The position numbers and the translations under genes are program-made. DNA of 64,000 bases from an uncultured Desulfovibrionaceae bacterium (GTDB lineage: Bacteria; Desulfobacterota; Desulfovibrionia; Desulfovibrionales; Desulfovibrionaceae), in NCBI GenBank assembly GCA_944324045.1, contig CALUUT010000051.1:1-64000 (forward strand), in the 5' to 3' direction. Positions within the stretch are counted from its first letter, which is position 1, and every line of letters begins with the position of its first letter. Below, one piece after another: positions 1 to 64,000 of this stretch. The notes beneath the pieces were generated by a model that was not told the origin of the DNA, ran no database searches, and worked only from the letters and a program-made list of their open reading frames with translations.

Positions 1-347
1 ATGTAGATCATTTTGACCTGTCGGAAATATGAGGTCTGCAGCAGTTTCAGGACTTCCAGATTGTCGCCTTCAATGTACAGATTCTGCGTGGTCTCGAAAT
101 TGACGCTTTCTTCAGGACACGGACGGAGTGTCGCCGTGGAACGCTGCTGGGCCACGCACAGACACTCGCTTTTGCCTTTCCAGGTAAACTCATACTTCTC
201 AAAGTCGTGCAGGATATATTCACCGCAGAGCGAGAGCAACTTGTCGATATCCAGCTTGCCTTCCACAAAACACTGCGGAAAGACCGACGCCAGCTTTTCG
301 CGTTCGGTCTGTTCGATATCCTTGGAGAGGCCGTCAAGTTTTTCCAT
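1..347 (-). CDS. Type III restriction-modification DNA methyltransferase (Mod), N-terminal part, cut by window edge
   Basis: On the minus strand an open frame starts at an ATG whose first base is 347 and runs off the left edge (115 codons, no stop). The start follows an AGGTGG ribosome site. The visible N-terminus begins MEKLDGLSKDIEQ and, after about 90 residues, has NLYIEGDNLEVLKLLQ followed by KMIYI. In type III Mod subunits this segment is the AdoMet-binding region just before the DPPY catalytic motif, which would lie beyond the edge. Mod subunits methylate adenine within a short asymmetric site and usually precede a res gene, which would also lie outside the window. A solitary methyltransferase cannot be excluded. 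Family assignment is by motif recognition only. Confidence 0.8.
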   Translation of the reverse strand, partial: MEKLDGLSKDIEQTEREKLASVFPQCFVEGKLDIDKLLSLCGEYILHDFEKYEFTWKGKSECLCVAQQRSTATLRPCPEESVNFETTQNLYIEGDNLEVLKLLQTSYFRQVKMIY

Positions 348-908
348 ATGCCACCTGATGTTTTCCATATTTGACGTAAAGATGTTTTAAATGCGGCGGA
401 TACGGATTTTTACCTGAACCCGCCTGGAAACATGATGCAAAAAGTCCACGGATTCATGTGCGCGGCAGCGGCGGCACGAAACCGCTTCCCCAACAATCAT
501 ACGGAATATACATGAATGAGGGATACGGCCATATATTTACGTGCCCGGCCCATGGAGTCAAATCAAAAGACGCGACGCGCATGCCGGCAAAGAATTCCTG
601 TTTCATTAAAACGCTGCTTCTCTTATGCAGCGCCCCGCATGCTTACGAGGCATTTTGCCGCGCATTTGCCGCAAAACTCTTTTTCAGTTCCCATATGCGC
701 CGCAATAGGATAAAAACCGCATCAGCCCCATATAATCCGGGAACTCCAGAGCGCCGCCCGCGGCTTTAACGGTTCCGGCTGCGCCAAACATGCCCCGGCC
801 GCTTCGCCCGGATTACGGTCATGAAAATGGCCGCTTGCGAAACCATGCCTTTGCCTGATACCATTTTCCCTGTTCCGGCATTGCGCCGGAACGGAAAGAG
901 GAGTGTTC
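348..908. other. Intergenic region between mod and ahbC
   Basis: About 560 bases between divergent genes. It must hold promoters for mod (minus) and ahbC (plus), but no convincing -35/-10 pair, hairpin with T tract or RNA gene was seen. Short open frames here lack ribosome sites and recognisable protein features. Confidence 0.5.
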
Positions 909-2105
909 ATGATAGGAATTTCCAAACTGTACTGCGGTCAGGTGGAGCCTTCCGATGCGTTGCGCTACGGACGCCGCTCCGGCGCTCTTCCATCCCATCT
1001 TCTGCAATTTTCAGCGGACAAGAAACCTGTGGTCGTCTGGAATATGACGCGACGCTGCAATCTGAAATGCGCGCACTGCTACGCGCAGGCCAAAGGAATG
1101 CAGGGCGCGGACGACATGTCCACGGCACAGGGCAAGGCGCTTATCGAAGATCTGGCCGCATATGGGGCCCCGGTCATGCTGTTTTCCGGCGGCGAGCCTC
1201 TGGCGCGCGACGATATCACGGAACTGGCCGCGCACGCTGTGGAAAAAGGGATGCGCGCGGTCATTTCCACAAATGGAACCTTGATCACCAAGGAAAAAGC
1301 GCGTGAGCTCAAAGCGGTCAAACTTTCGTATGTGGGCATTTCGCTTGACGGCGGCCGCGACGCGCATGACCGTTTTCGCGGCGTGCCCGGCTCGTTTGCA
1401 AAGGCGTTGCAGGGCATTGAGAACTGCAAGGCCGAAGGGCTGAAAGTCGGCCTGCGCTTTACCATCAACCGGCGCAACGCCTCGGAAGTGCCGGCGATAT
1501 TTGACCTGTTGCGCGACATGGAAATTCCCAGAGTCTGTTTTTATCATCTGGTCTATTCGGGACGCGGCTCGGACCTCGTCAGGGAAGACCTTGATCACGC
1601 GGAAACCCGCAAGGTGGTGGACCTCATTATGGAGCGCACCCGCGCTCTGTTTGAAGCCGGCAAAGAAAAAGAAGTGCTTACCGTGGACAATCACGCCGAC
1701 GGCCCCTATGTCTGGCTCCGGCTGCTGAAGGAAAATCCCAAACGGGCCGCGGAAGTTCTTGAGCTTTTGCAATACAATGAAGGAAACAGTTCAGGCCGGG
1801 GCATCGGATGCGTCTCCTGGGACGGCGCCGTGCACGCAGACCAGTTCTGGCGCAATCATACTTTCGGCAATGTTCTGGAGCGTCCTTTTTCTCAGATATG
1901 GGACGACCCTGACATTCCCCTTCTTGCCCAGCTCAAAAATAAAAAGGCGCATGTCAAAGGCCGCTGCGCCCGCTGCCGTTTTCTCAACATCTGCGGCGGC
2001 AATTTCCGCGCGCGGGCCGAAGCCGTGTACGGCGACCCATGGCAAGAAGACCCGGCCTGCTACCTGACGGATGAAGAAATTTCCGGCGAAAAACTTTCCG
2101 GATGA
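909..2105 (+). CDS. ahbC: Radical SAM 12,18-didecarboxysiroheme deacetylase (AhbC)
   Basis: Removes the two acetate side chains of 12,18-didecarboxysiroheme to give Fe-coproporphyrin III, the third step of the alternative heme pathway of sulfate reducers and archaea. About 398 residues. The radical SAM CxxxCxxC motif is C50-NLK-C54-AH-C57, followed by FSGGEP (AdoMet contact). A C-terminal cysteine cluster (GRCARC, NICGGN, PACY) fits a SPASM-type auxiliary Fe-S site. An upstream GTG at 903 is in frame, but AGAGGAG sits five bases before the ATG at 909, and the MIGISKLYCG start matches family members as I know them, so 909 is preferred. It leads a run with hemB and ahbD; the 121-base gap to hemB is consistent with one operon. 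Confidence 0.88.
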   Translation: MIGISKLYCGQVEPSDALRYGRRSGALPSHLLQFSADKKPVVVWNMTRRCNLKCAHCYAQAKGMQGADDMSTAQGKALIEDLAAYGAPVMLFSGGEPLARDDITELAAHAVEKGMRAVISTNGTLITKEKARELKAVKLSYVGISLDGGRDAHDRFRGVPGSFAKALQGIENCKAEGLKVGLRFTINRRNASEVPAIFDLLRDMEIPRVCFYHLVYSGRGSDLVREDLDHAETRKVVDLIMERTRALFEAGKEKEVLTVDNHADGPYVWLRLLKENPKRAAEVLELLQYNEGNSSGRGIGCVSWDGAVHADQFWRNHTFGNVLERPFSQIWDDPDIPLLAQLKNKKAHVKGRCARCRFLNICGGNFRARAEAVYGDPWQEDPACYLTDEEISGEKLSG

Positions 2106-2226
2106 CAGGACGGAAAAGACGCCATGCAAGTTTATCTGAAAACCATATACGGCTCCGCGGTTTCTACCGCGTCCGCCGGCGGCCGGCGGTCCGTTGCCAA
2201 GTCCGGCCCATTAAGGAGCACATATA

Positions 2227-3201
2227 ATGAACTTTTACCGCGGCCGGCGGCTCCGCTCTTCAGCCGCCATGCGTTCTCTGGTGCGGGAAACCGTTTTGAC
2301 GAAAGAATCGCTGGTCATGCCCTATTTTGTTTCGGACACGGACGAGCCGGACTTTTGCCGCCCCATATCCGCCATGCCGGGCATCGACCAATGCTCTCTG
2401 GAAACGCTGGAAAAAAAAGTGGCGGCCGCCGTGGCCAACGGGCTTGCCGCCTGCATTTTGTTCGGCTTGCCCAAAAACAAGGATGCAACCGGTTCCGAAG
2501 CCTGGGCCGCGGACGGCATTGTGCAACGGGCCGTGCGGCTTTTGAAAAAACGCTGGCCGGACCTGCTTGTGATTACGGACGTCTGTTTATGCGAATACAC
2601 GTCCCATGGGCATTGCGGCCTGGTCAGGGACGGAATCATTCTCAATGACCCGACACTGGAACTGCTTGCCAAAGTCGCTCTGTCCCATGCCGCGGCCGGC
2701 GCGGATATCGTGGCCCCGTCGGACATGATGGACGGCCGCGTTCTTGCGTTGCGCAAGGCGCTTGACGACGCGGGGTATGCCGGGCTCCCGATTATGTCTT
2801 ATGCGGTCAAATACGCCTCCAGTTTCTACGGCCCGTTCCGCGAGGCCGCGGAATCCGCGCCGCAATTCGGAGACCGCAAAACCTATCAGATGGACCCGGC
2901 CAACCGGCGGGAAGCCCTGCGCGAAGCGGCCGCGGACGCGGCGGAAGGCGCGGATTTCCTGATCGTCAAACCGGCGGGGCCCTATCTTGATGTTATCCGC
3001 GAAGTCGCCGACGCCTTTGATCTGCCTGTGGTCGCCTATCAGGTCAGCGGCGAATATTCCATGCTCATGGCCGCAATCCAGAACGGATGGCTGGACAAAG
3101 AACGCGCTGTTCTGGAATCGCTTGTTTCCATAAAACGCGCTGGCGCTGATATCATCATCACCTATTTTGCGGAATATCTGCTTGCGGAAGGATTGATTTA
3201 A
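2227..3201 (+). CDS. hemB: Delta-aminolevulinic acid dehydratase (porphobilinogen synthase)
   Basis: Condenses two 5-aminolevulinate molecules to porphobilinogen, the shared early step for siroheme, heme and corrinoids. 324 residues, normal length. The zinc-site cysteines are Cys120, Cys122 and Cys130 in [14 protein letters not shown]. The two active-site lysines are Lys195 (SYAVKYAS) and Lys248 (IVKPAGP). The start follows AAGGAG. The gene lies between two heme-specific radical SAM genes, and its stop codon overlaps the ATG of the next gene (TAATG), implying translational coupling. Confidence 0.97.
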
Positions 3202-4295
3202 TGAAGGAAGCCGTCGCCCCAGGCAGCCGGACCCTCAAAGACGGCTCGCCCGTATGCCGCCTTGTGGCCTGGGAAGTGACCAGGTCCTGCAATCTGGCTT
3301 GCCGTCACTGCCGCGCCGAAGCCCATGAGGAACCCTACCCCGGCGAATTGTCCACAGAGGAAGCGAAGACGCTTATCGACAGCTTTTCAGAAGTAGGGAA
3401 TCCCATCATTATTTTCACCGGCGGGGATCCCATGATGCGTCCCGATATCTATGAGCTTGTCGCATATGCCGCGCAAACGGGCCTGCGCTGCGCCCTGTCG
3501 CCCAATGGAACCCTGATCACGCCAAAAAATGCGGCGCTCATCCGGGAATCCGGGGTCATGCGCTGCTCCATCTCCATTGACGGGCCGGATGCGGCAAGTC
3601 ATGACGCCTTTCGCGGCGTGCCCGGCGCATTCGACCGCTCCATGCGCGGCATTGCATATCTGAAAGCCGCAGGCGTCGAGTTTCAGATCAACACCACGGT
3701 GACAAAAGACAATCTGCACAGTTTCCGGGATATCTTCAACCTGTGCCGCGAGCTTGGGGCTGCCGCGTGGCATATCTTTTTGCTTGTGCCCACAGGCCGC
3801 GGAGCGGAAATTGAAGACCAGATCATCAGCGCGGAAGAATACGAAAAAACGCTGAACTGGTTCTATGACTTTCGCAAAACCACGACCATGCACCTTAAAG
3901 CGACGTGCGCCCCGCATTATTACAGAATCATGCGCCAACGGGCAAAGGAAGACGGCCTCCGGGTCACCCCGGCGTCCTTCGGCATGGACGCCATGACCAG
4001 AGGTTGCCTGGGCGGCGTCGGATTTTGCTTCATCAGTCATGTCGGACAGGTGCAGCCGTGCGGATACCTTGAACTTGACTGCGGCAATGTGCGCAAAACC
4101 CCGTTCCCCCAGATATGGCGCGAATCCGTCCCGTTTCAAAAACTGCGCAATCCCGCGGCCTATAAAGGAAAATGCGGCTCATGCGAATATCATGCCGTGT
4201 GCGGCGGATGCCGGGCCAGAGCCATGACCATGCGCGGCGACTATCTCGCCGAAGAGCCGCTTTGCACGTATACGCCGCGCGCATGGCGAACTTGA
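3201..4295 (+). CDS. ahbD: Radical SAM heme synthase (AhbD), Fe-coproporphyrin III oxidative decarboxylase
   Basis: Catalyses the last step of the siroheme-dependent heme pathway, oxidative decarboxylation of two propionates of Fe-coproporphyrin III to vinyl groups. 364 residues. The radical SAM motif is C30-NLA-C34-RH-C37, followed by FTGGDP. The C-terminal cysteine cluster (GKCGSC, VCGGCRAR, PLCTY) fits the second Fe-S cluster of SPASM/AhbD proteins. It is clearly a paralogue of the ahbC product (shared FRGVPG and GTLIT segments), but the C-terminal part differs. The ATG overlaps the hemB stop. AhbC and AhbD were told apart by operon order and overall resemblance, so a swap is unlikely but possible. 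Confidence 0.86.
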   Translation: MKEAVAPGSRTLKDGSPVCRLVAWEVTRSCNLACRHCRAEAHEEPYPGELSTEEAKTLIDSFSEVGNPIIIFTGGDPMMRPDIYELVAYAAQTGLRCALSPNGTLITPKNAALIRESGVMRCSISIDGPDAASHDAFRGVPGAFDRSMRGIAYLKAAGVEFQINTTVTKDNLHSFRDIFNLCRELGAAAWHIFLLVPTGRGAEIEDQIISAEEYEKTLNWFYDFRKTTTMHLKATCAPHYYRIMRQRAKEDGLRVTPASFGMDAMTRGCLGGVGFCFISHVGQVQPCGYLELDCGNVRKTPFPQIWRESVPFQKLRNPAAYKGKCGSCEYHAVCGGCRARAMTMRGDYLAEEPLCTYTPRAWRT

Positions 4296-4423
4296 CGCGC
4301 TTTCTTTGCGCGAAACGCGCGCCGCAGTCCGGAACACGCCATGACGCGCCAAACGAGGTCCGGATGCACGCGGCGCCCTCAAAAAACGCGCCGGAAGCAT
4401 TTGGAAAAAGGAGCTGAAAAAGC

Positions 4424-4969
4424 ATGTCCGCAAAAACTGGACAGGAAACGCCGGACAAACATATGCGCCTTGAGTCTGAGCCATATATTCCGGATATGCA
4501 TGACCGCAGAATCCTGGATATCATTCAGACGGGCTTTCCCCTGGAAACGAGGCCATACGCGCATATCGGCGCCGCCGTGGGCTTAAGCGAGGAAGAGGTT
4601 TTCAATCGGGTGCGGCTCATGCGTGAACGCGGATACATCCGCCGGATAGGCGCCAACTTTGATTCTCTGAAACTGGGATTCAAAAGCACGCTCTGCGCGG
4701 CCAAGGTTCCTGAAAACAGGCTTGCGGAATTCATCCGCGAGGTAAACAGTCACGCCGGCGTCACCCATAATTATCTGCGCAACCATGCGTATAACGTCTG
4801 GTTTACTGTAATAGCCAAAGACATGAACGCCATTCGCCGCATCGTGGACGATATCGCCCAAAAAACCGGCATAACCGCGCTCAATCTTCCGGCCACGGCC
4901 ATATATAAAATTCGTGTGGATTTTCCCCTGGAGAGAGAACACAATGCCTATACAGACTCTGGGATATGA
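4424..4969 (+). CDS. Siroheme decarboxylase subunit (AhbA/AhbB, Lrp/AsnC-like fold)
   Basis: One of two related subunits that decarboxylate siroheme at C12 and C18, feeding AhbC. 181 residues. An N-terminal winged-helix-like segment (DRRILDIIQTGFPL, then GYIRRIGANFDS) is followed by an AsnC-type ligand-binding half with HNYLRNHAYNVWFT, the conserved histidine-containing segment of the NirDLGH/Ahb family. The start at 4424 has AAGGAG 10-12 bases upstream; an internal ATG at 4496 would remove an unusual 24-residue leader and is an alternative. Only one such subunit is visible, so the partner is presumably encoded elsewhere. I could not decide between AhbA and AhbB. The 3' end overlaps the next gene by 26 bases. 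Confidence 0.8.
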   Translation: MSAKTGQETPDKHMRLESEPYIPDMHDRRILDIIQTGFPLETRPYAHIGAAVGLSEEEVFNRVRLMRERGYIRRIGANFDSLKLGFKSTLCAAKVPENRLAEFIREVNSHAGVTHNYLRNHAYNVWFTVIAKDMNAIRRIVDDIAQKTGITALNLPATAIYKIRVDFPLEREHNAYTDSGI

Positions 4970-5636
4970 CGTTCGATTTATGCCGGATGGATGGGAAACG
5001 GCCCGCTGGACGCAAACGGACCGGGACCATGCCTTTTTTCATTTTGGAAGCGATATGCCGCGCTCCCTTGACCCGGACTGCTGGCCATCGCGTTTTGCGC
5101 TTGAGGCATTCGGAGACGACGCATCCCTGTTCCCCGGGGCCGTGGCCGTGCCGGAAGACACGGACGTGGTGCTTGATCTTTACGGCGTCTGGCCTGACCT
5201 TGCGCGCATGCTCGAAAAAAGAGGCCCGCTTGCGCCGGGCGACGAAATCGTCTGTGTGGGACTCGCCCGCCGGGACGCCTATGGCGATGCGTTCGCATTT
5301 CCGGAAATTTTTGAAGACCCGTGGTGGGAAGAAGCGGAAGTGGGCACAGCGCCCTCGCCAGACGCGGCAGAGGAGCTTGCGCAATGCGGCGCATGGGAAT
5401 TTCTTGGCTTTGACGTGGCGGACGCCGCGTTTGCAAGCGCGCTCTGGAGTCTGGACAGACGCGACCCGGACCTGAACGGCATGGCGGCAAAAACGCAAAA
5501 ATTCAGAGAAAAAATCAATGCATACGGCCTGTTTTCCAATCTCTCCGATGCGGTGGAGTATTGCGCCCTGATCAACAGTTTCCTTCTGGTTCACGCGCCC
5601 TTTTATGTGTTTTCTCTGCAGCGGCGCCGCGCATGA
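4944..5636 (+). CDS. Conserved-looking hypothetical protein in the ahb operon
   Basis: 230 residues, unrecognised. The ATG at 4944 follows GGAGAGAG and lies inside the end of the siroheme decarboxylase gene, so the two are translationally coupled. A longer frame from 4914 has no better ribosome site. The protein is acidic and rich in Trp and Asp-Pro pairs (for example WPSRFALEAFGDD, EIFEDPWWEE), with no signal peptide, membrane span or cysteine cluster. Position suggests a link to heme synthesis (heme handling or a regulatory partner), but this is inference only. Confidence 0.65.
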   Translation: MPIQTLGYDVRFMPDGWETARWTQTDRDHAFFHFGSDMPRSLDPDCWPSRFALEAFGDDASLFPGAVAVPEDTDVVLDLYGVWPDLARMLEKRGPLAPGDEIVCVGLARRDAYGDAFAFPEIFEDPWWEEAEVGTAPSPDAAEELAQCGAWEFLGFDVADAAFASALWSLDRRDPDLNGMAAKTQKFREKINAYGLFSNLSDAVEYCALINSFLLVHAPFYVFSLQRRRA

Positions 5637-5797
5637 CGCACGACCGTTTCTTTGCCAGAGGCATACCCTATTGAAGAAGGAAACATCTGAACGGCAACGC
5701 GCCAGGCGCGGCTTTTTTCCCTTGCGGGACAAGAAAAATAACGCTAGAAGCCATTGCATATCAATAACGACCACCTTTTTTACCGTCAGGGTTTCCC

Positions 5798-7465
5798 ATG
5801 GAAAACAGACCGCATAAACGTTCGGCATTGCAAAGTATTCTGGAAATTGACCAGGAAATAATGAAGCTTATCACCCGGCGCAGTCATATCCTGCTCAATT
5901 TGCGGCGCGCCAAGGGACGCGGCAGCGTGCCCGAAGTGCAAACGGAAAAGCAATTGCGCCAGGCATGGGAACGGGAAGCCGGAAAATTAAGCCGCGACCC
6001 TAAAATGGTCCGTCAACTGTTCACCCTGCTTCAGGAAGTCGAAGTCATCCAGTTTACGGATGCCGCTGAAACACGCGGCGCCTTTAATCTCTCGCCTGCG
6101 TTGCGGCCTGTGGACATAGCGCTTCCCGGCATGCCCTCGCAAAGGGAACTGCGCCTGCGCGTGGCTCTCGCGGCCGCCCTTGGCGCTCCCTGTTCTCTGA
6201 CGGTGCTGGTCTTAAGCGACACGCTTTCAGACTTCATGAAGTCCCTGAGCCAGGCCGGCGCGGAACTAAGCTATGACGCAAGCGCAGGCGTTTTGACCTG
6301 CAAACAGGCGGAGCGTCCGCAATTTGCGGAACGCGTCATCTACGCGGGCGACGACACGTTAAGTTTCTATCTGCTGTCCGCCATGGCCCTGTGCTCTCCA
6401 GGCAAAACCAAATTCACGGGAGCCGCCAATCTCAAAATTGCGGATTTCTCCGTATGGCGGAATACGCTTCCGCTTCTGGGCTCGCGGCTTGCAAACATGG
6501 TTCCGAAATCAAACGGCTTGCCCGTGCATCAGGAGTGTTCAGCCATGTTTCCGCAGGAAATCGTTCTGCCTGCGGCATTGCCTTACGACGGAGTGCTCTC
6601 GCTTGTGCTCATGTCCTGCACCTGGGATACGCCCATTACATTCAAGGCTGGCGAAAACCCGCATCTTGACGCGGTCATGGATGAACTGACGCCCATATTT
6701 TCCGACAGCAACGTGCATTTTTCGCGCGCCGCCGAAGAGGTTCATATCCAGCCCGGCGCGACGGTCCGGCAAAAACCGTCGCTGCCCATGGACACGTTCC
6801 TGACTTCCGTTCTCCTCACCTTCCCTGTCATTGCGGGCGGCCGAAGCGCGGTTTCAGGAGCATGGGACGCCGGCAACATCAATTCAAAAGCCTTTTCCGC
6901 TTTCTTCAAGGCCGCCGGTCTTACTATGACGGTTTCCCAAATGGGCATTGAAGGCAAAGCCCAGACAGGCCTTGCCCTTGCGCAGGACAAAAGCGCTCTG
7001 TCCATTGACCTGCCCGCGCTGGTCGCGGCCGTCGCGAATTTGGATGTGGAACACCTGCCGCTTTCGCTGGTCATTCTTGCAGGCGTTGCGCGGGTGTTTG
7101 GAACAGCGCCGCTGGCGCTTGCCGGCCGCGAAGGCAAACGCGTTGATTTCGGCCTGGCGCAGGATTTTCTCGGGCGGCTTGGTTTCTCCATCCGGGAAGG
7201 AAACGAGCCCTGCATTGTCCCGCGCGCGGACGCGGACACAGCCCCTGACCTGACCTGGACAAGTCCTGATCCGATGTGGGCCATGGCCTTCTCGCTTGGC
7301 GCATACCTGCGTCCGGGCATAAAGCTGACCAACCCCGGCATTGTGGCGGAACTTATGCCCGCATACTGGACCTTCTTTAACGGGCTGCCCGTGCCGACTC
7401 TGACCAGCAAACCCAAGGACGCGGCCCCGGAAAAGCCCAAACGCCGCAGAATTATCACGGAATAA
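5798..7465 (+). CDS. Chorismate mutase-like / EPSP synthase-like fusion protein
   Basis: 555 residues. Residues about 5-90 resemble an AroQ-type chorismate mutase helix (LEIDQEIMKLITRRSHI, then LRQAWEREA). The rest has the repeated beta-alpha pattern of EPSP synthase (5-enolpyruvylshikimate-3-phosphate synthase): YAGDDTLSF at about residue 182 occupies the place of the usual NAGTA(T/M)R loop, followed by LSAMALCSPGKTKFTG, and a later segment PVIAGGRSAVSGAWD resembles the second lobe. The canonical phosphate-binding Lys-Ser and Arg residues are not obvious, so catalysis is uncertain. The lysine/arginine-rich tail (PEKPKRRR) looks disordered. An aminotransferase follows 81 bases downstream, consistent with aromatic amino acid synthesis. 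I place it near the EPSP-synthase-annotated genes of Desulfovibrio aromatic operons, from memory. Confidence 0.6.
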   Translation: MENRPHKRSALQSILEIDQEIMKLITRRSHILLNLRRAKGRGSVPEVQTEKQLRQAWEREAGKLSRDPKMVRQLFTLLQEVEVIQFTDAAETRGAFNLSPALRPVDIALPGMPSQRELRLRVALAAALGAPCSLTVLVLSDTLSDFMKSLSQAGAELSYDASAGVLTCKQAERPQFAERVIYAGDDTLSFYLLSAMALCSPGKTKFTGAANLKIADFSVWRNTLPLLGSRLANMVPKSNGLPVHQECSAMFPQEIVLPAALPYDGVLSLVLMSCTWDTPITFKAGENPHLDAVMDELTPIFSDSNVHFSRAAEEVHIQPGATVRQKPSLPMDTFLTSVLLTFPVIAGGRSAVSGAWDAGNINSKAFSAFFKAAGLTMTVSQMGIEGKAQTGLALAQDKSALSIDLPALVAAVANLDVEHLPLSLVILAGVARVFGTAPLALAGREGKRVDFGLAQDFLGRLGFSIREGNEPCIVPRADADTAPDLTWTSPDPMWAMAFSLGAYLRPGIKLTNPGIVAELMPAYWTFFNGLPVPTLTSKPKDAAPEKPKRRRIITE

Positions 7466-7546
7466 CGGCCGCGCGCATCACCTGTCGTTCCGACCGGCTG
7501 CATCGCGGTCGTCTGCAGCCGGCCATACATACAAAAGGAAACGCTC

Positions 7547-8749
7547 ATGTCCTCAATCGTCTCAAAGCAAATCAGCTCCTATACCGAACGGGCATCCTGG
7601 ATTCGCAAGATGTTCGAAACAGGGATGCAGTTAAAACAAAAATACGGTAATGACGCGGTATATGACTTCAGCATCGGCAACCCGGACCTGCCCGCGCCGC
7701 CAGCCGTGGCCGAAGGCCTGAAAGAGATTCTGAAAAAAGCCGGCGAACCGTTCGCTTTTGGATATATACCAAACGCCGGCTCTCCCTGGGCCCGCGAGGC
7801 TGTCGCGCGTCATGTCGCCAAGGAACAGGGCGTAGCCATTACCAAAGAAGAAATCATTCTTACCTGCGGCGCGGCCGGCGCCATAAACGCCTTGTTCCGG
7901 GCCGTGCTCAACCCCGGCGAAGAAGTGTTGGTTCCAGCGCCGTTTTTCGCTGAATACTGCTTTTATGTGGAAAACTTCCAGGGCGTTTTCAAAACCGCGG
8001 CCACAAATCCGGACACTTTTGAGCTTGATCTTGAAAGCCTGGAAGCCGCGCTCACTCCCAAGACAAAAGTTGTGCTCATCAACACCCCGAACAACCCGAC
8101 CGGGCAAATTTATTCAGAAAAAACGCTCCGGGAACTTGCCGACCTTCTGCGGCGCAAAAGCGCCGAATACGGCCGCCCCATTCTGCTGGCCGCGGACGAG
8201 CCATACCGCACCCTGGCCTATGATCATGCCGTCGTGCCGCCGCTTTTGCCGCTTTACTCCCACACCATCGTGTTGAACTCTTTTTCCAAAAGCCTGTCCA
8301 TGGCCGGCGAGCGCATCGGCTATGTGGCTCTTTCCCCGGACATGCCCGAACGCCACGAACTCGCCGCCGCCATACTCATGACCAACCGCATCCTTGGATT
8401 CGTCAATCTTCCGGTCATCGGCCAGAGCATCATGGTCGCCGCCATTGACAGCAAGGTCAATGTGGATATCTACGAACGCCGCCGCAACCTCATGGCCAAG
8501 ATACTGAAAGAAGCGGGCTATTCCTTTGTCATGCCCAAAGGCGGCTTCTACTTCTTCCCCAAAGCGCCGGGCGGAGACGACATCGCCTTTATCCACCGGC
8601 TTCAGGAAGAACTTATTCTCGGCGTTCCGGGAACCGGTTTTGGTTGCCCCGGCTATTTCCGGCTGGCGTTTTGCGTGGATGAATCCGTGATTCAGCATGC
8701 GGCCGACGGCTTTAAAAAAGCCCTGCGCCATTTTGAGCCGGAAAAATAA
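7547..8749 (+). CDS. Class I/II pyridoxal-phosphate aminotransferase
   Basis: 400 residues, typical of aspartate/aromatic aminotransferase fold type I. Visible features: N-terminal SIGNPDLPAPP (substrate-entry loop), TCGAAGA (phosphate-side loop), NTPNNPTG, and the pyridoxal-phosphate lysine in NSFSKSLSMAGERIGY. Near the C-terminus, GYFRLAFC holds the carboxylate-binding arginine. The start follows AAAGGAAA. Its position behind an aromatic-pathway-like gene suggests an aromatic or aspartate aminotransferase, but amino donor and acceptor cannot be read from sequence. Confidence 0.85.
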   Translation: MSSIVSKQISSYTERASWIRKMFETGMQLKQKYGNDAVYDFSIGNPDLPAPPAVAEGLKEILKKAGEPFAFGYIPNAGSPWAREAVARHVAKEQGVAITKEEIILTCGAAGAINALFRAVLNPGEEVLVPAPFFAEYCFYVENFQGVFKTAATNPDTFELDLESLEAALTPKTKVVLINTPNNPTGQIYSEKTLRELADLLRRKSAEYGRPILLAADEPYRTLAYDHAVVPPLLPLYSHTIVLNSFSKSLSMAGERIGYVALSPDMPERHELAAAILMTNRILGFVNLPVIGQSIMVAAIDSKVNVDIYERRRNLMAKILKEAGYSFVMPKGGFYFFPKAPGGDDIAFIHRLQEELILGVPGTGFGCPGYFRLAFCVDESVIQHAADGFKKALRHFEPEK

Positions 8750-8798
8750 CCGAACGCGACGCCTATAAGATAAGGCTCCTTCTTTTTATTTGGGCGCA

Positions 8799-8853
8799 TC
8801 CGGCGCATGCCGGTCTGAAGTCAGGCATGCGCCGGAGCCGAAACGTCTTTTTT
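8799..8853 (+). terminator. Probable intrinsic terminator after the aminotransferase gene
   Basis: Perfect 13-bp stem (TCCGGCGCATGCC at 8799-8811 with GGCATGCGCCGGA at 8824-8836) and a 12-base loop. A T-rich run follows about 12 bases after the stem, so termination may be imperfect. Confidence 0.6.
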
Positions 8854-8969
8854 CTTGCTGCTGAAGCGGCGTTGGCGCGGACATTCGAGAAGACTTGACT
8901 TCCGCGTCAATCTCCCGTAACGAAAAGCGCTTTACATTCACATGATTGTTTTTCTTTTCCGGAGTATGC

Positions 8970-10463
8970 ATGTTTGAGGCGCTATCCGACAGATTGACTG
9001 CTGTTTTGCGGAAATTCGGCGGCCAGAGCAAGCTGACTGAAGAAACCATTCAGGAAAGCCTGCGTGAAGTGCGCCTTGCCCTTCTGGAAGCGGACGTCAA
9101 TATCAAAGTGGTCCGACAGTTCACGGACCGCGTTCGGGAACGCGCCCTGGGGCAGGACGTTCTAAAAAGCCTGTCGCCCGCGCAACAGGTCATCAAAATC
9201 GTTCATGAGGAATTAAAGGAGCTTTTAGGCGGAGAAGGCTCCGGCCTGGACCTAAAAGGGCCCGGTCCCCATGTGGTCATGATGGTCGGCCTTCAGGGTT
9301 CCGGCAAGACCACGTCCACGGCAAAATTGGCGGCATGGCTGAAAAATCAGAAAATGCGGCCGTACCTTGTCCCGGCCGACGTTTATCGGCCCGCGGCCAT
9401 TGAACAGTTGCGCACTCTGGCCGCGCAGCTTGACTTGCCCGTGTTCCCTTCCTCGCCGCAGATGGACCCTGTGGATATCGCGAAAGAATCCGTGGCGGCC
9501 GCAAAGCGCGAACAATGCACGGTCGTTCTCATTGACACGGCCGGGCGTCTGCATGTGGACGAGCCGCTCATGGCCGAGCTTTCCCGCATCAAGGAAGCGG
9601 TGGCGCCTTCCGAAATCCTGTTTGTCGCGGACGCCATGACGGGTCAGGATGCGGTCAACGTGGCGGAAGCGTTTTATGAACGCCTTGGAACAACGGGCGT
9701 TGTGCTCACCAAAATGGATGGCGACGCGCGCGGCGGCGCGGCTTTGTCTATCCGCACGGTCACCGGCACCCCGGTGAAATTCGTGGGCACGGGTGAAAAA
9801 ATCTCTGAATTCGAATTGTTTCACCCTGACCGCATCGCCGGACGCATTCTGGGTATGGGCGATGTCCTGACGCTTATTGAAAAAGCTCAGGAACATATAG
9901 AACAGGAAGAAGCCGAAGAACTTTCCCGCAAACTCCAGAAAGCGGAGTTCAATTTTGAAGATTTTCTGGGACAGGTCCGGCGCATAAAAAAAATGGGCTC
10001 CCTTGACGGCCTGTTGAAATTGATTCCCGGCATGGGCGCGCTTCGCGAAAAACTGGGCGCGGGCGTCATGCCGGAAAAGGAAATGAAGCGGACCGAAGCG
10101 ATCATCAACTCCATGACCATAGAAGAACGGCGCAACCCCAAAATCATCAATGCCAAGCGCCGCGCCCGCATTGCCATGGGCAGCGGGACCAAGGTCCAGG
10201 ATGTGAACAATCTCATGCGCCAGTTTGAACAGATGCGCGACATGATGAAAAAAATGATGGGCGGCGGCAAAAAATCAGCCTTGCCGCCCATGGGCAAAGG
10301 CATGGGTCTGCCGGGCATGGGCGCATTGGGCGGTTTCGGCGCTATGCCGGGACTTGGCGGCATACCCGCAGGCATGGGCGGCGCCCCCAAACTCAGCAAA
10401 GAAGCCCTGAAAAAGAAAAAGGAAATGCGCAAACGGGAAAAGCAGCGGCGCAAGAAACGCTGA
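8970..10463 (+). CDS. ffh: Signal recognition particle protein Ffh
   Basis: GTPase of the signal recognition particle; with 4.5S RNA it targets inner-membrane proteins to FtsY. 497 residues. N domain (MFEALSDRLTAVLRKF), then the G domain with G1 GLQGSGKTT, DTAGRLHVDEPLM and TKMDGDARGG, and a methionine-rich M domain ending in a Gly/Met-rich stretch and a basic tail. The ATG at 8970 follows GGAG; an earlier in-frame start at 8946 has no ribosome site. The Gly-Met-Pro-rich segment at about residues 430-475 is longer than in many Ffh proteins. rpsP follows directly. Confidence 0.97.
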   Translation: MFEALSDRLTAVLRKFGGQSKLTEETIQESLREVRLALLEADVNIKVVRQFTDRVRERALGQDVLKSLSPAQQVIKIVHEELKELLGGEGSGLDLKGPGPHVVMMVGLQGSGKTTSTAKLAAWLKNQKMRPYLVPADVYRPAAIEQLRTLAAQLDLPVFPSSPQMDPVDIAKESVAAAKREQCTVVLIDTAGRLHVDEPLMAELSRIKEAVAPSEILFVADAMTGQDAVNVAEAFYERLGTTGVVLTKMDGDARGGAALSIRTVTGTPVKFVGTGEKISEFELFHPDRIAGRILGMGDVLTLIEKAQEHIEQEEAEELSRKLQKAEFNFEDFLGQVRRIKKMGSLDGLLKLIPGMGALREKLGAGVMPEKEMKRTEAIINSMTIEERRNPKIINAKRRARIAMGSGTKVQDVNNLMRQFEQMRDMMKKMMGGGKKSALPPMGKGMGLPGMGALGGFGAMPGLGGIPAGMGGAPKLSKEALKKKKEMRKREKQRRKKR

Positions 10464-10546
10464 TGCGAAAAATATCCCCTTGTGTTGCATAATACGCCTT
10501 AATCACGTACCAACTCATTATTCTCAAACAAACCGGAGATATACAC

Positions 10547-10786
10547 ATGGCTGTTAAAGTTAGACTGACCCGCATGGGGAGCAAAAAGCATCCGTTTTAC
10601 CGCATTGTCGCCATCAACAGCGAAACCCGGCGCGACGGACGTCCCCTTGAATTTCTTGGACATTACAACCCCATGGTCGAACCCGCTGATGTAAAGGTCA
10701 ACATGGAACGCCTGAACATCTGGATGGAACGCGGCGCGGAATTGTCCGATACGGTGCGGACACTGCTCAAGCGTCAGGCGAAATAG
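10547..10786 (+). CDS. rpsP: 30S ribosomal protein S16
   Basis: 79 residues, normal length. Begins [21 protein letters not shown] and contains LGHYNP, both hallmark segments of S16. The start follows CGGAGAT. It lies 83 bases after ffh, as in many bacteria where ffh, rpsP, a KH-domain gene, rimM and trmD cluster. Confidence 0.97.
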
Positions 10787-11202
10787 AACTGCGGCGGCAG
10801 ACCTTTTCCCTAATATATTTGCAAAGGGAATGGAGCGTATATTCTTCCGAAGGCTTTAATTTGGGCATTGTCATGCCTTTGCCGCAAGGCGCGTATTTTT
10901 CTGAAAAACGCAGGGGGAAAATATGGCGACTGCGCAGCGCGAGCTCCGCGATATTGCCGTTTTTCCCTTTGCCGCATATATGGTTTTCGGAAAAAACGTC
11001 TTGCCGTGGGAAGAAATAAGGCTTGAACGGACAGCTTGAAATGCGGCCGCCTTTTTTGAGGAACATGACGCCGCCATGCAGACTCTCCAAAGAAGAAACG
11101 GATTGAGCGCAGGCTGCCGCGCCAGGTATGACGCCAAAAATGCGCCTGGCGAAAAGCCCCGTCCGAAATCATGTTTTTGTAAGCGTTTCCGCTACGCAGA
11201 GT
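10787..11202. other. Long spacer between rpsP and khpA
   Basis: 416 bases with no credible gene. It holds several weak A/T-rich inverted repeats (for example GCGTATTTTT...AAAAACGC around 10890-10910) but no clear terminator or RNA gene. The spacer is unusually long for genes that are normally tightly packed. Confidence 0.45.
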
Positions 11203-11433
11203 ATGAAAGAACTTATCGCATATATTGCCGGTTCAATGGTCAACCAGCCTGAGGCGGTGGAGGTCACGGAAGCTGTCGACGGCCGCAATGTCACGCTGCG
11301 CCTCAAGGTCGCCAAAGAAGATATCGGCAAAATCATCGGCAGACAGGGAAGAACAATACGCGCTATGCGTGTGGTGTTGGGCGCGGCTTCGGCCAAGGCG
11401 GACAAACGCTATGTCCTGGAACTTTCTGAATAG
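11203..11433 (+). CDS. khpA: KH-domain RNA-binding protein KhpA
   Basis: Small RNA chaperone-like protein. 76 residues from the ATG at 11203 (MKELIAYIAGSMV). The KH signature is GKIIGRQGRTIRAMR, with the GxxG loop as G-R-Q-G. A longer frame from 11128 adds 25 residues not typical of the family; neither start has a strong ribosome site. Lies between rpsP and rimM as in other genomes, but with unusually long spacers on both sides. Confidence 0.87.
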   Translation: MKELIAYIAGSMVNQPEAVEVTEAVDGRNVTLRLKVAKEDIGKIIGRQGRTIRAMRVVLGAASAKADKRYVLELSE

Positions 11434-11926
11434 CGTTTTGAGCGCTGTCGCATTCGCGTTCCGTCCGGCGAAATGAACAACTCCTGCGCCTAACGGTTTC
11501 TTGCGTCCTGGGCCGGGAAGCTCCCCCAGCACATCGTCAATCCGGCCACAGCAGCGCAACGTCAAAATTGAATTGCAGACCTCAGCACGCTTTAACGAGC
11601 ATGCTGAGGCATTCTTTTTCAATATGTCTCATGGTATTTACTTCCAACAAAGGCCATGCGATTATAGAACGAACAGCTTTAAGACGTTGCTTTGCTCTGA
11701 CGGCTTGCAAAACGCTCATGCCTGGAAAAGGCAAGACTGCGTTTTGGTCGCACGTGGCGCCCGCGCCTTTTAAAACTCAATACCAATGCAAGGCGCTGTA
11801 CTCTTATGGCGTATTGCCGCCGTCAGGTTATGTTCCCTTTACTGCGCATATAAGCTGTATCTGATTCCAACGCGCTGTCCAAACGCCCCTTGGGCACGCG
11901 CGGCGTACCCAACATGTGGAGAGAGT
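11434..11926. other. Long spacer between khpA and rimM
   Basis: About 490 bases holding one terminator-like hairpin (listed separately) and otherwise nothing I can identify. The open frames here are in poor context. rimM therefore probably has its own promoter. Confidence 0.45.
11580..11617 (+). terminator. Possible terminator downstream of khpA
   Basis: CCTCAGCA at 11580-11587 pairs with TGCTGAGG at 11602-11609, followed by a T run at 11613-11617. The loop is 14 bases. It sits about 150 bases after the khpA stop. Confidence 0.5.
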
Positions 11927-12484
11927 ATGTCTGATACCGACCTTCTGGAAATTGGAGCCGTCATCAAGGCGCATGGCATCCGTGGAGAGATCCTTGTTGA
12001 TTACTATGCGGAATCTCTGGAGCTTCTGCACGGAACTATATTCCTGCAAAAAGGGCGCAAACCGCCCGAAGCTTTTACAGTGCTCCAGCGGCGGAATCAC
12101 CAGGGCCGGATTCTGCTCCAGCTTAAAGGCATCGAAGACCGGACCATGGCTGAAACTCTGCGCGGCTATCGGGTTCTGACTCCAAAGGACAAACTTCCAC
12201 AAATCGAAGGTCCGGAAATCTATTTGCACGACCTTATGGGATTGCGCGTCGTGCTGCATGATACGGGTGATGAACTGGGCAGCATCGTTGCCGTGGACAC
12301 CAGTTCAGGACAGGAATTGTGGGGCATCGCAACCGTAGACGGCTATGAAATTCTTCTGCCCGCTGTGCCGGAATTCGTCCGGGAAATCGACATAAAACAC
12401 GGTCTTGTCCGCATTTCGCCGCCTGAAGGGCTTCTTGAACTGTATCGTCAGGATACTAAAACGGCGCATGACGACAGCAAATAA
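11927..12484 (+). CDS. rimM: 16S rRNA processing factor RimM
   Basis: Assists maturation of the 30S head by binding S19. 185 residues. N-terminal IGAVIKAHGIRGEI is the RimM signature, and the C-terminal PRC-barrel half has YLHDLMGLRVV and GYEILLPAVPEFV. The ATG at 11927 follows TGGAGAGAG; an in-frame frame extending back to 11786 is not supported. trmD, usually the next gene, is absent: the next gene is an unrelated membrane protein on the other strand. Confidence 0.94.
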   Translation: MSDTDLLEIGAVIKAHGIRGEILVDYYAESLELLHGTIFLQKGRKPPEAFTVLQRRNHQGRILLQLKGIEDRTMAETLRGYRVLTPKDKLPQIEGPEIYLHDLMGLRVVLHDTGDELGSIVAVDTSSGQELWGIATVDGYEILLPAVPEFVREIDIKHGLVRISPPEGLLELYRQDTKTAHDDSK

Positions 12485-12636
12485 ACGCGGTTCAACCCCA
12501 TAAAAATCTGAAACGGAGCGCATTCAAAAACGGCCTGTCGTCGAGACCGGCCGCTCAGAAGATATTTGTAGATGTTTTCCGCCTTCATCCAAAGGCTTCT
12601 CTTGCCTTGCGCCATACGATGCCGGCCGCACGGAAG

Positions 12637-13506
12637 CTAATCATCCTTGGGTTTTGAAAAACCTGTCCCTATCACATTGAAGGTGTCCGCAATAATGAGA
12701 AAAGCCTTGGGGTCCACAGAAGCAACCACGTCCTCAAGTTTTTTTATCTGATAGTTGTGCACCACAGTTAAAATGACTTTTTTGTCAATTCCGGTAAAAG
12801 CGCCGCGCCCTGAAAGAAAAGTCACGCCTCTGCGCAAATCCGTAAAAATTCTTTGGGAAATGATTTCAGGCACATCGCTGATCACAAAGGCCAGTTTGCG
12901 CTGGTTGAACATGGAAACAATGTAATCGATGGTGTTTGCAGATACAAATATGCCGATAATGGAGTACAGAACCTGGTCCACGCTCAATGTGGTCAAAAGA
13001 CTCAATGAAAAAAGCACAACATTATATGCCAGCGACACATGCCCGATGCGCATTCCGAATTTCCGATGCAGCACGACTCCAAGAATCGACAACCCACCGT
13101 CGCTTCCCTGGGAACGAAGGGTGATGCCCGTGCCTGCGCCGTTCAATACGCCGCCGGCGACAGCTGCAAGAAGCGGATTTTCAATATTCAAATGCCAGGG
13201 AATATATTCGGTAAAAACGGAAGCCAGAACCATGGAAATCAATGTATACACGCAAAAACACGGGCTGACGGAACGCCAGGCGATGATGACCACAGGAATG
13301 CTCAAGATAAGAAACCAGAGCGCGGGACTCAACGTGTGCGTTGCATAGAAAATATATATCGCCGTCCCAAAAAAACCGCTGGTCAGAAAGGAGTGAGGAA
13401 CCATGACTCCTTTAACGGAAAAGGCGATGAGCAACGCGCCGATTACAATCAACAGCATATTACGCCCCACGTTCAGGGCGGAATGCAGGACTTTTGATCC
13501 ATCCAT
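12637..13506 (-). CDS. YitT family membrane protein (YitT/DUF161 + DUF2179)
   Basis: 289 residues. Five to six hydrophobic segments in the first ~200 residues (for example NMLLIVIGALLIAFSVKGVM, LLAAVAGGVLNGAGTGI) with the family motif GSDGGLSILG. A soluble C-terminal DUF2179 domain follows (about 205-285, GVTFLSGRGAFTG). Function is unknown; some relatives are proposed transporters. It stands alone, convergent to rimM. Confidence 0.86.
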   Translation of the reverse strand: MDGSKVLHSALNVGRNMLLIVIGALLIAFSVKGVMVPHSFLTSGFFGTAIYIFYATHTLSPALWFLILSIPVVIIAWRSVSPCFCVYTLISMVLASVFTEYIPWHLNIENPLLAAVAGGVLNGAGTGITLRSQGSDGGLSILGVVLHRKFGMRIGHVSLAYNVVLFSLSLLTTLSVDQVLYSIIGIFVSANTIDYIVSMFNQRKLAFVISDVPEIISQRIFTDLRRGVTFLSGRGAFTGIDKKVILTVVHNYQIKKLEDVVASVDPKAFLIIADTFNVIGTGFSKPKDD

Positions 13507-14071
13507 GGCAGAACTCGCTTGTGTTCAGAGTGTCAGGCGATACAGGAGCCGCCAACGCATTTCGCATATATCACAAAACCGGATTTTTTCAAATAAGGCA
13601 TACCGACAGATCTTCTACTGCGTCTTTCATAAAAAGCAGCCATGCCCCTGTTTCTGCGGCAAAATGTAAAAAGGTCTCCTGCAAAGGGCGCTCATGCGGC
13701 GTCTCCCGCGCAATCTTGAATTTCATCAAAAATTCCTTTATGGTCTGAACCCTTCCCGCTGACAAAACGGCGAAGCCGATGGAATTCTTTTTGCGTCTGC
13801 TCCTTTCAGAAAAAAGAGTCCGTACGAGCGCTATCCGCCGGCGGAAGAGAAGCTGACCGCAAATGGAAACATGGCCTCATACATTAGCCGGACGCTGGAA
13901 AGACGCCGGCAAAACATCCGGCCAGCAAGCCGCCATGTATAAGCGGCATGCAAAAAATCTACACCCGGATGGAAATCATTCCGCTCCGTCTTTGCATAAA
14001 CGTAAGAACCTACAACGCAAGCGCGTTGCAAGCGCACGACAGATTTGATTATGCCCAGGGAGGCGGCATAT
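13507..14071. other. Intergenic region between yitT-type gene and dsrC
   Basis: About 560 bases. It must carry the dsrC promoter and the promoter of the divergent membrane gene. No convincing promoter, RNA or gene was recognised. Confidence 0.45.
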
Positions 14072-14401
14072 ATGGCGAATGAAACAATAGAAATAACGCA
14101 CCAGGGAAAAACATTTGAAATGGATGAAGACGGCTTCATCGCCCGTTTTGAAGACTGGTGCCCTGAATGGATTGATCTTGTCCGGGAATCTGAAGGCATT
14201 GCGGAGATAACGGATCAACATATGAAAGTTATCGATTTTATTCAGGAATATTATAAGCGCAACGGCATTGCCCCCATGGTCAGGGTCATAACGAAGAGCA
14301 CCGGTTTCAAGCTCAAGGAAGTCTATGAGCTCTTTCCCTCCGGACCGGCCCGCGGGGCGTGCCGGATGGCCGGTCTTCCCAGCCCCACAGGATGCGTTTA
14401 G
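14072..14401 (+). CDS. dsrC: Sulfur carrier protein DsrC
   Basis: Partner of dissimilatory sulfite reductase; carries sulfur as a trisulfide between its two C-terminal cysteines, which is reduced at the membrane by DsrMKJOP. 109 residues. The tail GACRMAGLPSPTGCV has Cys97 and Cys108 ten residues apart, both needed for true DsrC; TusE relatives keep only the last. Other family segments: WCPEWIDLV and GIAPMVRVI. The ATG at 14072 follows an AGGGAGGCGG ribosome site; an in-frame frame from 14045 is less likely. As in many sulfate reducers, dsrC is not next to dsrAB here. Confidence 0.95.
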   Translation: MANETIEITHQGKTFEMDEDGFIARFEDWCPEWIDLVRESEGIAEITDQHMKVIDFIQEYYKRNGIAPMVRVITKSTGFKLKEVYELFPSGPARGACRMAGLPSPTGCV

Positions 14402-14420
14402 ACCTGCACGAAAAAAACGG

Positions 14421-15221
14421 CTACAAAAACAATCCCCACGCCATGCGCGCTGCGGAAAGAAACAAAAATACCGCATAGCAACGTTTAAGCGTGCGCACAG
14501 GAACCCGGTGCGTTACAGTCGCGCCTATCGGGGCGGCGATCATGCCTGTTACCGCAATGCCCAGCACGGCGGGAAGATAAATATATCCCAGGGACCATTC
14601 AGGCAATCCCTGCGCAGCGTGTCCCTGCCAGTAATATCCAAGCGCTCCGGTCAGGGCGATAAGCGAGCCTATGCCCGCTGAAGTCCCGACCGCCGTGCGC
14701 ATGGGCATGTTGAACCACAATGCCGCCGGAATAAAAATATTGCCGCCCGCAATGCCCAGCATGCCTGAAAAACACCCCGTAACGCCGCCCAGAATGAACA
14801 GTCCGACTGAGCCGGGAAGAGCCCGTCCCGGTTTGGGCTTGTAATCAAGAAAAAGTTGAATCCCGACATACACAATAAACGCCATAAAAATGGACTTCAA
14901 AAGCCCGATGGGCATTCGAGGGGCCAGCATTGTTCCCACAATGGTAAAAATAATGGTCCCGGGAATGACTTTTCTAAAAACGGTCCAGTCCACCGCGCCT
15001 TTGGATTTATGCACCCAAAAACTTGCGAAGGTGGATATCGTGATGCTGGCCATTGAAGTGCCAAGGACCAGATAGTACATATTTCCGGGCGCGAAACCAT
15101 GTATGGAATAAAATGCGTTCAGCAAAACAACAATGAGAATGCCGCCGCCCACGCCAAGCATTCCCGAAAGCAGACCGACTATGCAGCCTATGCCCAGATA
15201 CATCGCCATCTCAAGATGCAC
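14421..15221 (-). CDS. TauE/SafE family anion exporter
   Basis: 266 residues, about eight hydrophobic helices. Repeated glycine-rich TauE/SafE motifs: LLSGMLGVGGGILIVV near the N-terminus and CFSGMLGIAGGNIFIP in the second half. The family exports sulfite, sulfonates or sulfoacetate, or imports related anions. A GTG at 15221 follows GGAGGG and gives VHLEMAMYLG; the longer frame to 15299 lacks such support. It is convergent with dsrC (19-base gap), so a role in sulfite traffic is attractive but inferred. Confidence 0.87.
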   Translation of the reverse strand: MHLEMAMYLGIGCIVGLLSGMLGVGGGILIVVLLNAFYSIHGFAPGNMYYLVLGTSMASITISTFASFWVHKSKGAVDWTVFRKVIPGTIIFTIVGTMLAPRMPIGLLKSIFMAFIVYVGIQLFLDYKPKPGRALPGSVGLFILGGVTGCFSGMLGIAGGNIFIPAALWFNMPMRTAVGTSAGIGSLIALTGALGYYWQGHAAQGLPEWSLGYIYLPAVLGIAVTGMIAAPIGATVTHRVPVRTLKRCYAVFLFLSAARMAWGLFL

Positions 15222-15806
15222 AATTCCCTCCTGACCGTACGGGGAAAACAGACATGCCCAAACAGAGACGGCCTTTAAAAAAGGCCGCGCGCTCCTCAAA
15301 ACAATTTATAATACCGCCTGAATGCGATGCCTGACAAGGCCCAAATGCCATGCCGCTTTCCTGCTTCAAGCTGCCTCGTCTTGCTGGAAACAGCGCATGC
15401 CTAAACCCTGCGCTCTTTTTCCAAATAGCGAATATTGTAGGTTTCCCACTTGCGCAATGGCTTATGCGGCATGCGCTATCTCTTAGTCCTTTCTCTTTCT
15501 TATTCCCGACAATGTTTGCAAAAAGATGTTCCATGCGGCCGGACGGCGTCCAAGAAGCCCGCGTCTCATACGCCGCCCTTCTGTTCATGGCGCGGCCCTG
15601 CTCTGGGCATGCGCGCCGGACGCCCGTCGCCAATCCTTTCGGGCGACGGTTCGCCGCACGCAACGGCGCCTTGGCCTGTCCGGCGTTTTCCTTGCCGCCC
15701 ATGGCCATTCTTTTTACTTTCCTGATCTGGAAATACTGGCTAAAATATCTGCGCCGCTTTTGGCAATACACCACATTATTACCGTGCCATAAGGAGTATC
15801 CGGCCC
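15222..15806. other. Intergenic region upstream of glnN
   Basis: About 585 bases between divergent genes. Open frames here are long only because stop codons are rare in GC-rich DNA. No sigma-54 type GG-N10-GC element and no clear sigma-70 pair was found near glnN, whose start has a good AAGGAG site. Confidence 0.45.
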
Positions 15807-18011
15807 ATGTCCACCGCCCGCACAACCGCCATTCTCAACATTGCAGCCGCAAAAAATACGGATTCAGACCCCTGCGACGGGTCGCAAAAAAAATACGGCA
15901 ACCTAAGCGAACTGTTCGGCCGCAATGTCTTTACCCTGGACGCCATGCGCGAACGGCTCCCCCGCGACATATACCGGCAACTGGAGCCGACAGTTCTCAA
16001 GGGCGAGCGGCTGCCGGCATCCATTGCCGACGCAGTGGCCGACGCCATGAAAGACTGGGCGATCGACCATGGCGCCACCCATTATACGCACTGGTTTCAG
16101 CCGATGAACGGCTTTACGGCGGAAAAACACGACGCTTTTATGACGCCGACACCCAATGGACAGGTCATCAACGAATTTTCAGGAAAAATGCTGATCTGCG
16201 GCGAGCCTGACGCGTCCTCTTTCCCTTCGGGCGGCATCCGCTCGACCTTTGAAGCAAGAGGGTACACAGCCTGGGATCCGACCACCCCGGCCTTCGTCAT
16301 TGAAGGCCCCAAAGGCAATACGCTATACATTCCCACTATTTTTTACTCATATACCGGCGAAGCGCTCGACCGCAAAACGCCGCTTTTGCGTTCGATAACA
16401 GCCGTTTCCAAGCAGGCTCTGCGCATTCTGCGGCTGTTTGGAAATACCAGCGCCACCAGCGTCGAGCCAAAAGTCGGAGCTGAACAGGAATATTTTCTGG
16501 TGGACAAACGTCTTGCCGCACTGCGCCCGGACCTGCTTCTGACCGGCCGCACGCTGTTCGGCGCCAAACCCGCCAAGGGTCAGGAAATGGAAGATCATTA
16601 CTTCGGCGCCATACCTGAGAGGGTTCTGGCGTTCATGCAGGCGGTGGAACATAGGCTCTACACCCTGGGCATCCCGGCCCGCACCCGCCACAACGAAACA
16701 GCGCCGGCGCAATATGAACTTGCCCCAGTGTTCGAAGGCGCAAATATCGCCACGGATCACAACATGCTGACCATGGACATTCTCCGCCGCGTCGCGGAAA
16801 AGCACGGCTTTCTATGCATTCTACATGAAAAACCGTTTGCTTCCGTGAATGGCAGCGGCAAGCACAACAACTGGTCCCTGTGCGATTCCGACGGCAACAA
16901 CCTCTTCAATCCCGGCGACACGCCGCGCACCAACGCCCAGTTTCTGGTCTTTCTCGCGGCGGTGCTGCGCGCGGTCCACCTGTATGGCGTAAGCCTGCGC
17001 CTTGGAACCATCGGAGCGGGCAACGACCACCGCCTTGGAGCCCAGGAAGCGCCGCCCGCCATTATCTCCGTGTATCTTGGCGAACAGCTCACGCAAGTGC
17101 TTGAAGGCATCATCCAGGGAGAGGACAAAGAACACGAATCCCCGCGCAAATCCATTGAAATCGGCGTATCCTGCCTGCCGCCCTTGCCTCTTGACACTTC
17201 GGACCGCAACCGAACCAGTCCGTTCGCCTTTACCGGCAACAAATTTGAATTCAGGGCTGTAGGCGCATCTCATTCCATCGCTTCGGTGAATATGACGCTT
17301 AATGCGGCTGTGGCATGCGCCCTGGACGATATCGCCACGGAACTGGAAAAACAGGTAGCGGCCGGAACCCCCATCAATGAGGCTACCCGCGACTTGCTGG
17401 CCAGTCTGTTCAAAGAACATATGCCGGTTGTCTTTAACGGCAACGGATACACCAAGGAATGGGAAGAGGAAGCGGCGCGCCGGGGTCTTCCAAATCTCAA
17501 AAATACGGTTACGGCCCTGGAATGCTACAGCGATCCTGCGGTGATGAACACATTTATGCGCCATGGCATATTAAGCGAACGGGAAATTCTGGCCCGTCAG
17601 GAAATCCTGCTGAACGGCTACGTTCAAAGCATCAACATTGAGGCAAGCCTTACGTCCAGCATGGGCCGCAGCACATTGCTGCCGCCGGCCCTGCGCTGTC
17701 AGACTGAAGCGGGCAAGGCCGCGCGCCTGGCCAAAACCCTTGTGCCTGATGAGGGTTCTCTGCCTGAGGAACGTCATTTTCTGCGTATCCGCACTCATGT
17801 TCTTGGCCTGATGCAGGCGCTTGACGCATTGGATGAAGCAAGGGCACTGCTGAAAAACCCGGGCGATATCTTCCAGCGGGCGCGCATTGCCCGTGATACC
17901 GTGCTTCCGGCCATGGCTGAATGCCGCCTGCATGCCGACGCCCTGGAAAATCTTGTGGACAACGACGCCTGGCCTTTGCCCAAGTACGCGGAATTGCTTT
18001 GGCTGCACTAA
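15807..18011 (+). CDS. glnN: Type III glutamine synthetase (GlnN)
   Basis: ATP-dependent glutamine formation from glutamate and ammonia. 734 residues, the size of the GSIII class (about 730), much larger than GlnA. Visible family segments: YTHWFQPMNG, FPSGGIR, EPKVGAEQEYF (metal-binding glutamates), RHNETAPAQYELAP, and NGSGKHNNWS, where the histidine and asparagine contact substrate. GSIII enzymes form dodecamers and are not controlled by adenylylation in the GlnA manner. The start has AAGGAG 14 bases upstream. No other nitrogen genes are adjacent. Confidence 0.96.
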   Translation: MSTARTTAILNIAAAKNTDSDPCDGSQKKYGNLSELFGRNVFTLDAMRERLPRDIYRQLEPTVLKGERLPASIADAVADAMKDWAIDHGATHYTHWFQPMNGFTAEKHDAFMTPTPNGQVINEFSGKMLICGEPDASSFPSGGIRSTFEARGYTAWDPTTPAFVIEGPKGNTLYIPTIFYSYTGEALDRKTPLLRSITAVSKQALRILRLFGNTSATSVEPKVGAEQEYFLVDKRLAALRPDLLLTGRTLFGAKPAKGQEMEDHYFGAIPERVLAFMQAVEHRLYTLGIPARTRHNETAPAQYELAPVFEGANIATDHNMLTMDILRRVAEKHGFLCILHEKPFASVNGSGKHNNWSLCDSDGNNLFNPGDTPRTNAQFLVFLAAVLRAVHLYGVSLRLGTIGAGNDHRLGAQEAPPAIISVYLGEQLTQVLEGIIQGEDKEHESPRKSIEIGVSCLPPLPLDTSDRNRTSPFAFTGNKFEFRAVGASHSIASVNMTLNAAVACALDDIATELEKQVAAGTPINEATRDLLASLFKEHMPVVFNGNGYTKEWEEEAARRGLPNLKNTVTALECYSDPAVMNTFMRHGILSEREILARQEILLNGYVQSINIEASLTSSMGRSTLLPPALRCQTEAGKAARLAKTLVPDEGSLPEERHFLRIRTHVLGLMQALDALDEARALLKNPGDIFQRARIARDTVLPAMAECRLHADALENLVDNDAWPLPKYAELLWLH

Positions 18012-18129
18012 CCACGCTCAAAGAAAACCAGCATTCCAGACTTGCCGGAATGTCTCTGTGTTCAAAAACGGCCTTTCCAAAAAAGCGCCGGTTTGAAAAG
18101 GGATGATTCCGGCAAAAAAGGAAAACGCC

Positions 18130-18987
18130 ATGCCTCGCACGCCAGCTTTAATGATCCAGGGGACCTCTTCCAACGCGGGCAAAACTCTGCTTTGCGCGGC
18201 GCTATGCCGTATTTTTACGCAAGCCGGATATGCAACCGCGCCGTTCAAAGCCCAGAACATGACCGGAAACGGCTTTGCCCTGCCCGATGGCCGGCTCATG
18301 AGCGGCGCTCAGGTTCTCCAGGCTGTCGCCGCCCGCCGCGCGCCTGAGCCGCGCATGAATCCGGTAATGCTGCGCCCGGTTTCCACCATGGGTTCAGAGG
18401 TTCTTCTCATGGGAGAAAGCAAAGGCGTCATGACGGCGCGCGAATATATGGCCTATAAAAAAACCGTGTTTGACCAGGTGACGGCGGCCTACGACGCGCT
18501 TGCGGCCGAAGCGGACATAATGGTTCTTGAGGGCGCGGGCAGCCCCGCTGAAATCAATCTGCGCCAAAACGACATTGTCAATATGGGCATGGCCGCGCAC
18601 GCAAACGCCGTGGTTCTGCTTGCGGGCGATATCGACCGCGGCGGCGTGTTCGCGCATTTTCTGGGAACTGTCGCTTTGCTTGACGAAAAAGATCGCGCGC
18701 GGGTTCAAGGATTCATCATCAATAAATTCAGGGGCGACGCAAGCCTGCTTGACTCCGCGACAGAAGAAGTCTCGCGGCGTTCCGGCATCCCTTTTCTCGG
18801 CGTTGTGCCGTTTATGCGGCATGATCTTCCCCAGGAAGATTCGCTTGCCGTCAAAGAACACGGCGGCAAAGGCTTGCTCCTTACAGATCCGCGCGTGGAC
18901 GCGGAGCTGGACGCGCTTGCGGACACGGTGCGCGCCGCTCTTGACATGAACGCAATTTTTGCCCTGCTGGGCCGCTCCAAAGAATAA
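18130..18987 (+). CDS. Cobyric acid synthase (CobQ/CbiP) homologue lacking the glutamine amidotransferase domain
   Basis: Full-length CobQ/CbiP (about 480-540 residues) amidates four carboxylates of adenosylcobyrinic diamide using an N-terminal ATPase domain and a C-terminal class I glutaminase domain. Here the product is 285 residues. The P-loop [53 protein letters not shown] and FIINKFRGD are all intact. After EEDSLAV-like QEDSLAV the protein passes almost directly into [19 protein letters not shown], which matches the extreme C-terminal tail of full-length enzymes. The glutaminase domain of roughly 200 residues is missing without a frameshift. Start 18130 follows AAGGAAAA. Confidence 0.8.
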
Positions 18988-19085
18988 AACGCCATGTCCT
19001 GTACCGTATAAAGCCGCGTCTCCCCAAAGCATGGCCGGGAACATCGCGGCCCCCATGGTTCACCATAAAACTCAAGAAGGAATGT

Positions 19086-20513
19086 ATGGCAAACGATCTT
19101 GAATACAAACCCAAATCCTGCTGGGAAGCATATAATTCCGCAGGCGACCGGGAAAATATGAACCATCTTGCGGAACGCTATATTGAATTCATTTCAACCT
19201 GCAAGACCGAATGGGAAACGATAACCTGGGCCCTTGAACGCCTGAAGGAAGCCGGCGTCACACACAACCCCGAAAAAGGAACCTACTGCCGCACGCTCAA
19301 AGGGAAGACCCTGTTTGCCGCAAAACGGGGAAGCGAACCGCTGGACAAGGGTTTGCGCCTTATAGCGGCTCATGCCGATACTCCGCGCCTGGATTTCAAA
19401 CAGCGGCCCCTTTATGAAGAAATCGGCATGGGACAGGCCAAAACCCATTATTACGGCGGCATCCGCAAGCACCAATGGATGGCCAGAGCTCTTGCGCTCC
19501 ATGGCCTGGTCGCACGCGAAGACGGCGGCTTTTTTACCTTTGTTCTGGGCGAAGACCCGGCCGATCCGGTGTTCACCATTGCGGACCTTTTGCCGCACCT
19601 TGCCCAGAAACAGTCTGAAAAACCCCTGAAGGACGCGTTTGAAGCGGAAAAAATGAATATCATTCTGGGGCATCAGCCCCTTGACGCGCCCGAAGATCAG
19701 TCCAAAGCGGAAACAACGCCTTGCGGCAAAAAAGAAGAAGGCGAAAATACCCCCAAGGATCCGGTCAAGACTCACATCCTCAAGCTCTTGAACGAACGTT
19801 TTTCCATCAGAGAGGAAGACCTGCAATCCTCTGAAATTCATGCCGTGCCTGCGGGCGCGGCCCGGCGCGTGGGCCTGGACAACGCCATGATCGGCGGATA
19901 CGGCCAAGACGACAGAATTTGCGTATTTCTGGCGATTGAAGCCATGGTTGCGCTTGTGCAGGCGCCTTGCGCGCACACCCAGGTCATTATTTTATGGGAC
20001 AAAGAAGAAATCGGCTCCGAAGGCGCAACCGGCGCAAAATCCCGATTCATGGAATACTGCGTGCATGACCTTATGGCCGCCTGGAGCCCGGAAGCTGTTT
20101 TTGGAGACGTCATGCAAAACACGCGGGCTTTGTCCGCGGATGTGAATGCGGCTCTTGATCCGGATTATCCGGATGTGCATGAGCGCCTCAATTCGGCGCT
20201 TCTAGGATATGGCCCGGCAATGAGCAAATTCACCGGACACCGCGGCAAATATGAATCCAGCGATGCGACCGCGCAATACGTCGCTTTTATTCGCAACGTG
20301 CTGAACCGGGAAGCCATTCCCTGGCAGCTGGTGGAAATGGGCCGGGTGGATAACGGCGGCGGCGGAACAGTGGCCATGCATCTTGCCAATTACGGCATGG
20401 ACGTCATAGATATGGGACCGTCCGTACTGTCCATGCACAGCCCCTTTGAATTGACGAGCGTCGCAGATCTCTACGCCACGCATAAAGCCTTTTCCGCGTT
20501 TTTGAAAAGCTGA
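19086..20513 (+). CDS. M18 family aminopeptidase
   Basis: Zinc metallo-aminopeptidase, cytoplasmic, removing N-terminal (often acidic) residues. 475 residues, normal for M18. Metal-ligand segments: LIAAHADTPRLDF, the DNAMIGGYGQDD stretch, ILWDKEEIGSEGATGA with catalytic and metal glutamates, and the late MDVIDMGPSVLSMHSPFE region. A charged insertion at about residues 205-225 (KAETTPCGKKEEGEN) looks like a surface loop. The start has AGAAGGAA. It ends at a bidirectional terminator. Confidence 0.92.
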   Translation: MANDLEYKPKSCWEAYNSAGDRENMNHLAERYIEFISTCKTEWETITWALERLKEAGVTHNPEKGTYCRTLKGKTLFAAKRGSEPLDKGLRLIAAHADTPRLDFKQRPLYEEIGMGQAKTHYYGGIRKHQWMARALALHGLVAREDGGFFTFVLGEDPADPVFTIADLLPHLAQKQSEKPLKDAFEAEKMNIILGHQPLDAPEDQSKAETTPCGKKEEGENTPKDPVKTHILKLLNERFSIREEDLQSSEIHAVPAGAARRVGLDNAMIGGYGQDDRICVFLAIEAMVALVQAPCAHTQVIILWDKEEIGSEGATGAKSRFMEYCVHDLMAAWSPEAVFGDVMQNTRALSADVNAALDPDYPDVHERLNSALLGYGPAMSKFTGHRGKYESSDATAQYVAFIRNVLNREAIPWQLVEMGRVDNGGGGTVAMHLANYGMDVIDMGPSVLSMHSPFELTSVADLYATHKAFSAFLKS

Positions 20514-20552
20514 CAAAATATATGGGCTGCAAACATTCAACCCATGCAAAAG

Positions 20553-20579
20553 AAAGGGGGGACGCATCCCCCCCTTTTT
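20553..20579. terminator. Bidirectional intrinsic terminator
   Basis: GGGGGGA at 20556-20562 pairs with TCCCCCC at 20567-20573 around a CGCA tetraloop, flanked by an A tract on the left and five Ts on the right. It serves the aminopeptidase gene on plus and the thioesterase gene on minus. Confidence 0.85.
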
Positions 20580-20644
20580 CTTTGTCCGTCGCATGTATTC
20601 CTCGCCCGGCCATGTCGCTTTGGCGGGCCTTGCCAATGCGACAA

Positions 20645-21571
20645 TCAAAGCGCCGCCGATTCCCGGACCTGATATCCGGCCCAGCGCAGGGACTCCAGAG
20701 CCGAAGCAAGCTGCGCCTCGCGCACCAGCATATAATGTGAAGCAAAGGCCGAAACCGGAAAAGCCTCAATACCCGCATCAGCGATATCCGAACACAAGTT
20801 GGCCACAATTCCAGAGCGGACAGTGCAATCCAACGATGCCGTTCCCTTGCTTTGAGGACAGAAATCCAGTTCCGCCAACACCGCAAAAGCGCGCCAATCC
20901 CTGTCAATATGCGCAAATGCGGGGAATTTGGATAAGGCATCCTGGGCAACCACAAGAGAGCAGGTATCCTTTGTGCGCACAACCGCGGTAAACGGCGGCC
21001 AGTCGGAAAACGAACATGGCTCCGCGTTTCCGGACAGTTCCAAATCGCATAAGGCGTATCGTTCAGGCAACAATGCAAGGTTCGGCTTGGCGTCCTTCGC
21101 CTGAAGTCTGTGCCGCTGACGGCGGCGCTCCATGGCCTTGGCGCAGCGACGCCGCTCTTCTTCCGTTTCCAACGCAAGCGGCGGAACCGGGCGAGGCATT
21201 CCATGCTCATCAAGCGCGACAAACGTCATATAACAGCTTGCGGCATGGCGTATGTCGCCTGTAAACAGGTCTTCAACCTCAACGCGCAGTCCCACATCCA
21301 TGGAGGTGCGCCCCACCATGTTCACTCGCCCCTTGATATTGACCATCTCCCCTAATGAAATGGGCGTCAGAAAATTCATCCGCTCCACAGACGCGGTCAC
21401 CACGCGCGAACGGGCATGCCGCATGGCCACCATGGACCCGGCCGTATCAATATGTTTAAGCAAATGACCGCCATGCACCTTGCCCGCTGTATTGGCTTCG
21501 TCAAACATAGGCCTGTAACTCATGGTGACTTCGCTTTCACTCACTTTTTTGGGCTGCATTGCATCGCTCAT
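20645..21571 (-). CDS. Hotdog acyl-CoA thioesterase fused to an ACT-like domain
   Basis: 308 residues. Residues about 1-150 are a hotdog acyl-CoA thioesterase: FDEANTAGKVHGGHLLKHID holds the nucleophilic region of the cytosolic acyl-CoA hydrolase family, and ERMNFLTPISLGEMV follows. Residues about 170-308 (YALCDLELSG, WRAFAVLAELDF, IVANLCSDIADAGIEAF, ASHYMLVREAQL) follow the pattern of the ACT_7/CASTOR-like ACT domain seen in stand-alone bacterial ACT proteins. ACT domains usually bind amino acids, so the thioesterase may be ligand-controlled (inference). The ATG at 21571 follows GGGAGGTGG; a longer start at 21586 is less likely. Confidence 0.8.
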   Translation of the reverse strand: MSDAMQPKKVSESEVTMSYRPMFDEANTAGKVHGGHLLKHIDTAGSMVAMRHARSRVVTASVERMNFLTPISLGEMVNIKGRVNMVGRTSMDVGLRVEVEDLFTGDIRHAASCYMTFVALDEHGMPRPVPPLALETEEERRRCAKAMERRRQRHRLQAKDAKPNLALLPERYALCDLELSGNAEPCSFSDWPPFTAVVRTKDTCSLVVAQDALSKFPAFAHIDRDWRAFAVLAELDFCPQSKGTASLDCTVRSGIVANLCSDIADAGIEAFPVSAFASHYMLVREAQLASALESLRWAGYQVRESAAL

Positions 21572-21777
21572 GCCGCCACCTCCCAACCGTCGCCATCATA
21601 CATTGGTTTCCTCCCGCATCCCGGCTATATCGCCTGATGCGTCGTCTAATTTATATCTTTTCCCAGGCGAACGCCAGCCTTTGCCGCACGCCAACCGGCA
21701 TGCCTTAAATTTTATCTTTAATTTCAAGTTATTATAAATAGCCCCCTATTTTTTATCAAAATTCTCCCAAAAAACAC

Positions 21778-21806
21778 TTGCCAAGCGCTCCATATTCCCC
21801 TAATAA
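21778..21806 (+). promoter_or_regulatory. Promoter of tRNA-Phe
   Basis: TTGCCA at 21778-21783, 17-base spacer, TAATAA at 21801-21806; the tRNA begins 15 bases after the -10 element. Confidence 0.7.
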
Positions 21807-21820
21807 GACCTTCACACAGC

Positions 21821-21896
21821 GCCGGGGTAGCTCAGTTGGTAGAGCAGGGGACTGAAAATACCCGTGTCGGCAGTTCAATTCTGTCCCCCGGCACCA
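21821..21896 (+). tRNA. tRNA-Phe (anticodon GAA)
   Basis: Acceptor stem GCCGGGG/CCCCGGC, D arm GCTC...GAGC, anticodon loop CTGAAAA with GAA, T arm GGCAG-TTCAATT-CTGTC, and an encoded ACCA end. The anticodon stem GGGGA/TACCC has one internal G-A mismatch, so pairing is four of five. An integrase remnant lies just downstream, suggesting past use as an integration site. Confidence 0.97.
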
Positions 21897-21904
21897 TGAA
21901 TTTC

Positions 21905-21935
21905 AAGGGCTTACGTGATATGTAAGCCCTTTTTT
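21905..21935 (+). terminator. Terminator of tRNA-Phe
   Basis: AAGGGCTTAC (21905-21914) pairs perfectly with GTAAGCCCTT (21922-21931) around a 7-base loop, then a run of Ts. Confidence 0.9.
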
Positions 21936-21963
21936 ATTGCCAAAACCTGCACCAAATTATTTT

Positions 21964-22104
21964 TCAGATGGCGCATTGCCCAAGCCAGGCATAAGCGCGG
22001 CGGCGAAGCGCCTGGCTTCCCGGCGTTACATGCGCGTATGTGCCGCCAGTGGTCGCCACATTGCCATGCCCAAGTTGGGCCGCTACGACGCATACGTCGC
22101 GGCC
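21964..22104 (-). pseudogene. Remnant of a tyrosine recombinase (phage-type integrase), C-terminal end only
   Basis: Reading minus from 22104 to the stop at 21964 gives 46 codons containing VAAQLGHGNVATTGGTYAHV and ending WLGQCAI. LGHxNxxTT followed by TYxH is the C-terminal signature of tyrosine recombinases, and the Tyr is the catalytic nucleophile. The frame is closed upstream by a stop at 22105-22107, and the expected HDLRHTFA region is absent, so this is a fragment. It lies 67 bases beyond tRNA-Phe and points toward it, the usual arrangement for an element integrated at a tRNA 3' end. Confidence 0.72.
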
Positions 22105-22176
22105 TTATGAAAGCCGCCAACGCCCGGGCGCCGCATTATCACTTGCCTTGGCGGGAAAAAAGCTCATAATCAACCC

Positions 22177-24798
22177 ATGCATAACAACGTATCGCACCAA
22201 ACTTTTCCAGTTGATGCGGTCATACCGGAACTTGCTCAGGCGCTGGCCCAGCATGGCCGCGCCATCCTGACCGCCGGCCCGGGCTCCGGCAAAACCACCC
22301 GCGTGCCGTTGGCTCTTTTGGGTCTCTTGCCCATTCCGGAAAAAAATGATGCCGCGTTTCCTCTGCTTCATGGAAAAATTCTTGTTCTGGAGCCACGCCG
22401 GTTGGCGGCGCGCGCGGCAGCGCGCTACATGGCGAGACTTTTGAACGAAAATATCGGGCAGCGCGTCGGATATTGCGTCCGCCTGGAAAGCAGGGTTTCA
22501 AAAGCAACCAGAGTGGAACTGCTTACTGAGGGCATGTTTACCCGCCGCCTTCTGGCCGACCCTGAACTGCCCGGCGTATCCTGCGTCATTTTTGACGAAT
22601 TCCATGAACGCAGTCTGCAAACCGATCTGGGACTGGCCCTGTGTCTGGAATGCATGACGGCGTTCAGGCCGGATATGCGATTGCTGATCATGTCCGCCAC
22701 GCTGGAAGCCGAAGAGATACGCCGTTTTCTGGGCAATTGTCCAATAATTGAAGCTCAGGGACGCATATGGCCTGTGGAAATCCGTTACGCCGGCTTGGAG
22801 CAATGCGTCGGCCCGACGTCCAGCCTGACGGATGTGGCCGGAAAAACCGCCCTGGCCGTGCGGGAAACCCTGCATAAGGAGTCTGGAAGCATCCTCGTCT
22901 TTCTCCCCGGGCAAGCTGAAATAAAACGCACAGCGGAACTTCTGGAAAACCGGCCAAACGACACGGACGTATACCCGCTCTATGGCGACCTTTCACTGCG
23001 CGAACAGGATGCAGCCATTGCGCCTTCGCCTGAAGGACGGCGCAAGGTGGTTCTGGCCACGGACCTGGCCCAGACCAGTCTGACTATTGAGGGGGTGCGT
23101 ATTGTCATTGACGCAGGTCTGGCCCGCGCCCCGCGATTTGAGCCAAGCACCGGCTTAAACAAATTGACGACCGCCCGACTCGCCAAAGATGCCGCTGACC
23201 AGCGCGCCGGTCGCGCAGGCCGCCTTGAACCGGGAATATGTTTACGCCTTTGGCCTGAAAACGAACATCTTCTTCCACATACGCGTCCTGAAATCATGGA
23301 CGCAGATATGACGCCGCTTTTTCTGGATGCCCTGGACTGGGGAAGCGCTCCGGCATCGCTGCCCTGGCTGACCCCGCCGCCGCACGCATCCCTGCATTAT
23401 GCGGCTGAAACGCTCCTCCGCCTGGGGGCCGTTTGCCCGGTCTCAGAGACTGAAGCCGGACATGGACTGATTCTTACCGCGCATGGAAAAAAGCTGGCCG
23501 GCCTGCCCCTGCACCCGCGTCTGGCCCATATGGTCCTGCGAGCGGCGGAACTGGAAACGGACATGTCCAGTCTGGCCGCCTGTCTGGCGGCCCTGATCAC
23601 GGAACGCGACCCTTTGCGCAAACAAAACGCCCATGAATCAAGCGTCGATATCCGTTTGCGGCTTGCGCCCTTGCGGCAACCGGAAAATAGACGTCTCAGG
23701 GATATTGCGGCGCAGATTCACCGCCTGGCCGGTCTGAAAAGCGAATTTAAACTTCCGAAACCGGACCACGAGGATTTCTGCGGCATATTGCTTAGCCTGG
23801 CCTGGCCGGAACGTATAGCTCAGCGCCGGGAACCGGGACGTTTCCGCCTGGCTTCCGGACAGGGCGCGGAACTTCCCGCGCATGACCCGCTGGCATGCGC
23901 TCCCTGGCTGGCCGCGGCAAGTCTGGGCAATGGCGTGAACCGGCGCGTGCATCTGGCCGCGCCTGTCGCTCTGGCCGATGTGCTCCGCCTGCATGGAGAA
24001 AAAATCCGTGTTGAGCATGAAGTCTTTTGGGATGCCCGCAATGAAGCGGTCGTCTGCCGGGCCGTCAGACGTTTTGACGCCTTGGTTGTGGAAGAAAAAC
24101 CCCTTGCTCTCTGTCCGGAATTGCGCAGGCAGGCAATCAGGGCTTTGCTTGAGGGCATTCTATCTCTGGGGATGACGTGTCTGCCCTGGACGGACGAGCT
24201 TCGCCAGCTTCAGGCCAGAGCGCTCATGCTGCGCGCCCTGGAACAAAACAGCGGCAGTGAAACCCCCTGCTGGCCGGACATAAGCGATGCGGCCTTGCTG
24301 GACAACCTGGCGGCCGGTTTGACGAATGACCCGGAATCGACATGGCTTGCACCCTGGCTGACAGGCATAAGTCGGCGCGCGCAGTTTTCCGCCATTGATC
24401 TTGGCGCGGCTTTACGCGCCTTGTTGCCCTGGCCTTTGCCGGAGCGTCTGGACAAAGAAGCCCCCAAAAAGCTGCTTTTGCCTTCCGGCTCTCTGGCTCC
24501 AATAGACTATCTTCCGGCGCTCCGCGGCGAACCGCCCGTTTTAGCGGTCAAACTTCAGGAAATGTTCGGGCAAACCGATACCCCGCGTTTGGCAAATGGG
24601 CGTATTTCCGTTATGCTCCACCTTCTCTCCCCGGCCGGACGTCCCTTGCAGGTCACAAATAATCTGCGGCGTTTCTGGAGCAATGCCTACGCGCAGGTGC
24701 GCGCGGAAATGCGCGGCCGCTATCCCAAACATCCCTGGCCCGAAGATCCGTTAAGCGCAACACCCACGAATAAAACAAAAAAGAGGAATACAACGTGA
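22177..24798 (+). CDS. hrpB: ATP-dependent helicase HrpB
   Basis: DExH-box RNA-helicase-like protein of superfamily 2. 873 residues, typical of HrpB (about 800-870). Motif I AGPGSGKTTRVPLALL, Ia LEPRRLAARAAA, II as DEFHERSLQTDL (DEFH form characteristic of HrpB), III MSATLEAEEI, and VI QRAGRAGRLEPG. An HrpB-specific C-terminal part ends with RGRYPKHPWPEDP. Physiological role is poorly known; in some bacteria it affects mRNA processing. It stands as a single gene between tRNA-Phe and the glycyl radical enzyme locus. Confidence 0.96.
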   Translation: MHNNVSHQTFPVDAVIPELAQALAQHGRAILTAGPGSGKTTRVPLALLGLLPIPEKNDAAFPLLHGKILVLEPRRLAARAAARYMARLLNENIGQRVGYCVRLESRVSKATRVELLTEGMFTRRLLADPELPGVSCVIFDEFHERSLQTDLGLALCLECMTAFRPDMRLLIMSATLEAEEIRRFLGNCPIIEAQGRIWPVEIRYAGLEQCVGPTSSLTDVAGKTALAVRETLHKESGSILVFLPGQAEIKRTAELLENRPNDTDVYPLYGDLSLREQDAAIAPSPEGRRKVVLATDLAQTSLTIEGVRIVIDAGLARAPRFEPSTGLNKLTTARLAKDAADQRAGRAGRLEPGICLRLWPENEHLLPHTRPEIMDADMTPLFLDALDWGSAPASLPWLTPPPHASLHYAAETLLRLGAVCPVSETEAGHGLILTAHGKKLAGLPLHPRLAHMVLRAAELETDMSSLAACLAALITERDPLRKQNAHESSVDIRLRLAPLRQPENRRLRDIAAQIHRLAGLKSEFKLPKPDHEDFCGILLSLAWPERIAQRREPGRFRLASGQGAELPAHDPLACAPWLAAASLGNGVNRRVHLAAPVALADVLRLHGEKIRVEHEVFWDARNEAVVCRAVRRFDALVVEEKPLALCPELRRQAIRALLEGILSLGMTCLPWTDELRQLQARALMLRALEQNSGSETPCWPDISDAALLDNLAAGLTNDPESTWLAPWLTGISRRAQFSAIDLGAALRALLPWPLPERLDKEAPKKLLLPSGSLAPIDYLPALRGEPPVLAVKLQEMFGQTDTPRLANGRISVMLHLLSPAGRPLQVTNNLRRFWSNAYAQVRAEMRGRYPKHPWPEDPLSATPTNKTKKRNTT

Positions 24799-25109
24799 CC
24801 AGCATGCTGCGGCTCATGCTGCGATGCCGGCCAAACCGGTCTAACCTAATCTGACGGCCAATGAAACAAGCATTGCACGTCCGGCCCTGAAGAGGATAAA
24901 CACATTCCGCTCCCTTTCGCGTGGTTGCTTTTTGGCGGCATCTTGCGGACCAGCGGTATTTCTTGGTGAAAACACGCCGGCTCATTCGGGCTGAGGCGAC
25001 AGTCCTGATGCCTGCGCAAAAACAAGCGCGAATATAACCTGGTTGCAGTGCTTAAAAATAGGATTATTTAATAACTATTTTATTAAAATTAATAATTACA
25101 ATATGTTAA
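24799..25109. other. Spacer between hrpB and the GntR gene, turning AT-rich
   Basis: The first 240 bases are ordinary; from about 25040 the sequence is nearly pure A/T (TTTAATAACTATTTTATT). No gene is visible. The AT-rich part probably serves as the promoter/UP region of the GntR gene. Confidence 0.45.
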
Positions 25110-25142
25110 AAAATCGGATTTTTATTGACAAAATTCGATTTT
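25110..25142. promoter_or_regulatory. Candidate operator/promoter of the GntR regulator gene
   Basis: Inverted repeat AAAATCG (25110-25116) and CGATTTT (25136-25142) brackets a TTGACA at 25125-25130 that could be a -35 box. FCD-type GntR proteins often repress their own gene through such short palindromes. No good -10 element is seen at the right distance, so this is tentative. Confidence 0.35.
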
Positions 25143-25180
25143 CCATGGCATTTTTCAATCACGGGACACGGTGAACATTC

Positions 25181-25921
25181 ATGACGAGCGTACCGAACAG
25201 GCAAAAGGAAATTATTCTGTATATCAAACAACTCATCGCCAGCGGGCAATACAATGTCGGAGACCGGCTGCCTTCTGAGGCGGAGTTGGCGGAAAAATTC
25301 AATGTGGCGCGCAGCGTTGTCCGGGAGGCTGCAAGCGTGCTCAAGGCCGAGGGCTGCATAGAGGCCCGGCGCGGGCGCAACGGAGGCTTTGTAGTGGCGA
25401 ATCGCGGTTTTGACGTGGTCATAGATCGACTTATGGACCTGCTTCTGGCCGGAAAGATCACCCTGCGCCAAGCCGCTGATGTACGCCTTAAGCTGGAAGT
25501 AGATTCATGCCGGGCCGGAACGGCGAACGTCACGGATGAAACAGTGGCCAGGTTGCGCGCTCTTGATGCGGCAATGCTGAACTCAAAGGACAAATCCGAG
25601 CACACGCGCCTTAACGCGGAATTCCACGCCTGCATCGGCATGATGGGCGGCAACAAACTCCAGGGAATTTTGCTGGTAATGCTCCTGCAGTTCGTGGGCA
25701 GGGCATCGGAAATTCTCACGGACGACGTGCAGTCCATGCATTCCGTGGACGAACATATTCCGATCATCCAGAGCATTGAAGCCCGTGATGTTGAAAGCGC
25801 ATGTCACTATCTGACGGAGCACATCTCCAAGGCTGTGAATAGATTGGAAAGTGCGGAGAAAGACCTGTTGACCAAAAAAATTCATGCATCCTTTGCCCGC
25901 GGCGATATCATCCAAATCTGA
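25181..25921 (+). CDS. GntR-family transcriptional regulator, FadR/FCD subfamily
   Basis: 246 residues. N-terminal winged helix (about 8-75): IASGQYNVGDRLPSEAELAE and VARSVVREAASVLKAEGCI are standard GntR segments, followed by a GGFVV beta-hairpin. The C-terminal all-helical FCD domain (about 95-230) has LNAEFHACIGMMGGN and VDEHIPIIQSIEARD, with the Asp/His-type residues that bind a metal and a small carboxylate in many FCD proteins. It lies 111 bases before the glycyl radical enzyme gene, so it probably senses that enzyme's substrate or product (inference). Confidence 0.92.
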   Translation: MTSVPNRQKEIILYIKQLIASGQYNVGDRLPSEAELAEKFNVARSVVREAASVLKAEGCIEARRGRNGGFVVANRGFDVVIDRLMDLLLAGKITLRQAADVRLKLEVDSCRAGTANVTDETVARLRALDAAMLNSKDKSEHTRLNAEFHACIGMMGGNKLQGILLVMLLQFVGRASEILTDDVQSMHSVDEHIPIIQSIEARDVESACHYLTEHISKAVNRLESAEKDLLTKKIHASFARGDIIQI

Positions 25922-26032
25922 AAAATGAATCACGGTGGACGACGGCCGGCGCAGACGGTGCATGATGCTTGAAATCGTTTTCTTACAGCTGATGGCATAA
26001 CTGCGACACCACTTTCGGAAAGGAGAACAACC

Positions 26033-28483
26033 ATGTTGAAAGAAGCCGTTCACCACCAGGCCACGGGAGAAAAGAACCTTCACGCTCCCAATATCAACTG
26101 GGAAACCGCGCCGCAACGGATTAAGGAACTCCGGGATTTTCTCCTGGACGCGCCGCAGCAACTTGCGCCGGAACGTCTGGAATGCCTGCTTGAGGTATAC
26201 AAGGAATACCGTGGAGAAGCGCCGATCTATATTCGGGCCAAACTTTTTGAAAAACTTCTGACCACAAAGCCTCTTTTCCTTGACGGCAACCCCATTGTGG
26301 GAACCATGACCGGAACGCGCGCCGGAGTATACGCCTATCCGGAATGGAACGTGGCCTGGATACGAAACGATCTGGACCGGGCCATGATGAGCCATCTTGG
26401 GGAAGTGAAAATGCCGGAATCAACCCGCAAGCTTCTGGAAGAAACCTACGAATTCTGGAACGGCCACACCACAATCGACCGGGCGAACGCTTTGTTCGAA
26501 GAGCTGTACGGCATCGACCCGCGTCCTCTGTTTCGCTGCGGGGCAATGTATGACGGTTGTTCGCACTCTGAAGGCTTGGGCGTGGCGGATTATCCGCGGG
26601 TGCTCAACGAGGGCATGGGCTCCATCCTCAAAGATGTGGAAGAACGCCTGCAACGCCTTCTGCCGCCTCGTGAGGCCAACAAAAACAAAATCGATTTTTA
26701 CCGCGCCGCAATTATTGTCCTGAAAGCGGCCATAGCCATGGCCAACCGGTATGCGGATCTTGCGGAAGAAACAGCGGCCAAGGAAACAGACCCCAAGGTC
26801 AAAGCCGAACTCCTGGATATCGCCGAAGTTTGCCGCCGGGTTCCCGAGCATCCTGCGCGCACCCTGCGCGAAGCCATGCAATCCTTCTGGTTCGTCCACC
26901 TCTGCCTTGACATAGATCAAATGGGTTGCGCCACCTCGCCCGGCCGTTACGGCCTTTATATGGACCCCTTTTACCAGAACGATCTGCGGGAAGGCCGGCT
27001 CACCCGCGAACAGGCTCTGACTCTGCTCAAATTTCAATGGATCAGGCATCTTGAAGTCGGCCACTATCAGGGACAGGACTATGCCCTGCTTCTGTCCGGA
27101 CACACCGGCCAGACCATCTCCATCGGCGGCGTAACCGCGGATGGACAGGACGCCACAACCGAAATGGACGAGCTTTTGCTTGAAACGCAAATAGCCATGA
27201 AAAACGTACAACCCACGCTCAGCCTGTTCTATCACCGGAACATGAAAGAAGACTTTTTGAACAAGGTTGTGGAGCTCATTCGTTGCGGCACGGGGCAGCC
27301 CCAGATCATGAACAATGACGTGGCCATTGCCCGAAATTTAAGCCGCTGGTCTGAAAACGGCATCACTCTTGAAGATGCGCGCAACGTGGCCAATTTCGGA
27401 TGCGTGGCTACCGGCGTTTGCGGAAAATCCACGCTGAACCATATCGAATGCATCTGGAATATGGCCAAACCGGTGGAACTTGCCCTGAACAACGGCTTTG
27501 ACCCTGTCACGAAAAAGCAAATAGGGCCGCAGACCGGCGATCCTGAATCGTTTGAAACCTTTGAGGACTTCTACAACGCGTTCAAAACCCAGATGGATCA
27601 TATCATGCATATGAACCGCCTGCATTCCTACATCGGCAACATGATGCGCGACAAGGTCACGCCCTGTCCGTTCCGCTCCGTCATGATCGGCGGCTGCATC
27701 GAACGCGGAGACTATGAACAGGCCAATGGCCCGTACTATCCGCAATCCGTCAGCATTTCCTGCGCTGGCATAGACGCGGCCAATTCCCTGAACGCTCTGC
27801 GGGACCTTGTCTATGAACGCAAAAAAGTTTCCATGAAAGATCTGCGCAAAGCGCTGGCCGCAAACTTTGAAGGCTTTGAAGACATTCAAAAAATGTGTCT
27901 CAATGCGCCCAAGCATGGAAACGACGACCTGAAAACCGATGAACTGACAAGACGCATGTATGCGGACGCAGCGGATCTCTATGACTTCTACGGCCCGGAT
28001 TATGCCGGCCGCAAGGGCAAATTCGACGCATATTCCATGTCCATCCACAACTACATGGGCAAATTGACCGGCGCCTTGCCTTCCGGCAGGAAAGGCGGCG
28101 TGGCGCTCACGGACGGCAGCGTTTCAGCGACGCCCGGAACAGATCATGAAGGAGTCACCGCGCTTGTGAATTCGGCGGCGCGCGTCATCGACACGGTCCG
28201 CTTCGCATCAAACCACTGCAACGTGAAATTCCATCCCTCAGCTCTGGAAGGTCCGGACGGAGCGCGCATGTTGCTTGGCATCATCAGGAGCTATTGCGAT
28301 ATGGGCGGCTCGCACATCCAGTTCAACTGCGTCAGTTCAGATACGCTTGTAGACGCGCAAAAGCATCCCGAAAACTACAAAGACCTGGTGGTCCGCGTGG
28401 CGGGATTCAGCGCATACTTTACCCGTCTGGACAAAGGCGTACAGGATGAAATCATAAAACGGACCGAATACAAGTCCGCATAA
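26033..28483 (+). CDS. Glycyl radical enzyme of unassigned function, lacking the usual Cys-x-Glu glutamate
   Basis: 816 residues, PFL-like fold. The C-terminal glycyl loop is RVAGFSAYF with the radical on Gly791. The thiyl cysteine is Cys457 in NFGCVATGVCGKS. In known diol/choline/hydroxyproline dehydratases, sulfonate lyases and arylacetate decarboxylases the cysteine is followed by x-Glu; here it is Cys-Val-Ala, so that acid/base is missing. The CC pair of pyruvate formate-lyase is absent too, although a second cysteine (Cys463) follows six residues on. SVMIGGCIERGDYEQANGP replaces the usual DDCI-GKDxxxGGA stretch. No small subunits of the benzylsuccinate-synthase type are encoded beside it. 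Start has AAGGAG. Substrate unknown; anaerobic, oxygen-sensitive chemistry is certain from the family. Confidence 0.95.
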   Translation: MLKEAVHHQATGEKNLHAPNINWETAPQRIKELRDFLLDAPQQLAPERLECLLEVYKEYRGEAPIYIRAKLFEKLLTTKPLFLDGNPIVGTMTGTRAGVYAYPEWNVAWIRNDLDRAMMSHLGEVKMPESTRKLLEETYEFWNGHTTIDRANALFEELYGIDPRPLFRCGAMYDGCSHSEGLGVADYPRVLNEGMGSILKDVEERLQRLLPPREANKNKIDFYRAAIIVLKAAIAMANRYADLAEETAAKETDPKVKAELLDIAEVCRRVPEHPARTLREAMQSFWFVHLCLDIDQMGCATSPGRYGLYMDPFYQNDLREGRLTREQALTLLKFQWIRHLEVGHYQGQDYALLLSGHTGQTISIGGVTADGQDATTEMDELLLETQIAMKNVQPTLSLFYHRNMKEDFLNKVVELIRCGTGQPQIMNNDVAIARNLSRWSENGITLEDARNVANFGCVATGVCGKSTLNHIECIWNMAKPVELALNNGFDPVTKKQIGPQTGDPESFETFEDFYNAFKTQMDHIMHMNRLHSYIGNMMRDKVTPCPFRSVMIGGCIERGDYEQANGPYYPQSVSISCAGIDAANSLNALRDLVYERKKVSMKDLRKALAANFEGFEDIQKMCLNAPKHGNDDLKTDELTRRMYADAADLYDFYGPDYAGRKGKFDAYSMSIHNYMGKLTGALPSGRKGGVALTDGSVSATPGTDHEGVTALVNSAARVIDTVRFASNHCNVKFHPSALEGPDGARMLLGIIRSYCDMGGSHIQFNCVSSDTLVDAQKHPENYKDLVVRVAGFSAYFTRLDKGVQDEIIKRTEYKSA

Positions 28484-28686
28484 CGAGTCCGCTCCGCGCG
28501 GGATGCGCCTTTACGCCGCATCCCGCGCAAATGCCCGGAATCGCGTCTTTGCGCTCTTTTTTTCAGCCAAGCCAGAACGCGCCCTCATCGAGACGGCCAA
28601 TAGGCTGAAGCGGATTTTTTTCGCGCCTGTCGCGAACTTTCTGAAATTGAGGACGGATCGCCCGCACGTTGCAAGGAGAGCGGCGT

Positions 28687-29586
28687 ATGAGCACAGGAAT
28701 GATCTACAATATTCAACGTCTTTCCACGAAAGACGGACCCGGAATCCGTACCGTCGTATTTTTCAAGGGATGTCCGTTACGCTGCCGGTGGTGCTGCAAC
28801 CCGGAATCGCAACGCCAGGAAGCAGAGCTGCTTGTTTTCAGCGCTCAATGCGTCCAGTGCGGCCGGTGCATGAATGCATGTCCGCGCCATGCCGTCTCCA
28901 TGCCGCTGGGCGGGACGCCCCGCCTTGACCGTTCGCTGTGCATGGCCTGCGGGACATGCGCCGATATCTGCCCGGTCAACGCCCGCGAGCTTTGCGGACG
29001 GGAAATGGAACTGGACGAAGTCATGCGCGTGGTGAAAAAAGATCTTGTCTATTACCGCAATACAGGCGGCGGCGTCACATGCAGCGGCGGAGAGGCCACC
29101 GTTCAAAGCGCCTTTCTTCTGGAGCTTCTGGAACGCTGTTTTTATTCCGGCATCCATACCGCTCTTGAAACCTGCGGATTCTGCGCCTGGGAAACCCTTG
29201 AAAAGGCGCTCCCATTTTTAAACCTTATATTATATGACGTAAAACACCTTGAATCTGGCGCACACCTGGAACTTACCGGCGCCGACAACGCGCGCATTCT
29301 TGAAAACCTCAAAAAACTGGCTGCCCGCAGCGCGCCTGTTATTTTGCGGATGCCCTTCATTCCTGGAAAAAACAATTCCCGCGAACATATTGAACAGCTC
29401 GGCGTATTCGCGGCGGAACATGATCTGCGGGACATACACCTTATTCCGCTTCATGGACTGGGACTCGCCAAATATTCGGCCTTGGACCGCCCTCAGCCGA
29501 ACGACACGCGCAATGAGCAGGGGCTCGCGCCGCGCGAGGCCGCGGACCTCCTCAGTCTATTCTCTCTAAATATTTCAATAATCTGA
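28687..29586 (+). CDS. Glycyl radical enzyme activating enzyme (radical SAM, two ferredoxin clusters)
   Basis: Uses S-adenosylmethionine and a [4Fe-4S] cluster to abstract hydrogen from the glycine of the upstream enzyme. 299 residues. Radical SAM cysteines: Cys29-PLR-Cys33-RW-Cys36. Then an inserted ferredoxin domain with CVQCGRCMNACP and CMACGTCADICP (about residues 55-100), as in activases of dehydratases, arylacetate decarboxylases and hydrocarbon-adding enzymes but not of pyruvate formate-lyase. TCSGGEATVQ matches the activase GGE motif. The ATG at 28687 follows AAGGAGAG; an in-frame start at 28669 lacks support. It sits 203 bases after the enzyme gene and is followed within 11 bases by the next gene. 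Confidence 0.94.
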   Translation: MSTGMIYNIQRLSTKDGPGIRTVVFFKGCPLRCRWCCNPESQRQEAELLVFSAQCVQCGRCMNACPRHAVSMPLGGTPRLDRSLCMACGTCADICPVNARELCGREMELDEVMRVVKKDLVYYRNTGGGVTCSGGEATVQSAFLLELLERCFYSGIHTALETCGFCAWETLEKALPFLNLILYDVKHLESGAHLELTGADNARILENLKKLAARSAPVILRMPFIPGKNNSREHIEQLGVFAAEHDLRDIHLIPLHGLGLAKYSALDRPQPNDTRNEQGLAPREAADLLSLFSLNISII

Positions 29587-29597
29587 AAGGAAAACTC

Positions 29598-29894
29598 ATG
29601 CTGACAATTACTCTGGATGAAAACGCCCAAAAAAGGCTGACCGATGTTCTTGGGGTAAACGACGCAGACGCCGTCAGAATTCGTGAATATACCATGGGAA
29701 GCGCCTGCAGAGCGCGCACGGTTCTTGGGCTGTCTCTGGAACGCAAAAACAGCCGTCCAAAAAGCAAGGATGAAGAAACTGCCGCATCTGGAATACGGTT
29801 TCTGGTGGAACAGGAACTCCTTGAACAGTATGGCGGCGCATTCCGGATTGCTGTGGACGAAAAAGGCGAACTTCTTGTTTTAACGCAGGAATAG
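29598..29894 (+). CDS. HesB/IscA-like (A-type Fe-S carrier-like) small protein with reduced cysteine set
   Basis: 98 residues. The order resembles HesB/IscA: short helix, a GSACRARTVLGLSLE strand with Cys37 at the first carrier-cysteine position, then GIRFLVEQELLEQYGG. The C-terminal Cys-Gly-Cys (or CC) that completes cluster binding in IscA/HesB proteins is absent; the chain ends LLVLTQE. AAAGGAAAA lies before the ATG, 11 bases after the activase stop, so the gene is the last cistron of the glycyl radical operon. A role in loading or protecting the activase clusters is attractive but inferred; with one cysteine it may act as a dimer or be structural. Confidence 0.68.
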   Translation: MLTITLDENAQKRLTDVLGVNDADAVRIREYTMGSACRARTVLGLSLERKNSRPKSKDEETAASGIRFLVEQELLEQYGGAFRIAVDEKGELLVLTQE

Positions 29895-30276
29895 ACGCAA
29901 CGGACGCCAGGGTAAAGCTTTGCCTCTGCATCTGCAACCGGGCGCGGAGATGTATGTGAATTTGCAGGACAAATCCCGGCCCTCAAGCGCTAGCAATAAG
30001 GCAGCAAAGCCCAAGAGGCGTTTTGCGCTTGGGAGGGATGTGCATCCCCTCCCAGGCTTTGCGCCCATCTGATACCCCGCGAGAAAAGGCGTGGGGTGGG
30101 GCTATATGGCCTTTTGGCCTTCGGTCTCAAACCACAGAGAAAGATAGATGAAAAAAAGATGCCGCCAGTCATGCATCATCATAAATGAGTGCCGCCATGA
30201 ACCGGAAAAAATCTTTTAAAACTCACCATGCTCACATGCCCATATCAGATTCCCATGAATTTTTTGCTTTTCACTG
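29895..30276. other. Intergenic region with clustered stem-loops before tRNA-Pro
   Basis: About 380 bases. Within 30004-30100, GCAAAGCC (30004-30011) pairs with GGCTTTGC (30055-30062), enclosing TGGGAGGGATG/CATCCCCTCCCA (one bulged base). A further stem ACCCCGCG...CGTGGGGT follows from about 30073. This looks like a structured RNA or a dispersed repeat, not a gene; the short frames here have no ribosome sites. Confidence 0.45.
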
Positions 30277-30303
30277 TTGACTTCTTCGTCAAGGGAGTAT
30301 AAA
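30277..30303 (+). promoter_or_regulatory. Probable promoter of tRNA-Pro
   Basis: TTGACT at 30277-30282 and TATAAA at 30298-30303 with a short 15-base spacer; the tRNA starts 17 bases after the -10 box. Confidence 0.5.
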
Positions 30304-30319
30304 CGCTTTTGCACAACGT

Positions 30320-30396
30320 CGGGATGTAGCGCAGTCTGGGAGCGCACTTGAATGGGGTTCAAGGGGTCGAAGGTTCAAATCCTTTCATCCCGACCA
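30320..30396 (+). tRNA. tRNA-Pro (anticodon GGG)
   Basis: Acceptor stem CGGGATG/CATCCCG, D stem GCGC/GCGC, anticodon stem CTTGA/TCAAG with loop ATGGGGT (anticodon GGG), T stem GAAGG/CCTTT, encoded ACCA. Confidence 0.96.
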
Positions 30397-30418
30397 GGAA
30401 TTTCAAACGAGACACCCC

Positions 30419-30448
30419 AAGGGGAACTATCTTATGATAGTTCCCCTT
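30419..30448 (+). terminator. Hairpin terminator after tRNA-Pro
   Basis: Perfect 13-bp stem AAGGGGAACTATC/GATAGTTCCCCTT with a TTAT loop. The T run is short, but the stem is very strong. Confidence 0.7.
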
Positions 30449-30508
30449 CTCGTTATGGCTTTAGCGGGTTGAGGGCCTGGAGATATTCAACCGAAGTCTA
30501 TAACAAAC

Positions 30509-30540
30509 AAGCGGCCTGTTTTCACAGGCCGCTTTTCCTT
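30509..30540. terminator. Bidirectional terminator between tRNA-Pro and the histidine kinase gene
   Basis: AAGCGGCCTGT/ACAGGCCGCTT, 11-bp perfect stem, TTTC loop, Ts on plus and an A/T flank on minus. It can end the tRNA transcript and the convergent kinase transcript. Confidence 0.75.
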
Positions 30541-30617
30541 TCTGCAAACAATATCCAAAATCAGATCGGCTCTTCCAGGAAAGCCGCGCCAGCGACAGCA
30601 AGCGCACTCCCTGGACA

Positions 30618-32057
30618 CTACAGCGTCTTAGGCTCACGTTTTACACAGGGGAGAGACACGCTAAAGCGTAATCCGATATCGCAGTTCTCAACGCTTGCGT
30701 TTCCATTATGACACGCCGCGATTTTTTTGATCAGCGTCAAGCCGAGGCCGGCGCCGTCAGAATCGCCTGTGCCTGCGCCTCTGAAAAAAGGCTCGAACAA
30801 TCGGGATAATATGGTTTCCTCGAGCCTGGCATGACTATTCTCCATGCACAAACGGGCAATACCGTCTTGTTCGCTCAAATTGAGCCGGACAAGACCGTTT
30901 TTGTCTGTATATTTAATTGCATTATCCAGTAAATTGGAGACAACCAACGACAACAGGGTTTCGTCGCCATGCACCCAGACATCCGGTTGGATGGCCAGGG
31001 AGAACGCCAAATTCTTTTCTGCAAGCAACGCTTCGTGGCGCAACGCGATATCCATGCAGAGCGTGGAAATATCGACCGTTTTCAATTCCAAATCGTCATG
31101 TTGCAAATCCAGCTTGCTGCTCAACAAGGAAGAGCTGACCAGCTTTTCCATGTGTTTGATTTCCTGCAACACATATCCGATATGCACGCAGGCAAGCGGC
31201 GTTCCTGAAGCATCAAGGATGAGTCGCGGCATCTTATCGCTGTTGCCGAAAACGCGCTGCCCGCGTTCCCGCGCCAGCGCCTCCAGTCCTTCCTCAATAA
31301 TAGTCGCGGAGATGCTCATGCGCGCCAAGGGAGAACGCATCTCATGCGAAAGATTGGCGACCAGTTCACGCATGCCCTTTATATTTTGCGACAAATTGTA
31401 GGCCATGCGGTTAACGGCGTTGGCGACCTGAGCGATTTCCTTTGGAGCGCGTTCCGTGACGCGCGCCTCAAGATTTCCGTTGGCTATATGCAGCACTTCC
31501 GAGCGAAGCCGCCGAAGAGGTCTGGCGATGCGCCACGCAACCCAGACGCTCAAGACGCCGCCAATAATGCAGGCGGCCGTCAGCCCCTGAAGAAACAAAG
31601 CGGACATGGGCGGATGGGGCAAACCTTTAAAGCCGACGCAGGCCACCGCGTCTCCATCTTTAAGGCGAATGGGCGCAAGGACCAGATATGATTCATCGGA
31701 AACGACGCTTTTGAGCACCGTGATCAGAGACCCCGGCGCCTTTACTGGCTTCATGGACGCTCTGTTCTCGTAGGCGAATTCCAAAGTTCGCTTCCCTACC
31801 ACCACCTTTCCATCAGGCGATTCAATCCAGAGTTTACGTGGAGAATTATTGAAAAAATCCATCAACGTCTCAATGGACGCCGTATCTTTTCCTTCAATTG
31901 CCGAAACGAGATTGGAAGTAACCGCCGTAATAATCCGCAAATCCATGTCATTTATGGAGCGAAACCGGAACATCAAAAAACTTGCCACGCATGAGACCAG
32001 CACAAGGAGGAGGGCATAGGCAAAAACCCGCTGCCACAAATGAGAAAATAAACGCAT
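30618..32057 (-). CDS. Sensor histidine kinase (CpxA/EnvZ-like architecture)
   Basis: 479 residues from the ATG at 32057 (MRLFSHLWQRVFAYALLLVL); a longer in-frame frame to 32348 runs into the regulator gene and is rejected. TM1 at about 8-30, a periplasmic sensor of about 130 residues, TM2 at about 155-178, then HAMP (RPLRRLRSEVLHIANGNLEARV split across two helices). The DHp domain has LSHEMRSPLAR (phospho-His238), and the ATPase domain has NLLDNAIKY and GAGLGLTLIKKI. It starts 11 bases after the response regulator stop. The signal sensed is unknown; architecture suggests envelope monitoring. Confidence 0.93.
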   Translation of the reverse strand: MRLFSHLWQRVFAYALLLVLVSCVASFLMFRFRSINDMDLRIITAVTSNLVSAIEGKDTASIETLMDFFNNSPRKLWIESPDGKVVVGKRTLEFAYENRASMKPVKAPGSLITVLKSVVSDESYLVLAPIRLKDGDAVACVGFKGLPHPPMSALFLQGLTAACIIGGVLSVWVAWRIARPLRRLRSEVLHIANGNLEARVTERAPKEIAQVANAVNRMAYNLSQNIKGMRELVANLSHEMRSPLARMSISATIIEEGLEALARERGQRVFGNSDKMPRLILDASGTPLACVHIGYVLQEIKHMEKLVSSSLLSSKLDLQHDDLELKTVDISTLCMDIALRHEALLAEKNLAFSLAIQPDVWVHGDETLLSLVVSNLLDNAIKYTDKNGLVRLNLSEQDGIARLCMENSHARLEETILSRLFEPFFRGAGTGDSDGAGLGLTLIKKIAACHNGNASVENCDIGLRFSVSLPCVKREPKTL

Positions 32058-32067
32058 ACCCGTTTTC

Positions 32068-32823
32068 TCAATCCTGCTTCGGGTTTCTGATTTTGCCGAT
32101 TTCTTCGTCCTTAATCCAACGGTATCCGGCGCCCCATACCGTATGAATAAGGGGTTCGCCGCACAATTTACGCAATGTATTGCGCGCACGGCTGATATAG
32201 ACGTCAATATTCCGGTCGTTGCAATGGTAATTTTCTCCAAAGGCCAGCGTTTGAATCGCATCGCGGGAAAGCACTTCATCTGGCCTTCCCATAAATGTCC
32301 GGATAATGCGGAATTCCGTCGAAGTAAGCTCCACGCTGTCATCTCCACGGTAAAGCCGCTGCCGCCTCAAATCCAATCGAATGGAGCCTACGCTAAGCAT
32401 GTCGGGATGTTTTTTCAGCGAGGAGTCGAATTCTTCACGGGAGGCGGCCCGACGGAGCACAGCTTTCATTCTGGCCAAAAGTTCTCGTGGATTGAACGGT
32501 TTTGGGAGATAATCATCCGCCCCCATTTCCAATCCCACGATACGGTCGGCGTCATTGCCCCGCGCGGTCAGCATGATGACCGGAATCCGCGATACGGCGC
32601 GCAAACGCTGCAAAACAACAAAACCGTCGTCGCCCGGAAGCATGACGTCCAGCAGAATGATATCCGGCCTCAGCTCCGCCGCCACAGCTTCAATATCCCG
32701 CCCATCGTCGCGAAACGTGATTTCGCACCCATAGGGCTCCAAAAAATCGCGCACGTTAATTTGCAGTCTGGAATCGTCGTCAACCAGCAAAGCATGGATT
32801 TTGGCGTCTTCTTCTCTGGACAT
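32068..32823 (-). CDS. OmpR-family response regulator
   Basis: 251 residues. Receiver domain: ALLVDDDSRL acidic pocket, phospho-acceptor Asp59 in LLDVMLPG, LTARG threonine region, and KPF lysine. The OmpR-type winged helix (about 145-240) has LTSTEFRIIRTFMGRPDEVLSR-like segments and DVYISRARNTLR. Expressed with the kinase. Divergent to a small gene at 33153, with two near-identical motif copies in the shared upstream region (see repeat), likely its binding sites. Confidence 0.95.
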   Translation of the reverse strand: MSREEDAKIHALLVDDDSRLQINVRDFLEPYGCEITFRDDGRDIEAVAAELRPDIILLDVMLPGDDGFVVLQRLRAVSRIPVIMLTARGNDADRIVGLEMGADDYLPKPFNPRELLARMKAVLRRAASREEFDSSLKKHPDMLSVGSIRLDLRRQRLYRGDDSVELTSTEFRIIRTFMGRPDEVLSRDAIQTLAFGENYHCNDRNIDVYISRARNTLRKLCGEPLIHTVWGAGYRWIKDEEIGKIRNPKQD

Positions 32824-32955
32824 ACCCGCTCCATACAGTAAAAAAACATATGTTCGGCCATGAAAAATATCTGTATGACTAAAGAACGGTTTCCGGCAAA
32901 AGCCCGATAAAAATATTTATTTATTTTGGCATAATAGGTAATATTCTCACACTGC

Positions 32956-33064
32956 TTGTCATATATTGTTACATTCGATGCGACAGATATGCCATGCGCA
33001 ATCAGACTGTTTTTGGCGTTGCCCATATCCTTATCTTTTAATTTTGTCATAAATTGCTACATCT
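32956..33064. repeat. Two direct copies of a ~19-21 bp motif upstream of the response regulator
   Basis: TTGTCATAwATTGyTACAT occurs at 32956-32974 and again at 33044-33062 (two mismatches in 19 bases, same orientation, 88 bases apart). The location between the regulator gene and a divergent small gene fits binding sites of the OmpR-type regulator, which usually prefers direct repeats. No other copy was noticed in the window. Confidence 0.6.
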
Positions 33065-33152
33065 TATAGGCTGCCTGCAATACTTTTCCGGGCTGCTTCA
33101 GATATATTGGCAAAAAATCAGGTCTGAATGCATAAAAATAGAGAGGCCTCAT

Positions 33153-33431
33153 ATGGAAAGAAGGGTACCGTCAGCGCCATTTAATGTTTCCGTGGTAAAA
33201 AAGTTTCTTTTGAACCTTAAGATTTCCAATGAAACCGGAGAACATCTCGGCGTATCCCCGACACAGCTTGAAGGCTGGATGCATGAACTTGCTTCCCAGC
33301 TGGATACCGTTTTCTTTGCAGCCGCCATGCGCGACACTACATCCGCGAAACCATGCGACATACAATTAAGTTCTGAAGAAATTCATTTCCTGTTGGACGG
33401 CTATACCCCCGCAAAATCAAAATATGCCTGA
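33153..33431 (+). CDS. Small HTH-like protein of unknown function
   Basis: 92 residues from the ATG at 33153, after GAGAGGCCTC; a longer frame back to 33054 is unsupported. The middle part VVKKFLLNLKISNETGEHLG followed by VSPTQLEGWMHEL looks like a helix-turn-helix or transposase-type HTH. No membrane segment. It is divergent from the two-component system and shares its control region with the duplicated motif, so it may belong to the same regulon. A strong inverted repeat follows the gene. Confidence 0.5.
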   Translation: MERRVPSAPFNVSVVKKFLLNLKISNETGEHLGVSPTQLEGWMHELASQLDTVFFAAAMRDTTSAKPCDIQLSSEEIHFLLDGYTPAKSKYA

Positions 33432-33513
33432 CGCGGCAACGCAAGCGCCCCGTCGCGGCAAAAAAATGGCGATGCAATCAAATTCCGCTCTTTTTTGTTC
33501 AGCATATATAAAC

Positions 33514-33564
33514 GGGCGGCGATTAAGCGAAAGCATATTGCCATACCGCGCTTAATTGCCGCCC
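33514..33564. terminator. Long inverted repeat between convergent genes
   Basis: GGGCGGCGATTAAGCG (33514-33529) pairs with CGCTTAATTGCCGCCC (33549-33564), 16 bp with one G-T wobble, 19-base loop. It lies between the small HTH-like gene and purC, which converge. Without T tracts it may be a processing or weak termination site. Confidence 0.45.
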
Positions 33565-33622
33565 GCATATTTGCCGCACAAAAAAACGTTTTTCCGCGGC
33601 CATAATTTAGGTAGAGAAAATC

Positions 33623-34327
33623 CTAGCTTCTGAACCGTTCGGCCAATTCCAGACCGGCCACGCGCTCACGGGTTCCAGCCTTAAATGCGCGGCAACATCC
33701 GGGTGAAATTTCATCAATGATGACAGGCTGACCATCTTCAGCCAGCCCCCACTCTATCTTGATATCCCACAAATCCAAACCGCGCGCCGTGAACATGGCC
33801 CGAATGGCTTCCATGACAGCGGCATTGCGCGACAGCAGATCATCCATAATCCTGGCGTCGACAATGCCGAGAGCGACCAGCGCGGAAGGAACGATAAGCG
33901 GATCGCCGGCGGCATCGTTTTTAAGAGTAATTTCAAATACAGGAGAAGGCAAAAGCATGCCGTCCTTGACGCCTGGAACCATGGCATACCGGCGCAAAAA
34001 ACTCCCGGTGCAAACCCAGCGAGTCACCCACTCCAAGCCTGGAGTAAACATTTTGGCCCGAAGCACATCCATGGACAAAGAAGACAGATCATAGGAAAGC
34101 ATATGCGTGCGTGCAATCTTTTTATCATTGATTTCCTTAAAGATTGCGGAAGACATGAGCAAGCACGCCTCGCCCTGCCCCGGAACGGTCTCTTCCGCAA
34201 GGTTATTTCCGCCCGGATCGATTTCGCCGGCGTCGTTTTTGGTGACCCTGTCGGTAAACACCAGATGCAGGGAGTTGGCGTCACGTTCATAAACATCTTT
34301 GGTCTTGCCGCGATATATAAGCTTCAT
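33623..34327 (-). CDS. purC: Phosphoribosylaminoimidazole-succinocarboxamide (SAICAR) synthase
   Basis: Ligates aspartate to CAIR in purine synthesis. 234 residues, normal length for short PurC. N-terminal MKLIYRGKTKDVYE (nucleotide-binding strand), GSFLRRY, LGIVDARIMDD, and WDIKIEWGLAEDGQPVIIDEISPG, where the Asp-Glu residues bind metal. The ATG at 34327 follows TTGGAGATG; a much longer in-frame frame to 34708 is not supported. Single-gene unit. Confidence 0.95.
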   Translation of the reverse strand: MKLIYRGKTKDVYERDANSLHLVFTDRVTKNDAGEIDPGGNNLAEETVPGQGEACLLMSSAIFKEINDKKIARTHMLSYDLSSLSMDVLRAKMFTPGLEWVTRWVCTGSFLRRYAMVPGVKDGMLLPSPVFEITLKNDAAGDPLIVPSALVALGIVDARIMDDLLSRNAAVMEAIRAMFTARGLDLWDIKIEWGLAEDGQPVIIDEISPGCCRAFKAGTRERVAGLELAERFRS

Positions 34328-34523
34328 AACATCTCCAATGTTGCCTGTCATACTACAATGCGCGCGTTTGCCTTTGCTCCATGTATCCGCCGCTTCAGTG
34401 CAAGGCAAGAAAAAAAACATCGCCGCCAAACAGATCATTAAACCGCAGGAAGCGCAAATCGTGCGATACGGCAAAACCTTACAGACGGAATCTCCCGTTT
34501 GTTCCTCTTCTTCCCAAAGAGGA

Positions 34524-35654
34524 TCAAGCGCCAAAGAACTTTGCGGCTTCCTGCATTTTTCTCCGCACGGGAACCTGAAACGGACAATTTTTTTCGCACG
34601 AGCCGCACTGAATACAGTCGCCGGCTTTATGTTCCAAAGCCTGATAATGCCGCCGCGCCAGTTCATCGCCAACCTGAGCCAGATCCAAAAATTTATGAAC
34701 CCGGGCAATATCTATATTTTTCGGACACGGCAGGCAATGATTGCAATATACGCACTTGCCCGACATTTCCTCAAAGCGCATGCCCGCTATGAAAGAGTAG
34801 TCCCGCTCTTCACGGCTGCTGTCATAATAGGCGACAAGGCGCTTCAGGTTTTCCACGCAGTCCACGCCGACCATGCAGGAAAGGACTGCGGGACGGTCCA
34901 GACAATATTGAATGCATTGCGGAACGGTCAGGGCTTGTCCAAAGGGAGAAGTTCTTGCATCCAAAAGCCGCCCGGCGCCAAAAGGCTTCATGACAGTAAT
35001 GCCGACGCCCAGTTTTGCGGCCAGACAATATAAATCGGCCCGTTCTTGCGCCACGTGCAGGGCGTCCAGGGCGCTAAGGTCTTCTTCCAAAGGATTATGC
35101 GCAACCGGGTCCAGATCATAGGCTGGATTGATGCTGAACATAAACAGGTCGAACTCGCCGGTTTCAAGAAATTTACGGCTGATCTCCGCCCGGTGCGAGG
35201 CAAACCCCAATTTGCGAATCCGGCCCTCCCGTTTTAATTGCAACGCAAAATCATATGTCCCGGCGGCAAAAACGTCGTGATAGTCGGCCAGCTCATCCAC
35301 ATAGTGAATATACCCGATATCGGCGTAATCCGTTCCCAACGCCGCCAACTGCCGTTCAAACCCCTGACGAACCTCGTCAATCCTGCGAGTGCGTTTGTAC
35401 TGACCGTCCGCCTGAAAGGTCAGCCCCAGGTGCAAGGCGAGCAGCATCTTGTTTCGTCTGCCTTTCAAGGCATTACGCATCTTGGGAAAAACTTCCGCCG
35501 TTTCCGTCGCCAGATCAACGATATTAATGCCCCGCTCCAGGGCCAGATCAATCATTTCAACCATTTCTTCGGATGACAGCGCATGCAGCTTGGAGCCGCC
35601 TATTCCGACCGTGCTTATTTTGCCGCCGCCTTTGGGAAAGACGCGATATTCCAT
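34524..35654 (-). CDS. Aldo/keto reductase with C-terminal 4Fe-4S ferredoxin domain
   Basis: 376 residues. An aldo/keto-reductase TIM barrel (about 1-270): GIGGSKLHALSSEE, the DYADIGYIHYVDE segment, and GITVMKPFGAG near the cofactor site. A C-terminal extension has CVYCNHCLPCP (about 315) and CIQCGSCEKNCP (about 355), two ferredoxin-type clusters. This architecture is common in anaerobes, where the reductase is thought to exchange electrons with ferredoxin; substrates are mostly unknown. The ATG at 35654 follows AAGGAG. Confidence 0.9.
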   Translation of the reverse strand: MEYRVFPKGGGKISTVGIGGSKLHALSSEEMVEMIDLALERGINIVDLATETAEVFPKMRNALKGRRNKMLLALHLGLTFQADGQYKRTRRIDEVRQGFERQLAALGTDYADIGYIHYVDELADYHDVFAAGTYDFALQLKREGRIRKLGFASHRAEISRKFLETGEFDLFMFSINPAYDLDPVAHNPLEEDLSALDALHVAQERADLYCLAAKLGVGITVMKPFGAGRLLDARTSPFGQALTVPQCIQYCLDRPAVLSCMVGVDCVENLKRLVAYYDSSREERDYSFIAGMRFEEMSGKCVYCNHCLPCPKNIDIARVHKFLDLAQVGDELARRHYQALEHKAGDCIQCGSCEKNCPFQVPVRRKMQEAAKFFGA

Positions 35655-35707
35655 GCCAGTCTCCTTGTAATACCTTTTTTTAAGGATATATGGAGTAAAA
35701 ATATATT

Positions 35708-36826
35708 TTAATCCAGACCGACCCACCAACGTTCAAAACGCCGCTCCTTGCCGTCAAGCCGCACCGGTTCGCCAATCCTGGGCGTGACAAGCGTAAACGC
35801 CTTGTTTTCACAGGCCCTGGCCGCACGTATGAACGGCTCATCCCAGGGATGCCGGGCAATGGAAAATTTGCCGACATGCCCAAGCAACAGCGCATCCGCC
35901 GCCAACTCTTCGGCCGCGCGCGCCGCTTCTTCAGGAGTCATGTGAATTAAAGGCCAACGGGGGTCATACTGTCCCCCATCAAGCATGACCAGATCAAACC
36001 CTTTGAATGTTTGAGCTATTTGGGCGAAATGAGGACCATACCCCGTATCTCCGCTTATAAAAATCCTGCGGTTGGACGTTTCCAGCACAAAGCCGGCCCA
36101 TAGCGTTTTATTTTGGGCAAACAGACGCCCGGAATAGTGTCGGGCCGGCGTCGCATAAACCGTCAAGCCGTCAAACTGCAATCGCGCATTCCAGTCAACC
36201 TCGCGCAGTTTTTCTTTTGGATACCCCCAGCGTTCAAAATGCGCGCCCACCCCCAACGGAACAACGACCGTTCCCACTTTTGCCATAAGCGCTTCGACAG
36301 TCGGGTAATCAAGATGATCCCAATGATCATGCGTGACAAGTAAAATGTCAATTTCCGGCATATCCGCGGCAGCATACGGATTGGCGCCGGCAAAGACTCT
36401 GTTGAGAAAGGAAAATGGGGCTCCATACTCACTGAAAACAGGATCCACTGCTATTCGTTTTCCTGCAAGCTGTATGAAAAAGGACGAATGCCCAAGCCAG
36501 ATCGCCATATCGTCCGCATCATCCAGACTTTTGATATCTGTTTTGACCACAGGCAAAGGTTTTGCCGGGCGCAACCGGGATGCTCCGGAAAAAAAATCCT
36601 TCCAAAGAATCCGCATTGTGCTTTCCCCATCAGCCAGGGTCTGCGTGGGAACAACGTTGACAAATTCCCCATCTTTGTAATTCGGCGAAGTTTGAATGCG
36701 CTCCAAACGCTCCCCTTCGGGATTTTTGCCGAACTTGGCCTGCCCCAGAAGGATACGGGAACCTACTACAAGGCAAATAAGCACACAACATACGGCAAGC
36801 AGCATCTTCCATGACCGCCTTTTCAT
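35708..36826 (-). CDS. Membrane-anchored metallo-beta-lactamase-fold hydrolase (UlaG/NAPE-PLD-like)
   Basis: 372 residues from the ATG at 36826 (MKRRSWKMLLAVCC); 36847 is an alternative. An N-terminal hydrophobic segment (about 7-27) would anchor it or act as a signal. The metal-binding motif is THDHWDHLDYPTV (HxHxDH), followed by ARHYSGR, FISGDTGYG and GHVGKFSIARHPWDEP, in the order of the NAPE-PLD/RomA group. Such proteins may hydrolyse phosphodiesters in lipids; the substrate cannot be read here. It ends 53 bases before the aldo/keto reductase start on the same strand, possibly one transcript. Confidence 0.88.
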   Translation of the reverse strand: MKRRSWKMLLAVCCVLICLVVGSRILLGQAKFGKNPEGERLERIQTSPNYKDGEFVNVVPTQTLADGESTMRILWKDFFSGASRLRPAKPLPVVKTDIKSLDDADDMAIWLGHSSFFIQLAGKRIAVDPVFSEYGAPFSFLNRVFAGANPYAAADMPEIDILLVTHDHWDHLDYPTVEALMAKVGTVVVPLGVGAHFERWGYPKEKLREVDWNARLQFDGLTVYATPARHYSGRLFAQNKTLWAGFVLETSNRRIFISGDTGYGPHFAQIAQTFKGFDLVMLDGGQYDPRWPLIHMTPEEAARAAEELAADALLLGHVGKFSIARHPWDEPFIRAARACENKAFTLVTPRIGEPVRLDGKERRFERWWVGLD

Positions 36827-37218
36827 ACCTGCTTCGCTCCTGCACACGTCCGATATGAAAAAACTCTCTTTTAAAACTGAATTAGAAGTTTCACGTACTT
36901 TGAAAAAGATATGATCCTCTCATTTTTTTGCATAATTCTGCCGCCAACCTCCTATTTGACATCCGCAAGACTCTCAGGTCCGGTATGAACGTATGCGGCA
37001 GCCGCCATCGCGCTTTCCTGACGGCCTGAGACAGAAGACCGTAAAGCCCGGATAGCCCACCTTACGCCTTTTGGACTCTGCCGGCGCACTATTTTGTCGT
37101 TTCATGCCATGAAAATCGACATTATTCGCAATTCGGCATCATATTAAATATATAATAATATTGCTGAGCTATCTATGAAAGTATCATATAGCATGCTAAA
37201 AAATCTTAACCAGACTCA
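36827..37218. other. Upstream region of the type I secretion operon
   Basis: About 390 bases with increasing A/T content (ATTAAATATATAATAATATT near 37140). It separates divergent genes. No gene is credible; an open frame from 37175 overlaps the promoter and lacks a ribosome site. Confidence 0.45.
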
Positions 37219-37248
37219 TGGACATCGACATGCCGGTTTGTATATAAT
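37219..37248 (+). promoter_or_regulatory. Candidate promoter of the type I secretion operon
   Basis: TGGACA at 37219-37224, 18-base spacer, perfect TATAAT at 37243-37248. It predicts a leader of about 60 bases before the GTG start at 37314. Confidence 0.55.
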
Positions 37249-37313
37249 GATCAGAACGATTAGCAAAAAGGTCTCAAATAACGTCATGACGATATATGTC
37301 CAGGAGGTAGCGC

Positions 37314-38687
37314 GTGGTGTTCCGATATCTCATAATCTCAATGACAGGACTTGTATGCATGCTCTCGGGAACAGCGCTTGCCCAAGAGAACAATGCGACG
37401 CCAACCACAGTGCGCGACACTGTTGAAGCAGTCTTGCGCACCCACCGTGCGCTCAAAACCATCCAGGAAAACCGGGAAGTCATCGTCCATGAACTGCGTA
37501 GAGCAAAAGCGGGCTGGGGTCCCAGAGTAGATTTAAACGCCCGGGCTGGAACGAGCGAATTAAGCGATACGACCACACGGCCCTTGAATGCCGACAGCGG
37601 CTTTTACGGCGAAACCGGCGTAAGCGCGACTCTCACCCAGCCGCTGTGGGACGGATTCGCCACCCGCAGCCGGGTCCGCAGCACGCAGGCCACGCTTGAT
37701 TCCATGACCAGCCGCGTTCTTGACAATGCGACATCGCTTGGACTTGACGGGATCATCGCTCATATCGATGTGTTGCGGCGAAGAGAAATATATCGTCTTT
37801 CAGAAGAGAACGTGAAGCGGCACAGAGAGATCATGGTATCGGCCAAGGATAGAGAAAGTTTGGGCGCTGACACCATGGCCGACGTCACCCAGACTGAAGG
37901 CCGGCTTTCCAGGGCACTGTCCACGCTTTCCGAAGCGCGGGCTTCTCTTCTGGAGAGTGAAGCTGGTTACCGAAGACTTACCGATATGCCGCTTCCCAAA
38001 TCACTTGCGCCTGTGGAAATGCCGTTCCCCATTTATGAATCCGTCATGAGCGTTTTTGAAACCGCGGAAAAACACAACCCCACACTGGCCGCATACCTTT
38101 CTGATATCAAGGCCGCCGAGGGCGAAAAGGAACTTGCGGAATCAGCCTATCATCCTGTAATCAATCTGGAGGCCGGCCCCAGCTATACGGACAGAAGAGG
38201 TCCCGGCGGACAATGGACCAAAAGTCTGGGGGTTGCGGTCACGGGCCGCTGGAACGTATTCAACAGCGGGGCGGATGAAGCCGGCGTCAAAGCGGCCATG
38301 GCCAGGGTGCGCCAGGCCCAGCAGGTTTTATATAACTACAGGGATGACCTGGCTTTGTCCATACAGGAAACCTGGGTCCAGTATCAGGCGGCGATGGAGC
38401 AATACAAGCATTATCAAAACGCCATAAAATTCAATACCCTGACGCGCGACGCATACATGGAGCAATTCATGGTGGGCCAGCGAAGCCTTCTGGACGTTCT
38501 GGATTCTGAAAATGAACTGTACAACTCGTCCACTCAGGCCGTCACGGCCCGAGGAAACATTCTTGTGGGCGCATACCGTCTTGCCGCGTTGACGGGGCTT
38601 TTGCTCAACGATTTGAAAGTGGATACAAAAGACCTGTACAAAGCGCCTTCCGCCGGAACCCCTGCAAACAACAATATTCTTGAATAA
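37314..38687 (+). CDS. TolC-family outer-membrane channel of a type I secretion system
   Basis: 457 residues. GTG start preceded by a perfect AGGAGGT. Signal peptide at about 1-23 (LIISMTGLVCMLSGTALA, cleavage before QENN). Then two TolC repeats of long helices and short strands; typical stretches are VSATLTQPLWDGFATRSRV, GVAVTGRWNVFNSGADEAGV and GQRSLLDVLDSENELYNS. Closest in layout to the outer-membrane partner of LapB-type adhesin exporters. With the ABC and HlyD genes downstream it forms a complete envelope-spanning channel. Confidence 0.92.
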   Translation: MVFRYLIISMTGLVCMLSGTALAQENNATPTTVRDTVEAVLRTHRALKTIQENREVIVHELRRAKAGWGPRVDLNARAGTSELSDTTTRPLNADSGFYGETGVSATLTQPLWDGFATRSRVRSTQATLDSMTSRVLDNATSLGLDGIIAHIDVLRRREIYRLSEENVKRHREIMVSAKDRESLGADTMADVTQTEGRLSRALSTLSEARASLLESEAGYRRLTDMPLPKSLAPVEMPFPIYESVMSVFETAEKHNPTLAAYLSDIKAAEGEKELAESAYHPVINLEAGPSYTDRRGPGGQWTKSLGVAVTGRWNVFNSGADEAGVKAAMARVRQAQQVLYNYRDDLALSIQETWVQYQAAMEQYKHYQNAIKFNTLTRDAYMEQFMVGQRSLLDVLDSENELYNSSTQAVTARGNILVGAYRLAALTGLLLNDLKVDTKDLYKAPSAGTPANNNILE

Positions 38688-38731
38688 CCCGAAAGCGCCG
38701 CTGGACGCGTATCCGGCAACCGGATCGAATA

Positions 38732-40960
38732 GTGAGCGAAGCAGAAAAACATCTTCTCCCTGATGCCGGTCACGGCGCTACGCCAAACCGCCCTGTGGTC
38801 GGGCCTTTGACGCCGTCCGACATTGATTTCATGCCGCCGCTGCTTCGAAACTTAAGCACGCTGCTCCGATTGCGCGGAAAGCAGGTTTCCGCGCAGTTTC
38901 TGATGGCCGGGTTATCCGGAAGCAAAGTCATCACGCCCGGCGCGTGCCTGCGCGCCGCGAAACGAGCCGGGCTCACGGGCCGCATCGTCTATCGCGAAAA
39001 GCTTGAAAGCATCTCGCCCATGGTCCTGCCTTGCGTCCTTCTTCTGACAAATGATCGCTCCTGCGTACTGACAAAACTGCGGGAGGATGAGGCCACAGTC
39101 ATTTTTCCGGAAACCGGCGAGGAATCCCACACGGTATCTCTTGCCGAATTAACGGCTGAATATTCGGGATATGTCATTTTCGGCGCTCTGGAAAACCGCA
39201 TTGATCAACGCGCCGACCGCCTGAGTCTCTCAAAGGGAAAACGCTGGTTCTGGGACGTCCTTTTATACTATTTGCCCATATACAAACATGTGGCGTTGGC
39301 CAGCGTCATAATAAACCTCATAGGCGTCCTAAGCCCGCTGTTCGTCATGAACGTATATGATCGGGTCGTGCCGAACAACGCCATTGAAACCCTGTGGGTT
39401 CTGGCCTCAGGCGTCATTCTGGCCTACATCTTCGATTTTATCCTGCGCTCGCTGCGCACCCACTTTGTGGACACGGCCGGCCGCAACGCGGATGTCGTCT
39501 TATCCAGCATGCTGGTCAATAAAGTCCTCACCATGCGCCTTGACGCCAAACCGGAATCCACAGGCGGTCTGGTGAACAATCTGCGCGAATTTGAATCCCT
39601 GCGTGAATTTTTCAGCTCTTCCACGCTTGTCGCCTGCATTGACGTTCCCTTTCTGATCATTTTCCTGTTCCTTATCGGTTTTATCGGCGGGCCTCTGGTC
39701 GTTTTGCCCATTGCAGCCATGCCGGTTCTCTTTGGCGCGGGATTTCTGCTTCAGGCCGCATCCAAGCGGTGCGCCGAACAGGGATACAAGCAAAATATGA
39801 GCAAAAACGCCCTGCTTGTGGAGATTGTAAACGGCCTTGAAACCATCAAGTGCTGCATGGCGGAAAGCCGGATGCAAAGGCTTTGGGAGTCCGTGGTCGG
39901 TCTTTCCGCCAAGTCCACGCGCGAGGCCCGCAAGTACAGCAATCTGGCGATAACCATTTCAACCTTGGTCACCCAGCTTGTCACTGTGGCCATGATCATC
40001 TGGGGCGTATACCGCATCGGCAACCGCGAAATGAGCATGGGCGGCCTTATCGGATGCAACATTCTCGTAGGGCGGGCCATGGCGCCGCTGCTCCAAATCG
40101 CCACGCTGCTGACCAGGCTGCAAAACTCGCGCGTGGCCTTAAAAGCCCTGGATCTGCTCATGGAGCTGCCTTCGGAAAACCAGGACGACAAGGCGTGCAT
40201 GGATTTCAGCGGCTTAAGCAACTCCTTTGACATGGAGGACGTCTCCTTTGCTTACCCGGGCGCGGAAAGACATGCGCTCTCCAATATCAACCTGCATATC
40301 AAAGCCGGGGAAAAGGTCGGCATCGTGGGGCGCATGGGGTCCGGGAAATCCACGCTTGGAAAACTCCTGATCGGGCTGTACCAACCGCTTGAGGGAGCGG
40401 TAAAATTCGGCGGCGTGGATATCCGGCAGCTTCCCGGCGCGGATCTGCGCGGGCGCGTCGGATTCCTGCCTCAGGACGTCGTTTTGTTCTATGGCTCCAT
40501 TCGGGACAATATCGCGCTCGGAGACCCTTCCATCAATGATCATCTCATTCTGCGGGCATCGGGCATTTCCGGAGTCATGGATTTCGTGCGCAACAATCCC
40601 GCCGGTTTCGCCGCGCAGGTGGGCGAACAGGGAAAAAATCTTTCCGGCGGTCAACGTCAGGCCGTCGCGCTTGCGCGTGCGCTGGTTCACGATCCGGATG
40701 TGCTGATTCTCGACGAGCCCACAAGCAACATGGACAACGCTTCTGAAGAAATGATCCAGAAACGGCTTGCTTCCATCATGTCCAACAAAACCCTAATCCT
40801 GATCACCCATCGCCTGAGCATGCTCAAAATCGTGGACCGGCTCATCGTAATGGATGGCGGCCGAATCGTGCTCGACGGTCCCCGCGACGCCGTGCTGCAA
40901 CGTTTGCGCGGACAACCCGCCAAAACGGCGCGTCCAGCGGCAAAAGAAAACAGGGATTAG
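38732..40960 (+). CDS. Type I secretion ABC transporter with C39-like domain (LapB-like)
   Basis: 742 residues, GTG start. Residues about 30-160 form a C39-peptidase-like domain without the catalytic cysteine at its start, as in RTX/adhesin exporters where it binds substrate and does not cut it. Membrane domain of about 185-460. ATPase: Walker A GRMGSGKST, signature NLSGGQRQAVALARAL, Walker B LILDEPTSNMD, switch His in ITHRLS. It exports proteins with C-terminal glycine-rich signals; no such substrate gene is in the window. Follows the TolC-like gene by 44 bases. Confidence 0.94.
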   Translation: MSEAEKHLLPDAGHGATPNRPVVGPLTPSDIDFMPPLLRNLSTLLRLRGKQVSAQFLMAGLSGSKVITPGACLRAAKRAGLTGRIVYREKLESISPMVLPCVLLLTNDRSCVLTKLREDEATVIFPETGEESHTVSLAELTAEYSGYVIFGALENRIDQRADRLSLSKGKRWFWDVLLYYLPIYKHVALASVIINLIGVLSPLFVMNVYDRVVPNNAIETLWVLASGVILAYIFDFILRSLRTHFVDTAGRNADVVLSSMLVNKVLTMRLDAKPESTGGLVNNLREFESLREFFSSSTLVACIDVPFLIIFLFLIGFIGGPLVVLPIAAMPVLFGAGFLLQAASKRCAEQGYKQNMSKNALLVEIVNGLETIKCCMAESRMQRLWESVVGLSAKSTREARKYSNLAITISTLVTQLVTVAMIIWGVYRIGNREMSMGGLIGCNILVGRAMAPLLQIATLLTRLQNSRVALKALDLLMELPSENQDDKACMDFSGLSNSFDMEDVSFAYPGAERHALSNINLHIKAGEKVGIVGRMGSGKSTLGKLLIGLYQPLEGAVKFGGVDIRQLPGADLRGRVGFLPQDVVLFYGSIRDNIALGDPSINDHLILRASGISGVMDFVRNNPAGFAAQVGEQGKNLSGGQRQAVALARALVHDPDVLILDEPTSNMDNASEEMIQKRLASIMSNKTLILITHRLSMLKIVDRLIVMDGGRIVLDGPRDAVLQRLRGQPAKTARPAAKENRD

Positions 40961-40964
40961 CAGC

Positions 40965-42389
40965 ATGCTAAAGCTTCCGGATGCGTTAAAGACGTATTTT
41001 TCCGCCAAACGCGGTTCCCGTCAGGATATCCTGCCTGAAGACATTCCCTTCGCCAATGAAGTCGATGCCGCTCTTGCGCGAACGCCAAGCAAAGGAGCCC
41101 GGCTGCTTTCTCTGACAGTGGCGGGATTTTTTATCCTGTTTCTTCTCTGGGCCTCTTTTGCGGAAATAGATGAAGTCACTCATGCCGAAGGACAAATCAT
41201 CTCTTCCCAGAGAACGCAGGCCATACAAAACCTTGAAGGCGGCATTCTTCGAGCCGTGCTTGTCAGAGAAGGGGATATCGTAGACAAGGATGCGCCTTTG
41301 GCTCAGCTCGACAATGAGCTTGCTGAAAGCACATACCGCGACGCCATAAACAAGGCCCTGGAAAACCATGCGGCCATTATCCGCCTTGAGGCGGAACTGG
41401 CCGGAATGGAGCCTGTGTTTGCAGGAAAGCTTGAAAGCGCCCTGGAAAACAGCGTGGGCAAAAATGGCGTTGAAGGGCTCGAATCCAAACTTGCGCAGAT
41501 TATTGACGACCAGATGGCGGCGTATCGCGCCCGCAAGCAGCAGTTTGAAGCGGAGCTTCAGGTTCTTGATTCCCAGTTTCACCAGCGCCAGCGTGAAGTC
41601 GAGGAACAAATCGCGCGCAAGCGCCAGCTCGACCGGAGCCTGGCTCTGGCCATGGAACAGCGGAATATCGCCTATCCGCTCATGCAGCGGCGCAACTACT
41701 CGCGCGTGGACTATCTTGCCCTTGAACAAAAAGTCGTCCAACTTCAGGGGGATGTCGAATCTCTGGCCGCGTCCATCCCCAAATCCCAGGCCGCGGCCAA
41801 GGAAGCGGAACAACGTATCTCATACCGCAAGGCGGAAATAGAATCTTCTGTTACCGAGGAAATCAACAAGCGCCGTCTGGAGCTCGCCTCCTTACGCGAA
41901 TCCCTGTCCGCCGGAAGCGACCGCGTGACGCGCACCGAACTGCGCTCGCCCGTGCGTGGAACCGTCAAACAGATATACATTAACAGCGTAGGCGGCGTGG
42001 TCAAGCCGGGCGAATCAATCATGGACATTGTCCCGCTTGACGACACCCTGCTTGTGGAAGCGCGGGTGCGGCCGTCGGACGTGGCCTTTTTGCACCCGGG
42101 ACAAAAAGCCATGGTTAAAATATCGGCCTATGATTTTTCCATTTACGGCGGTCTGGAGGCGGACCTGGAGCAAATCAGCGCGGACACGATAGAAGACAAA
42201 CGGGGCGACTTCTATTATCTGGTAAAGCTTCGCACCAGACAAAACGCCATTAGCTATCACAATGAGAACCTGCCCATCATTCCGGGCATGCTTGTCACAG
42301 TCGATATTCTCATCGGCAAAAAAACCGTGCTGGATTACATTCTCAAGCCCATCATGAAAGCGCGGCAAAACGCGCTCCGAGAACGATAG
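40965..42389 (+). CDS. HlyD-family membrane fusion protein of the type I secretion system
   Basis: 474 residues from the ATG at 40965 (after AGGGA), only 4 bases behind the ABC gene; the longer frame from 40854 is rejected. TM at about 48-68 (LLSLTVAGFFILFLLWASF), biotinyl-lipoyl-like half EGQIISSQRTQAIQNLEGG, a long coiled coil (about 120-340), then RSPVRGTVKQIYINSVGGV and a C-terminal beta domain ending LDYILKPIMKARQNALRER. Bridges the inner-membrane ATPase to the outer-membrane channel. Confidence 0.94.
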   Translation: MLKLPDALKTYFSAKRGSRQDILPEDIPFANEVDAALARTPSKGARLLSLTVAGFFILFLLWASFAEIDEVTHAEGQIISSQRTQAIQNLEGGILRAVLVREGDIVDKDAPLAQLDNELAESTYRDAINKALENHAAIIRLEAELAGMEPVFAGKLESALENSVGKNGVEGLESKLAQIIDDQMAAYRARKQQFEAELQVLDSQFHQRQREVEEQIARKRQLDRSLALAMEQRNIAYPLMQRRNYSRVDYLALEQKVVQLQGDVESLAASIPKSQAAAKEAEQRISYRKAEIESSVTEEINKRRLELASLRESLSAGSDRVTRTELRSPVRGTVKQIYINSVGGVVKPGESIMDIVPLDDTLLVEARVRPSDVAFLHPGQKAMVKISAYDFSIYGGLEADLEQISADTIEDKRGDFYYLVKLRTRQNAISYHNENLPIIPGMLVTVDILIGKKTVLDYILKPIMKARQNALRER

Positions 42390-42414
42390 AACTACGGAAG
42401 AAAGGGACAACTAC

Positions 42415-44514
42415 ATGGAAGATGTTCTGCAAACGCGCAAACAGCATCGTCACGCGCACAAGCGCGCCCTCTGGTTTATGTCCATCCTTCTCATCCTTAT
42501 AGTATGCGTGGCGGCCGGCGCAAGCTTCCGGGCAATCCGTTCCGGAGAAGAGTCCATCCTTTCCGATATTGAGCGTCCCATGTTTTCTGCGGCTCGGAAT
42601 CGCGCTGAAGAGCTTACCGTATGGTACGGCGCGTTAAGCAGCCAGTCTGCGCGGCTTGCCAACTCGGACCTTCTGCGCCTGTTCGCATCGGAAGTAAAAA
42701 ATACAGGAAATGATATTTCAAGACTAAAAGAACTTGCAAGAAAAGCGACGCCTTTGCGTTCTTCCGCGGAATCCTCCGACACCGTAGCCAGGCTGGCCGG
42801 GCAGATGCCGCTCATGCAGTCTTTTTTGCGGGAATTTGTGATGCAAACCGGCATCCTGTCCGCTCGCCTTCTCAACGCCGGCGCACAGGAATATTTGTCT
42901 TCCGATGAACATGCGCCCCCTTTGCCGCCTGACCAGATACATCGGATTTTTGAAACGCTGAAACACAATCAGGGGTGCATTTTACCTGTGGTTCGCAATG
43001 CTGAAGGACGGCTGATTCTCAATATCGTGGAGCCGGTTTTTGCGCCCTCCTATGTGGCCGCCCCGGACTCCGACGCCGTCGCCGCTCTTGTCCTGTCCTG
43101 CGACATTTCAAATATTCTCCGAAAAACCGCGCCTGCGCCGCGACAGGAAGAATATACAGCGCTTATTCTCCAGCAGGCTCTTTCCGGGGGACTTGAAGTC
43201 ATTCCCGCTGACGGGCAGAGCACGATTGCAATATTTCCCGGATGGTCTCCCACAGAAACAGGAGCGCTTGCGCCGGCAGTGCGCGACCTGCCCAAAAATG
43301 CCGCGGGAATAACCGAAAAAGTCTTTTCGCTCGGGGCGGCTGTCCAGGGGCTTCCATGGATTGCGGCCGAATATATCCCTCAGCAAATTGTGGAGCGCCG
43401 CTTTGCCGAAAACCGGCGATATGTCATTTTCACGGCTGCGGCCGCGACCATTATTGCCGCGCTTGCGCTTGGCATAATCTGGTGGTGGCTTGTAGGGCGG
43501 CGGGAACGCTCCATCGCCGCGGAACTCCACGACCTCTATCAGACGGTAAACAGGCAGAAAGAACTGCTGGACGGCATCAACAGCGCTCTTGCCGACGGCA
43601 TAACGCTTCAGGACGCCACAGGCGCCATAGTGTATGCAAACCCGGCCTTTGCCGCCATGGTCGGAAAGACGCCCGAAAATATTCTGGGGCGCAACTGCGA
43701 AGAAATTTTTGGCCTGCAAAACAGCCAGATTTGCCGCACTGCGGCTGAGGTGATCAGACTGGGCACAGCCGTGGCCTTTACGGAGTGTCTCCATATCCAT
43801 AATGAAAAACGGCACTACCAAATTGCCTGTTCTCCCTTCCACAACGAGGACGGCGCACCGACCGGGGTTGTTTCCGTATACCGGGATATCACCCAGCTCA
43901 TTAAAACTCAGGAACGCACCCAAAATATGATCAGCCAGACGGTCAACGTGCTTGTGCGGGCCATTGAAACAGTAGATCCCTATTTACGCGGACAATCCGC
44001 CCAAACCGGGCAACTGGCCGTATGCCTGGCGCGACGCATGGGACTTGGCCTCGAACACGAGAACACCTTGCGCACTGCGGCCAACCTTTCCCAGATAGGC
44101 ATGATCCAGCTTCCTCCGCACCTGCTGAAAAAAGCCGGGGAACTGACGCCGGAAGAGCGCGCGCAAATGGAACGCCATGTCGAATACGCCGGCGCGGTGC
44201 TCAAGGATATTGATTTCGGGCTGCCGGTCCTTGACGCCATTTGCCAAATGCATGAACGCCTGGACGGCTCGGGATATCCCAACCACCTTCAGGGCGGCAA
44301 AATTGGAATGGACGGCAGAATACTGGCTATTGCCAATACCTTCTGCGCCCTTGTTCGTCCGCGTTCATACCGCAAGGCCCGTTCTGTTGAAAACGCCCTG
44401 GATATTCTCTCAAAGACGCCCCCGCAGTATGATCCGGCTATCGTCAAGGAACTGAAAGAATTTCTTGATACGCCCCAGGGGCGGGAATTCCTGGAAAACC
44501 TCTGCTGCGAATAA
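42415..44514 (+). CDS. Membrane sensor with PAS domain and degenerate HD-GYP domain
   Basis: 699 residues. TM1 at about 19-40, a periplasmic sensor of about 290 residues (single- or double-Cache-like by layout), TM2 at about 340-365, a PAS domain (about 390-500; LLDGINSALADGITLQD, PENILGRNCEEIFG), then an HD-GYP-like C-terminus. The metal ligands are lost: the HD pair is Ser559-Gln560 (ANLSQIGMIQLP), HHE is Met612-His-Glu, and the later Asp is Asn (AIANTFCAL), while the GYP segment (DGSGYP at about 618-622) remains. It is thus probably not a c-di-GMP phosphodiesterase but may bind ligand or partner. It lies 25 bases behind the secretion genes. Confidence 0.85.
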   Translation: MEDVLQTRKQHRHAHKRALWFMSILLILIVCVAAGASFRAIRSGEESILSDIERPMFSAARNRAEELTVWYGALSSQSARLANSDLLRLFASEVKNTGNDISRLKELARKATPLRSSAESSDTVARLAGQMPLMQSFLREFVMQTGILSARLLNAGAQEYLSSDEHAPPLPPDQIHRIFETLKHNQGCILPVVRNAEGRLILNIVEPVFAPSYVAAPDSDAVAALVLSCDISNILRKTAPAPRQEEYTALILQQALSGGLEVIPADGQSTIAIFPGWSPTETGALAPAVRDLPKNAAGITEKVFSLGAAVQGLPWIAAEYIPQQIVERRFAENRRYVIFTAAAATIIAALALGIIWWWLVGRRERSIAAELHDLYQTVNRQKELLDGINSALADGITLQDATGAIVYANPAFAAMVGKTPENILGRNCEEIFGLQNSQICRTAAEVIRLGTAVAFTECLHIHNEKRHYQIACSPFHNEDGAPTGVVSVYRDITQLIKTQERTQNMISQTVNVLVRAIETVDPYLRGQSAQTGQLAVCLARRMGLGLEHENTLRTAANLSQIGMIQLPPHLLKKAGELTPEERAQMERHVEYAGAVLKDIDFGLPVLDAICQMHERLDGSGYPNHLQGGKIGMDGRILAIANTFCALVRPRSYRKARSVENALDILSKTPPQYDPAIVKELKEFLDTPQGREFLENLCCE

Positions 44515-44526
44515 GAGTGCGGGCTT

Positions 44527-45810
44527 ATGAGGATACTCTTTATCCATCCCGACTTTCCCGGACCATTCCGCCACTTGGCCCTGGCGCTTGGCGGGCTGAA
44601 AGACATGTCCGTGCTGTTTTTATCTGAACGAAGGCGCAAGGGCGTGCATCTTCCCGGCGTGCGCAGACTGTCCGTGCCCAACGTGGCCGGCGCGGACGGA
44701 CGGGACAATGCGGAACGGGAAATGCGCATGGCCCTGCAACGTGGCGCCAATACGGCAAATGCGCTGCTGCGTTTGCGTCACGACGGTTTCATGCCGGATA
44801 TTGTCTATGCCGCTTCCGGAACAGGCAACAGCCTCTATGTACGCGACATATTTCCTGAAGCGTTTTATGCGGTCTATGCGGAATGGTTTTATACCAGAGG
44901 AGCGAATCATACTTTCTTTAATCAGGGCAAACCCCGGCCTCCCGTGGACTTCGCGCCATGCAGAATACGCAACCTGTGCCAACTCAACGCGCTGGCCGAC
45001 TGCGATTTCGCCGCAACCTCGACCCAGTGGCAGAAAAAACAGTTTCCGGCCCGTTTGGCGAACGCCATTCAGGTTATCCATGAAGGCATAGACACACGTT
45101 TCTTTTCGCCGGCTCCTTCTGAAAAATTCGTCGTGAACGGTTGCGACCTCTCCCATGTCCGGGAACTCGTAACCTTTTCAGGAAGAAGCCTTGAACCGTT
45201 TCGCGGATTTCCCCAGTTCTACCGCAGTTTGCCCCGGCTGCTTGCGACGCGCCCGGATTGCCATGTTTTGATTATGGTCCCTGAACGAGCCGGCGCAACC
45301 GCGCATGAAAACGATGCCGCTTCCCTGCCCCCTTCTTTGGCCGCACTGCGCGCTGAAACGCCGCTGGATGAAAAACGGGTGCATTTCCTGGGATTCAGGC
45401 CTTACGAAGAATACAGGCGGCTCTTGCGCGCATCCACAGTCCATGTCTATCTCACTGCGCCGTTTTCGCTCTCTTCCGGGTTATTTGAAGCGCTCAGTTG
45501 CGGCTGTCTGGTTGTCGGCTCGGACACGGAGCCGGTTCGGGAAGTCATACGCGACGGCGAAAACGGCTTTCTCCGGGATTTCTGGGATATAGACGCGCTA
45601 GCCGACACGATAGGCGCGCTTCTGGATGCGCCCCAACGCTTTAGTCACATCCGGGAAAACGCACGGCGCACCATTTTGCAAAACTACGACCGCAACCTCG
45701 TGACGCCTCTGCATCTTAAAATGCTGGATGAACGCTGGCGGCAATGGAAAAAAGACAGATCGCGCATGAGCGGCTGCAATGAAGGCGCGCCCTGCATCCG
45801 CACAACATAG
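44527..45810 (+). CDS. GT4-type glycosyltransferase
   Basis: 427 residues, GT-B fold. N-terminal RILFIHPDFPGPFRHLA, middle NAIQVIHEGIDTRFFSP (linker into the second domain), VTFSGRSLEPFRGF, and the nucleotide-sugar segment SSGLFEALSCGCLVVGSDTEPVREVI. The gene follows the PAS/HD-GYP-like gene by 12 bases and so is part of the secretion operon. It may glycosylate the secreted adhesin or a surface polymer (inference). Donor and acceptor unknown. Confidence 0.88.
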   Translation: MRILFIHPDFPGPFRHLALALGGLKDMSVLFLSERRRKGVHLPGVRRLSVPNVAGADGRDNAEREMRMALQRGANTANALLRLRHDGFMPDIVYAASGTGNSLYVRDIFPEAFYAVYAEWFYTRGANHTFFNQGKPRPPVDFAPCRIRNLCQLNALADCDFAATSTQWQKKQFPARLANAIQVIHEGIDTRFFSPAPSEKFVVNGCDLSHVRELVTFSGRSLEPFRGFPQFYRSLPRLLATRPDCHVLIMVPERAGATAHENDAASLPPSLAALRAETPLDEKRVHFLGFRPYEEYRRLLRASTVHVYLTAPFSLSSGLFEALSCGCLVVGSDTEPVREVIRDGENGFLRDFWDIDALADTIGALLDAPQRFSHIRENARRTILQNYDRNLVTPLHLKMLDERWRQWKKDRSRMSGCNEGAPCIRTT

Positions 45811-45901
45811 AAAGGCCGAATGTCCGTCGCCCCGTCTGTAAAAATAAGAGGAGCAGACTCTTTCCGTCTCGCCGCGCCCGCCGCCCACGCCATACTGCCC
45901 G

Positions 45902-46762
45902 TCATTTGCGATATGCGCTTCTCAACGCCGTGATTTCAGCGGCATAGCCAGCCGGTTCATTCGGCGTTTCCAGAAAAAACGGCATATGACGAAGTTCCGG
46001 ATGATTGATCAGCCGCACAAGCGCCTCTGCGCCGATAAATCCCTCTCCAATGCGGGCATGCCTGTCCTTGCGGCTGCCAAAAGGCGTCATGCTGTCGTTG
46101 AGATGAACAGCGCGCAATCGAACCATGCCCACAGTTTCGTCAAAACGCCGAAGCACGCCGTCCAGGTCATTCACAATATCATACCCGGCCGCGTATATAT
46201 GGCATGTGTCGAGGCATACGCCCATTTTTCCGGATGCGTCCACCCGGTCCAAAATCTGAGCCAATTCTTCAAATACGCCGCCAACCTCGGTTCCTCTTCC
46301 GGCCATGGTTTCCAAAAGAACCGAGGTTGACTGTTCCGGCCGCAGTATCCGGTTCAGCATATCCGCAATCAACCGGATGCCTTCGCCGCTCCCCTGCCCC
46401 ACATGACTGCCGGGATGAAAAACATACATGTTGCCCGGAAGGCGCTCAAGGGTTTCCAAATCTTCGGACATGACCAAATACGCAAACTCCCGCACTCTGG
46501 AATCAGCGGCGCAGGCGTTGAGGGCATACGGCGCATGGGCGAGCAACGGCGCAAAAGAATGCTCGCGCATCAAGGCCGCCAGAGCCGCCGCATCTTCGGG
46601 ATCAAACGGTTTGGCGCGTCCCCCGCGCGGATTGCGCGTGAAAAACTGAAACGTGTTGGCGCCGATTTCCAGGGCTGTCCGACCCATGCGCGCATATCCT
46701 TTGGCCGCCGACAAATGACATCCTATATTCAGCAAGGCTGGGACTCCCATACAGCGCGTCAC
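45902..46762 (-). CDS. nfo: Deoxyribonuclease IV (apurinic endonuclease, Nfo)
   Basis: Cleaves DNA 5' of abasic sites in base-excision repair. About 286 residues. Zinc-site segments: IGCHLSAAKGYARM, ANTFQFFTRNPRG, LLAHAPYALN, FHPGSHVG, LLETMAG, VCLDTCHIYAAGYD, VHLNDSMTPFGSRKDRHARIGEG, and FFLETPNE. The GTG start at 46762 overlaps the TGA of the upstream gene; an ATG at 46750 is possible. Confidence 0.95.
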   Translation of the reverse strand: MTRCMGVPALLNIGCHLSAAKGYARMGRTALEIGANTFQFFTRNPRGGRAKPFDPEDAAALAALMREHSFAPLLAHAPYALNACAADSRVREFAYLVMSEDLETLERLPGNMYVFHPGSHVGQGSGEGIRLIADMLNRILRPEQSTSVLLETMAGRGTEVGGVFEELAQILDRVDASGKMGVCLDTCHIYAAGYDIVNDLDGVLRRFDETVGMVRLRAVHLNDSMTPFGSRKDRHARIGEGFIGAEALVRLINHPELRHMPFFLETPNEPAGYAAEITALRSAYRK

Positions 46763-47886
46763 TGTTTTTCTTGCGCATTTTTTTTGTATACCAGGACAGT
46801 CACAGGCATGCCGACATGAAAACGCGACGCCATCGTCTCATACTGTCCGGAAAACTCCATAATAACGGCAAAAGGAAGTTCTTGTCCGCTGGACTCCTCG
46901 CCGCCGGCGTCGCGCACAGCCCTCACTTTGCCTGGATATGGCGCGTCTGTTTCTGCGAATAACGCCTCGCAATACGCACCTGGCGCTATTTTTTCCGCTG
47001 TTTTGAAATCGACGAAAGCCCGACAAGAAAAAACCGCGTTTTCTTCAGGCGCAATCGCCAACAAATCGAAAAAGGGATAGGCCCGCATTCCCGCAGCCAC
47101 GCGGGAATCCAGCACAATGCCCTTGACAGGAGAACGCAGGAACAGGTCGTTTAAGGCATTATCCGCTTCCATAGCCTTCTTCTGGTATGCTGAAACCATA
47201 CGCCGCCGTTCTTCAGAAGTCATGCTTTCCATATCCCGTGCCGCGGATTTAAGATAGGCAAGGGACTCTTCCCGATTTTGCCGCATGTCCTCAAAATGTT
47301 CCGTGGCCTTCTTGTATGCGGCATGCGCCTGCGCTTCATTTTTTCGCGCCCTTTCCAGGCGGGCGGGCAAGGCTCCTTTTGCCCCGGCGCTCATTTCAAG
47401 CTTGCGCCTTTCATACACCGCGCGGCTCAATTCAGTTGAGCGCTTCTGCATTTCCTTTTCTGCGGCGCGCTCTGCCGCGCGCAGCTTTTCCTCCAGATGC
47501 TCCACCATCTCCGAAGCGGGCTCGCCTCGAAGCAGGGCAAGCATAGCCAGGGCTTCCGTTTTTACAATTTCATTATTCTCAATCTGAAAACGCAAAAGCG
47601 GCTCGTCCTTTATGACCTTTTGCCCCGGCTTGACAAAAACCTCGGCGACTTCCGCTTCCCTGGCGGCGCGGACCCATATCTCCGCTCCGCCGACAACTTC
47701 GCTCTCAAGCCTTACCGGTTGGTTATGCCGCCAGAACCACAGCGCTCCCGCGCACACGCAAAAAATCACTGCAATACAAAAAATCTTGATAAAAAAACGA
47801 CGGGGGCGCGGAGGTTTTCTGATATCGGGCAATAACTCCGGCATAAGTACGACAGGCGCATTGTCAGGCGTAGTGTTAGAGCTCAT
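46759..47886 (-). CDS. HlyD-like membrane fusion protein without a partner pump
   Basis: 375 residues from the ATG at 47886 (GGAGACCAGG before it). A proline/arginine-rich cytoplasmic start, TM at about 36-56 (FFIKIFCIAVIFCVCAGALW), a lipoyl-like half (EVAEVFVKPGQKVIKDEPLL), a coiled coil of about 130-250, then FLRSPVKGIVLDSRVAAGM and a C-terminal barrel-type domain. No ABC, MFS or RND gene is adjacent; its 3' end overlaps nfo by 4 bases. It could serve a pump encoded elsewhere or a membrane/outer-envelope task (inference). Confidence 0.85.
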   Translation of the reverse strand: MSSNTTPDNAPVVLMPELLPDIRKPPRPRRFFIKIFCIAVIFCVCAGALWFWRHNQPVRLESEVVGGAEIWVRAAREAEVAEVFVKPGQKVIKDEPLLRFQIENNEIVKTEALAMLALLRGEPASEMVEHLEEKLRAAERAAEKEMQKRSTELSRAVYERRKLEMSAGAKGALPARLERARKNEAQAHAAYKKATEHFEDMRQNREESLAYLKSAARDMESMTSEERRRMVSAYQKKAMEADNALNDLFLRSPVKGIVLDSRVAAGMRAYPFFDLLAIAPEENAVFSCRAFVDFKTAEKIAPGAYCEALFAETDAPYPGKVRAVRDAGGEESSGQELPFAVIMEFSGQYETMASRFHVGMPVTVLVYKKNAQEKQ

Positions 47887-48280
47887 CCTGGTCTCCAAAA
47901 TTCCTTGCTGACCAAGGAAAATATACGGTTTCAAAGAAAGACGGAAGAGATATTCCGTCCCAAACGGCAAGCCGCGTCCTGATGTTCAAAGTGCCGTGTC
48001 AGGTGAAATGGCGAAGGCCCTGTATGAAATGTGTTCAAAAATGACAACATGCGTATTTGATATTCGTTCCCTGCTTGCTCCTTTCCACATTTCAGGATAC
48101 TTCTCACACTCTGGCAGGTCAGCATTAATTAAAGATAGACCTTACATTCCGGGCCTCATGCATTTTTCGGGAACAAGCGCCAAAGCGCCGCCCATCCCGC
48201 AAAATCATGTTTTCCCCACGGACTTCACCGCGCCCTTAGACGCGCACACAGAGCATTTCGGATTATTCAGGAGAATTATT
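47887..48280. other. Intergenic region between the fusion-protein and TIM44-like genes
   Basis: About 390 bases between divergent genes. The frame extending the TIM44-like gene upstream to 47996 has no ribosome site and unlikely composition. No clear promoter was recognised. Confidence 0.45.
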
Positions 48281-49102
48281 ATGGTCATATGCAGCATCCG
48301 TTCATTATACAAAAAAAGCGCCTTTTTCTTTTGCTCCGCATATTGCGCCGCATCAGGAGCGCTTGCCGCCTATGCGGAACCCGCGCAAGAACTTGAAACC
48401 GGCTCAGGCATCGACTGGAGCCAACACGGGTTTAAACTTATCTTTATCGCCGCGGCCATCTACATTCTGGTACGGGCCTTTTCACGCAGAAGAAAATCCC
48501 ATACTGACCGTTCCCAGCCATGGAACGGCCCCGCCGGCGAAAGAAAAACCGATTCCTCGCAACGCTCTTTTGAAGCGGAAACCACTTTTGAAAATACCGG
48601 ATTCGACAAAAAACCTTATGAGGCCGGCAAGCCGCTTTCGCCCAGAGAACAACGGGCGCAGGCCGCATGGGGCGTTTTGATGACCAGGGATGCCGGTTCA
48701 CGGCAAACAGCCGGCGCCCTTGAAACGCAAGGTGCCGCCGCCGCGGCTTTTGCAGAGTCCGGAACCCCTGAGGAAGAATTCATCCGCGGGGCCAAGCTGC
48801 TGTATTCCCGCATTTATGAAGACATGGACGCCAACGATCTTGAGGATATCCGCAATTTTGCCACAGACAACGGATTTTCCCAGATACAAACCCTTATGGA
48901 ACGCAAAGACCATGCGGGCGCGACAGATCTCTTACTGGTTAATGCGCACATCCGCCAGCTGGATGAGACTGCGGCCGTGGTCCAGTTCAATACCCTGATG
49001 CGCAAACCCGGCCAAACCGCCCCCAAAGAAATCCAGGAAGTATGGCGCTTCACACGTGCCAACCCCAATCAAACCTGGATGGTTGACTCCCTGGAGCAAT
49101 GA
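48281..49102 (+). CDS. TIM44-like domain protein with signal peptide and membrane span
   Basis: 273 residues from the ATG at 48281, after AGGAGA. Signal peptide at about 1-32 (SAYCAASGALAAYAEP), hydrophobic span at about 48-65 (FKLIFIAAAIYILVRAF), then a charged disordered linker and a C-terminal TIM44-like domain (about 160-273): EEEFIRGAKLLYSRIYEDMD, ANDLEDIRNFAT, VQFNTLMRKPG, EVWRFTRANPNQTWMVDSLEQ. Bacterial TIM44-like proteins have mostly unknown roles. The 3' end is 14 bases from convergent larC. Confidence 0.82.
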   Translation: MVICSIRSLYKKSAFFFCSAYCAASGALAAYAEPAQELETGSGIDWSQHGFKLIFIAAAIYILVRAFSRRRKSHTDRSQPWNGPAGERKTDSSQRSFEAETTFENTGFDKKPYEAGKPLSPREQRAQAAWGVLMTRDAGSRQTAGALETQGAAAAAFAESGTPEEEFIRGAKLLYSRIYEDMDANDLEDIRNFATDNGFSQIQTLMERKDHAGATDLLLVNAHIRQLDETAAVVQFNTLMRKPGQTAPKEIQEVWRFTRANPNQTWMVDSLEQ

Positions 49103-49116
49103 TTTGAAGCCGGACC

Positions 49117-50319
49117 TCACTCTTCCGCAAGAAACCGCAGGGCCGGCAAAGACCGGCCCGTGCGGCGGGCCAGAGCGTTCAACGCCTCATATTCAGCGCG
49201 GGCAAAATGGACGCCGTCAACAACATACTGTTTTGCGGCGACAGTTTCACCGGCTACCGGCAATGTAGACGGTTCGCGCTGAAGAACGCGGCGTTCTTCC
49301 TGCCTGCGCCGCACGCCAAGCGTATGCGTGTGGTGAAAAACCGCCCGCTCCACCTGGTCAAGACGGCGCCCGGAGCACAGGACTCTGAGCAATCCGCCAG
49401 GCCGTCCTTTTTTCATGATTCCGGGCACAAAAAGGACATCCAAAGCCCCCTGCTCCATAATTCGCTCCAAAGCGGCGCCAAGTTCCTCGCCCGTCAAATG
49501 ATCTATATGGGTTTCAAGCACCCATACAGTCTCCAAAGCGTTTTGCTTTTGCCCATCCACAGTCAGAACGCCATACAGCCTCAGACTGTCTGAATCCGGG
49601 CTGACCCCTTGTCCGCTCCGCACCAAAATTCCTTCGGGTCCATCATGAAAACGCTCTACAGTCTGATCCAAAATCAATGCGCCTATGGGCGTTATAATCG
49701 CCGGGCCATGCTTTGAAGCGCACACAGGTTTGCCCTCCAGCAGCAATGCGCTTGCCTGGGCCGGAAAGACCGCCATTTTACATTCAGTTGCAATGCTTCC
49801 GCAAAACCAGGGGACAGCGCAGCCGCTCACAGTACCTATTTTTAATGTTGCAAGCCCCCAAAATGCGCCGACCACGCGGACAAAAACTTCCGCTGCCGCC
49901 ATTTCGCGGCGATGAGGGTCATCAGACAGCGCGCCATGCGTCTCTCGCGCCACATCAGCAAGACGCGCCAGCGCTTTGATGATTCTCTGACGTACGCGAG
50001 CGGCGCATGAAGCGTCCATACTTTTTTCAAAGGGCATGCGTCCGACACTATCCAAAAGTTCGGCAACATGCCGTTGCGATTGCTCGGAAATTCCGGAAAT
50101 CCTCATACAGGTTCCGGCGCTTTCGCGGGAGTTCTCTCTGACGACCGAAAACGTCGCCTTAATGCCCATGTCCCAAAAAATGCGCGCAAGCGGCTCCATA
50201 TCCAGCCCTAGATCGCATAAGAGGGCCAAAAACATATCCCCGGTCATGCCGCAGGAATAATCCAAATATAGAGTGCGACCTGGCGCGGAGTCAGAATCCA
50301 AGCATTTTAAAAACGGCAT
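49117..50319 (-). CDS. larC: Nickel-pincer cofactor synthesis protein LarC
   Basis: CTP-dependent nickel insertion step of the nickel-pincer nucleotide used by lactate racemase and related enzymes. About 400 residues from 50319; a longer frame to 50493 exists, and neither start has a good ribosome site. YLDYSCGMTGDMFLALLCDLG near the N-terminus and ETHIDHLTGEELG, ALDVLFVPGIMKKGRPG and GVRRRQEERRVLQRE in the C-terminal half match LarC. LarB and LarE are not in the window, so the cofactor genes are split or partly elsewhere. Confidence 0.9.
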   Translation of the reverse strand: MPFLKCLDSDSAPGRTLYLDYSCGMTGDMFLALLCDLGLDMEPLARIFWDMGIKATFSVVRENSRESAGTCMRISGISEQSQRHVAELLDSVGRMPFEKSMDASCAARVRQRIIKALARLADVARETHGALSDDPHRREMAAAEVFVRVVGAFWGLATLKIGTVSGCAVPWFCGSIATECKMAVFPAQASALLLEGKPVCASKHGPAIITPIGALILDQTVERFHDGPEGILVRSGQGVSPDSDSLRLYGVLTVDGQKQNALETVWVLETHIDHLTGEELGAALERIMEQGALDVLFVPGIMKKGRPGGLLRVLCSGRRLDQVERAVFHHTHTLGVRRRQEERRVLQREPSTLPVAGETVAAKQYVVDGVHFARAEYEALNALARRTGRSLPALRFLAEE

Positions 50320-51252
50320 CTTGGCGGAAGAACATATCCGCCCAAATTGCGTGGCCTTGGCGCGGACCCTTTCCGCCCTACGATTATTTTTTGCATAAAT
50401 ACGCCTGCGTGAACGTGCAAAACGTCCATATCCATCCACGCCAGAATATCTGCCGTCACCCATCAATCCGCTCCTGAAAACGCTTATCGCCATGATTTAA
50501 CGCTTTTTAATCAAATACCGCCAAAAGCTCTGGTTCATCCTGCATGTGGACAAAAACCGCCTGTTTTTTATCAGCCTGGCAAAACGGCATCCGATTTGTC
50601 AACCTGAACCGCTGTGTGCTCTTTTTTATGTTTACGAAAATTGGCCGATAAAACGGTCTGGAAAAACGGCGGCAAACCACGCCATGCCTGTGACCAATTA
50701 AAAAAATATTTCAATCCGCCCCCCATCCGACGGTTGACATTTGCCGCCTGCTGATGGGTGCCGTGCAGGACGCCCCGTCTTTCAGGCGGAGTTACGGAAA
50801 AGGATTTCATCGGCTTTGCCGCTTTGCCAAAGACCTTTTCCGCCTGAAGGAGAAGGTTTCAGGCCATAAAGGAATTTTTGGTGAAAATGTGGAGGACGCC
50901 GCATGCTGAATACACGTTTGCATCCATATGTTTTAAAGCGTGCTTTTACCAAAATATACTATTTATCGTCTCAAAAGACAGTATGACTTTATATTTAATA
51001 ATAATTATTTTATATTAAACATTTACAATATGCAAGATATAAAAAATCAGAACAAAAAAACCATTTCTCAAGGGCATAGAAACAAAAAATCTGTTTACTC
51101 CTTTATTTCTTTTTTTATCATATATTGTACCATTCTATTTTTCTTCATGACTTTATTTATTTTTCAGTCTAATAAATATGCACTATTCCCTTTAAATTGT
51201 TATTTTTATCATTAATTGACAACTTTAACAGCATAAAACGCGATAAAAGCTG
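50320..51252. other. Gene-poor stretch changing from GC-balanced to AT-rich DNA
   Basis: About 930 bases (part may be a longer larC start). A 51-codon frame at 50754-50909 and short frames at 50881 and 50903 have uncertain or no ribosome support. From about 50930 the DNA becomes strongly AT-rich. TTCAGGCGGA (50781-50790) is complementary to TCCGCCTGAA (50839-50848), and GCCTGAA (50842-50848) can also pair with TTCAGGC (50858-50864). Confidence 0.4.
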
Positions 51253-51281
51253 TTGAGAAATAAAAAACAATTCTGTAGAAT
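51253..51281 (+). promoter_or_regulatory. Promoter upstream of the XRE regulator gene
   Basis: TTGAGA at 51253-51258, 17-base spacer, TAGAAT at 51276-51281. One mismatch in each box relative to consensus. Confidence 0.65.
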
Positions 51282-51463
51282 AGATACCAGCATTCCGATA
51301 TTTTCCCCATAAATCGCAGAAGCAGGAAGATCGTATCCTGCAGTCTGTGAAAAAACGTCACCCTACATACTACTGGCTGTATTTGGTCAATGTGCTGAAG
51401 AACGCATCACAGGCAAAAAGAATGATGATCAGAAGCACAAAAAAGAAAAGCAAAGGCACCAGT

Positions 51464-51721
51464 ATGGTAAAAAGTAATGTAAAACAACTTATGAAAGCAA
51501 AAGGAGAAAAGATACGTCAACTTGTTGAACGCATAGATATAAGTAGACAAACATTAATGAGGGCACGGGATGATGCAACAGTTGGAAGCTGCTCTGTTGA
51601 TACATTATGTAAAATAGCCGTTGCTCTTGATGTCAGTGTAAAAGATCTTTTTGACGAACTTCCTATAAATGAAGATCAGGAGGCTATATACCCCCAAAAA
51701 AATTTAACGGATAATGCCTGA
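51464..51721 (+). CDS. Small XRE/Cro-type DNA-binding regulator
   Basis: 85 residues from the ATG at 51464; an in-frame GTG at 51347 would add 39 basic residues without a clear ribosome site. HTH segment: VKQLMKAKGEKIRQLVERI, then ISRQTLMRARDD (recognition helix) and SVDTLCKIAVALDVSVKDLF, the standard XRE/HTH_26 order. The gene lies in AT-rich DNA unlike its neighbours, with its own promoter and a distant strong terminator, so it may be acquired (orphan regulator of a lost element). Confidence 0.78.
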   Translation: MVKSNVKQLMKAKGEKIRQLVERIDISRQTLMRARDDATVGSCSVDTLCKIAVALDVSVKDLFDELPINEDQEAIYPQKNLTDNA

Positions 51722-52108
51722 TTAGCGATACCATCAATGAATGCTTCCAAATGTATAAGCCTCATTGGCATGACCTAAGCAAAATCAATAGTTTTTGAGT
51801 ACAGGGCCAAGCAATAATCGGCATTATTATGTCTGATTATGAGTACAGTCCAATGTCATGTATGGCGTTTTATTGATATTCTTATACATGTAAGAATTCA
51901 ATACTCTTGAAAAATTGGAATGTGATCAGAGGGAGCCGCTGTTTTTCCGGCGGAAAAAATTTTATGCCGTGCTGCGGCAATAGGCCGCGGCGCGGCTTTT
52001 TTTATTGAAAAAGCTTCTTAAAAAATATTTGCGTTCGGAATGTGTTGACTGTAAGTTGAAAGTCGGCAGACGCCGTCAATCAGGGCTACCTTATAAGAAA
52101 CACATGTC
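51722..52108. other. AT-rich intergenic region after the XRE gene
   Basis: About 390 bases. TGAGTACAG occurs twice (near 51797 and 51839), and ATAATC...GATTAT forms a small palindrome near 51815-51839. It ends in the strong terminator listed separately. No gene recognised. Confidence 0.45.
51966..52003 (+). terminator. Strong intrinsic terminator
   Basis: GCCGTGCTGCGGC (51966-51978) pairs with GCCGCGGCGCGGC (51984-51996), 13 bp including two G-T pairs, AATAG loop, followed by seven Ts. It lies 245 bases after the XRE gene, suggesting an untranslated or small-RNA transcript ending here. Confidence 0.85.
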
Positions 52109-53158
52109 ATGATAGCTTTAGTCGTCGCTGTTGCGGTTTCACTGATTGTTTCCGCATTATGCTCCCTCATTGAAGCTGTGCTCTATTCCGTTCCGCTTAG
52201 CCACATCGAAATGCTGCGCAAAAAGGGACACCCTTCCGGAGAACGGCTTGCGGAGCTGCGCGCGAATATTGACCAGCCGATTACCGCCATACTGACTTTG
52301 AACACTATCGCGAACACTGCCGGGGCATCCATTGCCGGCTCTTTTGCGGCCAATGTGTTCAATGACACAGGCATGATTCTTTTCGCCATTTTATTTACGG
52401 CCGCCATATTGTTTTTTTCAGAAATTCTGCCAAAAACCGTGGGCGTGGTTTACTGTCGCACGCTTGCGCAATATATTGCCCAACCGCTGCAAATTCTTCT
52501 TGTGCTGCTCAAGCCTCTTATTGTGGCCACAGGCTTTGTCACCAGGTTGGTGGCTTCCCCCAAAAAAGCGAGTCCGGCCACAGAGGACGATATCTGCGCA
52601 CTGGCGGCCCTGTCGCGTCGGGCAGGCAGCATCAAGGCATCTGAGGAAAAAGCGATTCGGAACATACTGGCCCTTGATAATCGTCGCGTGGCGGATATCA
52701 TGACGCCCCGAACCGTGGTGCATATGCTTTCAGCCAAAGCCACCGCGGAAGCGGCCCATGCGAACAAAGAATTCTGGCATTACAGCCGGGTTCCGGTCTA
52801 TGGCGCGGACAGAGAAGACATTATAGGCATCGCGCACCGAAGCGATATCATGGAGGCATTGACCGCGGACAATGACCATGTCACTCTGGAGCGGCTTATG
52901 AAGCCTGTGCATTTTGTTCCGGAAACCATGCCCCTGGACAGGCTTCTCGCCCAATTTCTGGATCAACGCACGCATCTTTATGTCGTCCTGGATGAATATG
53001 GCGGCATGGCCGGAGTGGTGAGCCTTGAGGATGTCATTGAAGAAATTCTTGGACGCGAAATCATGGACGAAACCGACAGTGTAGCGGATCTCCAGGAACT
53101 TGCCCGGAAGCGAAGAGCAAACGCCATAGCCGCCGCATACCGGGAAAAGAAAAAATAG
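52109..53158 (+). CDS. CNNM/CorC-like membrane protein with paired CBS domains
   Basis: 349 residues. The N-terminal CNNM (DUF21) membrane domain (about 1-170) has ALCSLIEAVLYSV and LTLNTIANTAGASIAGS, then SEILPKTVGV. Two CBS modules (about 200-320): IMTPRTVVHMLSA and VLDEYGGMAGVVSLEDVIEEILG. The C-terminal CorC/HlyC domain common in larger relatives is absent. The family is linked to magnesium or cobalt transport; the frequent hemolysin label is historical. Confidence 0.88.
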   Translation: MIALVVAVAVSLIVSALCSLIEAVLYSVPLSHIEMLRKKGHPSGERLAELRANIDQPITAILTLNTIANTAGASIAGSFAANVFNDTGMILFAILFTAAILFFSEILPKTVGVVYCRTLAQYIAQPLQILLVLLKPLIVATGFVTRLVASPKKASPATEDDICALAALSRRAGSIKASEEKAIRNILALDNRRVADIMTPRTVVHMLSAKATAEAAHANKEFWHYSRVPVYGADREDIIGIAHRSDIMEALTADNDHVTLERLMKPVHFVPETMPLDRLLAQFLDQRTHLYVVLDEYGGMAGVVSLEDVIEEILGREIMDETDSVADLQELARKRRANAIAAAYREKKK

Positions 53159-53264
53159 AACTGTCTGCGGCTGGCCAGAACCTCATTTTTTCAACCGGGC
53201 TCGCGTCCATATGCGCAAAAAAATATTCTGAAACACCAACACTGTTTAACCGGACTCTTTTCCC

Positions 53265-53720
53265 ATGAAAAAAAACGGAAAATCTCTTTATGTCGCGGCG
53301 CTTCTGCTTTTTTTAGGCGGGATGGGGTATCTGTTGTTTTCAGGCATTTCGGAAAACAGCATGTACTTTCTGACTGTCGCCGAAGCCAAATCGCTTCCGC
53401 AAAACGAACTGGAGTCCGCCCGGCTTTTCGGCGTAGTCCACGAAAAAGGGCTCCTTTCCCTGCCTGACGGGCCAGGCGCAAGTTTTCTGCTAAGAGACGC
53501 CAAAACCGGAAACGCGCTGGTGCGCGTAGCATACCATGGCATTCTTCCCGACGCCTTCAAAGAAGGCGCGGAAGTCATTGTCGAGGGCGGTCTGGCCAAG
53601 CCAATGCGCGCAGACGGTTTTGCCCTTCCCGTGGAAAAACAAATTTTTCCGGAATATGTCTTTGCGGCGCGCGTGCTTATGACGCAATGCCCGTCAAAAT
53701 ATGAAAAGAAAAACCGGTAG
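53265..53720 (+). CDS. ccmE: Cytochrome c maturation heme chaperone CcmE, CxxxY variant
   Basis: Periplasmic heme chaperone that receives heme from CcmABCD and passes it to CcmF. 151 residues. N-terminal anchor at about 7-27 (SLYVAALLLFLGGMGYLLFSG), then the OB-fold. The usual heme-binding histidine motif HxxxY is replaced by Cys142-PSK-Tyr146. This CxxxY form is established for Desulfovibrio-type Ccm systems, which also lack CcmG and CcmH. First gene of the ccm cluster. Confidence 0.93.
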   Translation: MKKNGKSLYVAALLLFLGGMGYLLFSGISENSMYFLTVAEAKSLPQNELESARLFGVVHEKGLLSLPDGPGASFLLRDAKTGNALVRVAYHGILPDAFKEGAEVIVEGGLAKPMRADGFALPVEKQIFPEYVFAARVLMTQCPSKYEKKNR

Positions 53721-53793
53721 CCTGTTCCGTTAGGTCCGCATGACGGCCTTCCCCGCAAGGCCGCGCCCGCTAAAAAGGGGCGCAGGAGTGTGA

Positions 53794-55694
<1,901 letters not shown>

Positions 55695-55698
<4 letters not shown>

Positions 55699-56333
55699 CC
55701 GGCAAAACGCTCATCCGCTGCACGCGCCTTGCCAAGATGTACAACGAAAGGCTGATATTCAGAGATGTCGCCTTTACGGTGCGCTCCGGCGCCGTCATCC
55801 TGCTGACCGGCGCCAACGGAGCGGGAAAATCCACGCTGCTGAAAATCCTTTCCGGTCTAATCCGCCCCAGCTACGGAACTGTGGAGCGAGACATATGCGA
55901 CGCTGAAACAGGATATCTGGGGCATGGGACGTTTCTGTATCCCAGACTTACGGCCCGGGAAAACCTTTTTTTCTGGGGACGGCTATACGGGCTTTCAGAA
56001 AAACATCTGAACAAGCGTGTGCCTGCCATGCTTGAAAGAATGGCGCTTGATGCGTTTTGCGACGAGCCGGCCGGCGATTTTTCAAGAGGCATGTCCCAGC
56101 GACTCAATCTGGCTCGAATTTTTCTGGGAAACCCACGATTGCTGCTTCTTGACGAACCAGGAGCGGGGCTCGATGTCCAGTCCATGCGCCTATTGCGCAG
56201 AGAAATTGCAGCAGCGCGCGAAGCCGGGGCCGGCATTGTATGGGTCAGCCACAATATTGAAGCGGACGCGCCTTTGGCGGATCAGGTTTTGCGTCTTGAA
56301 GACAAAACCCTCAAAGGAGCGTTTGATGCTTAA
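55695..56333 (+). CDS. ccmA: Heme exporter ATP-binding protein CcmA
   Basis: ATPase that releases holo-CcmE from CcmC/D. 212 residues from the ATG at 55695, which overlaps the ccmF stop; the longer frame from 55641 lies inside ccmF. Walker A GANGAGKST, signature FSRGMSQRLNLARI, Walker B LLLDEPGAGLD, switch His in VSHNIE. Overlaps ccmB by 8 bases. Confidence 0.95.
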
Positions 56334-57000
56334 AACCGCGCTGACCGTCGCCCGCAAGGATTTGACGCTCATGCTCTCCCGGGGGCCGGGGCTCATACAG
56401 GCTCTCATGCTTGGAGCGCTTCTGATTTTTTTATTCAGTCTTTCGGCTCCGCCTGGGACGCCCCTTCCCCCCCAGGGGACGGCGACGGTCTTCTGGCTGT
56501 GTTCGGCCTTCTGCCAGGTGCTGATTTTCAACAGTCTTTTCGCCTTGGAAGAAGAGAACAACGCTCATGAAGGACTGTTGCTTGCGCCCGCGCCCATCCA
56601 AGCCGTCTGGCTGGGAAAAGCGCTTGCCGGTCTTCTGCTTATTGTCGCGGCTCAGATCATATTTATTCCGGCAGCATGTATCTTTCTCAATCAGGGCGCA
56701 CGCCACCCCGGTTTGGGCTTGGCGTCGCTCATCGCAACCGATATCGGTCTTGCGGCCGCCGGCTCTCTTCTTGGCGCCCTGTCGCGCGGCCAGGCGGCCA
56801 AGGAGTCGGTTTTGTCCCTGATCATCTTTCCACTGCTTATTCCCGCGCTTTTGGCGGCAATCCGTCTTGGCGCAACGGCTCTTGGGGCTTCCGGCAAGGA
56901 AGATGCCGGCTCCTGGCTCGGCATTCTTCTAAGCTTCGATGCATTGTTCCTTGCAGCAGGCCTCATTCTTTTCCCCTTTGTTTACGGCGTGGACGAATAG
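56326..57000 (+). CDS. ccmB: Heme exporter membrane protein CcmB
   Basis: Membrane partner of CcmA. 224 residues with six hydrophobic helices. The ATG at 56326 follows AAAGGAG and overlaps the end of ccmA. Starts MLKTALTVARKDLTLMLSRG and has LFALEEENNAHEGLLLAP, a loop typical of CcmB. Confidence 0.92.
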   Translation: MLKTALTVARKDLTLMLSRGPGLIQALMLGALLIFLFSLSAPPGTPLPPQGTATVFWLCSAFCQVLIFNSLFALEEENNAHEGLLLAPAPIQAVWLGKALAGLLLIVAAQIIFIPAACIFLNQGARHPGLGLASLIATDIGLAAAGSLLGALSRGQAAKESVLSLIIFPLLIPALLAAIRLGATALGASGKEDAGSWLGILLSFDALFLAAGLILFPFVYGVDE

Positions 57001-57040
57001 CGCCTCTGAAACGGCGCGCATGGAATATGGAGGCTTGAAC

Positions 57041-57739
57041 ATGACGCAAAAACCACGCCCGGTCATACCGGTTCTTGCTCTGGTCGCAGGCGTTGCGCTC
57101 GCCGGGGTGCAATGGCTTATATATGTATACGCTCCCGAAGAGCGTTCCATGGGAATCATACAAAAGGTGTTCTATCTGCATATGCCGTTTGCATGGTGGG
57201 CCATGCTCGCATTTTTTACAGCTTTTGCGGCAGGCGCATTGTATTTAATCAGACGGCGTCTGTTCTGGGACAATATAGCGCTTGCAGCCACGGAAACCGG
57301 CGTGCTCTTTGCCACATTGGCGCTTTTTACCGGCTCGCTCTGGGCCAAACGCGCATGGGGCGCATGGTGGACCTGGGATCCCCGCCTGACCACGACCCTG
57401 GTCATGTGGTTCGCCTATGCCGTCTGCATCCTTTTGCGCAACTCGATACCTTCGCGGGAACGCAGAGCCGTGGTTTGTTCGGCGTTCGCCATTGTGGCCT
57501 TTCTTGACGTGCCGCTTGTTTTCTATTCAGCCCGAATATGGCGCGGCATACATCCAGGCTCACTTGTTCAATCCAACGGACTCGAACCCGAAATGAAAAC
57601 CGCCATGTGGAGTTGCGTGGCGGCTGTGGGCCTTTTATGGTTCGCACTCACCGCGGTACGCGCCCGACAGTCGAATCAGAAAGATTTTCTGGAAAAAGCC
57701 GCGCTGGAACGATTGGAATGCGAAACGCGAATTTCATAA
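57041..57739 (+). CDS. ccmC: Heme-handling membrane protein CcmC
   Basis: Loads heme onto CcmE. 232 residues from the ATG at 57041 (GGAGG seven bases before it). Six helices; the WWD domain is WGAWWTWDPRLTTTLVMWF (about residues 107-125), with flanking histidines in VFYLHMPFAWW and GIHPGSL that ligate heme in the family. Confidence 0.95.
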   Translation: MTQKPRPVIPVLALVAGVALAGVQWLIYVYAPEERSMGIIQKVFYLHMPFAWWAMLAFFTAFAAGALYLIRRRLFWDNIALAATETGVLFATLALFTGSLWAKRAWGAWWTWDPRLTTTLVMWFAYAVCILLRNSIPSRERRAVVCSAFAIVAFLDVPLVFYSARIWRGIHPGSLVQSNGLEPEMKTAMWSCVAAVGLLWFALTAVRARQSNQKDFLEKAALERLECETRIS

Positions 57740-57776
57740 AATCAGCGACAAACGTCGCATACCGGGAGGCCTTGAT

Positions 57777-57923
57777 ATGGAAAGCGCTACATTGCTCATA
57801 ATAGCCAATGCCGTCGTATGGATAGGCATCGGCCTGTATCTTTTTTTTCTCAGCGCCCGGCAAAACGCGCTTGAACGGCGTTTGCGCCGCATGGAGAATG
57901 CAAACCATGACCGCCGGAATTGA
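57777..57923 (+). CDS. ccmD: CcmD, small heme-exporter subunit
   Basis: 48 residues starting MESATLLIIANAVVW. One membrane helix (about 5-27) followed by a basic tail (LERRLRRMENANHDRR). GGGAGG precedes the ATG. Size, single helix and position right after ccmC match CcmD, which holds CcmC and CcmE together. Its end overlaps the next gene by 17 bases. Confidence 0.85.
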   Translation: MESATLLIIANAVVWIGIGLYLFFLSARQNALERRLRRMENANHDRRN

Positions 57924-58512
57924 CATGAATCGCGGCGCAGCACGCCGCACTGCGGTATTTCTTGTCATTATCGGATGTCTGGCCATGCTGGGAGTCGCGC
58001 TGTATCATCTGGCCGATGCGACGCTTATTGAAGCCTTGCATAAAACAAACGCAGGACGCGCTTTGGAAAGAGGAACAGAGGAAGAGCGAACCGAAGAAAC
58101 CATGAAGCTGATGCGTGCGCTTAAAGACAACCCGCATGATGTACGCGCTCTTTCCGGGTTAGGCCACATCTTCCTGCACAGCAACGACCCGGCCAGAGCC
58201 GAAACTTTTTTTGCGCGCGCAGTCAAATTGTCTCCCGGCGACTCTGCTCTTCTTCGCGGTCTTGCCTTTGCGCAAATGGAAAACGGCCGTCTTGCCGAAG
58301 CGGAAATATCGCTTCAACATGCTCTGCAGCACGAACACGATGCGGAAAGCCACTATCTTCTCGCCGTCGTCTATGCGCGACAGCTTCCGGAAAAAAAGAT
58401 GCAGGCCATACAGCAGTGCGACGCCGTTCTCGCAGACGCAAAGGCGTCGGCCATACTGCGCGGTCATGCACAGTCGCTTAAGGACTCCATTATGAACAAC
58501 AGCGCTCCCTGA
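57907..58512 (+). CDS. Membrane-anchored TPR protein of the ccm cluster (CcmI-like)
   Basis: 201 residues from the ATG at 57907 (57925 also possible). TM at about 14-36 (AVFLVIIGCLAMLGVALYHLA), then tetratricopeptide repeats (about 75-180): MRALKDNPHDVRALSGLGHIFL, AVKLSPGDSALLRGLAFAQ, ALQHEHDAESHYLLAVVYA-type units. TPR proteins such as CcmI/NrfG present apocytochrome to CcmF. Here it is the only accessory factor, since ccmG and ccmH are not in the cluster. Confidence 0.8.
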   Translation: MTAGIDMNRGAARRTAVFLVIIGCLAMLGVALYHLADATLIEALHKTNAGRALERGTEEERTEETMKLMRALKDNPHDVRALSGLGHIFLHSNDPARAETFFARAVKLSPGDSALLRGLAFAQMENGRLAEAEISLQHALQHEHDAESHYLLAVVYARQLPEKKMQAIQQCDAVLADAKASAILRGHAQSLKDSIMNNSAP

Positions 58513-58529
58513 AGCCAAAACCGGACTTC

Positions 58530-58559
58530 TTGACAGATAAAGGGACGCAGGAATATAAG
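58530..58559 (+). promoter_or_regulatory. Promoter of guaB-guaA
   Basis: Perfect TTGACA at 58530-58535, 18-base spacer, TATAAG at 58554-58559. It lies 155 bases before guaB; the leader contains GGGCGC...GCGCCC inverted copies. Confidence 0.65.
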
Positions 58560-58713
58560 AAATATCTTTAACAAAAAACGGGCGCTCTTCGCATTCTCCC
58601 AAATTCAGACTGAAAGCGACCGGCGCCCGCCACCCATGAAGGCATTTCCGGACCGCCGGACCTCTCGGGTTTTCCGGTCCCTTGTTCCGTACCGCATTAC
58701 CGCCGGAGGCACT

Positions 58714-60171
58714 ATGAGTTCGTTAATCGGCAAAGCATTAACCTTTGATGATATTCTTCTTCAGCCCAATTATTCCGAAGTCACGCCCGACATGGTTTCG
58801 GTCACCTCATGGCTCACGCCTGAAATAGAGCTGAACATCCCGCTTCTTTCCGCGGCCATGGACACGGTCACGGAATCCGATATGGCCATATCCATGGCCC
58901 GGGGCGGCGGCATCGGCATCATTCACAAAAACATGCCCATTGAACGCCAGTGCCTGGAAATTCGGAAGGTAAAAAAATCTGAAAGCGGCATGATTGTAAA
59001 CCCTGTGACCATTGATCCCGACGATACGGTGCAGCATGCGCTCGAACTCATGGCCGAATATCGGGTATCCGGCTTGCCTGTAGTCAAGGGAACAGCGCTT
59101 GTCGGCATTTTGACCAATCGCGACGTACGCTTTGTGGCGGAACACAACGTCACGTTCGTGCGCGAGGTTATGACCAGCAAGAACCTTATCACCGTGCCGG
59201 TCGGAACGAGCATGGAGGAGGCCAAAAGGCTGCTTCATGAAAACCGCATTGAAAAGCTCCTTGTTGTCGACGACCAGCAGCAGCTTAAAGGTCTCATCAC
59301 CATAAAGGATATAGAAAAAATCAAAAAATATCCCAATGCCTGCAAAGACGGCATGGGCTCGCTGCGCGCCGGGGCCGCGATAGGCATAGGCGGCGATGTG
59401 GAGCAAAGAGCCGAAATGCTGCTCAATGCCGGCGCCGACGTGCTGGTGCTTGATTCCGCTCATGGCCATTCCCGCAACGTGCTCAACGCCCTTACGGCTG
59501 TAAAAACCGCGTTCCCCGCCGCACAGATCGTAGCCGGAAACGTGGCCACATATGAAGGGGCCAAGGCGCTATTCAAGGCCGGGGCGGATGCGGTCAAGGT
59601 CGGCATTGGGCCAGGCTCCATCTGCACGACCCGCGTCGTCGCAGGCGTAGGCGTGCCCCAGGTCACAGCGATCATGGAATGCGCCAAGGCGGCAAATGAA
59701 ATGAATCGTTGCATCATTGCGGACGGCGGCATCAAATATTCCGGCGACATGGTCAAGGCCCTCGCCGTCGGCGCGCACAGCGTCATGATCGGCAGCCTTT
59801 TCGCCGGCACGGACGAGTCGCCCGGGGAAACCATCCTCTATCAGGGCCGTTCCTACAAAATTTACCGGGGAATGGGCTCCATCGACGCCATGAAAGAAGG
59901 CAGCTCGGATCGTTACTTCCAGGAAAAAAGTAAAAAGCTTGTGCCTGAAGGCATTGTAGGACGCGTACCGTATAAAGGCCCTGTTTCTGAAAGCTTATAC
60001 CAGCTTGTCGGCGGCTTGCGAGCCGGAATGGGATACCTTGGCGCGTCCACGCTCGCTGATCTGCGCGCAAAAGCCCGTATTGTGGAAATTTCCTCCGCAG
60101 GCTTGCGTGAAAGCCATGTTCACGACGTCATCATCACCAAAGAAGCCCCGAACTACCGGGTTGACAACTAA
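58714..60171 (+). CDS. guaB: Inosine-5'-monophosphate dehydrogenase
   Basis: Oxidises IMP to XMP. 485 residues from the ATG at 58714 (GGAGG before it); the longer frame from 58636 is unsupported. N-terminal [16 protein letters not shown], two CBS domains (about 95-215), catalytic Cys304 in [11 protein letters not shown], flap region [20 protein letters not shown], and DGGIKYSGD. Paired with guaA 21 bases downstream. Confidence 0.97.
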
Positions 60172-60192
60172 GTCGCTTTAAGGACTTGATTC

Positions 60193-61740
60193 ATGCAGCA
60201 ATTACAATCGCGCGTCATCATCATTGATTACGGCTCACAGGTGACCCAGCTTATTGCCCGCCGCGTGCGCGAAGCCGGCATTTATTCGGAAATCATGCCC
60301 TGCACCACGCCCATTGAAACCATCGCGGCAGAAAAACCCGGCGCTTTAATTCTGTCCGGCGGCCCGGACAGCGTCGGCGATGAAGGCGCTTTCAGTTTGG
60401 ATATGGGACTTCTTGACCTCAATGTCCCGATTCTTGGCATCTGCTATGGCATGCAGCTTCTTGCCCATCATCTTGGCGGCGCGCTTGCGACCTCCACGGA
60501 ACGTGAATATGGACGCGCGGAGCTTGAAATATGCGCAGACTCCCTGTTATGGGACGGACTGGACCAAAATACGGTTTCTGTGGTATGGATGTCTCATGGC
60601 AACCATGTCACCAAGGTTCCTGAAGGCTTCAAAATTATCGCGCGGACAAAGGCGCTTGATATTGCGGCCATGGCCGACGAAGCGCGCGGCATTTACGCTG
60701 TCCAGTTCCATCCTGAAGTGCATCATACCACGGACGGAATCCGGATGCTGCAAAACTTTCTGTTCAAGGTCGCCAGGCTCAAACCGGACTGGACCATGCG
60801 TTCCTTTGTTGAACGAAGCATTGAGGAATGCCGTGAAAAAGTCGGACAAAGCAATGTGGTGCTCGCCTTGTCCGGCGGAGTCGATTCAAGCGTGGTCGCC
60901 GCTTTGCTGCATCGGGCCATAGGCAAACAGCTTCACTGCATCTTTGTCAATCATGGTCTTTTGCGGCTGAATGAGGGCCGTGAGGTTGTGGACATGATGC
61001 ACGCGCATCTGCCTGGATTGAACCTCAAGTACGTCGATGCGTCCGAATTGTTCCTCTCCCGGCTCAAAGGAGTGGAAGACCCTGAACAAAAGCGTAAAAT
61101 CATCGGCCGCACTTTTATTGAAGTCTTTGAAGAAGAAGCCAACTCCATTGAGAATGTAAAATTTCTGGGACAGGGAACGGTGTACCCTGACGTCATTGAA
61201 TCCATCTCGCCCAAAGGAGTTGTGATCAAAAGCCATCATAACGTCGGCGGTCTGCCCGAACGCATGAAGCTGAAGCTCATTGAGCCCTTGCGCGAACTGT
61301 TCAAGGATGAAGTGCGTAAGGTCGCGGCGGAACTGGGTTTGCCGGAAAGTCTGATCTGGCGTCACCCCTTCCCGGGGCCCGGTCTTGCGGTGCGTATCCT
61401 TGGCGATATCACCAAAGAACGCGTGGCCACATTGCAAAAAGCCGACAGCATCGTGCGTGAAGAGTTGAAGGCGTCAGGATGGTATGGAAAAGTCTGGCAA
61501 GGATTCGCCGTATTGCTGCCGCTTCGCACCGTCGGCGTCATGGGCGACTCAAGAACATACGAAAATGTCGTGGCGTTGCGCATCGTGGACAGCGTGGACG
61601 CCATGACCGCAGACTGGTCGCGTCTGCCAAACGAACTTCTGGCGCGCATGTCCAGCCGTATTATCAACGAAGTGCATGGCGTAAACAGGGTGGTGTACGA
61701 CATCTCCTCAAAACCGCCCAGCACTATTGAATGGGAATAG
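60193..61740 (+). CDS. guaA: GMP synthase (glutamine-hydrolysing)
   Basis: Converts XMP to GMP. 515 residues. The class I glutaminase domain has the Cys84 nucleophile in [10 protein letters not shown] and the FHPEVHHT histidine-glutamate. The PP-loop ATP-pyrophosphatase is [15 protein letters not shown], and the C-terminal dimerisation domain ends KPPSTIEWE, the standard GuaA tail. Confidence 0.98.
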
Positions 61741-61773
61741 CCGGCATACGGCCTTTTCCACGAGGTGACCACT

Positions 61774-62133
61774 ATGTTTGGTTTGGGCACTACTGAAATT
61801 CTCGTGATTCTGCTTGTGGCGCTTCTGGTTCTCGGTCCTCAGAAACTGCCGGGCATCGCCCGGAGCCTTGGAAAAACCCTTGGAGAGTTCCGGCGCGTTT
61901 CCACCGAATTTCAAAGAACGCTAAACGCCGAAGTGGAAATGGCCGAACAACAGAAAACCAGACCCAGCGAAGCCGATGCGGTCTCCACCCCGCAAAAATC
62001 ATCCGTCGCCGCCTCTTCCGCTCAAAACGGCGAGACGGCGTCTTACGACGGCAAAACCGCTCCGGAGACCGCATCCGCACAAGAACATATACGCACAGCC
62101 CCGTATGCAACCCAGGATACCAATAAAACTTAA
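61774..62133 (+). CDS. tatB: Twin-arginine translocase component TatB (TatA/B family)
   Basis: 119 residues from the ATG at 61774 (GAGGTG before it). MFGLGTTEILVILLVALLVLG is the short N-terminal helix, followed by PQKLPGIARSLGKTLGEFRRV, an amphipathic helix, and a long Ser/Glu-rich tail. The length and a charged residue early in the membrane helix (Glu8) fit TatB more than TatA. A TatA role cannot be excluded where one protein serves both. tatC lies downstream. Confidence 0.85.
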   Translation: MFGLGTTEILVILLVALLVLGPQKLPGIARSLGKTLGEFRRVSTEFQRTLNAEVEMAEQQKTRPSEADAVSTPQKSSVAASSAQNGETASYDGKTAPETASAQEHIRTAPYATQDTNKT

Positions 62134-62165
62134 AGGGAATCACTCCCGACAAGGAGCATTGCAAA

Positions 62166-62336
62166 ATGAGTTGTTACGGTAAAAAAAATAAAGCGCTGGC
62201 CTGCGGCGTTTATAACGCCCTGCGCTGTCCTGATGATGGAAGAAATATCGGCAATGCGCTTATGCTTGCAAGCGATGGCGACTCACAATCTCTCATAGAT
62301 GCAGACGCACAGACTGAAAACGTAAGCAAGGAATAA
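62166..62336 (+). CDS. Small cysteine-containing protein of unknown function
   Basis: 56 residues, starting MSCYGKKNKALACGVYNALRC, with Cys3, Cys14 and Cys22. An AAGGAG lies 10-12 bases before the ATG. No known family recognised. Position between tatB and tatC hints at the envelope or a metal-binding role, but coding status rests only on the ribosome site and tidy reading frame. Confidence 0.5.
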   Translation: MSCYGKKNKALACGVYNALRCPDDGRNIGNALMLASDGDSQSLIDADAQTENVSKE

Positions 62337-62414
62337 AAGACGTCTGCCTTGAAGCAACGTTCAGCCATGTTTCACCATGGAATCTAAAAACACTCATTAC
62401 TGTCCTTTTTAAAA

Positions 62415-62441
62415 GGTCCGGAGGAAAAACGCCTCCGGACC
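62415..62441. terminator. Hairpin between the 56-aa gene and tatC
   Basis: GGTCCGGAGG (62415-62424) pairs with CCTCCGGACC (62432-62441), 10-bp perfect stem, 7-base loop. A/T-rich flank on the left favours termination on minus; on plus it may act as a processing or attenuating stem. Confidence 0.55.
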
Positions 62442-62574
62442 ATGTGCAAGCCAATACTTTATAAATTTGAAGAGATGGGGATAACCTTTCTACCAAACCG
62501 CCATCTTTTCAAGGCTCTGCTCTCTCACGAAAAGACGCATCACTCTTATATAACACCAGACAGGACAGCTTCGC

Positions 62575-63663
62575 ATGACTGACCATCCGGACAGCAACTC
62601 CACTGAAAAAAATTCCGGGCAACGCGACTCCCGGCATGATGCTTCCAAAACAGAAATGGGGCAACATGTTGGGGCGACAGATGAAGACCCAAACGCCACG
62701 TCCGAAAATCCGCCGGCGCCAGAGGACTCGAACGCCCATGCCGAAATGCCGCAAGCCGGCTCTGACGGCGCAGCCGGCGAAGCAGAACGCGATGAGGCTC
62801 AACACGAGTCGCCCGCCGGCGAGACGGACTCTGAAGATGCGGATTCTCCAGCTGCAAAGGAAGAATCCACACCTTCGGATGAAGAAAAGCCCATGACCAT
62901 TCTGGAGCATCTCGCAGAGTTGCGGCGTCGGATATGCTTTGCCCTGATAGGGGCGCTCATTGGTTTTTTTCTCTGTTATGGATTCAGCGAATATCTTTTT
63001 AACTGGCTATGTTATCCGCTCATAAAAGCTTTGCCCGATACAAGCCGCCTTATATACACAGGCGTCGCGGAAGGTTTTTTCACGCATGTTAAAATAGCCC
63101 TTGTCGCGGGCATTTTTATCGGAAGCCCGCTCATTTTTTATCAATTCTGGGCTTTTGTCGCGCCGGGACTTTATGAGGAAGAACGGCGATATATCGTCCC
63201 CATTGCCCTTTGCTCCGCGCTTTTCTTCATTTCCGGGGCCGCCTTCGGCTACACGCTCGTATTTCCCATGGCGTTTGAATTTTTTATGAGTTATAATACA
63301 GAGTACGTTGTGGCCATGCCCAAGCTTTCGGAGTATCTGGATTTTTCATTGCAGATGCTGGTCGCCTTCGGCGTGGTTTTTGAAATGCCGCTTGTCGCCT
63401 TTTTCCTGGCGCGAATGGGAGTGCTCACAGTATCCTTCATGCGCCGGATGCGGCGCTACGCCATTCTGGGAATATTTATTATCGCCGCGGTGCTCACGCC
63501 GCCGGACGTCATCTCCCAGTTATGCATGGCTGCGCCTTTGCTGATTCTTTACGAATTCAGCATCCTTGTGGTTAAAATTTTCAGCAAGCGTCGCGAGACG
63601 GCGCCTCAGACCACGGAAGAAGAACAGCAAGAGACGGCTCAACCTCCTGTACAGGGAGATTAA
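62575..63663 (+). CDS. tatC: Twin-arginine translocase component TatC with acidic N-terminal extension
   Basis: 362 residues, about 100 longer than usual (about 250). Residues 1-105 are a low-complexity acidic region rich in Glu, Asp, Ser and Ala. The normal TatC starts at EEKPMTILEHLAELRRRI (about 105), with the receptor-site glutamate in LEHLAELRRR. Six helices follow, with PLIFYQFWAFVAPGLYEEERRY and the late AVLTPPDVISQLCMAAPLLILYE. It recognises twin-arginine signal peptides of folded, often cofactor-carrying proteins such as periplasmic hydrogenases. Confidence 0.95.
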   Translation: MTDHPDSNSTEKNSGQRDSRHDASKTEMGQHVGATDEDPNATSENPPAPEDSNAHAEMPQAGSDGAAGEAERDEAQHESPAGETDSEDADSPAAKEESTPSDEEKPMTILEHLAELRRRICFALIGALIGFFLCYGFSEYLFNWLCYPLIKALPDTSRLIYTGVAEGFFTHVKIALVAGIFIGSPLIFYQFWAFVAPGLYEEERRYIVPIALCSALFFISGAAFGYTLVFPMAFEFFMSYNTEYVVAMPKLSEYLDFSLQMLVAFGVVFEMPLVAFFLARMGVLTVSFMRRMRRYAILGIFIIAAVLTPPDVISQLCMAAPLLILYEFSILVVKIFSKRRETAPQTTEEEQQETAQPPVQGD

Positions 63664-63824
63664 ACTAGAGAGCGCGTACGGCGCTTCTGACCTGCCGCAA
63701 ATCTCCGTAAAGCAGGACAAAAGACCATTTTTTCATTGGTAAAAAACGTTTCAAGGCATGTAAACCCCAAAATCATATAGACCGTTTTTGCCCGGCTTTA
63801 CGCCCACAAGCATAAGGAACCGCC

Positions 63825-64000
63825 ATGACTGTTCGCAGAGCATATCTCGCACGAAAAACCTCGGAAACTGAAATTGAACTGCGGCTCAGCCTTGAAGGGA
63901 CCGGTTCCGTCCAGGTGCGCACCGGATACGGTTTTGCCGACCACATGCTTACGCTCTTTGCGTTCTGGGCCGGGTTTGACCTTGAGCTATCCTGTTGTGG
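63825..64000 (+). CDS. hisB: Imidazoleglycerol-phosphate dehydratase HisB, 5' part
   Basis: Starts [18 protein letters not shown] after AAGGAA; runs off the right edge with no stop (58 codons). Contains [20 protein letters not shown], where the DHM segment with its histidine is the manganese-binding hallmark of HisB. Here Gly-Phe-Ala-Asp-His replaces the usual Gly-(I/F)-xx-DHML. Histidine biosynthesis, cytoplasm. Confidence 0.93.

Follow-up and report, generated by a model that had tools for sequence, protein, structure and literature searches.

A glycyl radical enzyme (GRE) encoded in the window, a stretch of 64,000 nucleotides from an uncultured, gut-type Desulfovibrionaceae bacterium, appears from its sequence to belong to a distinct, widespread and uncharacterised GRE family, in which the glutamate of the Cys-x-Glu (C-x-E) motif is never present and the pocket is rebuilt throughout. 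With its dedicated activase and a small IscA-fold protein, the enzyme seems to form a three-part module. This clade is a stronger sign of a distinct enzyme than is the loss of the glutamate, from which an earlier note on this DNA had argued for possible new chemistry. GREs drive much of the anaerobic chemistry of gut and sediment, including that of trimethylamine, p-cresol, skatole and sulfide. Many of the abundant ones have no assigned function. A defined residue signature, together with a new small partner gene, makes a whole clade recognisable here, and the clade is open to direct test: it comes down to three genes, its hosts include cultured organisms, and the residues to mutate are few. 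Should the second cysteine of the signature, Cys299, or the IscA-fold protein prove essential, it would mean that glycyl-radical chemistry can be steered in a new manner.

An intact enzyme and its clade

The window protein has the features expected of the superfamily: both domains (Pfam PFL-like, 540.7 bits, and Gly_radical, 97.5 bits, each far over its cut-off), a Cys loop (NFG-Cys457-Val-Ala-Thr-Gly), an RVxG glycyl loop (RVAG791FSAYF) and a partner radical-SAM activase. The coordinates are collected in Table 1. The earlier note had described Cys457-Val-Ala in place of Cys-x-Glu, and an intact Gly791 loop with a dedicated activase; both are borne out, as the thiyl loop can be read directly within a complete frame and the activase carries CPLRCRWC (CX3CX2C) and two ferredoxin-type CX2CX2CX3C clusters. 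The enzyme is thus intact and probably active. A degenerate or inactive copy might be suspected from the few positions at which the window protein deviates from the clade, such as Leu308 where all others have Gln. However, the frame, Cys457, Gly791 and all signature residues are intact, a strong ribosome-binding site (AAAGGAGAAC) lies 5' of the gene, the enzyme's own activase retains all its cysteines and the nearest homolog stands at 66% identity, and we regard inactivity as highly improbable.

Table 1. Features of the GRE locus, in positions of the window
Feature	Position	Strand	Remarks
GntR-family regulator, FCD ligand domain	25181..25921	+	Pfam GntR 63.6, FCD 52.2 bits
Glycyl radical enzyme, uncharacterised clade	26033..28483	+	816 aa; complete ORF
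Cys299 codon, second cysteine at glycerol dehydratase His281 position	26927..26929	+	63/63 clade, 0/15 references
Gly359 codon, replaces usual Phe/Trp/Tyr (HPAD F405, IAD F401, IslA W374)	27107..27109	+	
Cys457-Val-Ala459, thiyl cysteine and site of absent C-x-E glutamate	27401..27409	+	
Glu472 codon (Cys+15), conserved acid at fumarate-Arg position of BSS/MasD	27446..27448	+	
Asp665 codon, acid in 63/63 clade, at IslA Arg678 position	28025..28027	+	
Gly791 codon, glycyl radical site, RVAGFSAYF loop	28403..28405	+	
Radical-SAM GRE activating enzyme, two extra ferredoxin clusters	28687..29586	+	NCBIfam TIGR02494 337.5 bits, cut-off 174
A-type (IscA/ErpA-fold) protein, 98 aa	29598..29894	+	NF033940 66.5 bits, cut-off 65

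No NCBIfam equivalog came near its cut-off for the window GRE, and even PFL2-3, a broad subfamily, was missed (537.1 against 678.2 bits). Pyruvate formate-lyase can be rejected: its Cys-Cys pair is absent, as previously described, with Cys457 followed by Val and TIGR01255 reaching 102.6 bits against a cut-off of 994. Aminoacyl radical enzymes have Ala, Ser or Thr instead of the radical Gly (PMC11528403), and this assignment is rejected because the radical residue here is Gly791. Benzene activation by a GRE was likewise set aside, since the benzene paper invokes a flavin system (PMC13101534).

Within the clade alignment, which comprises 63 sequences, a few of them near-duplicates, identity to the window GRE is 42-66%, against at most 36% for the characterised-type GREs compared; two outgroup rows (L082 and L083) stand at 43-44%. 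In the maximum-likelihood tree a single branch, with an SH-aLRT of 90, separates the clade from the other rows, and the window GRE is sister to L055 (SH-aLRT 99) within a 14-row subclade (SH-aLRT 100). The nearest outgroup rows include two GREs with Cys-Val-Gln (CVQ) at the thiyl site, L006 from the host genome and L083. Because the enzyme clusters with no characterised enzyme, its reaction likely differs from those assigned to characterised GREs. The earlier suggestion of an active enzyme with an unassigned substrate is supported in the same way, the best solved relative being only about 33% identical and no NCBIfam equivalog scoring over its cut-off.

In the host's family, 19 of 149 genomes hold a homolog at 50-61% identity. 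A contig scan yielded 59 loci, spread over Desulfovibrionaceae, other Desulfobacterota, Pseudomonadota (Telmatospirillum, Rhodomicrobium and termite-gut Rhodocyclales), Bacillota (Butyrivibrio and Formimonas) and Chloroflexota. Desulfovibrio piger carries two copies. A scan of 150 Lachnospiraceae genomes for more clade loci gave a match only in one genome that was already known. Tandem pairs of clade GREs were seen in Desulfosarcina alkanivorans (L064) and in Butyrivibrio (L078/L080), and the Butyrivibrio tandems adjoin two SsuA-type ABC systems.

The missing glutamate and the rebuilt pocket

The C-x-E glutamate is the defining feature of the GRE eliminase class; all structurally known eliminases retain it, and IslA E470Q is dead (PMC8473560). 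The window GRE has Ala459 at this site and so falls outside the class as defined. The earlier note had also counted the glutamate as common to characterised arylacetate decarboxylases, which is too broad, as the arylacetate decarboxylase AAD (7e7l) reads GCVLHQVPGKQ, with Leu at Cys+2 (CVL), and phenylacetate decarboxylase (PAD) has Gln (PMC9248008). The Cys loop of MasD is CMS, again without Glu, and four of the seven GREs in the host genome lack the residue (two AADs with CVL, one with CVQ and the window GRE). Given these enzymes, three of which are characterised, absence of the glutamate alone is no proof of new chemistry, and the step from one to the other is not supported; the loss appears less unusual in itself than first thought. 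Across the 63 clade sequences Cys+2 is Gly in 33, Ser in 21, Ala in 7, Thr in 1 and Pro in 1, and never Glu. With Gly, Ser or Ala in 61 of the 63, the small residue at this position is no accident.

By alignment, acids are kept elsewhere in the pocket region. Position 665 is Asp or Glu in every clade sequence, and an acid stands at Cys+14 or Cys+15 (471/472) in 59 of 63. As these acids are conserved in the clade, outright loss of the catalytic acid is not established, and the acid may rather have been relocated or replaced.

Ten positions in the alignment separate the clade from 15 reference GREs. These pocket positions rest on alignment registers, that of column 359 being backed by HPAD F405, IAD F401 and IslA W374, which share the column, and that of beta8 by the R-x-V-x-F of IslA, which matches R678/V680/F682. 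The column of the invariant Cys299 holds Thr in IslA and CutC and, in glycerol dehydratase, the active-site residue His281. Position 359 is Gly or Ala in the clade and Phe, Trp or Tyr in the references, except in the host's CVQ GRE, which has Ala. The signature further includes the small residue 459 with Thr or Ser at 460, and Arg548 is present in all clade members. An outlying member, L075, deviates at three of the ten positions. The Arg678 of IslA, the counterpart of Asp665, contacts the sulfonate (PMC8473560).

The AlphaFold model of the window GRE (pLDDT 93) is closest in fold to glycerol dehydratase, HypD and propanediol dehydratase. These eliminases (1r8w; 6vxc; 5i2a and 9rco) share 31-34% identity and a TM-score of about 0.9 with the window GRE, and have the same barrel and the same Cys and Gly loops. 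However, the C-x-E glutamate, the His281/Thr site on beta2 and the aromatic residue over the Cys are all replaced in the window GRE.

Fumarate addition, of the type seen in BssA and AssA/MasD, finds one point of likeness in the small Cys+2 residue that MasD has as well. The fumarate-binding Arg of these enzymes is found at Cys+15 (BSS R508, MasD R492; PMC12358834), a position taken by Glu472 in the window GRE, and Arg is not among the residues listed for this column in the clade. Moreover, few GRE matches outside PFL score as low as BSS and MasD, and genes for HiPIP-type subunits are absent from the window locus. On two of these differences, Glu472 and the lacking subunits, we have ruled this reaction out as a working candidate and consider an X-succinate synthase extremely improbable. 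The earlier statement that no small subunits of the fumarate-adding type are encoded nearby thus holds for the HiPIP type, but it overlooks a conserved gene for a 98-residue IscA-fold protein, 11 bp past the activase gene.

Activase and IscA-fold partner

Neighbouring genes at the clade loci were called using codon usage, against antisense ORFs. An activase adjoins the clade GRE in 47 loci, and a gene for an IscA-fold protein of about 95 residues lies at most 1.9 kb downstream of the GRE, on the same strand, in 37 of the 46 loci with enough sequence. Some loci have two or three copies of it, in tandem for example in L038, L044, L047 and L049. The 14 control GRE loci gave no convincing IscA-fold gene, with one marginal match (E 0.008). 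In 25 of 58 loci a Sigma-54/PAS-type regulator is encoded close to the GRE; the window instead has the FCD-GntR regulator, which lies 111 bp upstream of the GRE and matches no NCBIfam equivalog at its cut-off.

The model of the partner (pLDDT 94) matches E. coli IscA best (1s98, TM 0.73), and its fold is shared with the A-type Fe-S carriers IscA, ErpA and SufA and with DsrR. It differs from the A-type carriers in keeping only the first of their conserved cysteines and in being genetically tied to a GRE. The conserved C-terminal CxC was not found in the partner family or in the window's copy of it, which has a single Cys, and Cys37 is the only invariant one. We infer that the partner may supply a cluster to the activase or act as an accessory subunit.

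Candidate reactions

We propose, tentatively, that the window GRE is an active member of a clade of lyases for an imported small ionic compound, with an organosulfur compound as first choice. Small residues at Cys+2 and in place of the aromatic over the radical site would make for a roomier pocket. The eliminase glutamate and aromatic would be replaced by the acid at 665, usually by a second acid at Cys+14/+15, and by the invariant Cys299. One or both acids could be the base, or could hold a cationic group or a hydroxyl, and Cys299 could be a second hydrogen donor or a nucleophile. The enzyme would most likely break a carbon-heteroatom or carbon-carbon bond of some small ionic compound brought in by a dedicated transporter; the carbon-sulfur bond of an organosulfur compound would be the first candidate, for sulfur salvage or use of the carbon skeleton.

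The gene neighbourhoods lend this proposal some weight. An importer or TauE cluster occurs in 26 of 58 clade loci, the transport genes beside the GREs being SsuA/TauA-like ABC systems with a binding protein (12 loci), TRAP DctPQM (6), an APC permease (7) and TauE/SafE (4). Sulfur-linked enzymes include an O-acetylhomoserine sulfhydrylase in L069 (645 bits, cut-off 495), a PLP enzyme of Cys/Met metabolism in L066 and an SfnB/DszC-like oxidoreductase, below its equivalog cut-off, in L063. In Butyrivibrio (L080), two clade GREs have as neighbours a GRE of the sulfonate type (NF048011, 1370 bits, cut-off 1000) and its SsuA-type transporter. The sulfonate GREs IslA, IseG and HpsG are likewise found in Desulfovibrionaceae with TRAP or ABC uptake, and this one Butyrivibrio locus holds both kinds. 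The window GRE is only 30-32% identical to them, lacks C-x-E and Trp374 (Gly359), and scores 456.1 bits with NF048011; the exchange of the IslA/HpsG sulfonate Arg for an acid argues against the same mode of sulfonate binding.

Sulfur-linked genes are nevertheless confined to few loci, and the window locus has neither a transporter nor a sulfur gene. Most substrate-binding proteins (SBPs) of the clade loci score under the SsuA cut-off (69.5, 73.9 and 83 against 163.5 bits), and NMT1/SsuA-type SBPs accept many ligands. For the TRAP SBP the nearest solved homolog is 4n6d at only 108 bits, a match that carries no ligand information. Searches of the host genome for dsrA, aprA and NIR_SIR domains found none of them, so released sulfite would have no known route there, being neither respirable nor assimilable by known enzymes. 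Sulfite release for respiration was accordingly lowered for the window's own host, although dsrA exceeds its cut-off in 50 of 59 relatives. The few sulfur loci, the SBPs under cut-off, a host with no detectable sulfite reductase and a window locus that carries no transporter are the reasons for which we put the probability of the organosulfur reading near one third.

It is possible, if somewhat unlikely, that the clade makes up a GRE class of new function, marked by Cys299, the relocated acid 665 and the IscA-fold partner, that performs a new reaction such as C-S cleavage without a neighbouring hydroxyl.

Two further readings are kept close behind the organosulfur lyase. In the first, the enzyme would be a Glu-independent decarboxylase like AAD or PAD, abstracting a hydrogen next to the carboxylate, losing CO2 and taking the hydrogen back from Cys457. 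AAD (Leu) and PAD (Gln) lack the same glutamate, and AAD and PhdB resemble the window GRE in having no HPAD-type small subunit. The host has many GREs of the arylacetate decarboxylase kind (IAD, HPAD, HPAD-like and two AADs), the CVQ enzymes are among the nearest outgroup rows, the transporters and the FCD-GntR regulator would suit a carboxylate, and such a reaction needs no downstream enzymes, as in the window locus. However, the carboxylate-binding Arg on beta1 (HPAD R223) is Leu182 in the window GRE and Ser or Ala in the clade, whereas all three HPAD/IAD-type GREs of the host genome have Arg in this column; Phe401, essential in IAD (PMC9248008), is Gly; and identity to any arylacetate decarboxylase compared is at most 36%. 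The host's two AAD-type GREs (L001 and L002) are 30% identical to the window GRE with different pocket residues; L001 scores 1339 bits to 7e7l, and the two form a pair outside the clade (SH-aLRT 100). PhdB, compared by its described residue only, has Gln where the window GRE has Ala459 (PMC9248008). We thus find a decarboxylase unlikely. The HPAD/IAD type in particular was lowered, as its Glu1 (Ala459), its beta1 Arg (HPAD R223, IAD R226; Leu182) and its Phe are all missing; the two equivalogs gave 400.1 and 496.6 bits against cut-offs of 1150 and 1100.

In the second, the enzyme would be an eliminase cleaving a C-N or C-O bond in an amine-bearing substrate, its base moved from Cys+2 to Asp/Glu665 or Glu472. 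Eliminases are the best matches in both fold and sequence, the conservation of the acids at 665 and 471/472 would fit, and the APC permease that adjoins the GRE in seven loci is of the amino-acid type. Yet the known eliminase structures all keep C-x-E, IslA E470Q is dead, and the GRE has no conserved neighbour in the main clade that would handle an aldehyde or imine. A moved base is therefore, in our judgement, rather unlikely.

Several minor observations accompany these results. The O-acetylhomoserine sulfhydrylase of L069 (L069:13379-15535) is apparently fused to an N-terminal Fe-S domain and has a clade GRE and an activase as neighbours. The Fe-S part also occurs by itself, next to the GRE in L067 and at a short distance from it in L041. 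The host genome (G000; 2.55 Mb, completeness 100, seven GREs) is apparently not that of a sulfate or sulfite reducer, judged by the undetected dsrA, aprA and NIR_SIR. Its arylacetate decarboxylase set is unusual (L001, L002, L005 and L007), with two AAD-type enzymes, an HPAD that clears its cut-off (1486.9 bits) and an HPAD-like protein that falls just short (1063.9 of 1150 bits). It also encodes an indoleacetate decarboxylase (L004, G000:C9:4405-6498; NF033718 1608.9 bits, cut-off 1100), an enzyme reported only from Clostridiales and Coriobacteriales (PMC6181972), and contamination of the contig is possible. The CVQ GRE nearest the clade (L006, G000:C56:256-2241), with Ala for the pocket aromatic, is possibly phenylacetate-decarboxylase-like. 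Elsewhere in the window, positions 18103-18987 (+) encode a truncated cobyric acid synthase that retains the N-terminal half only (protein 15-253, model 2-241 of 480).
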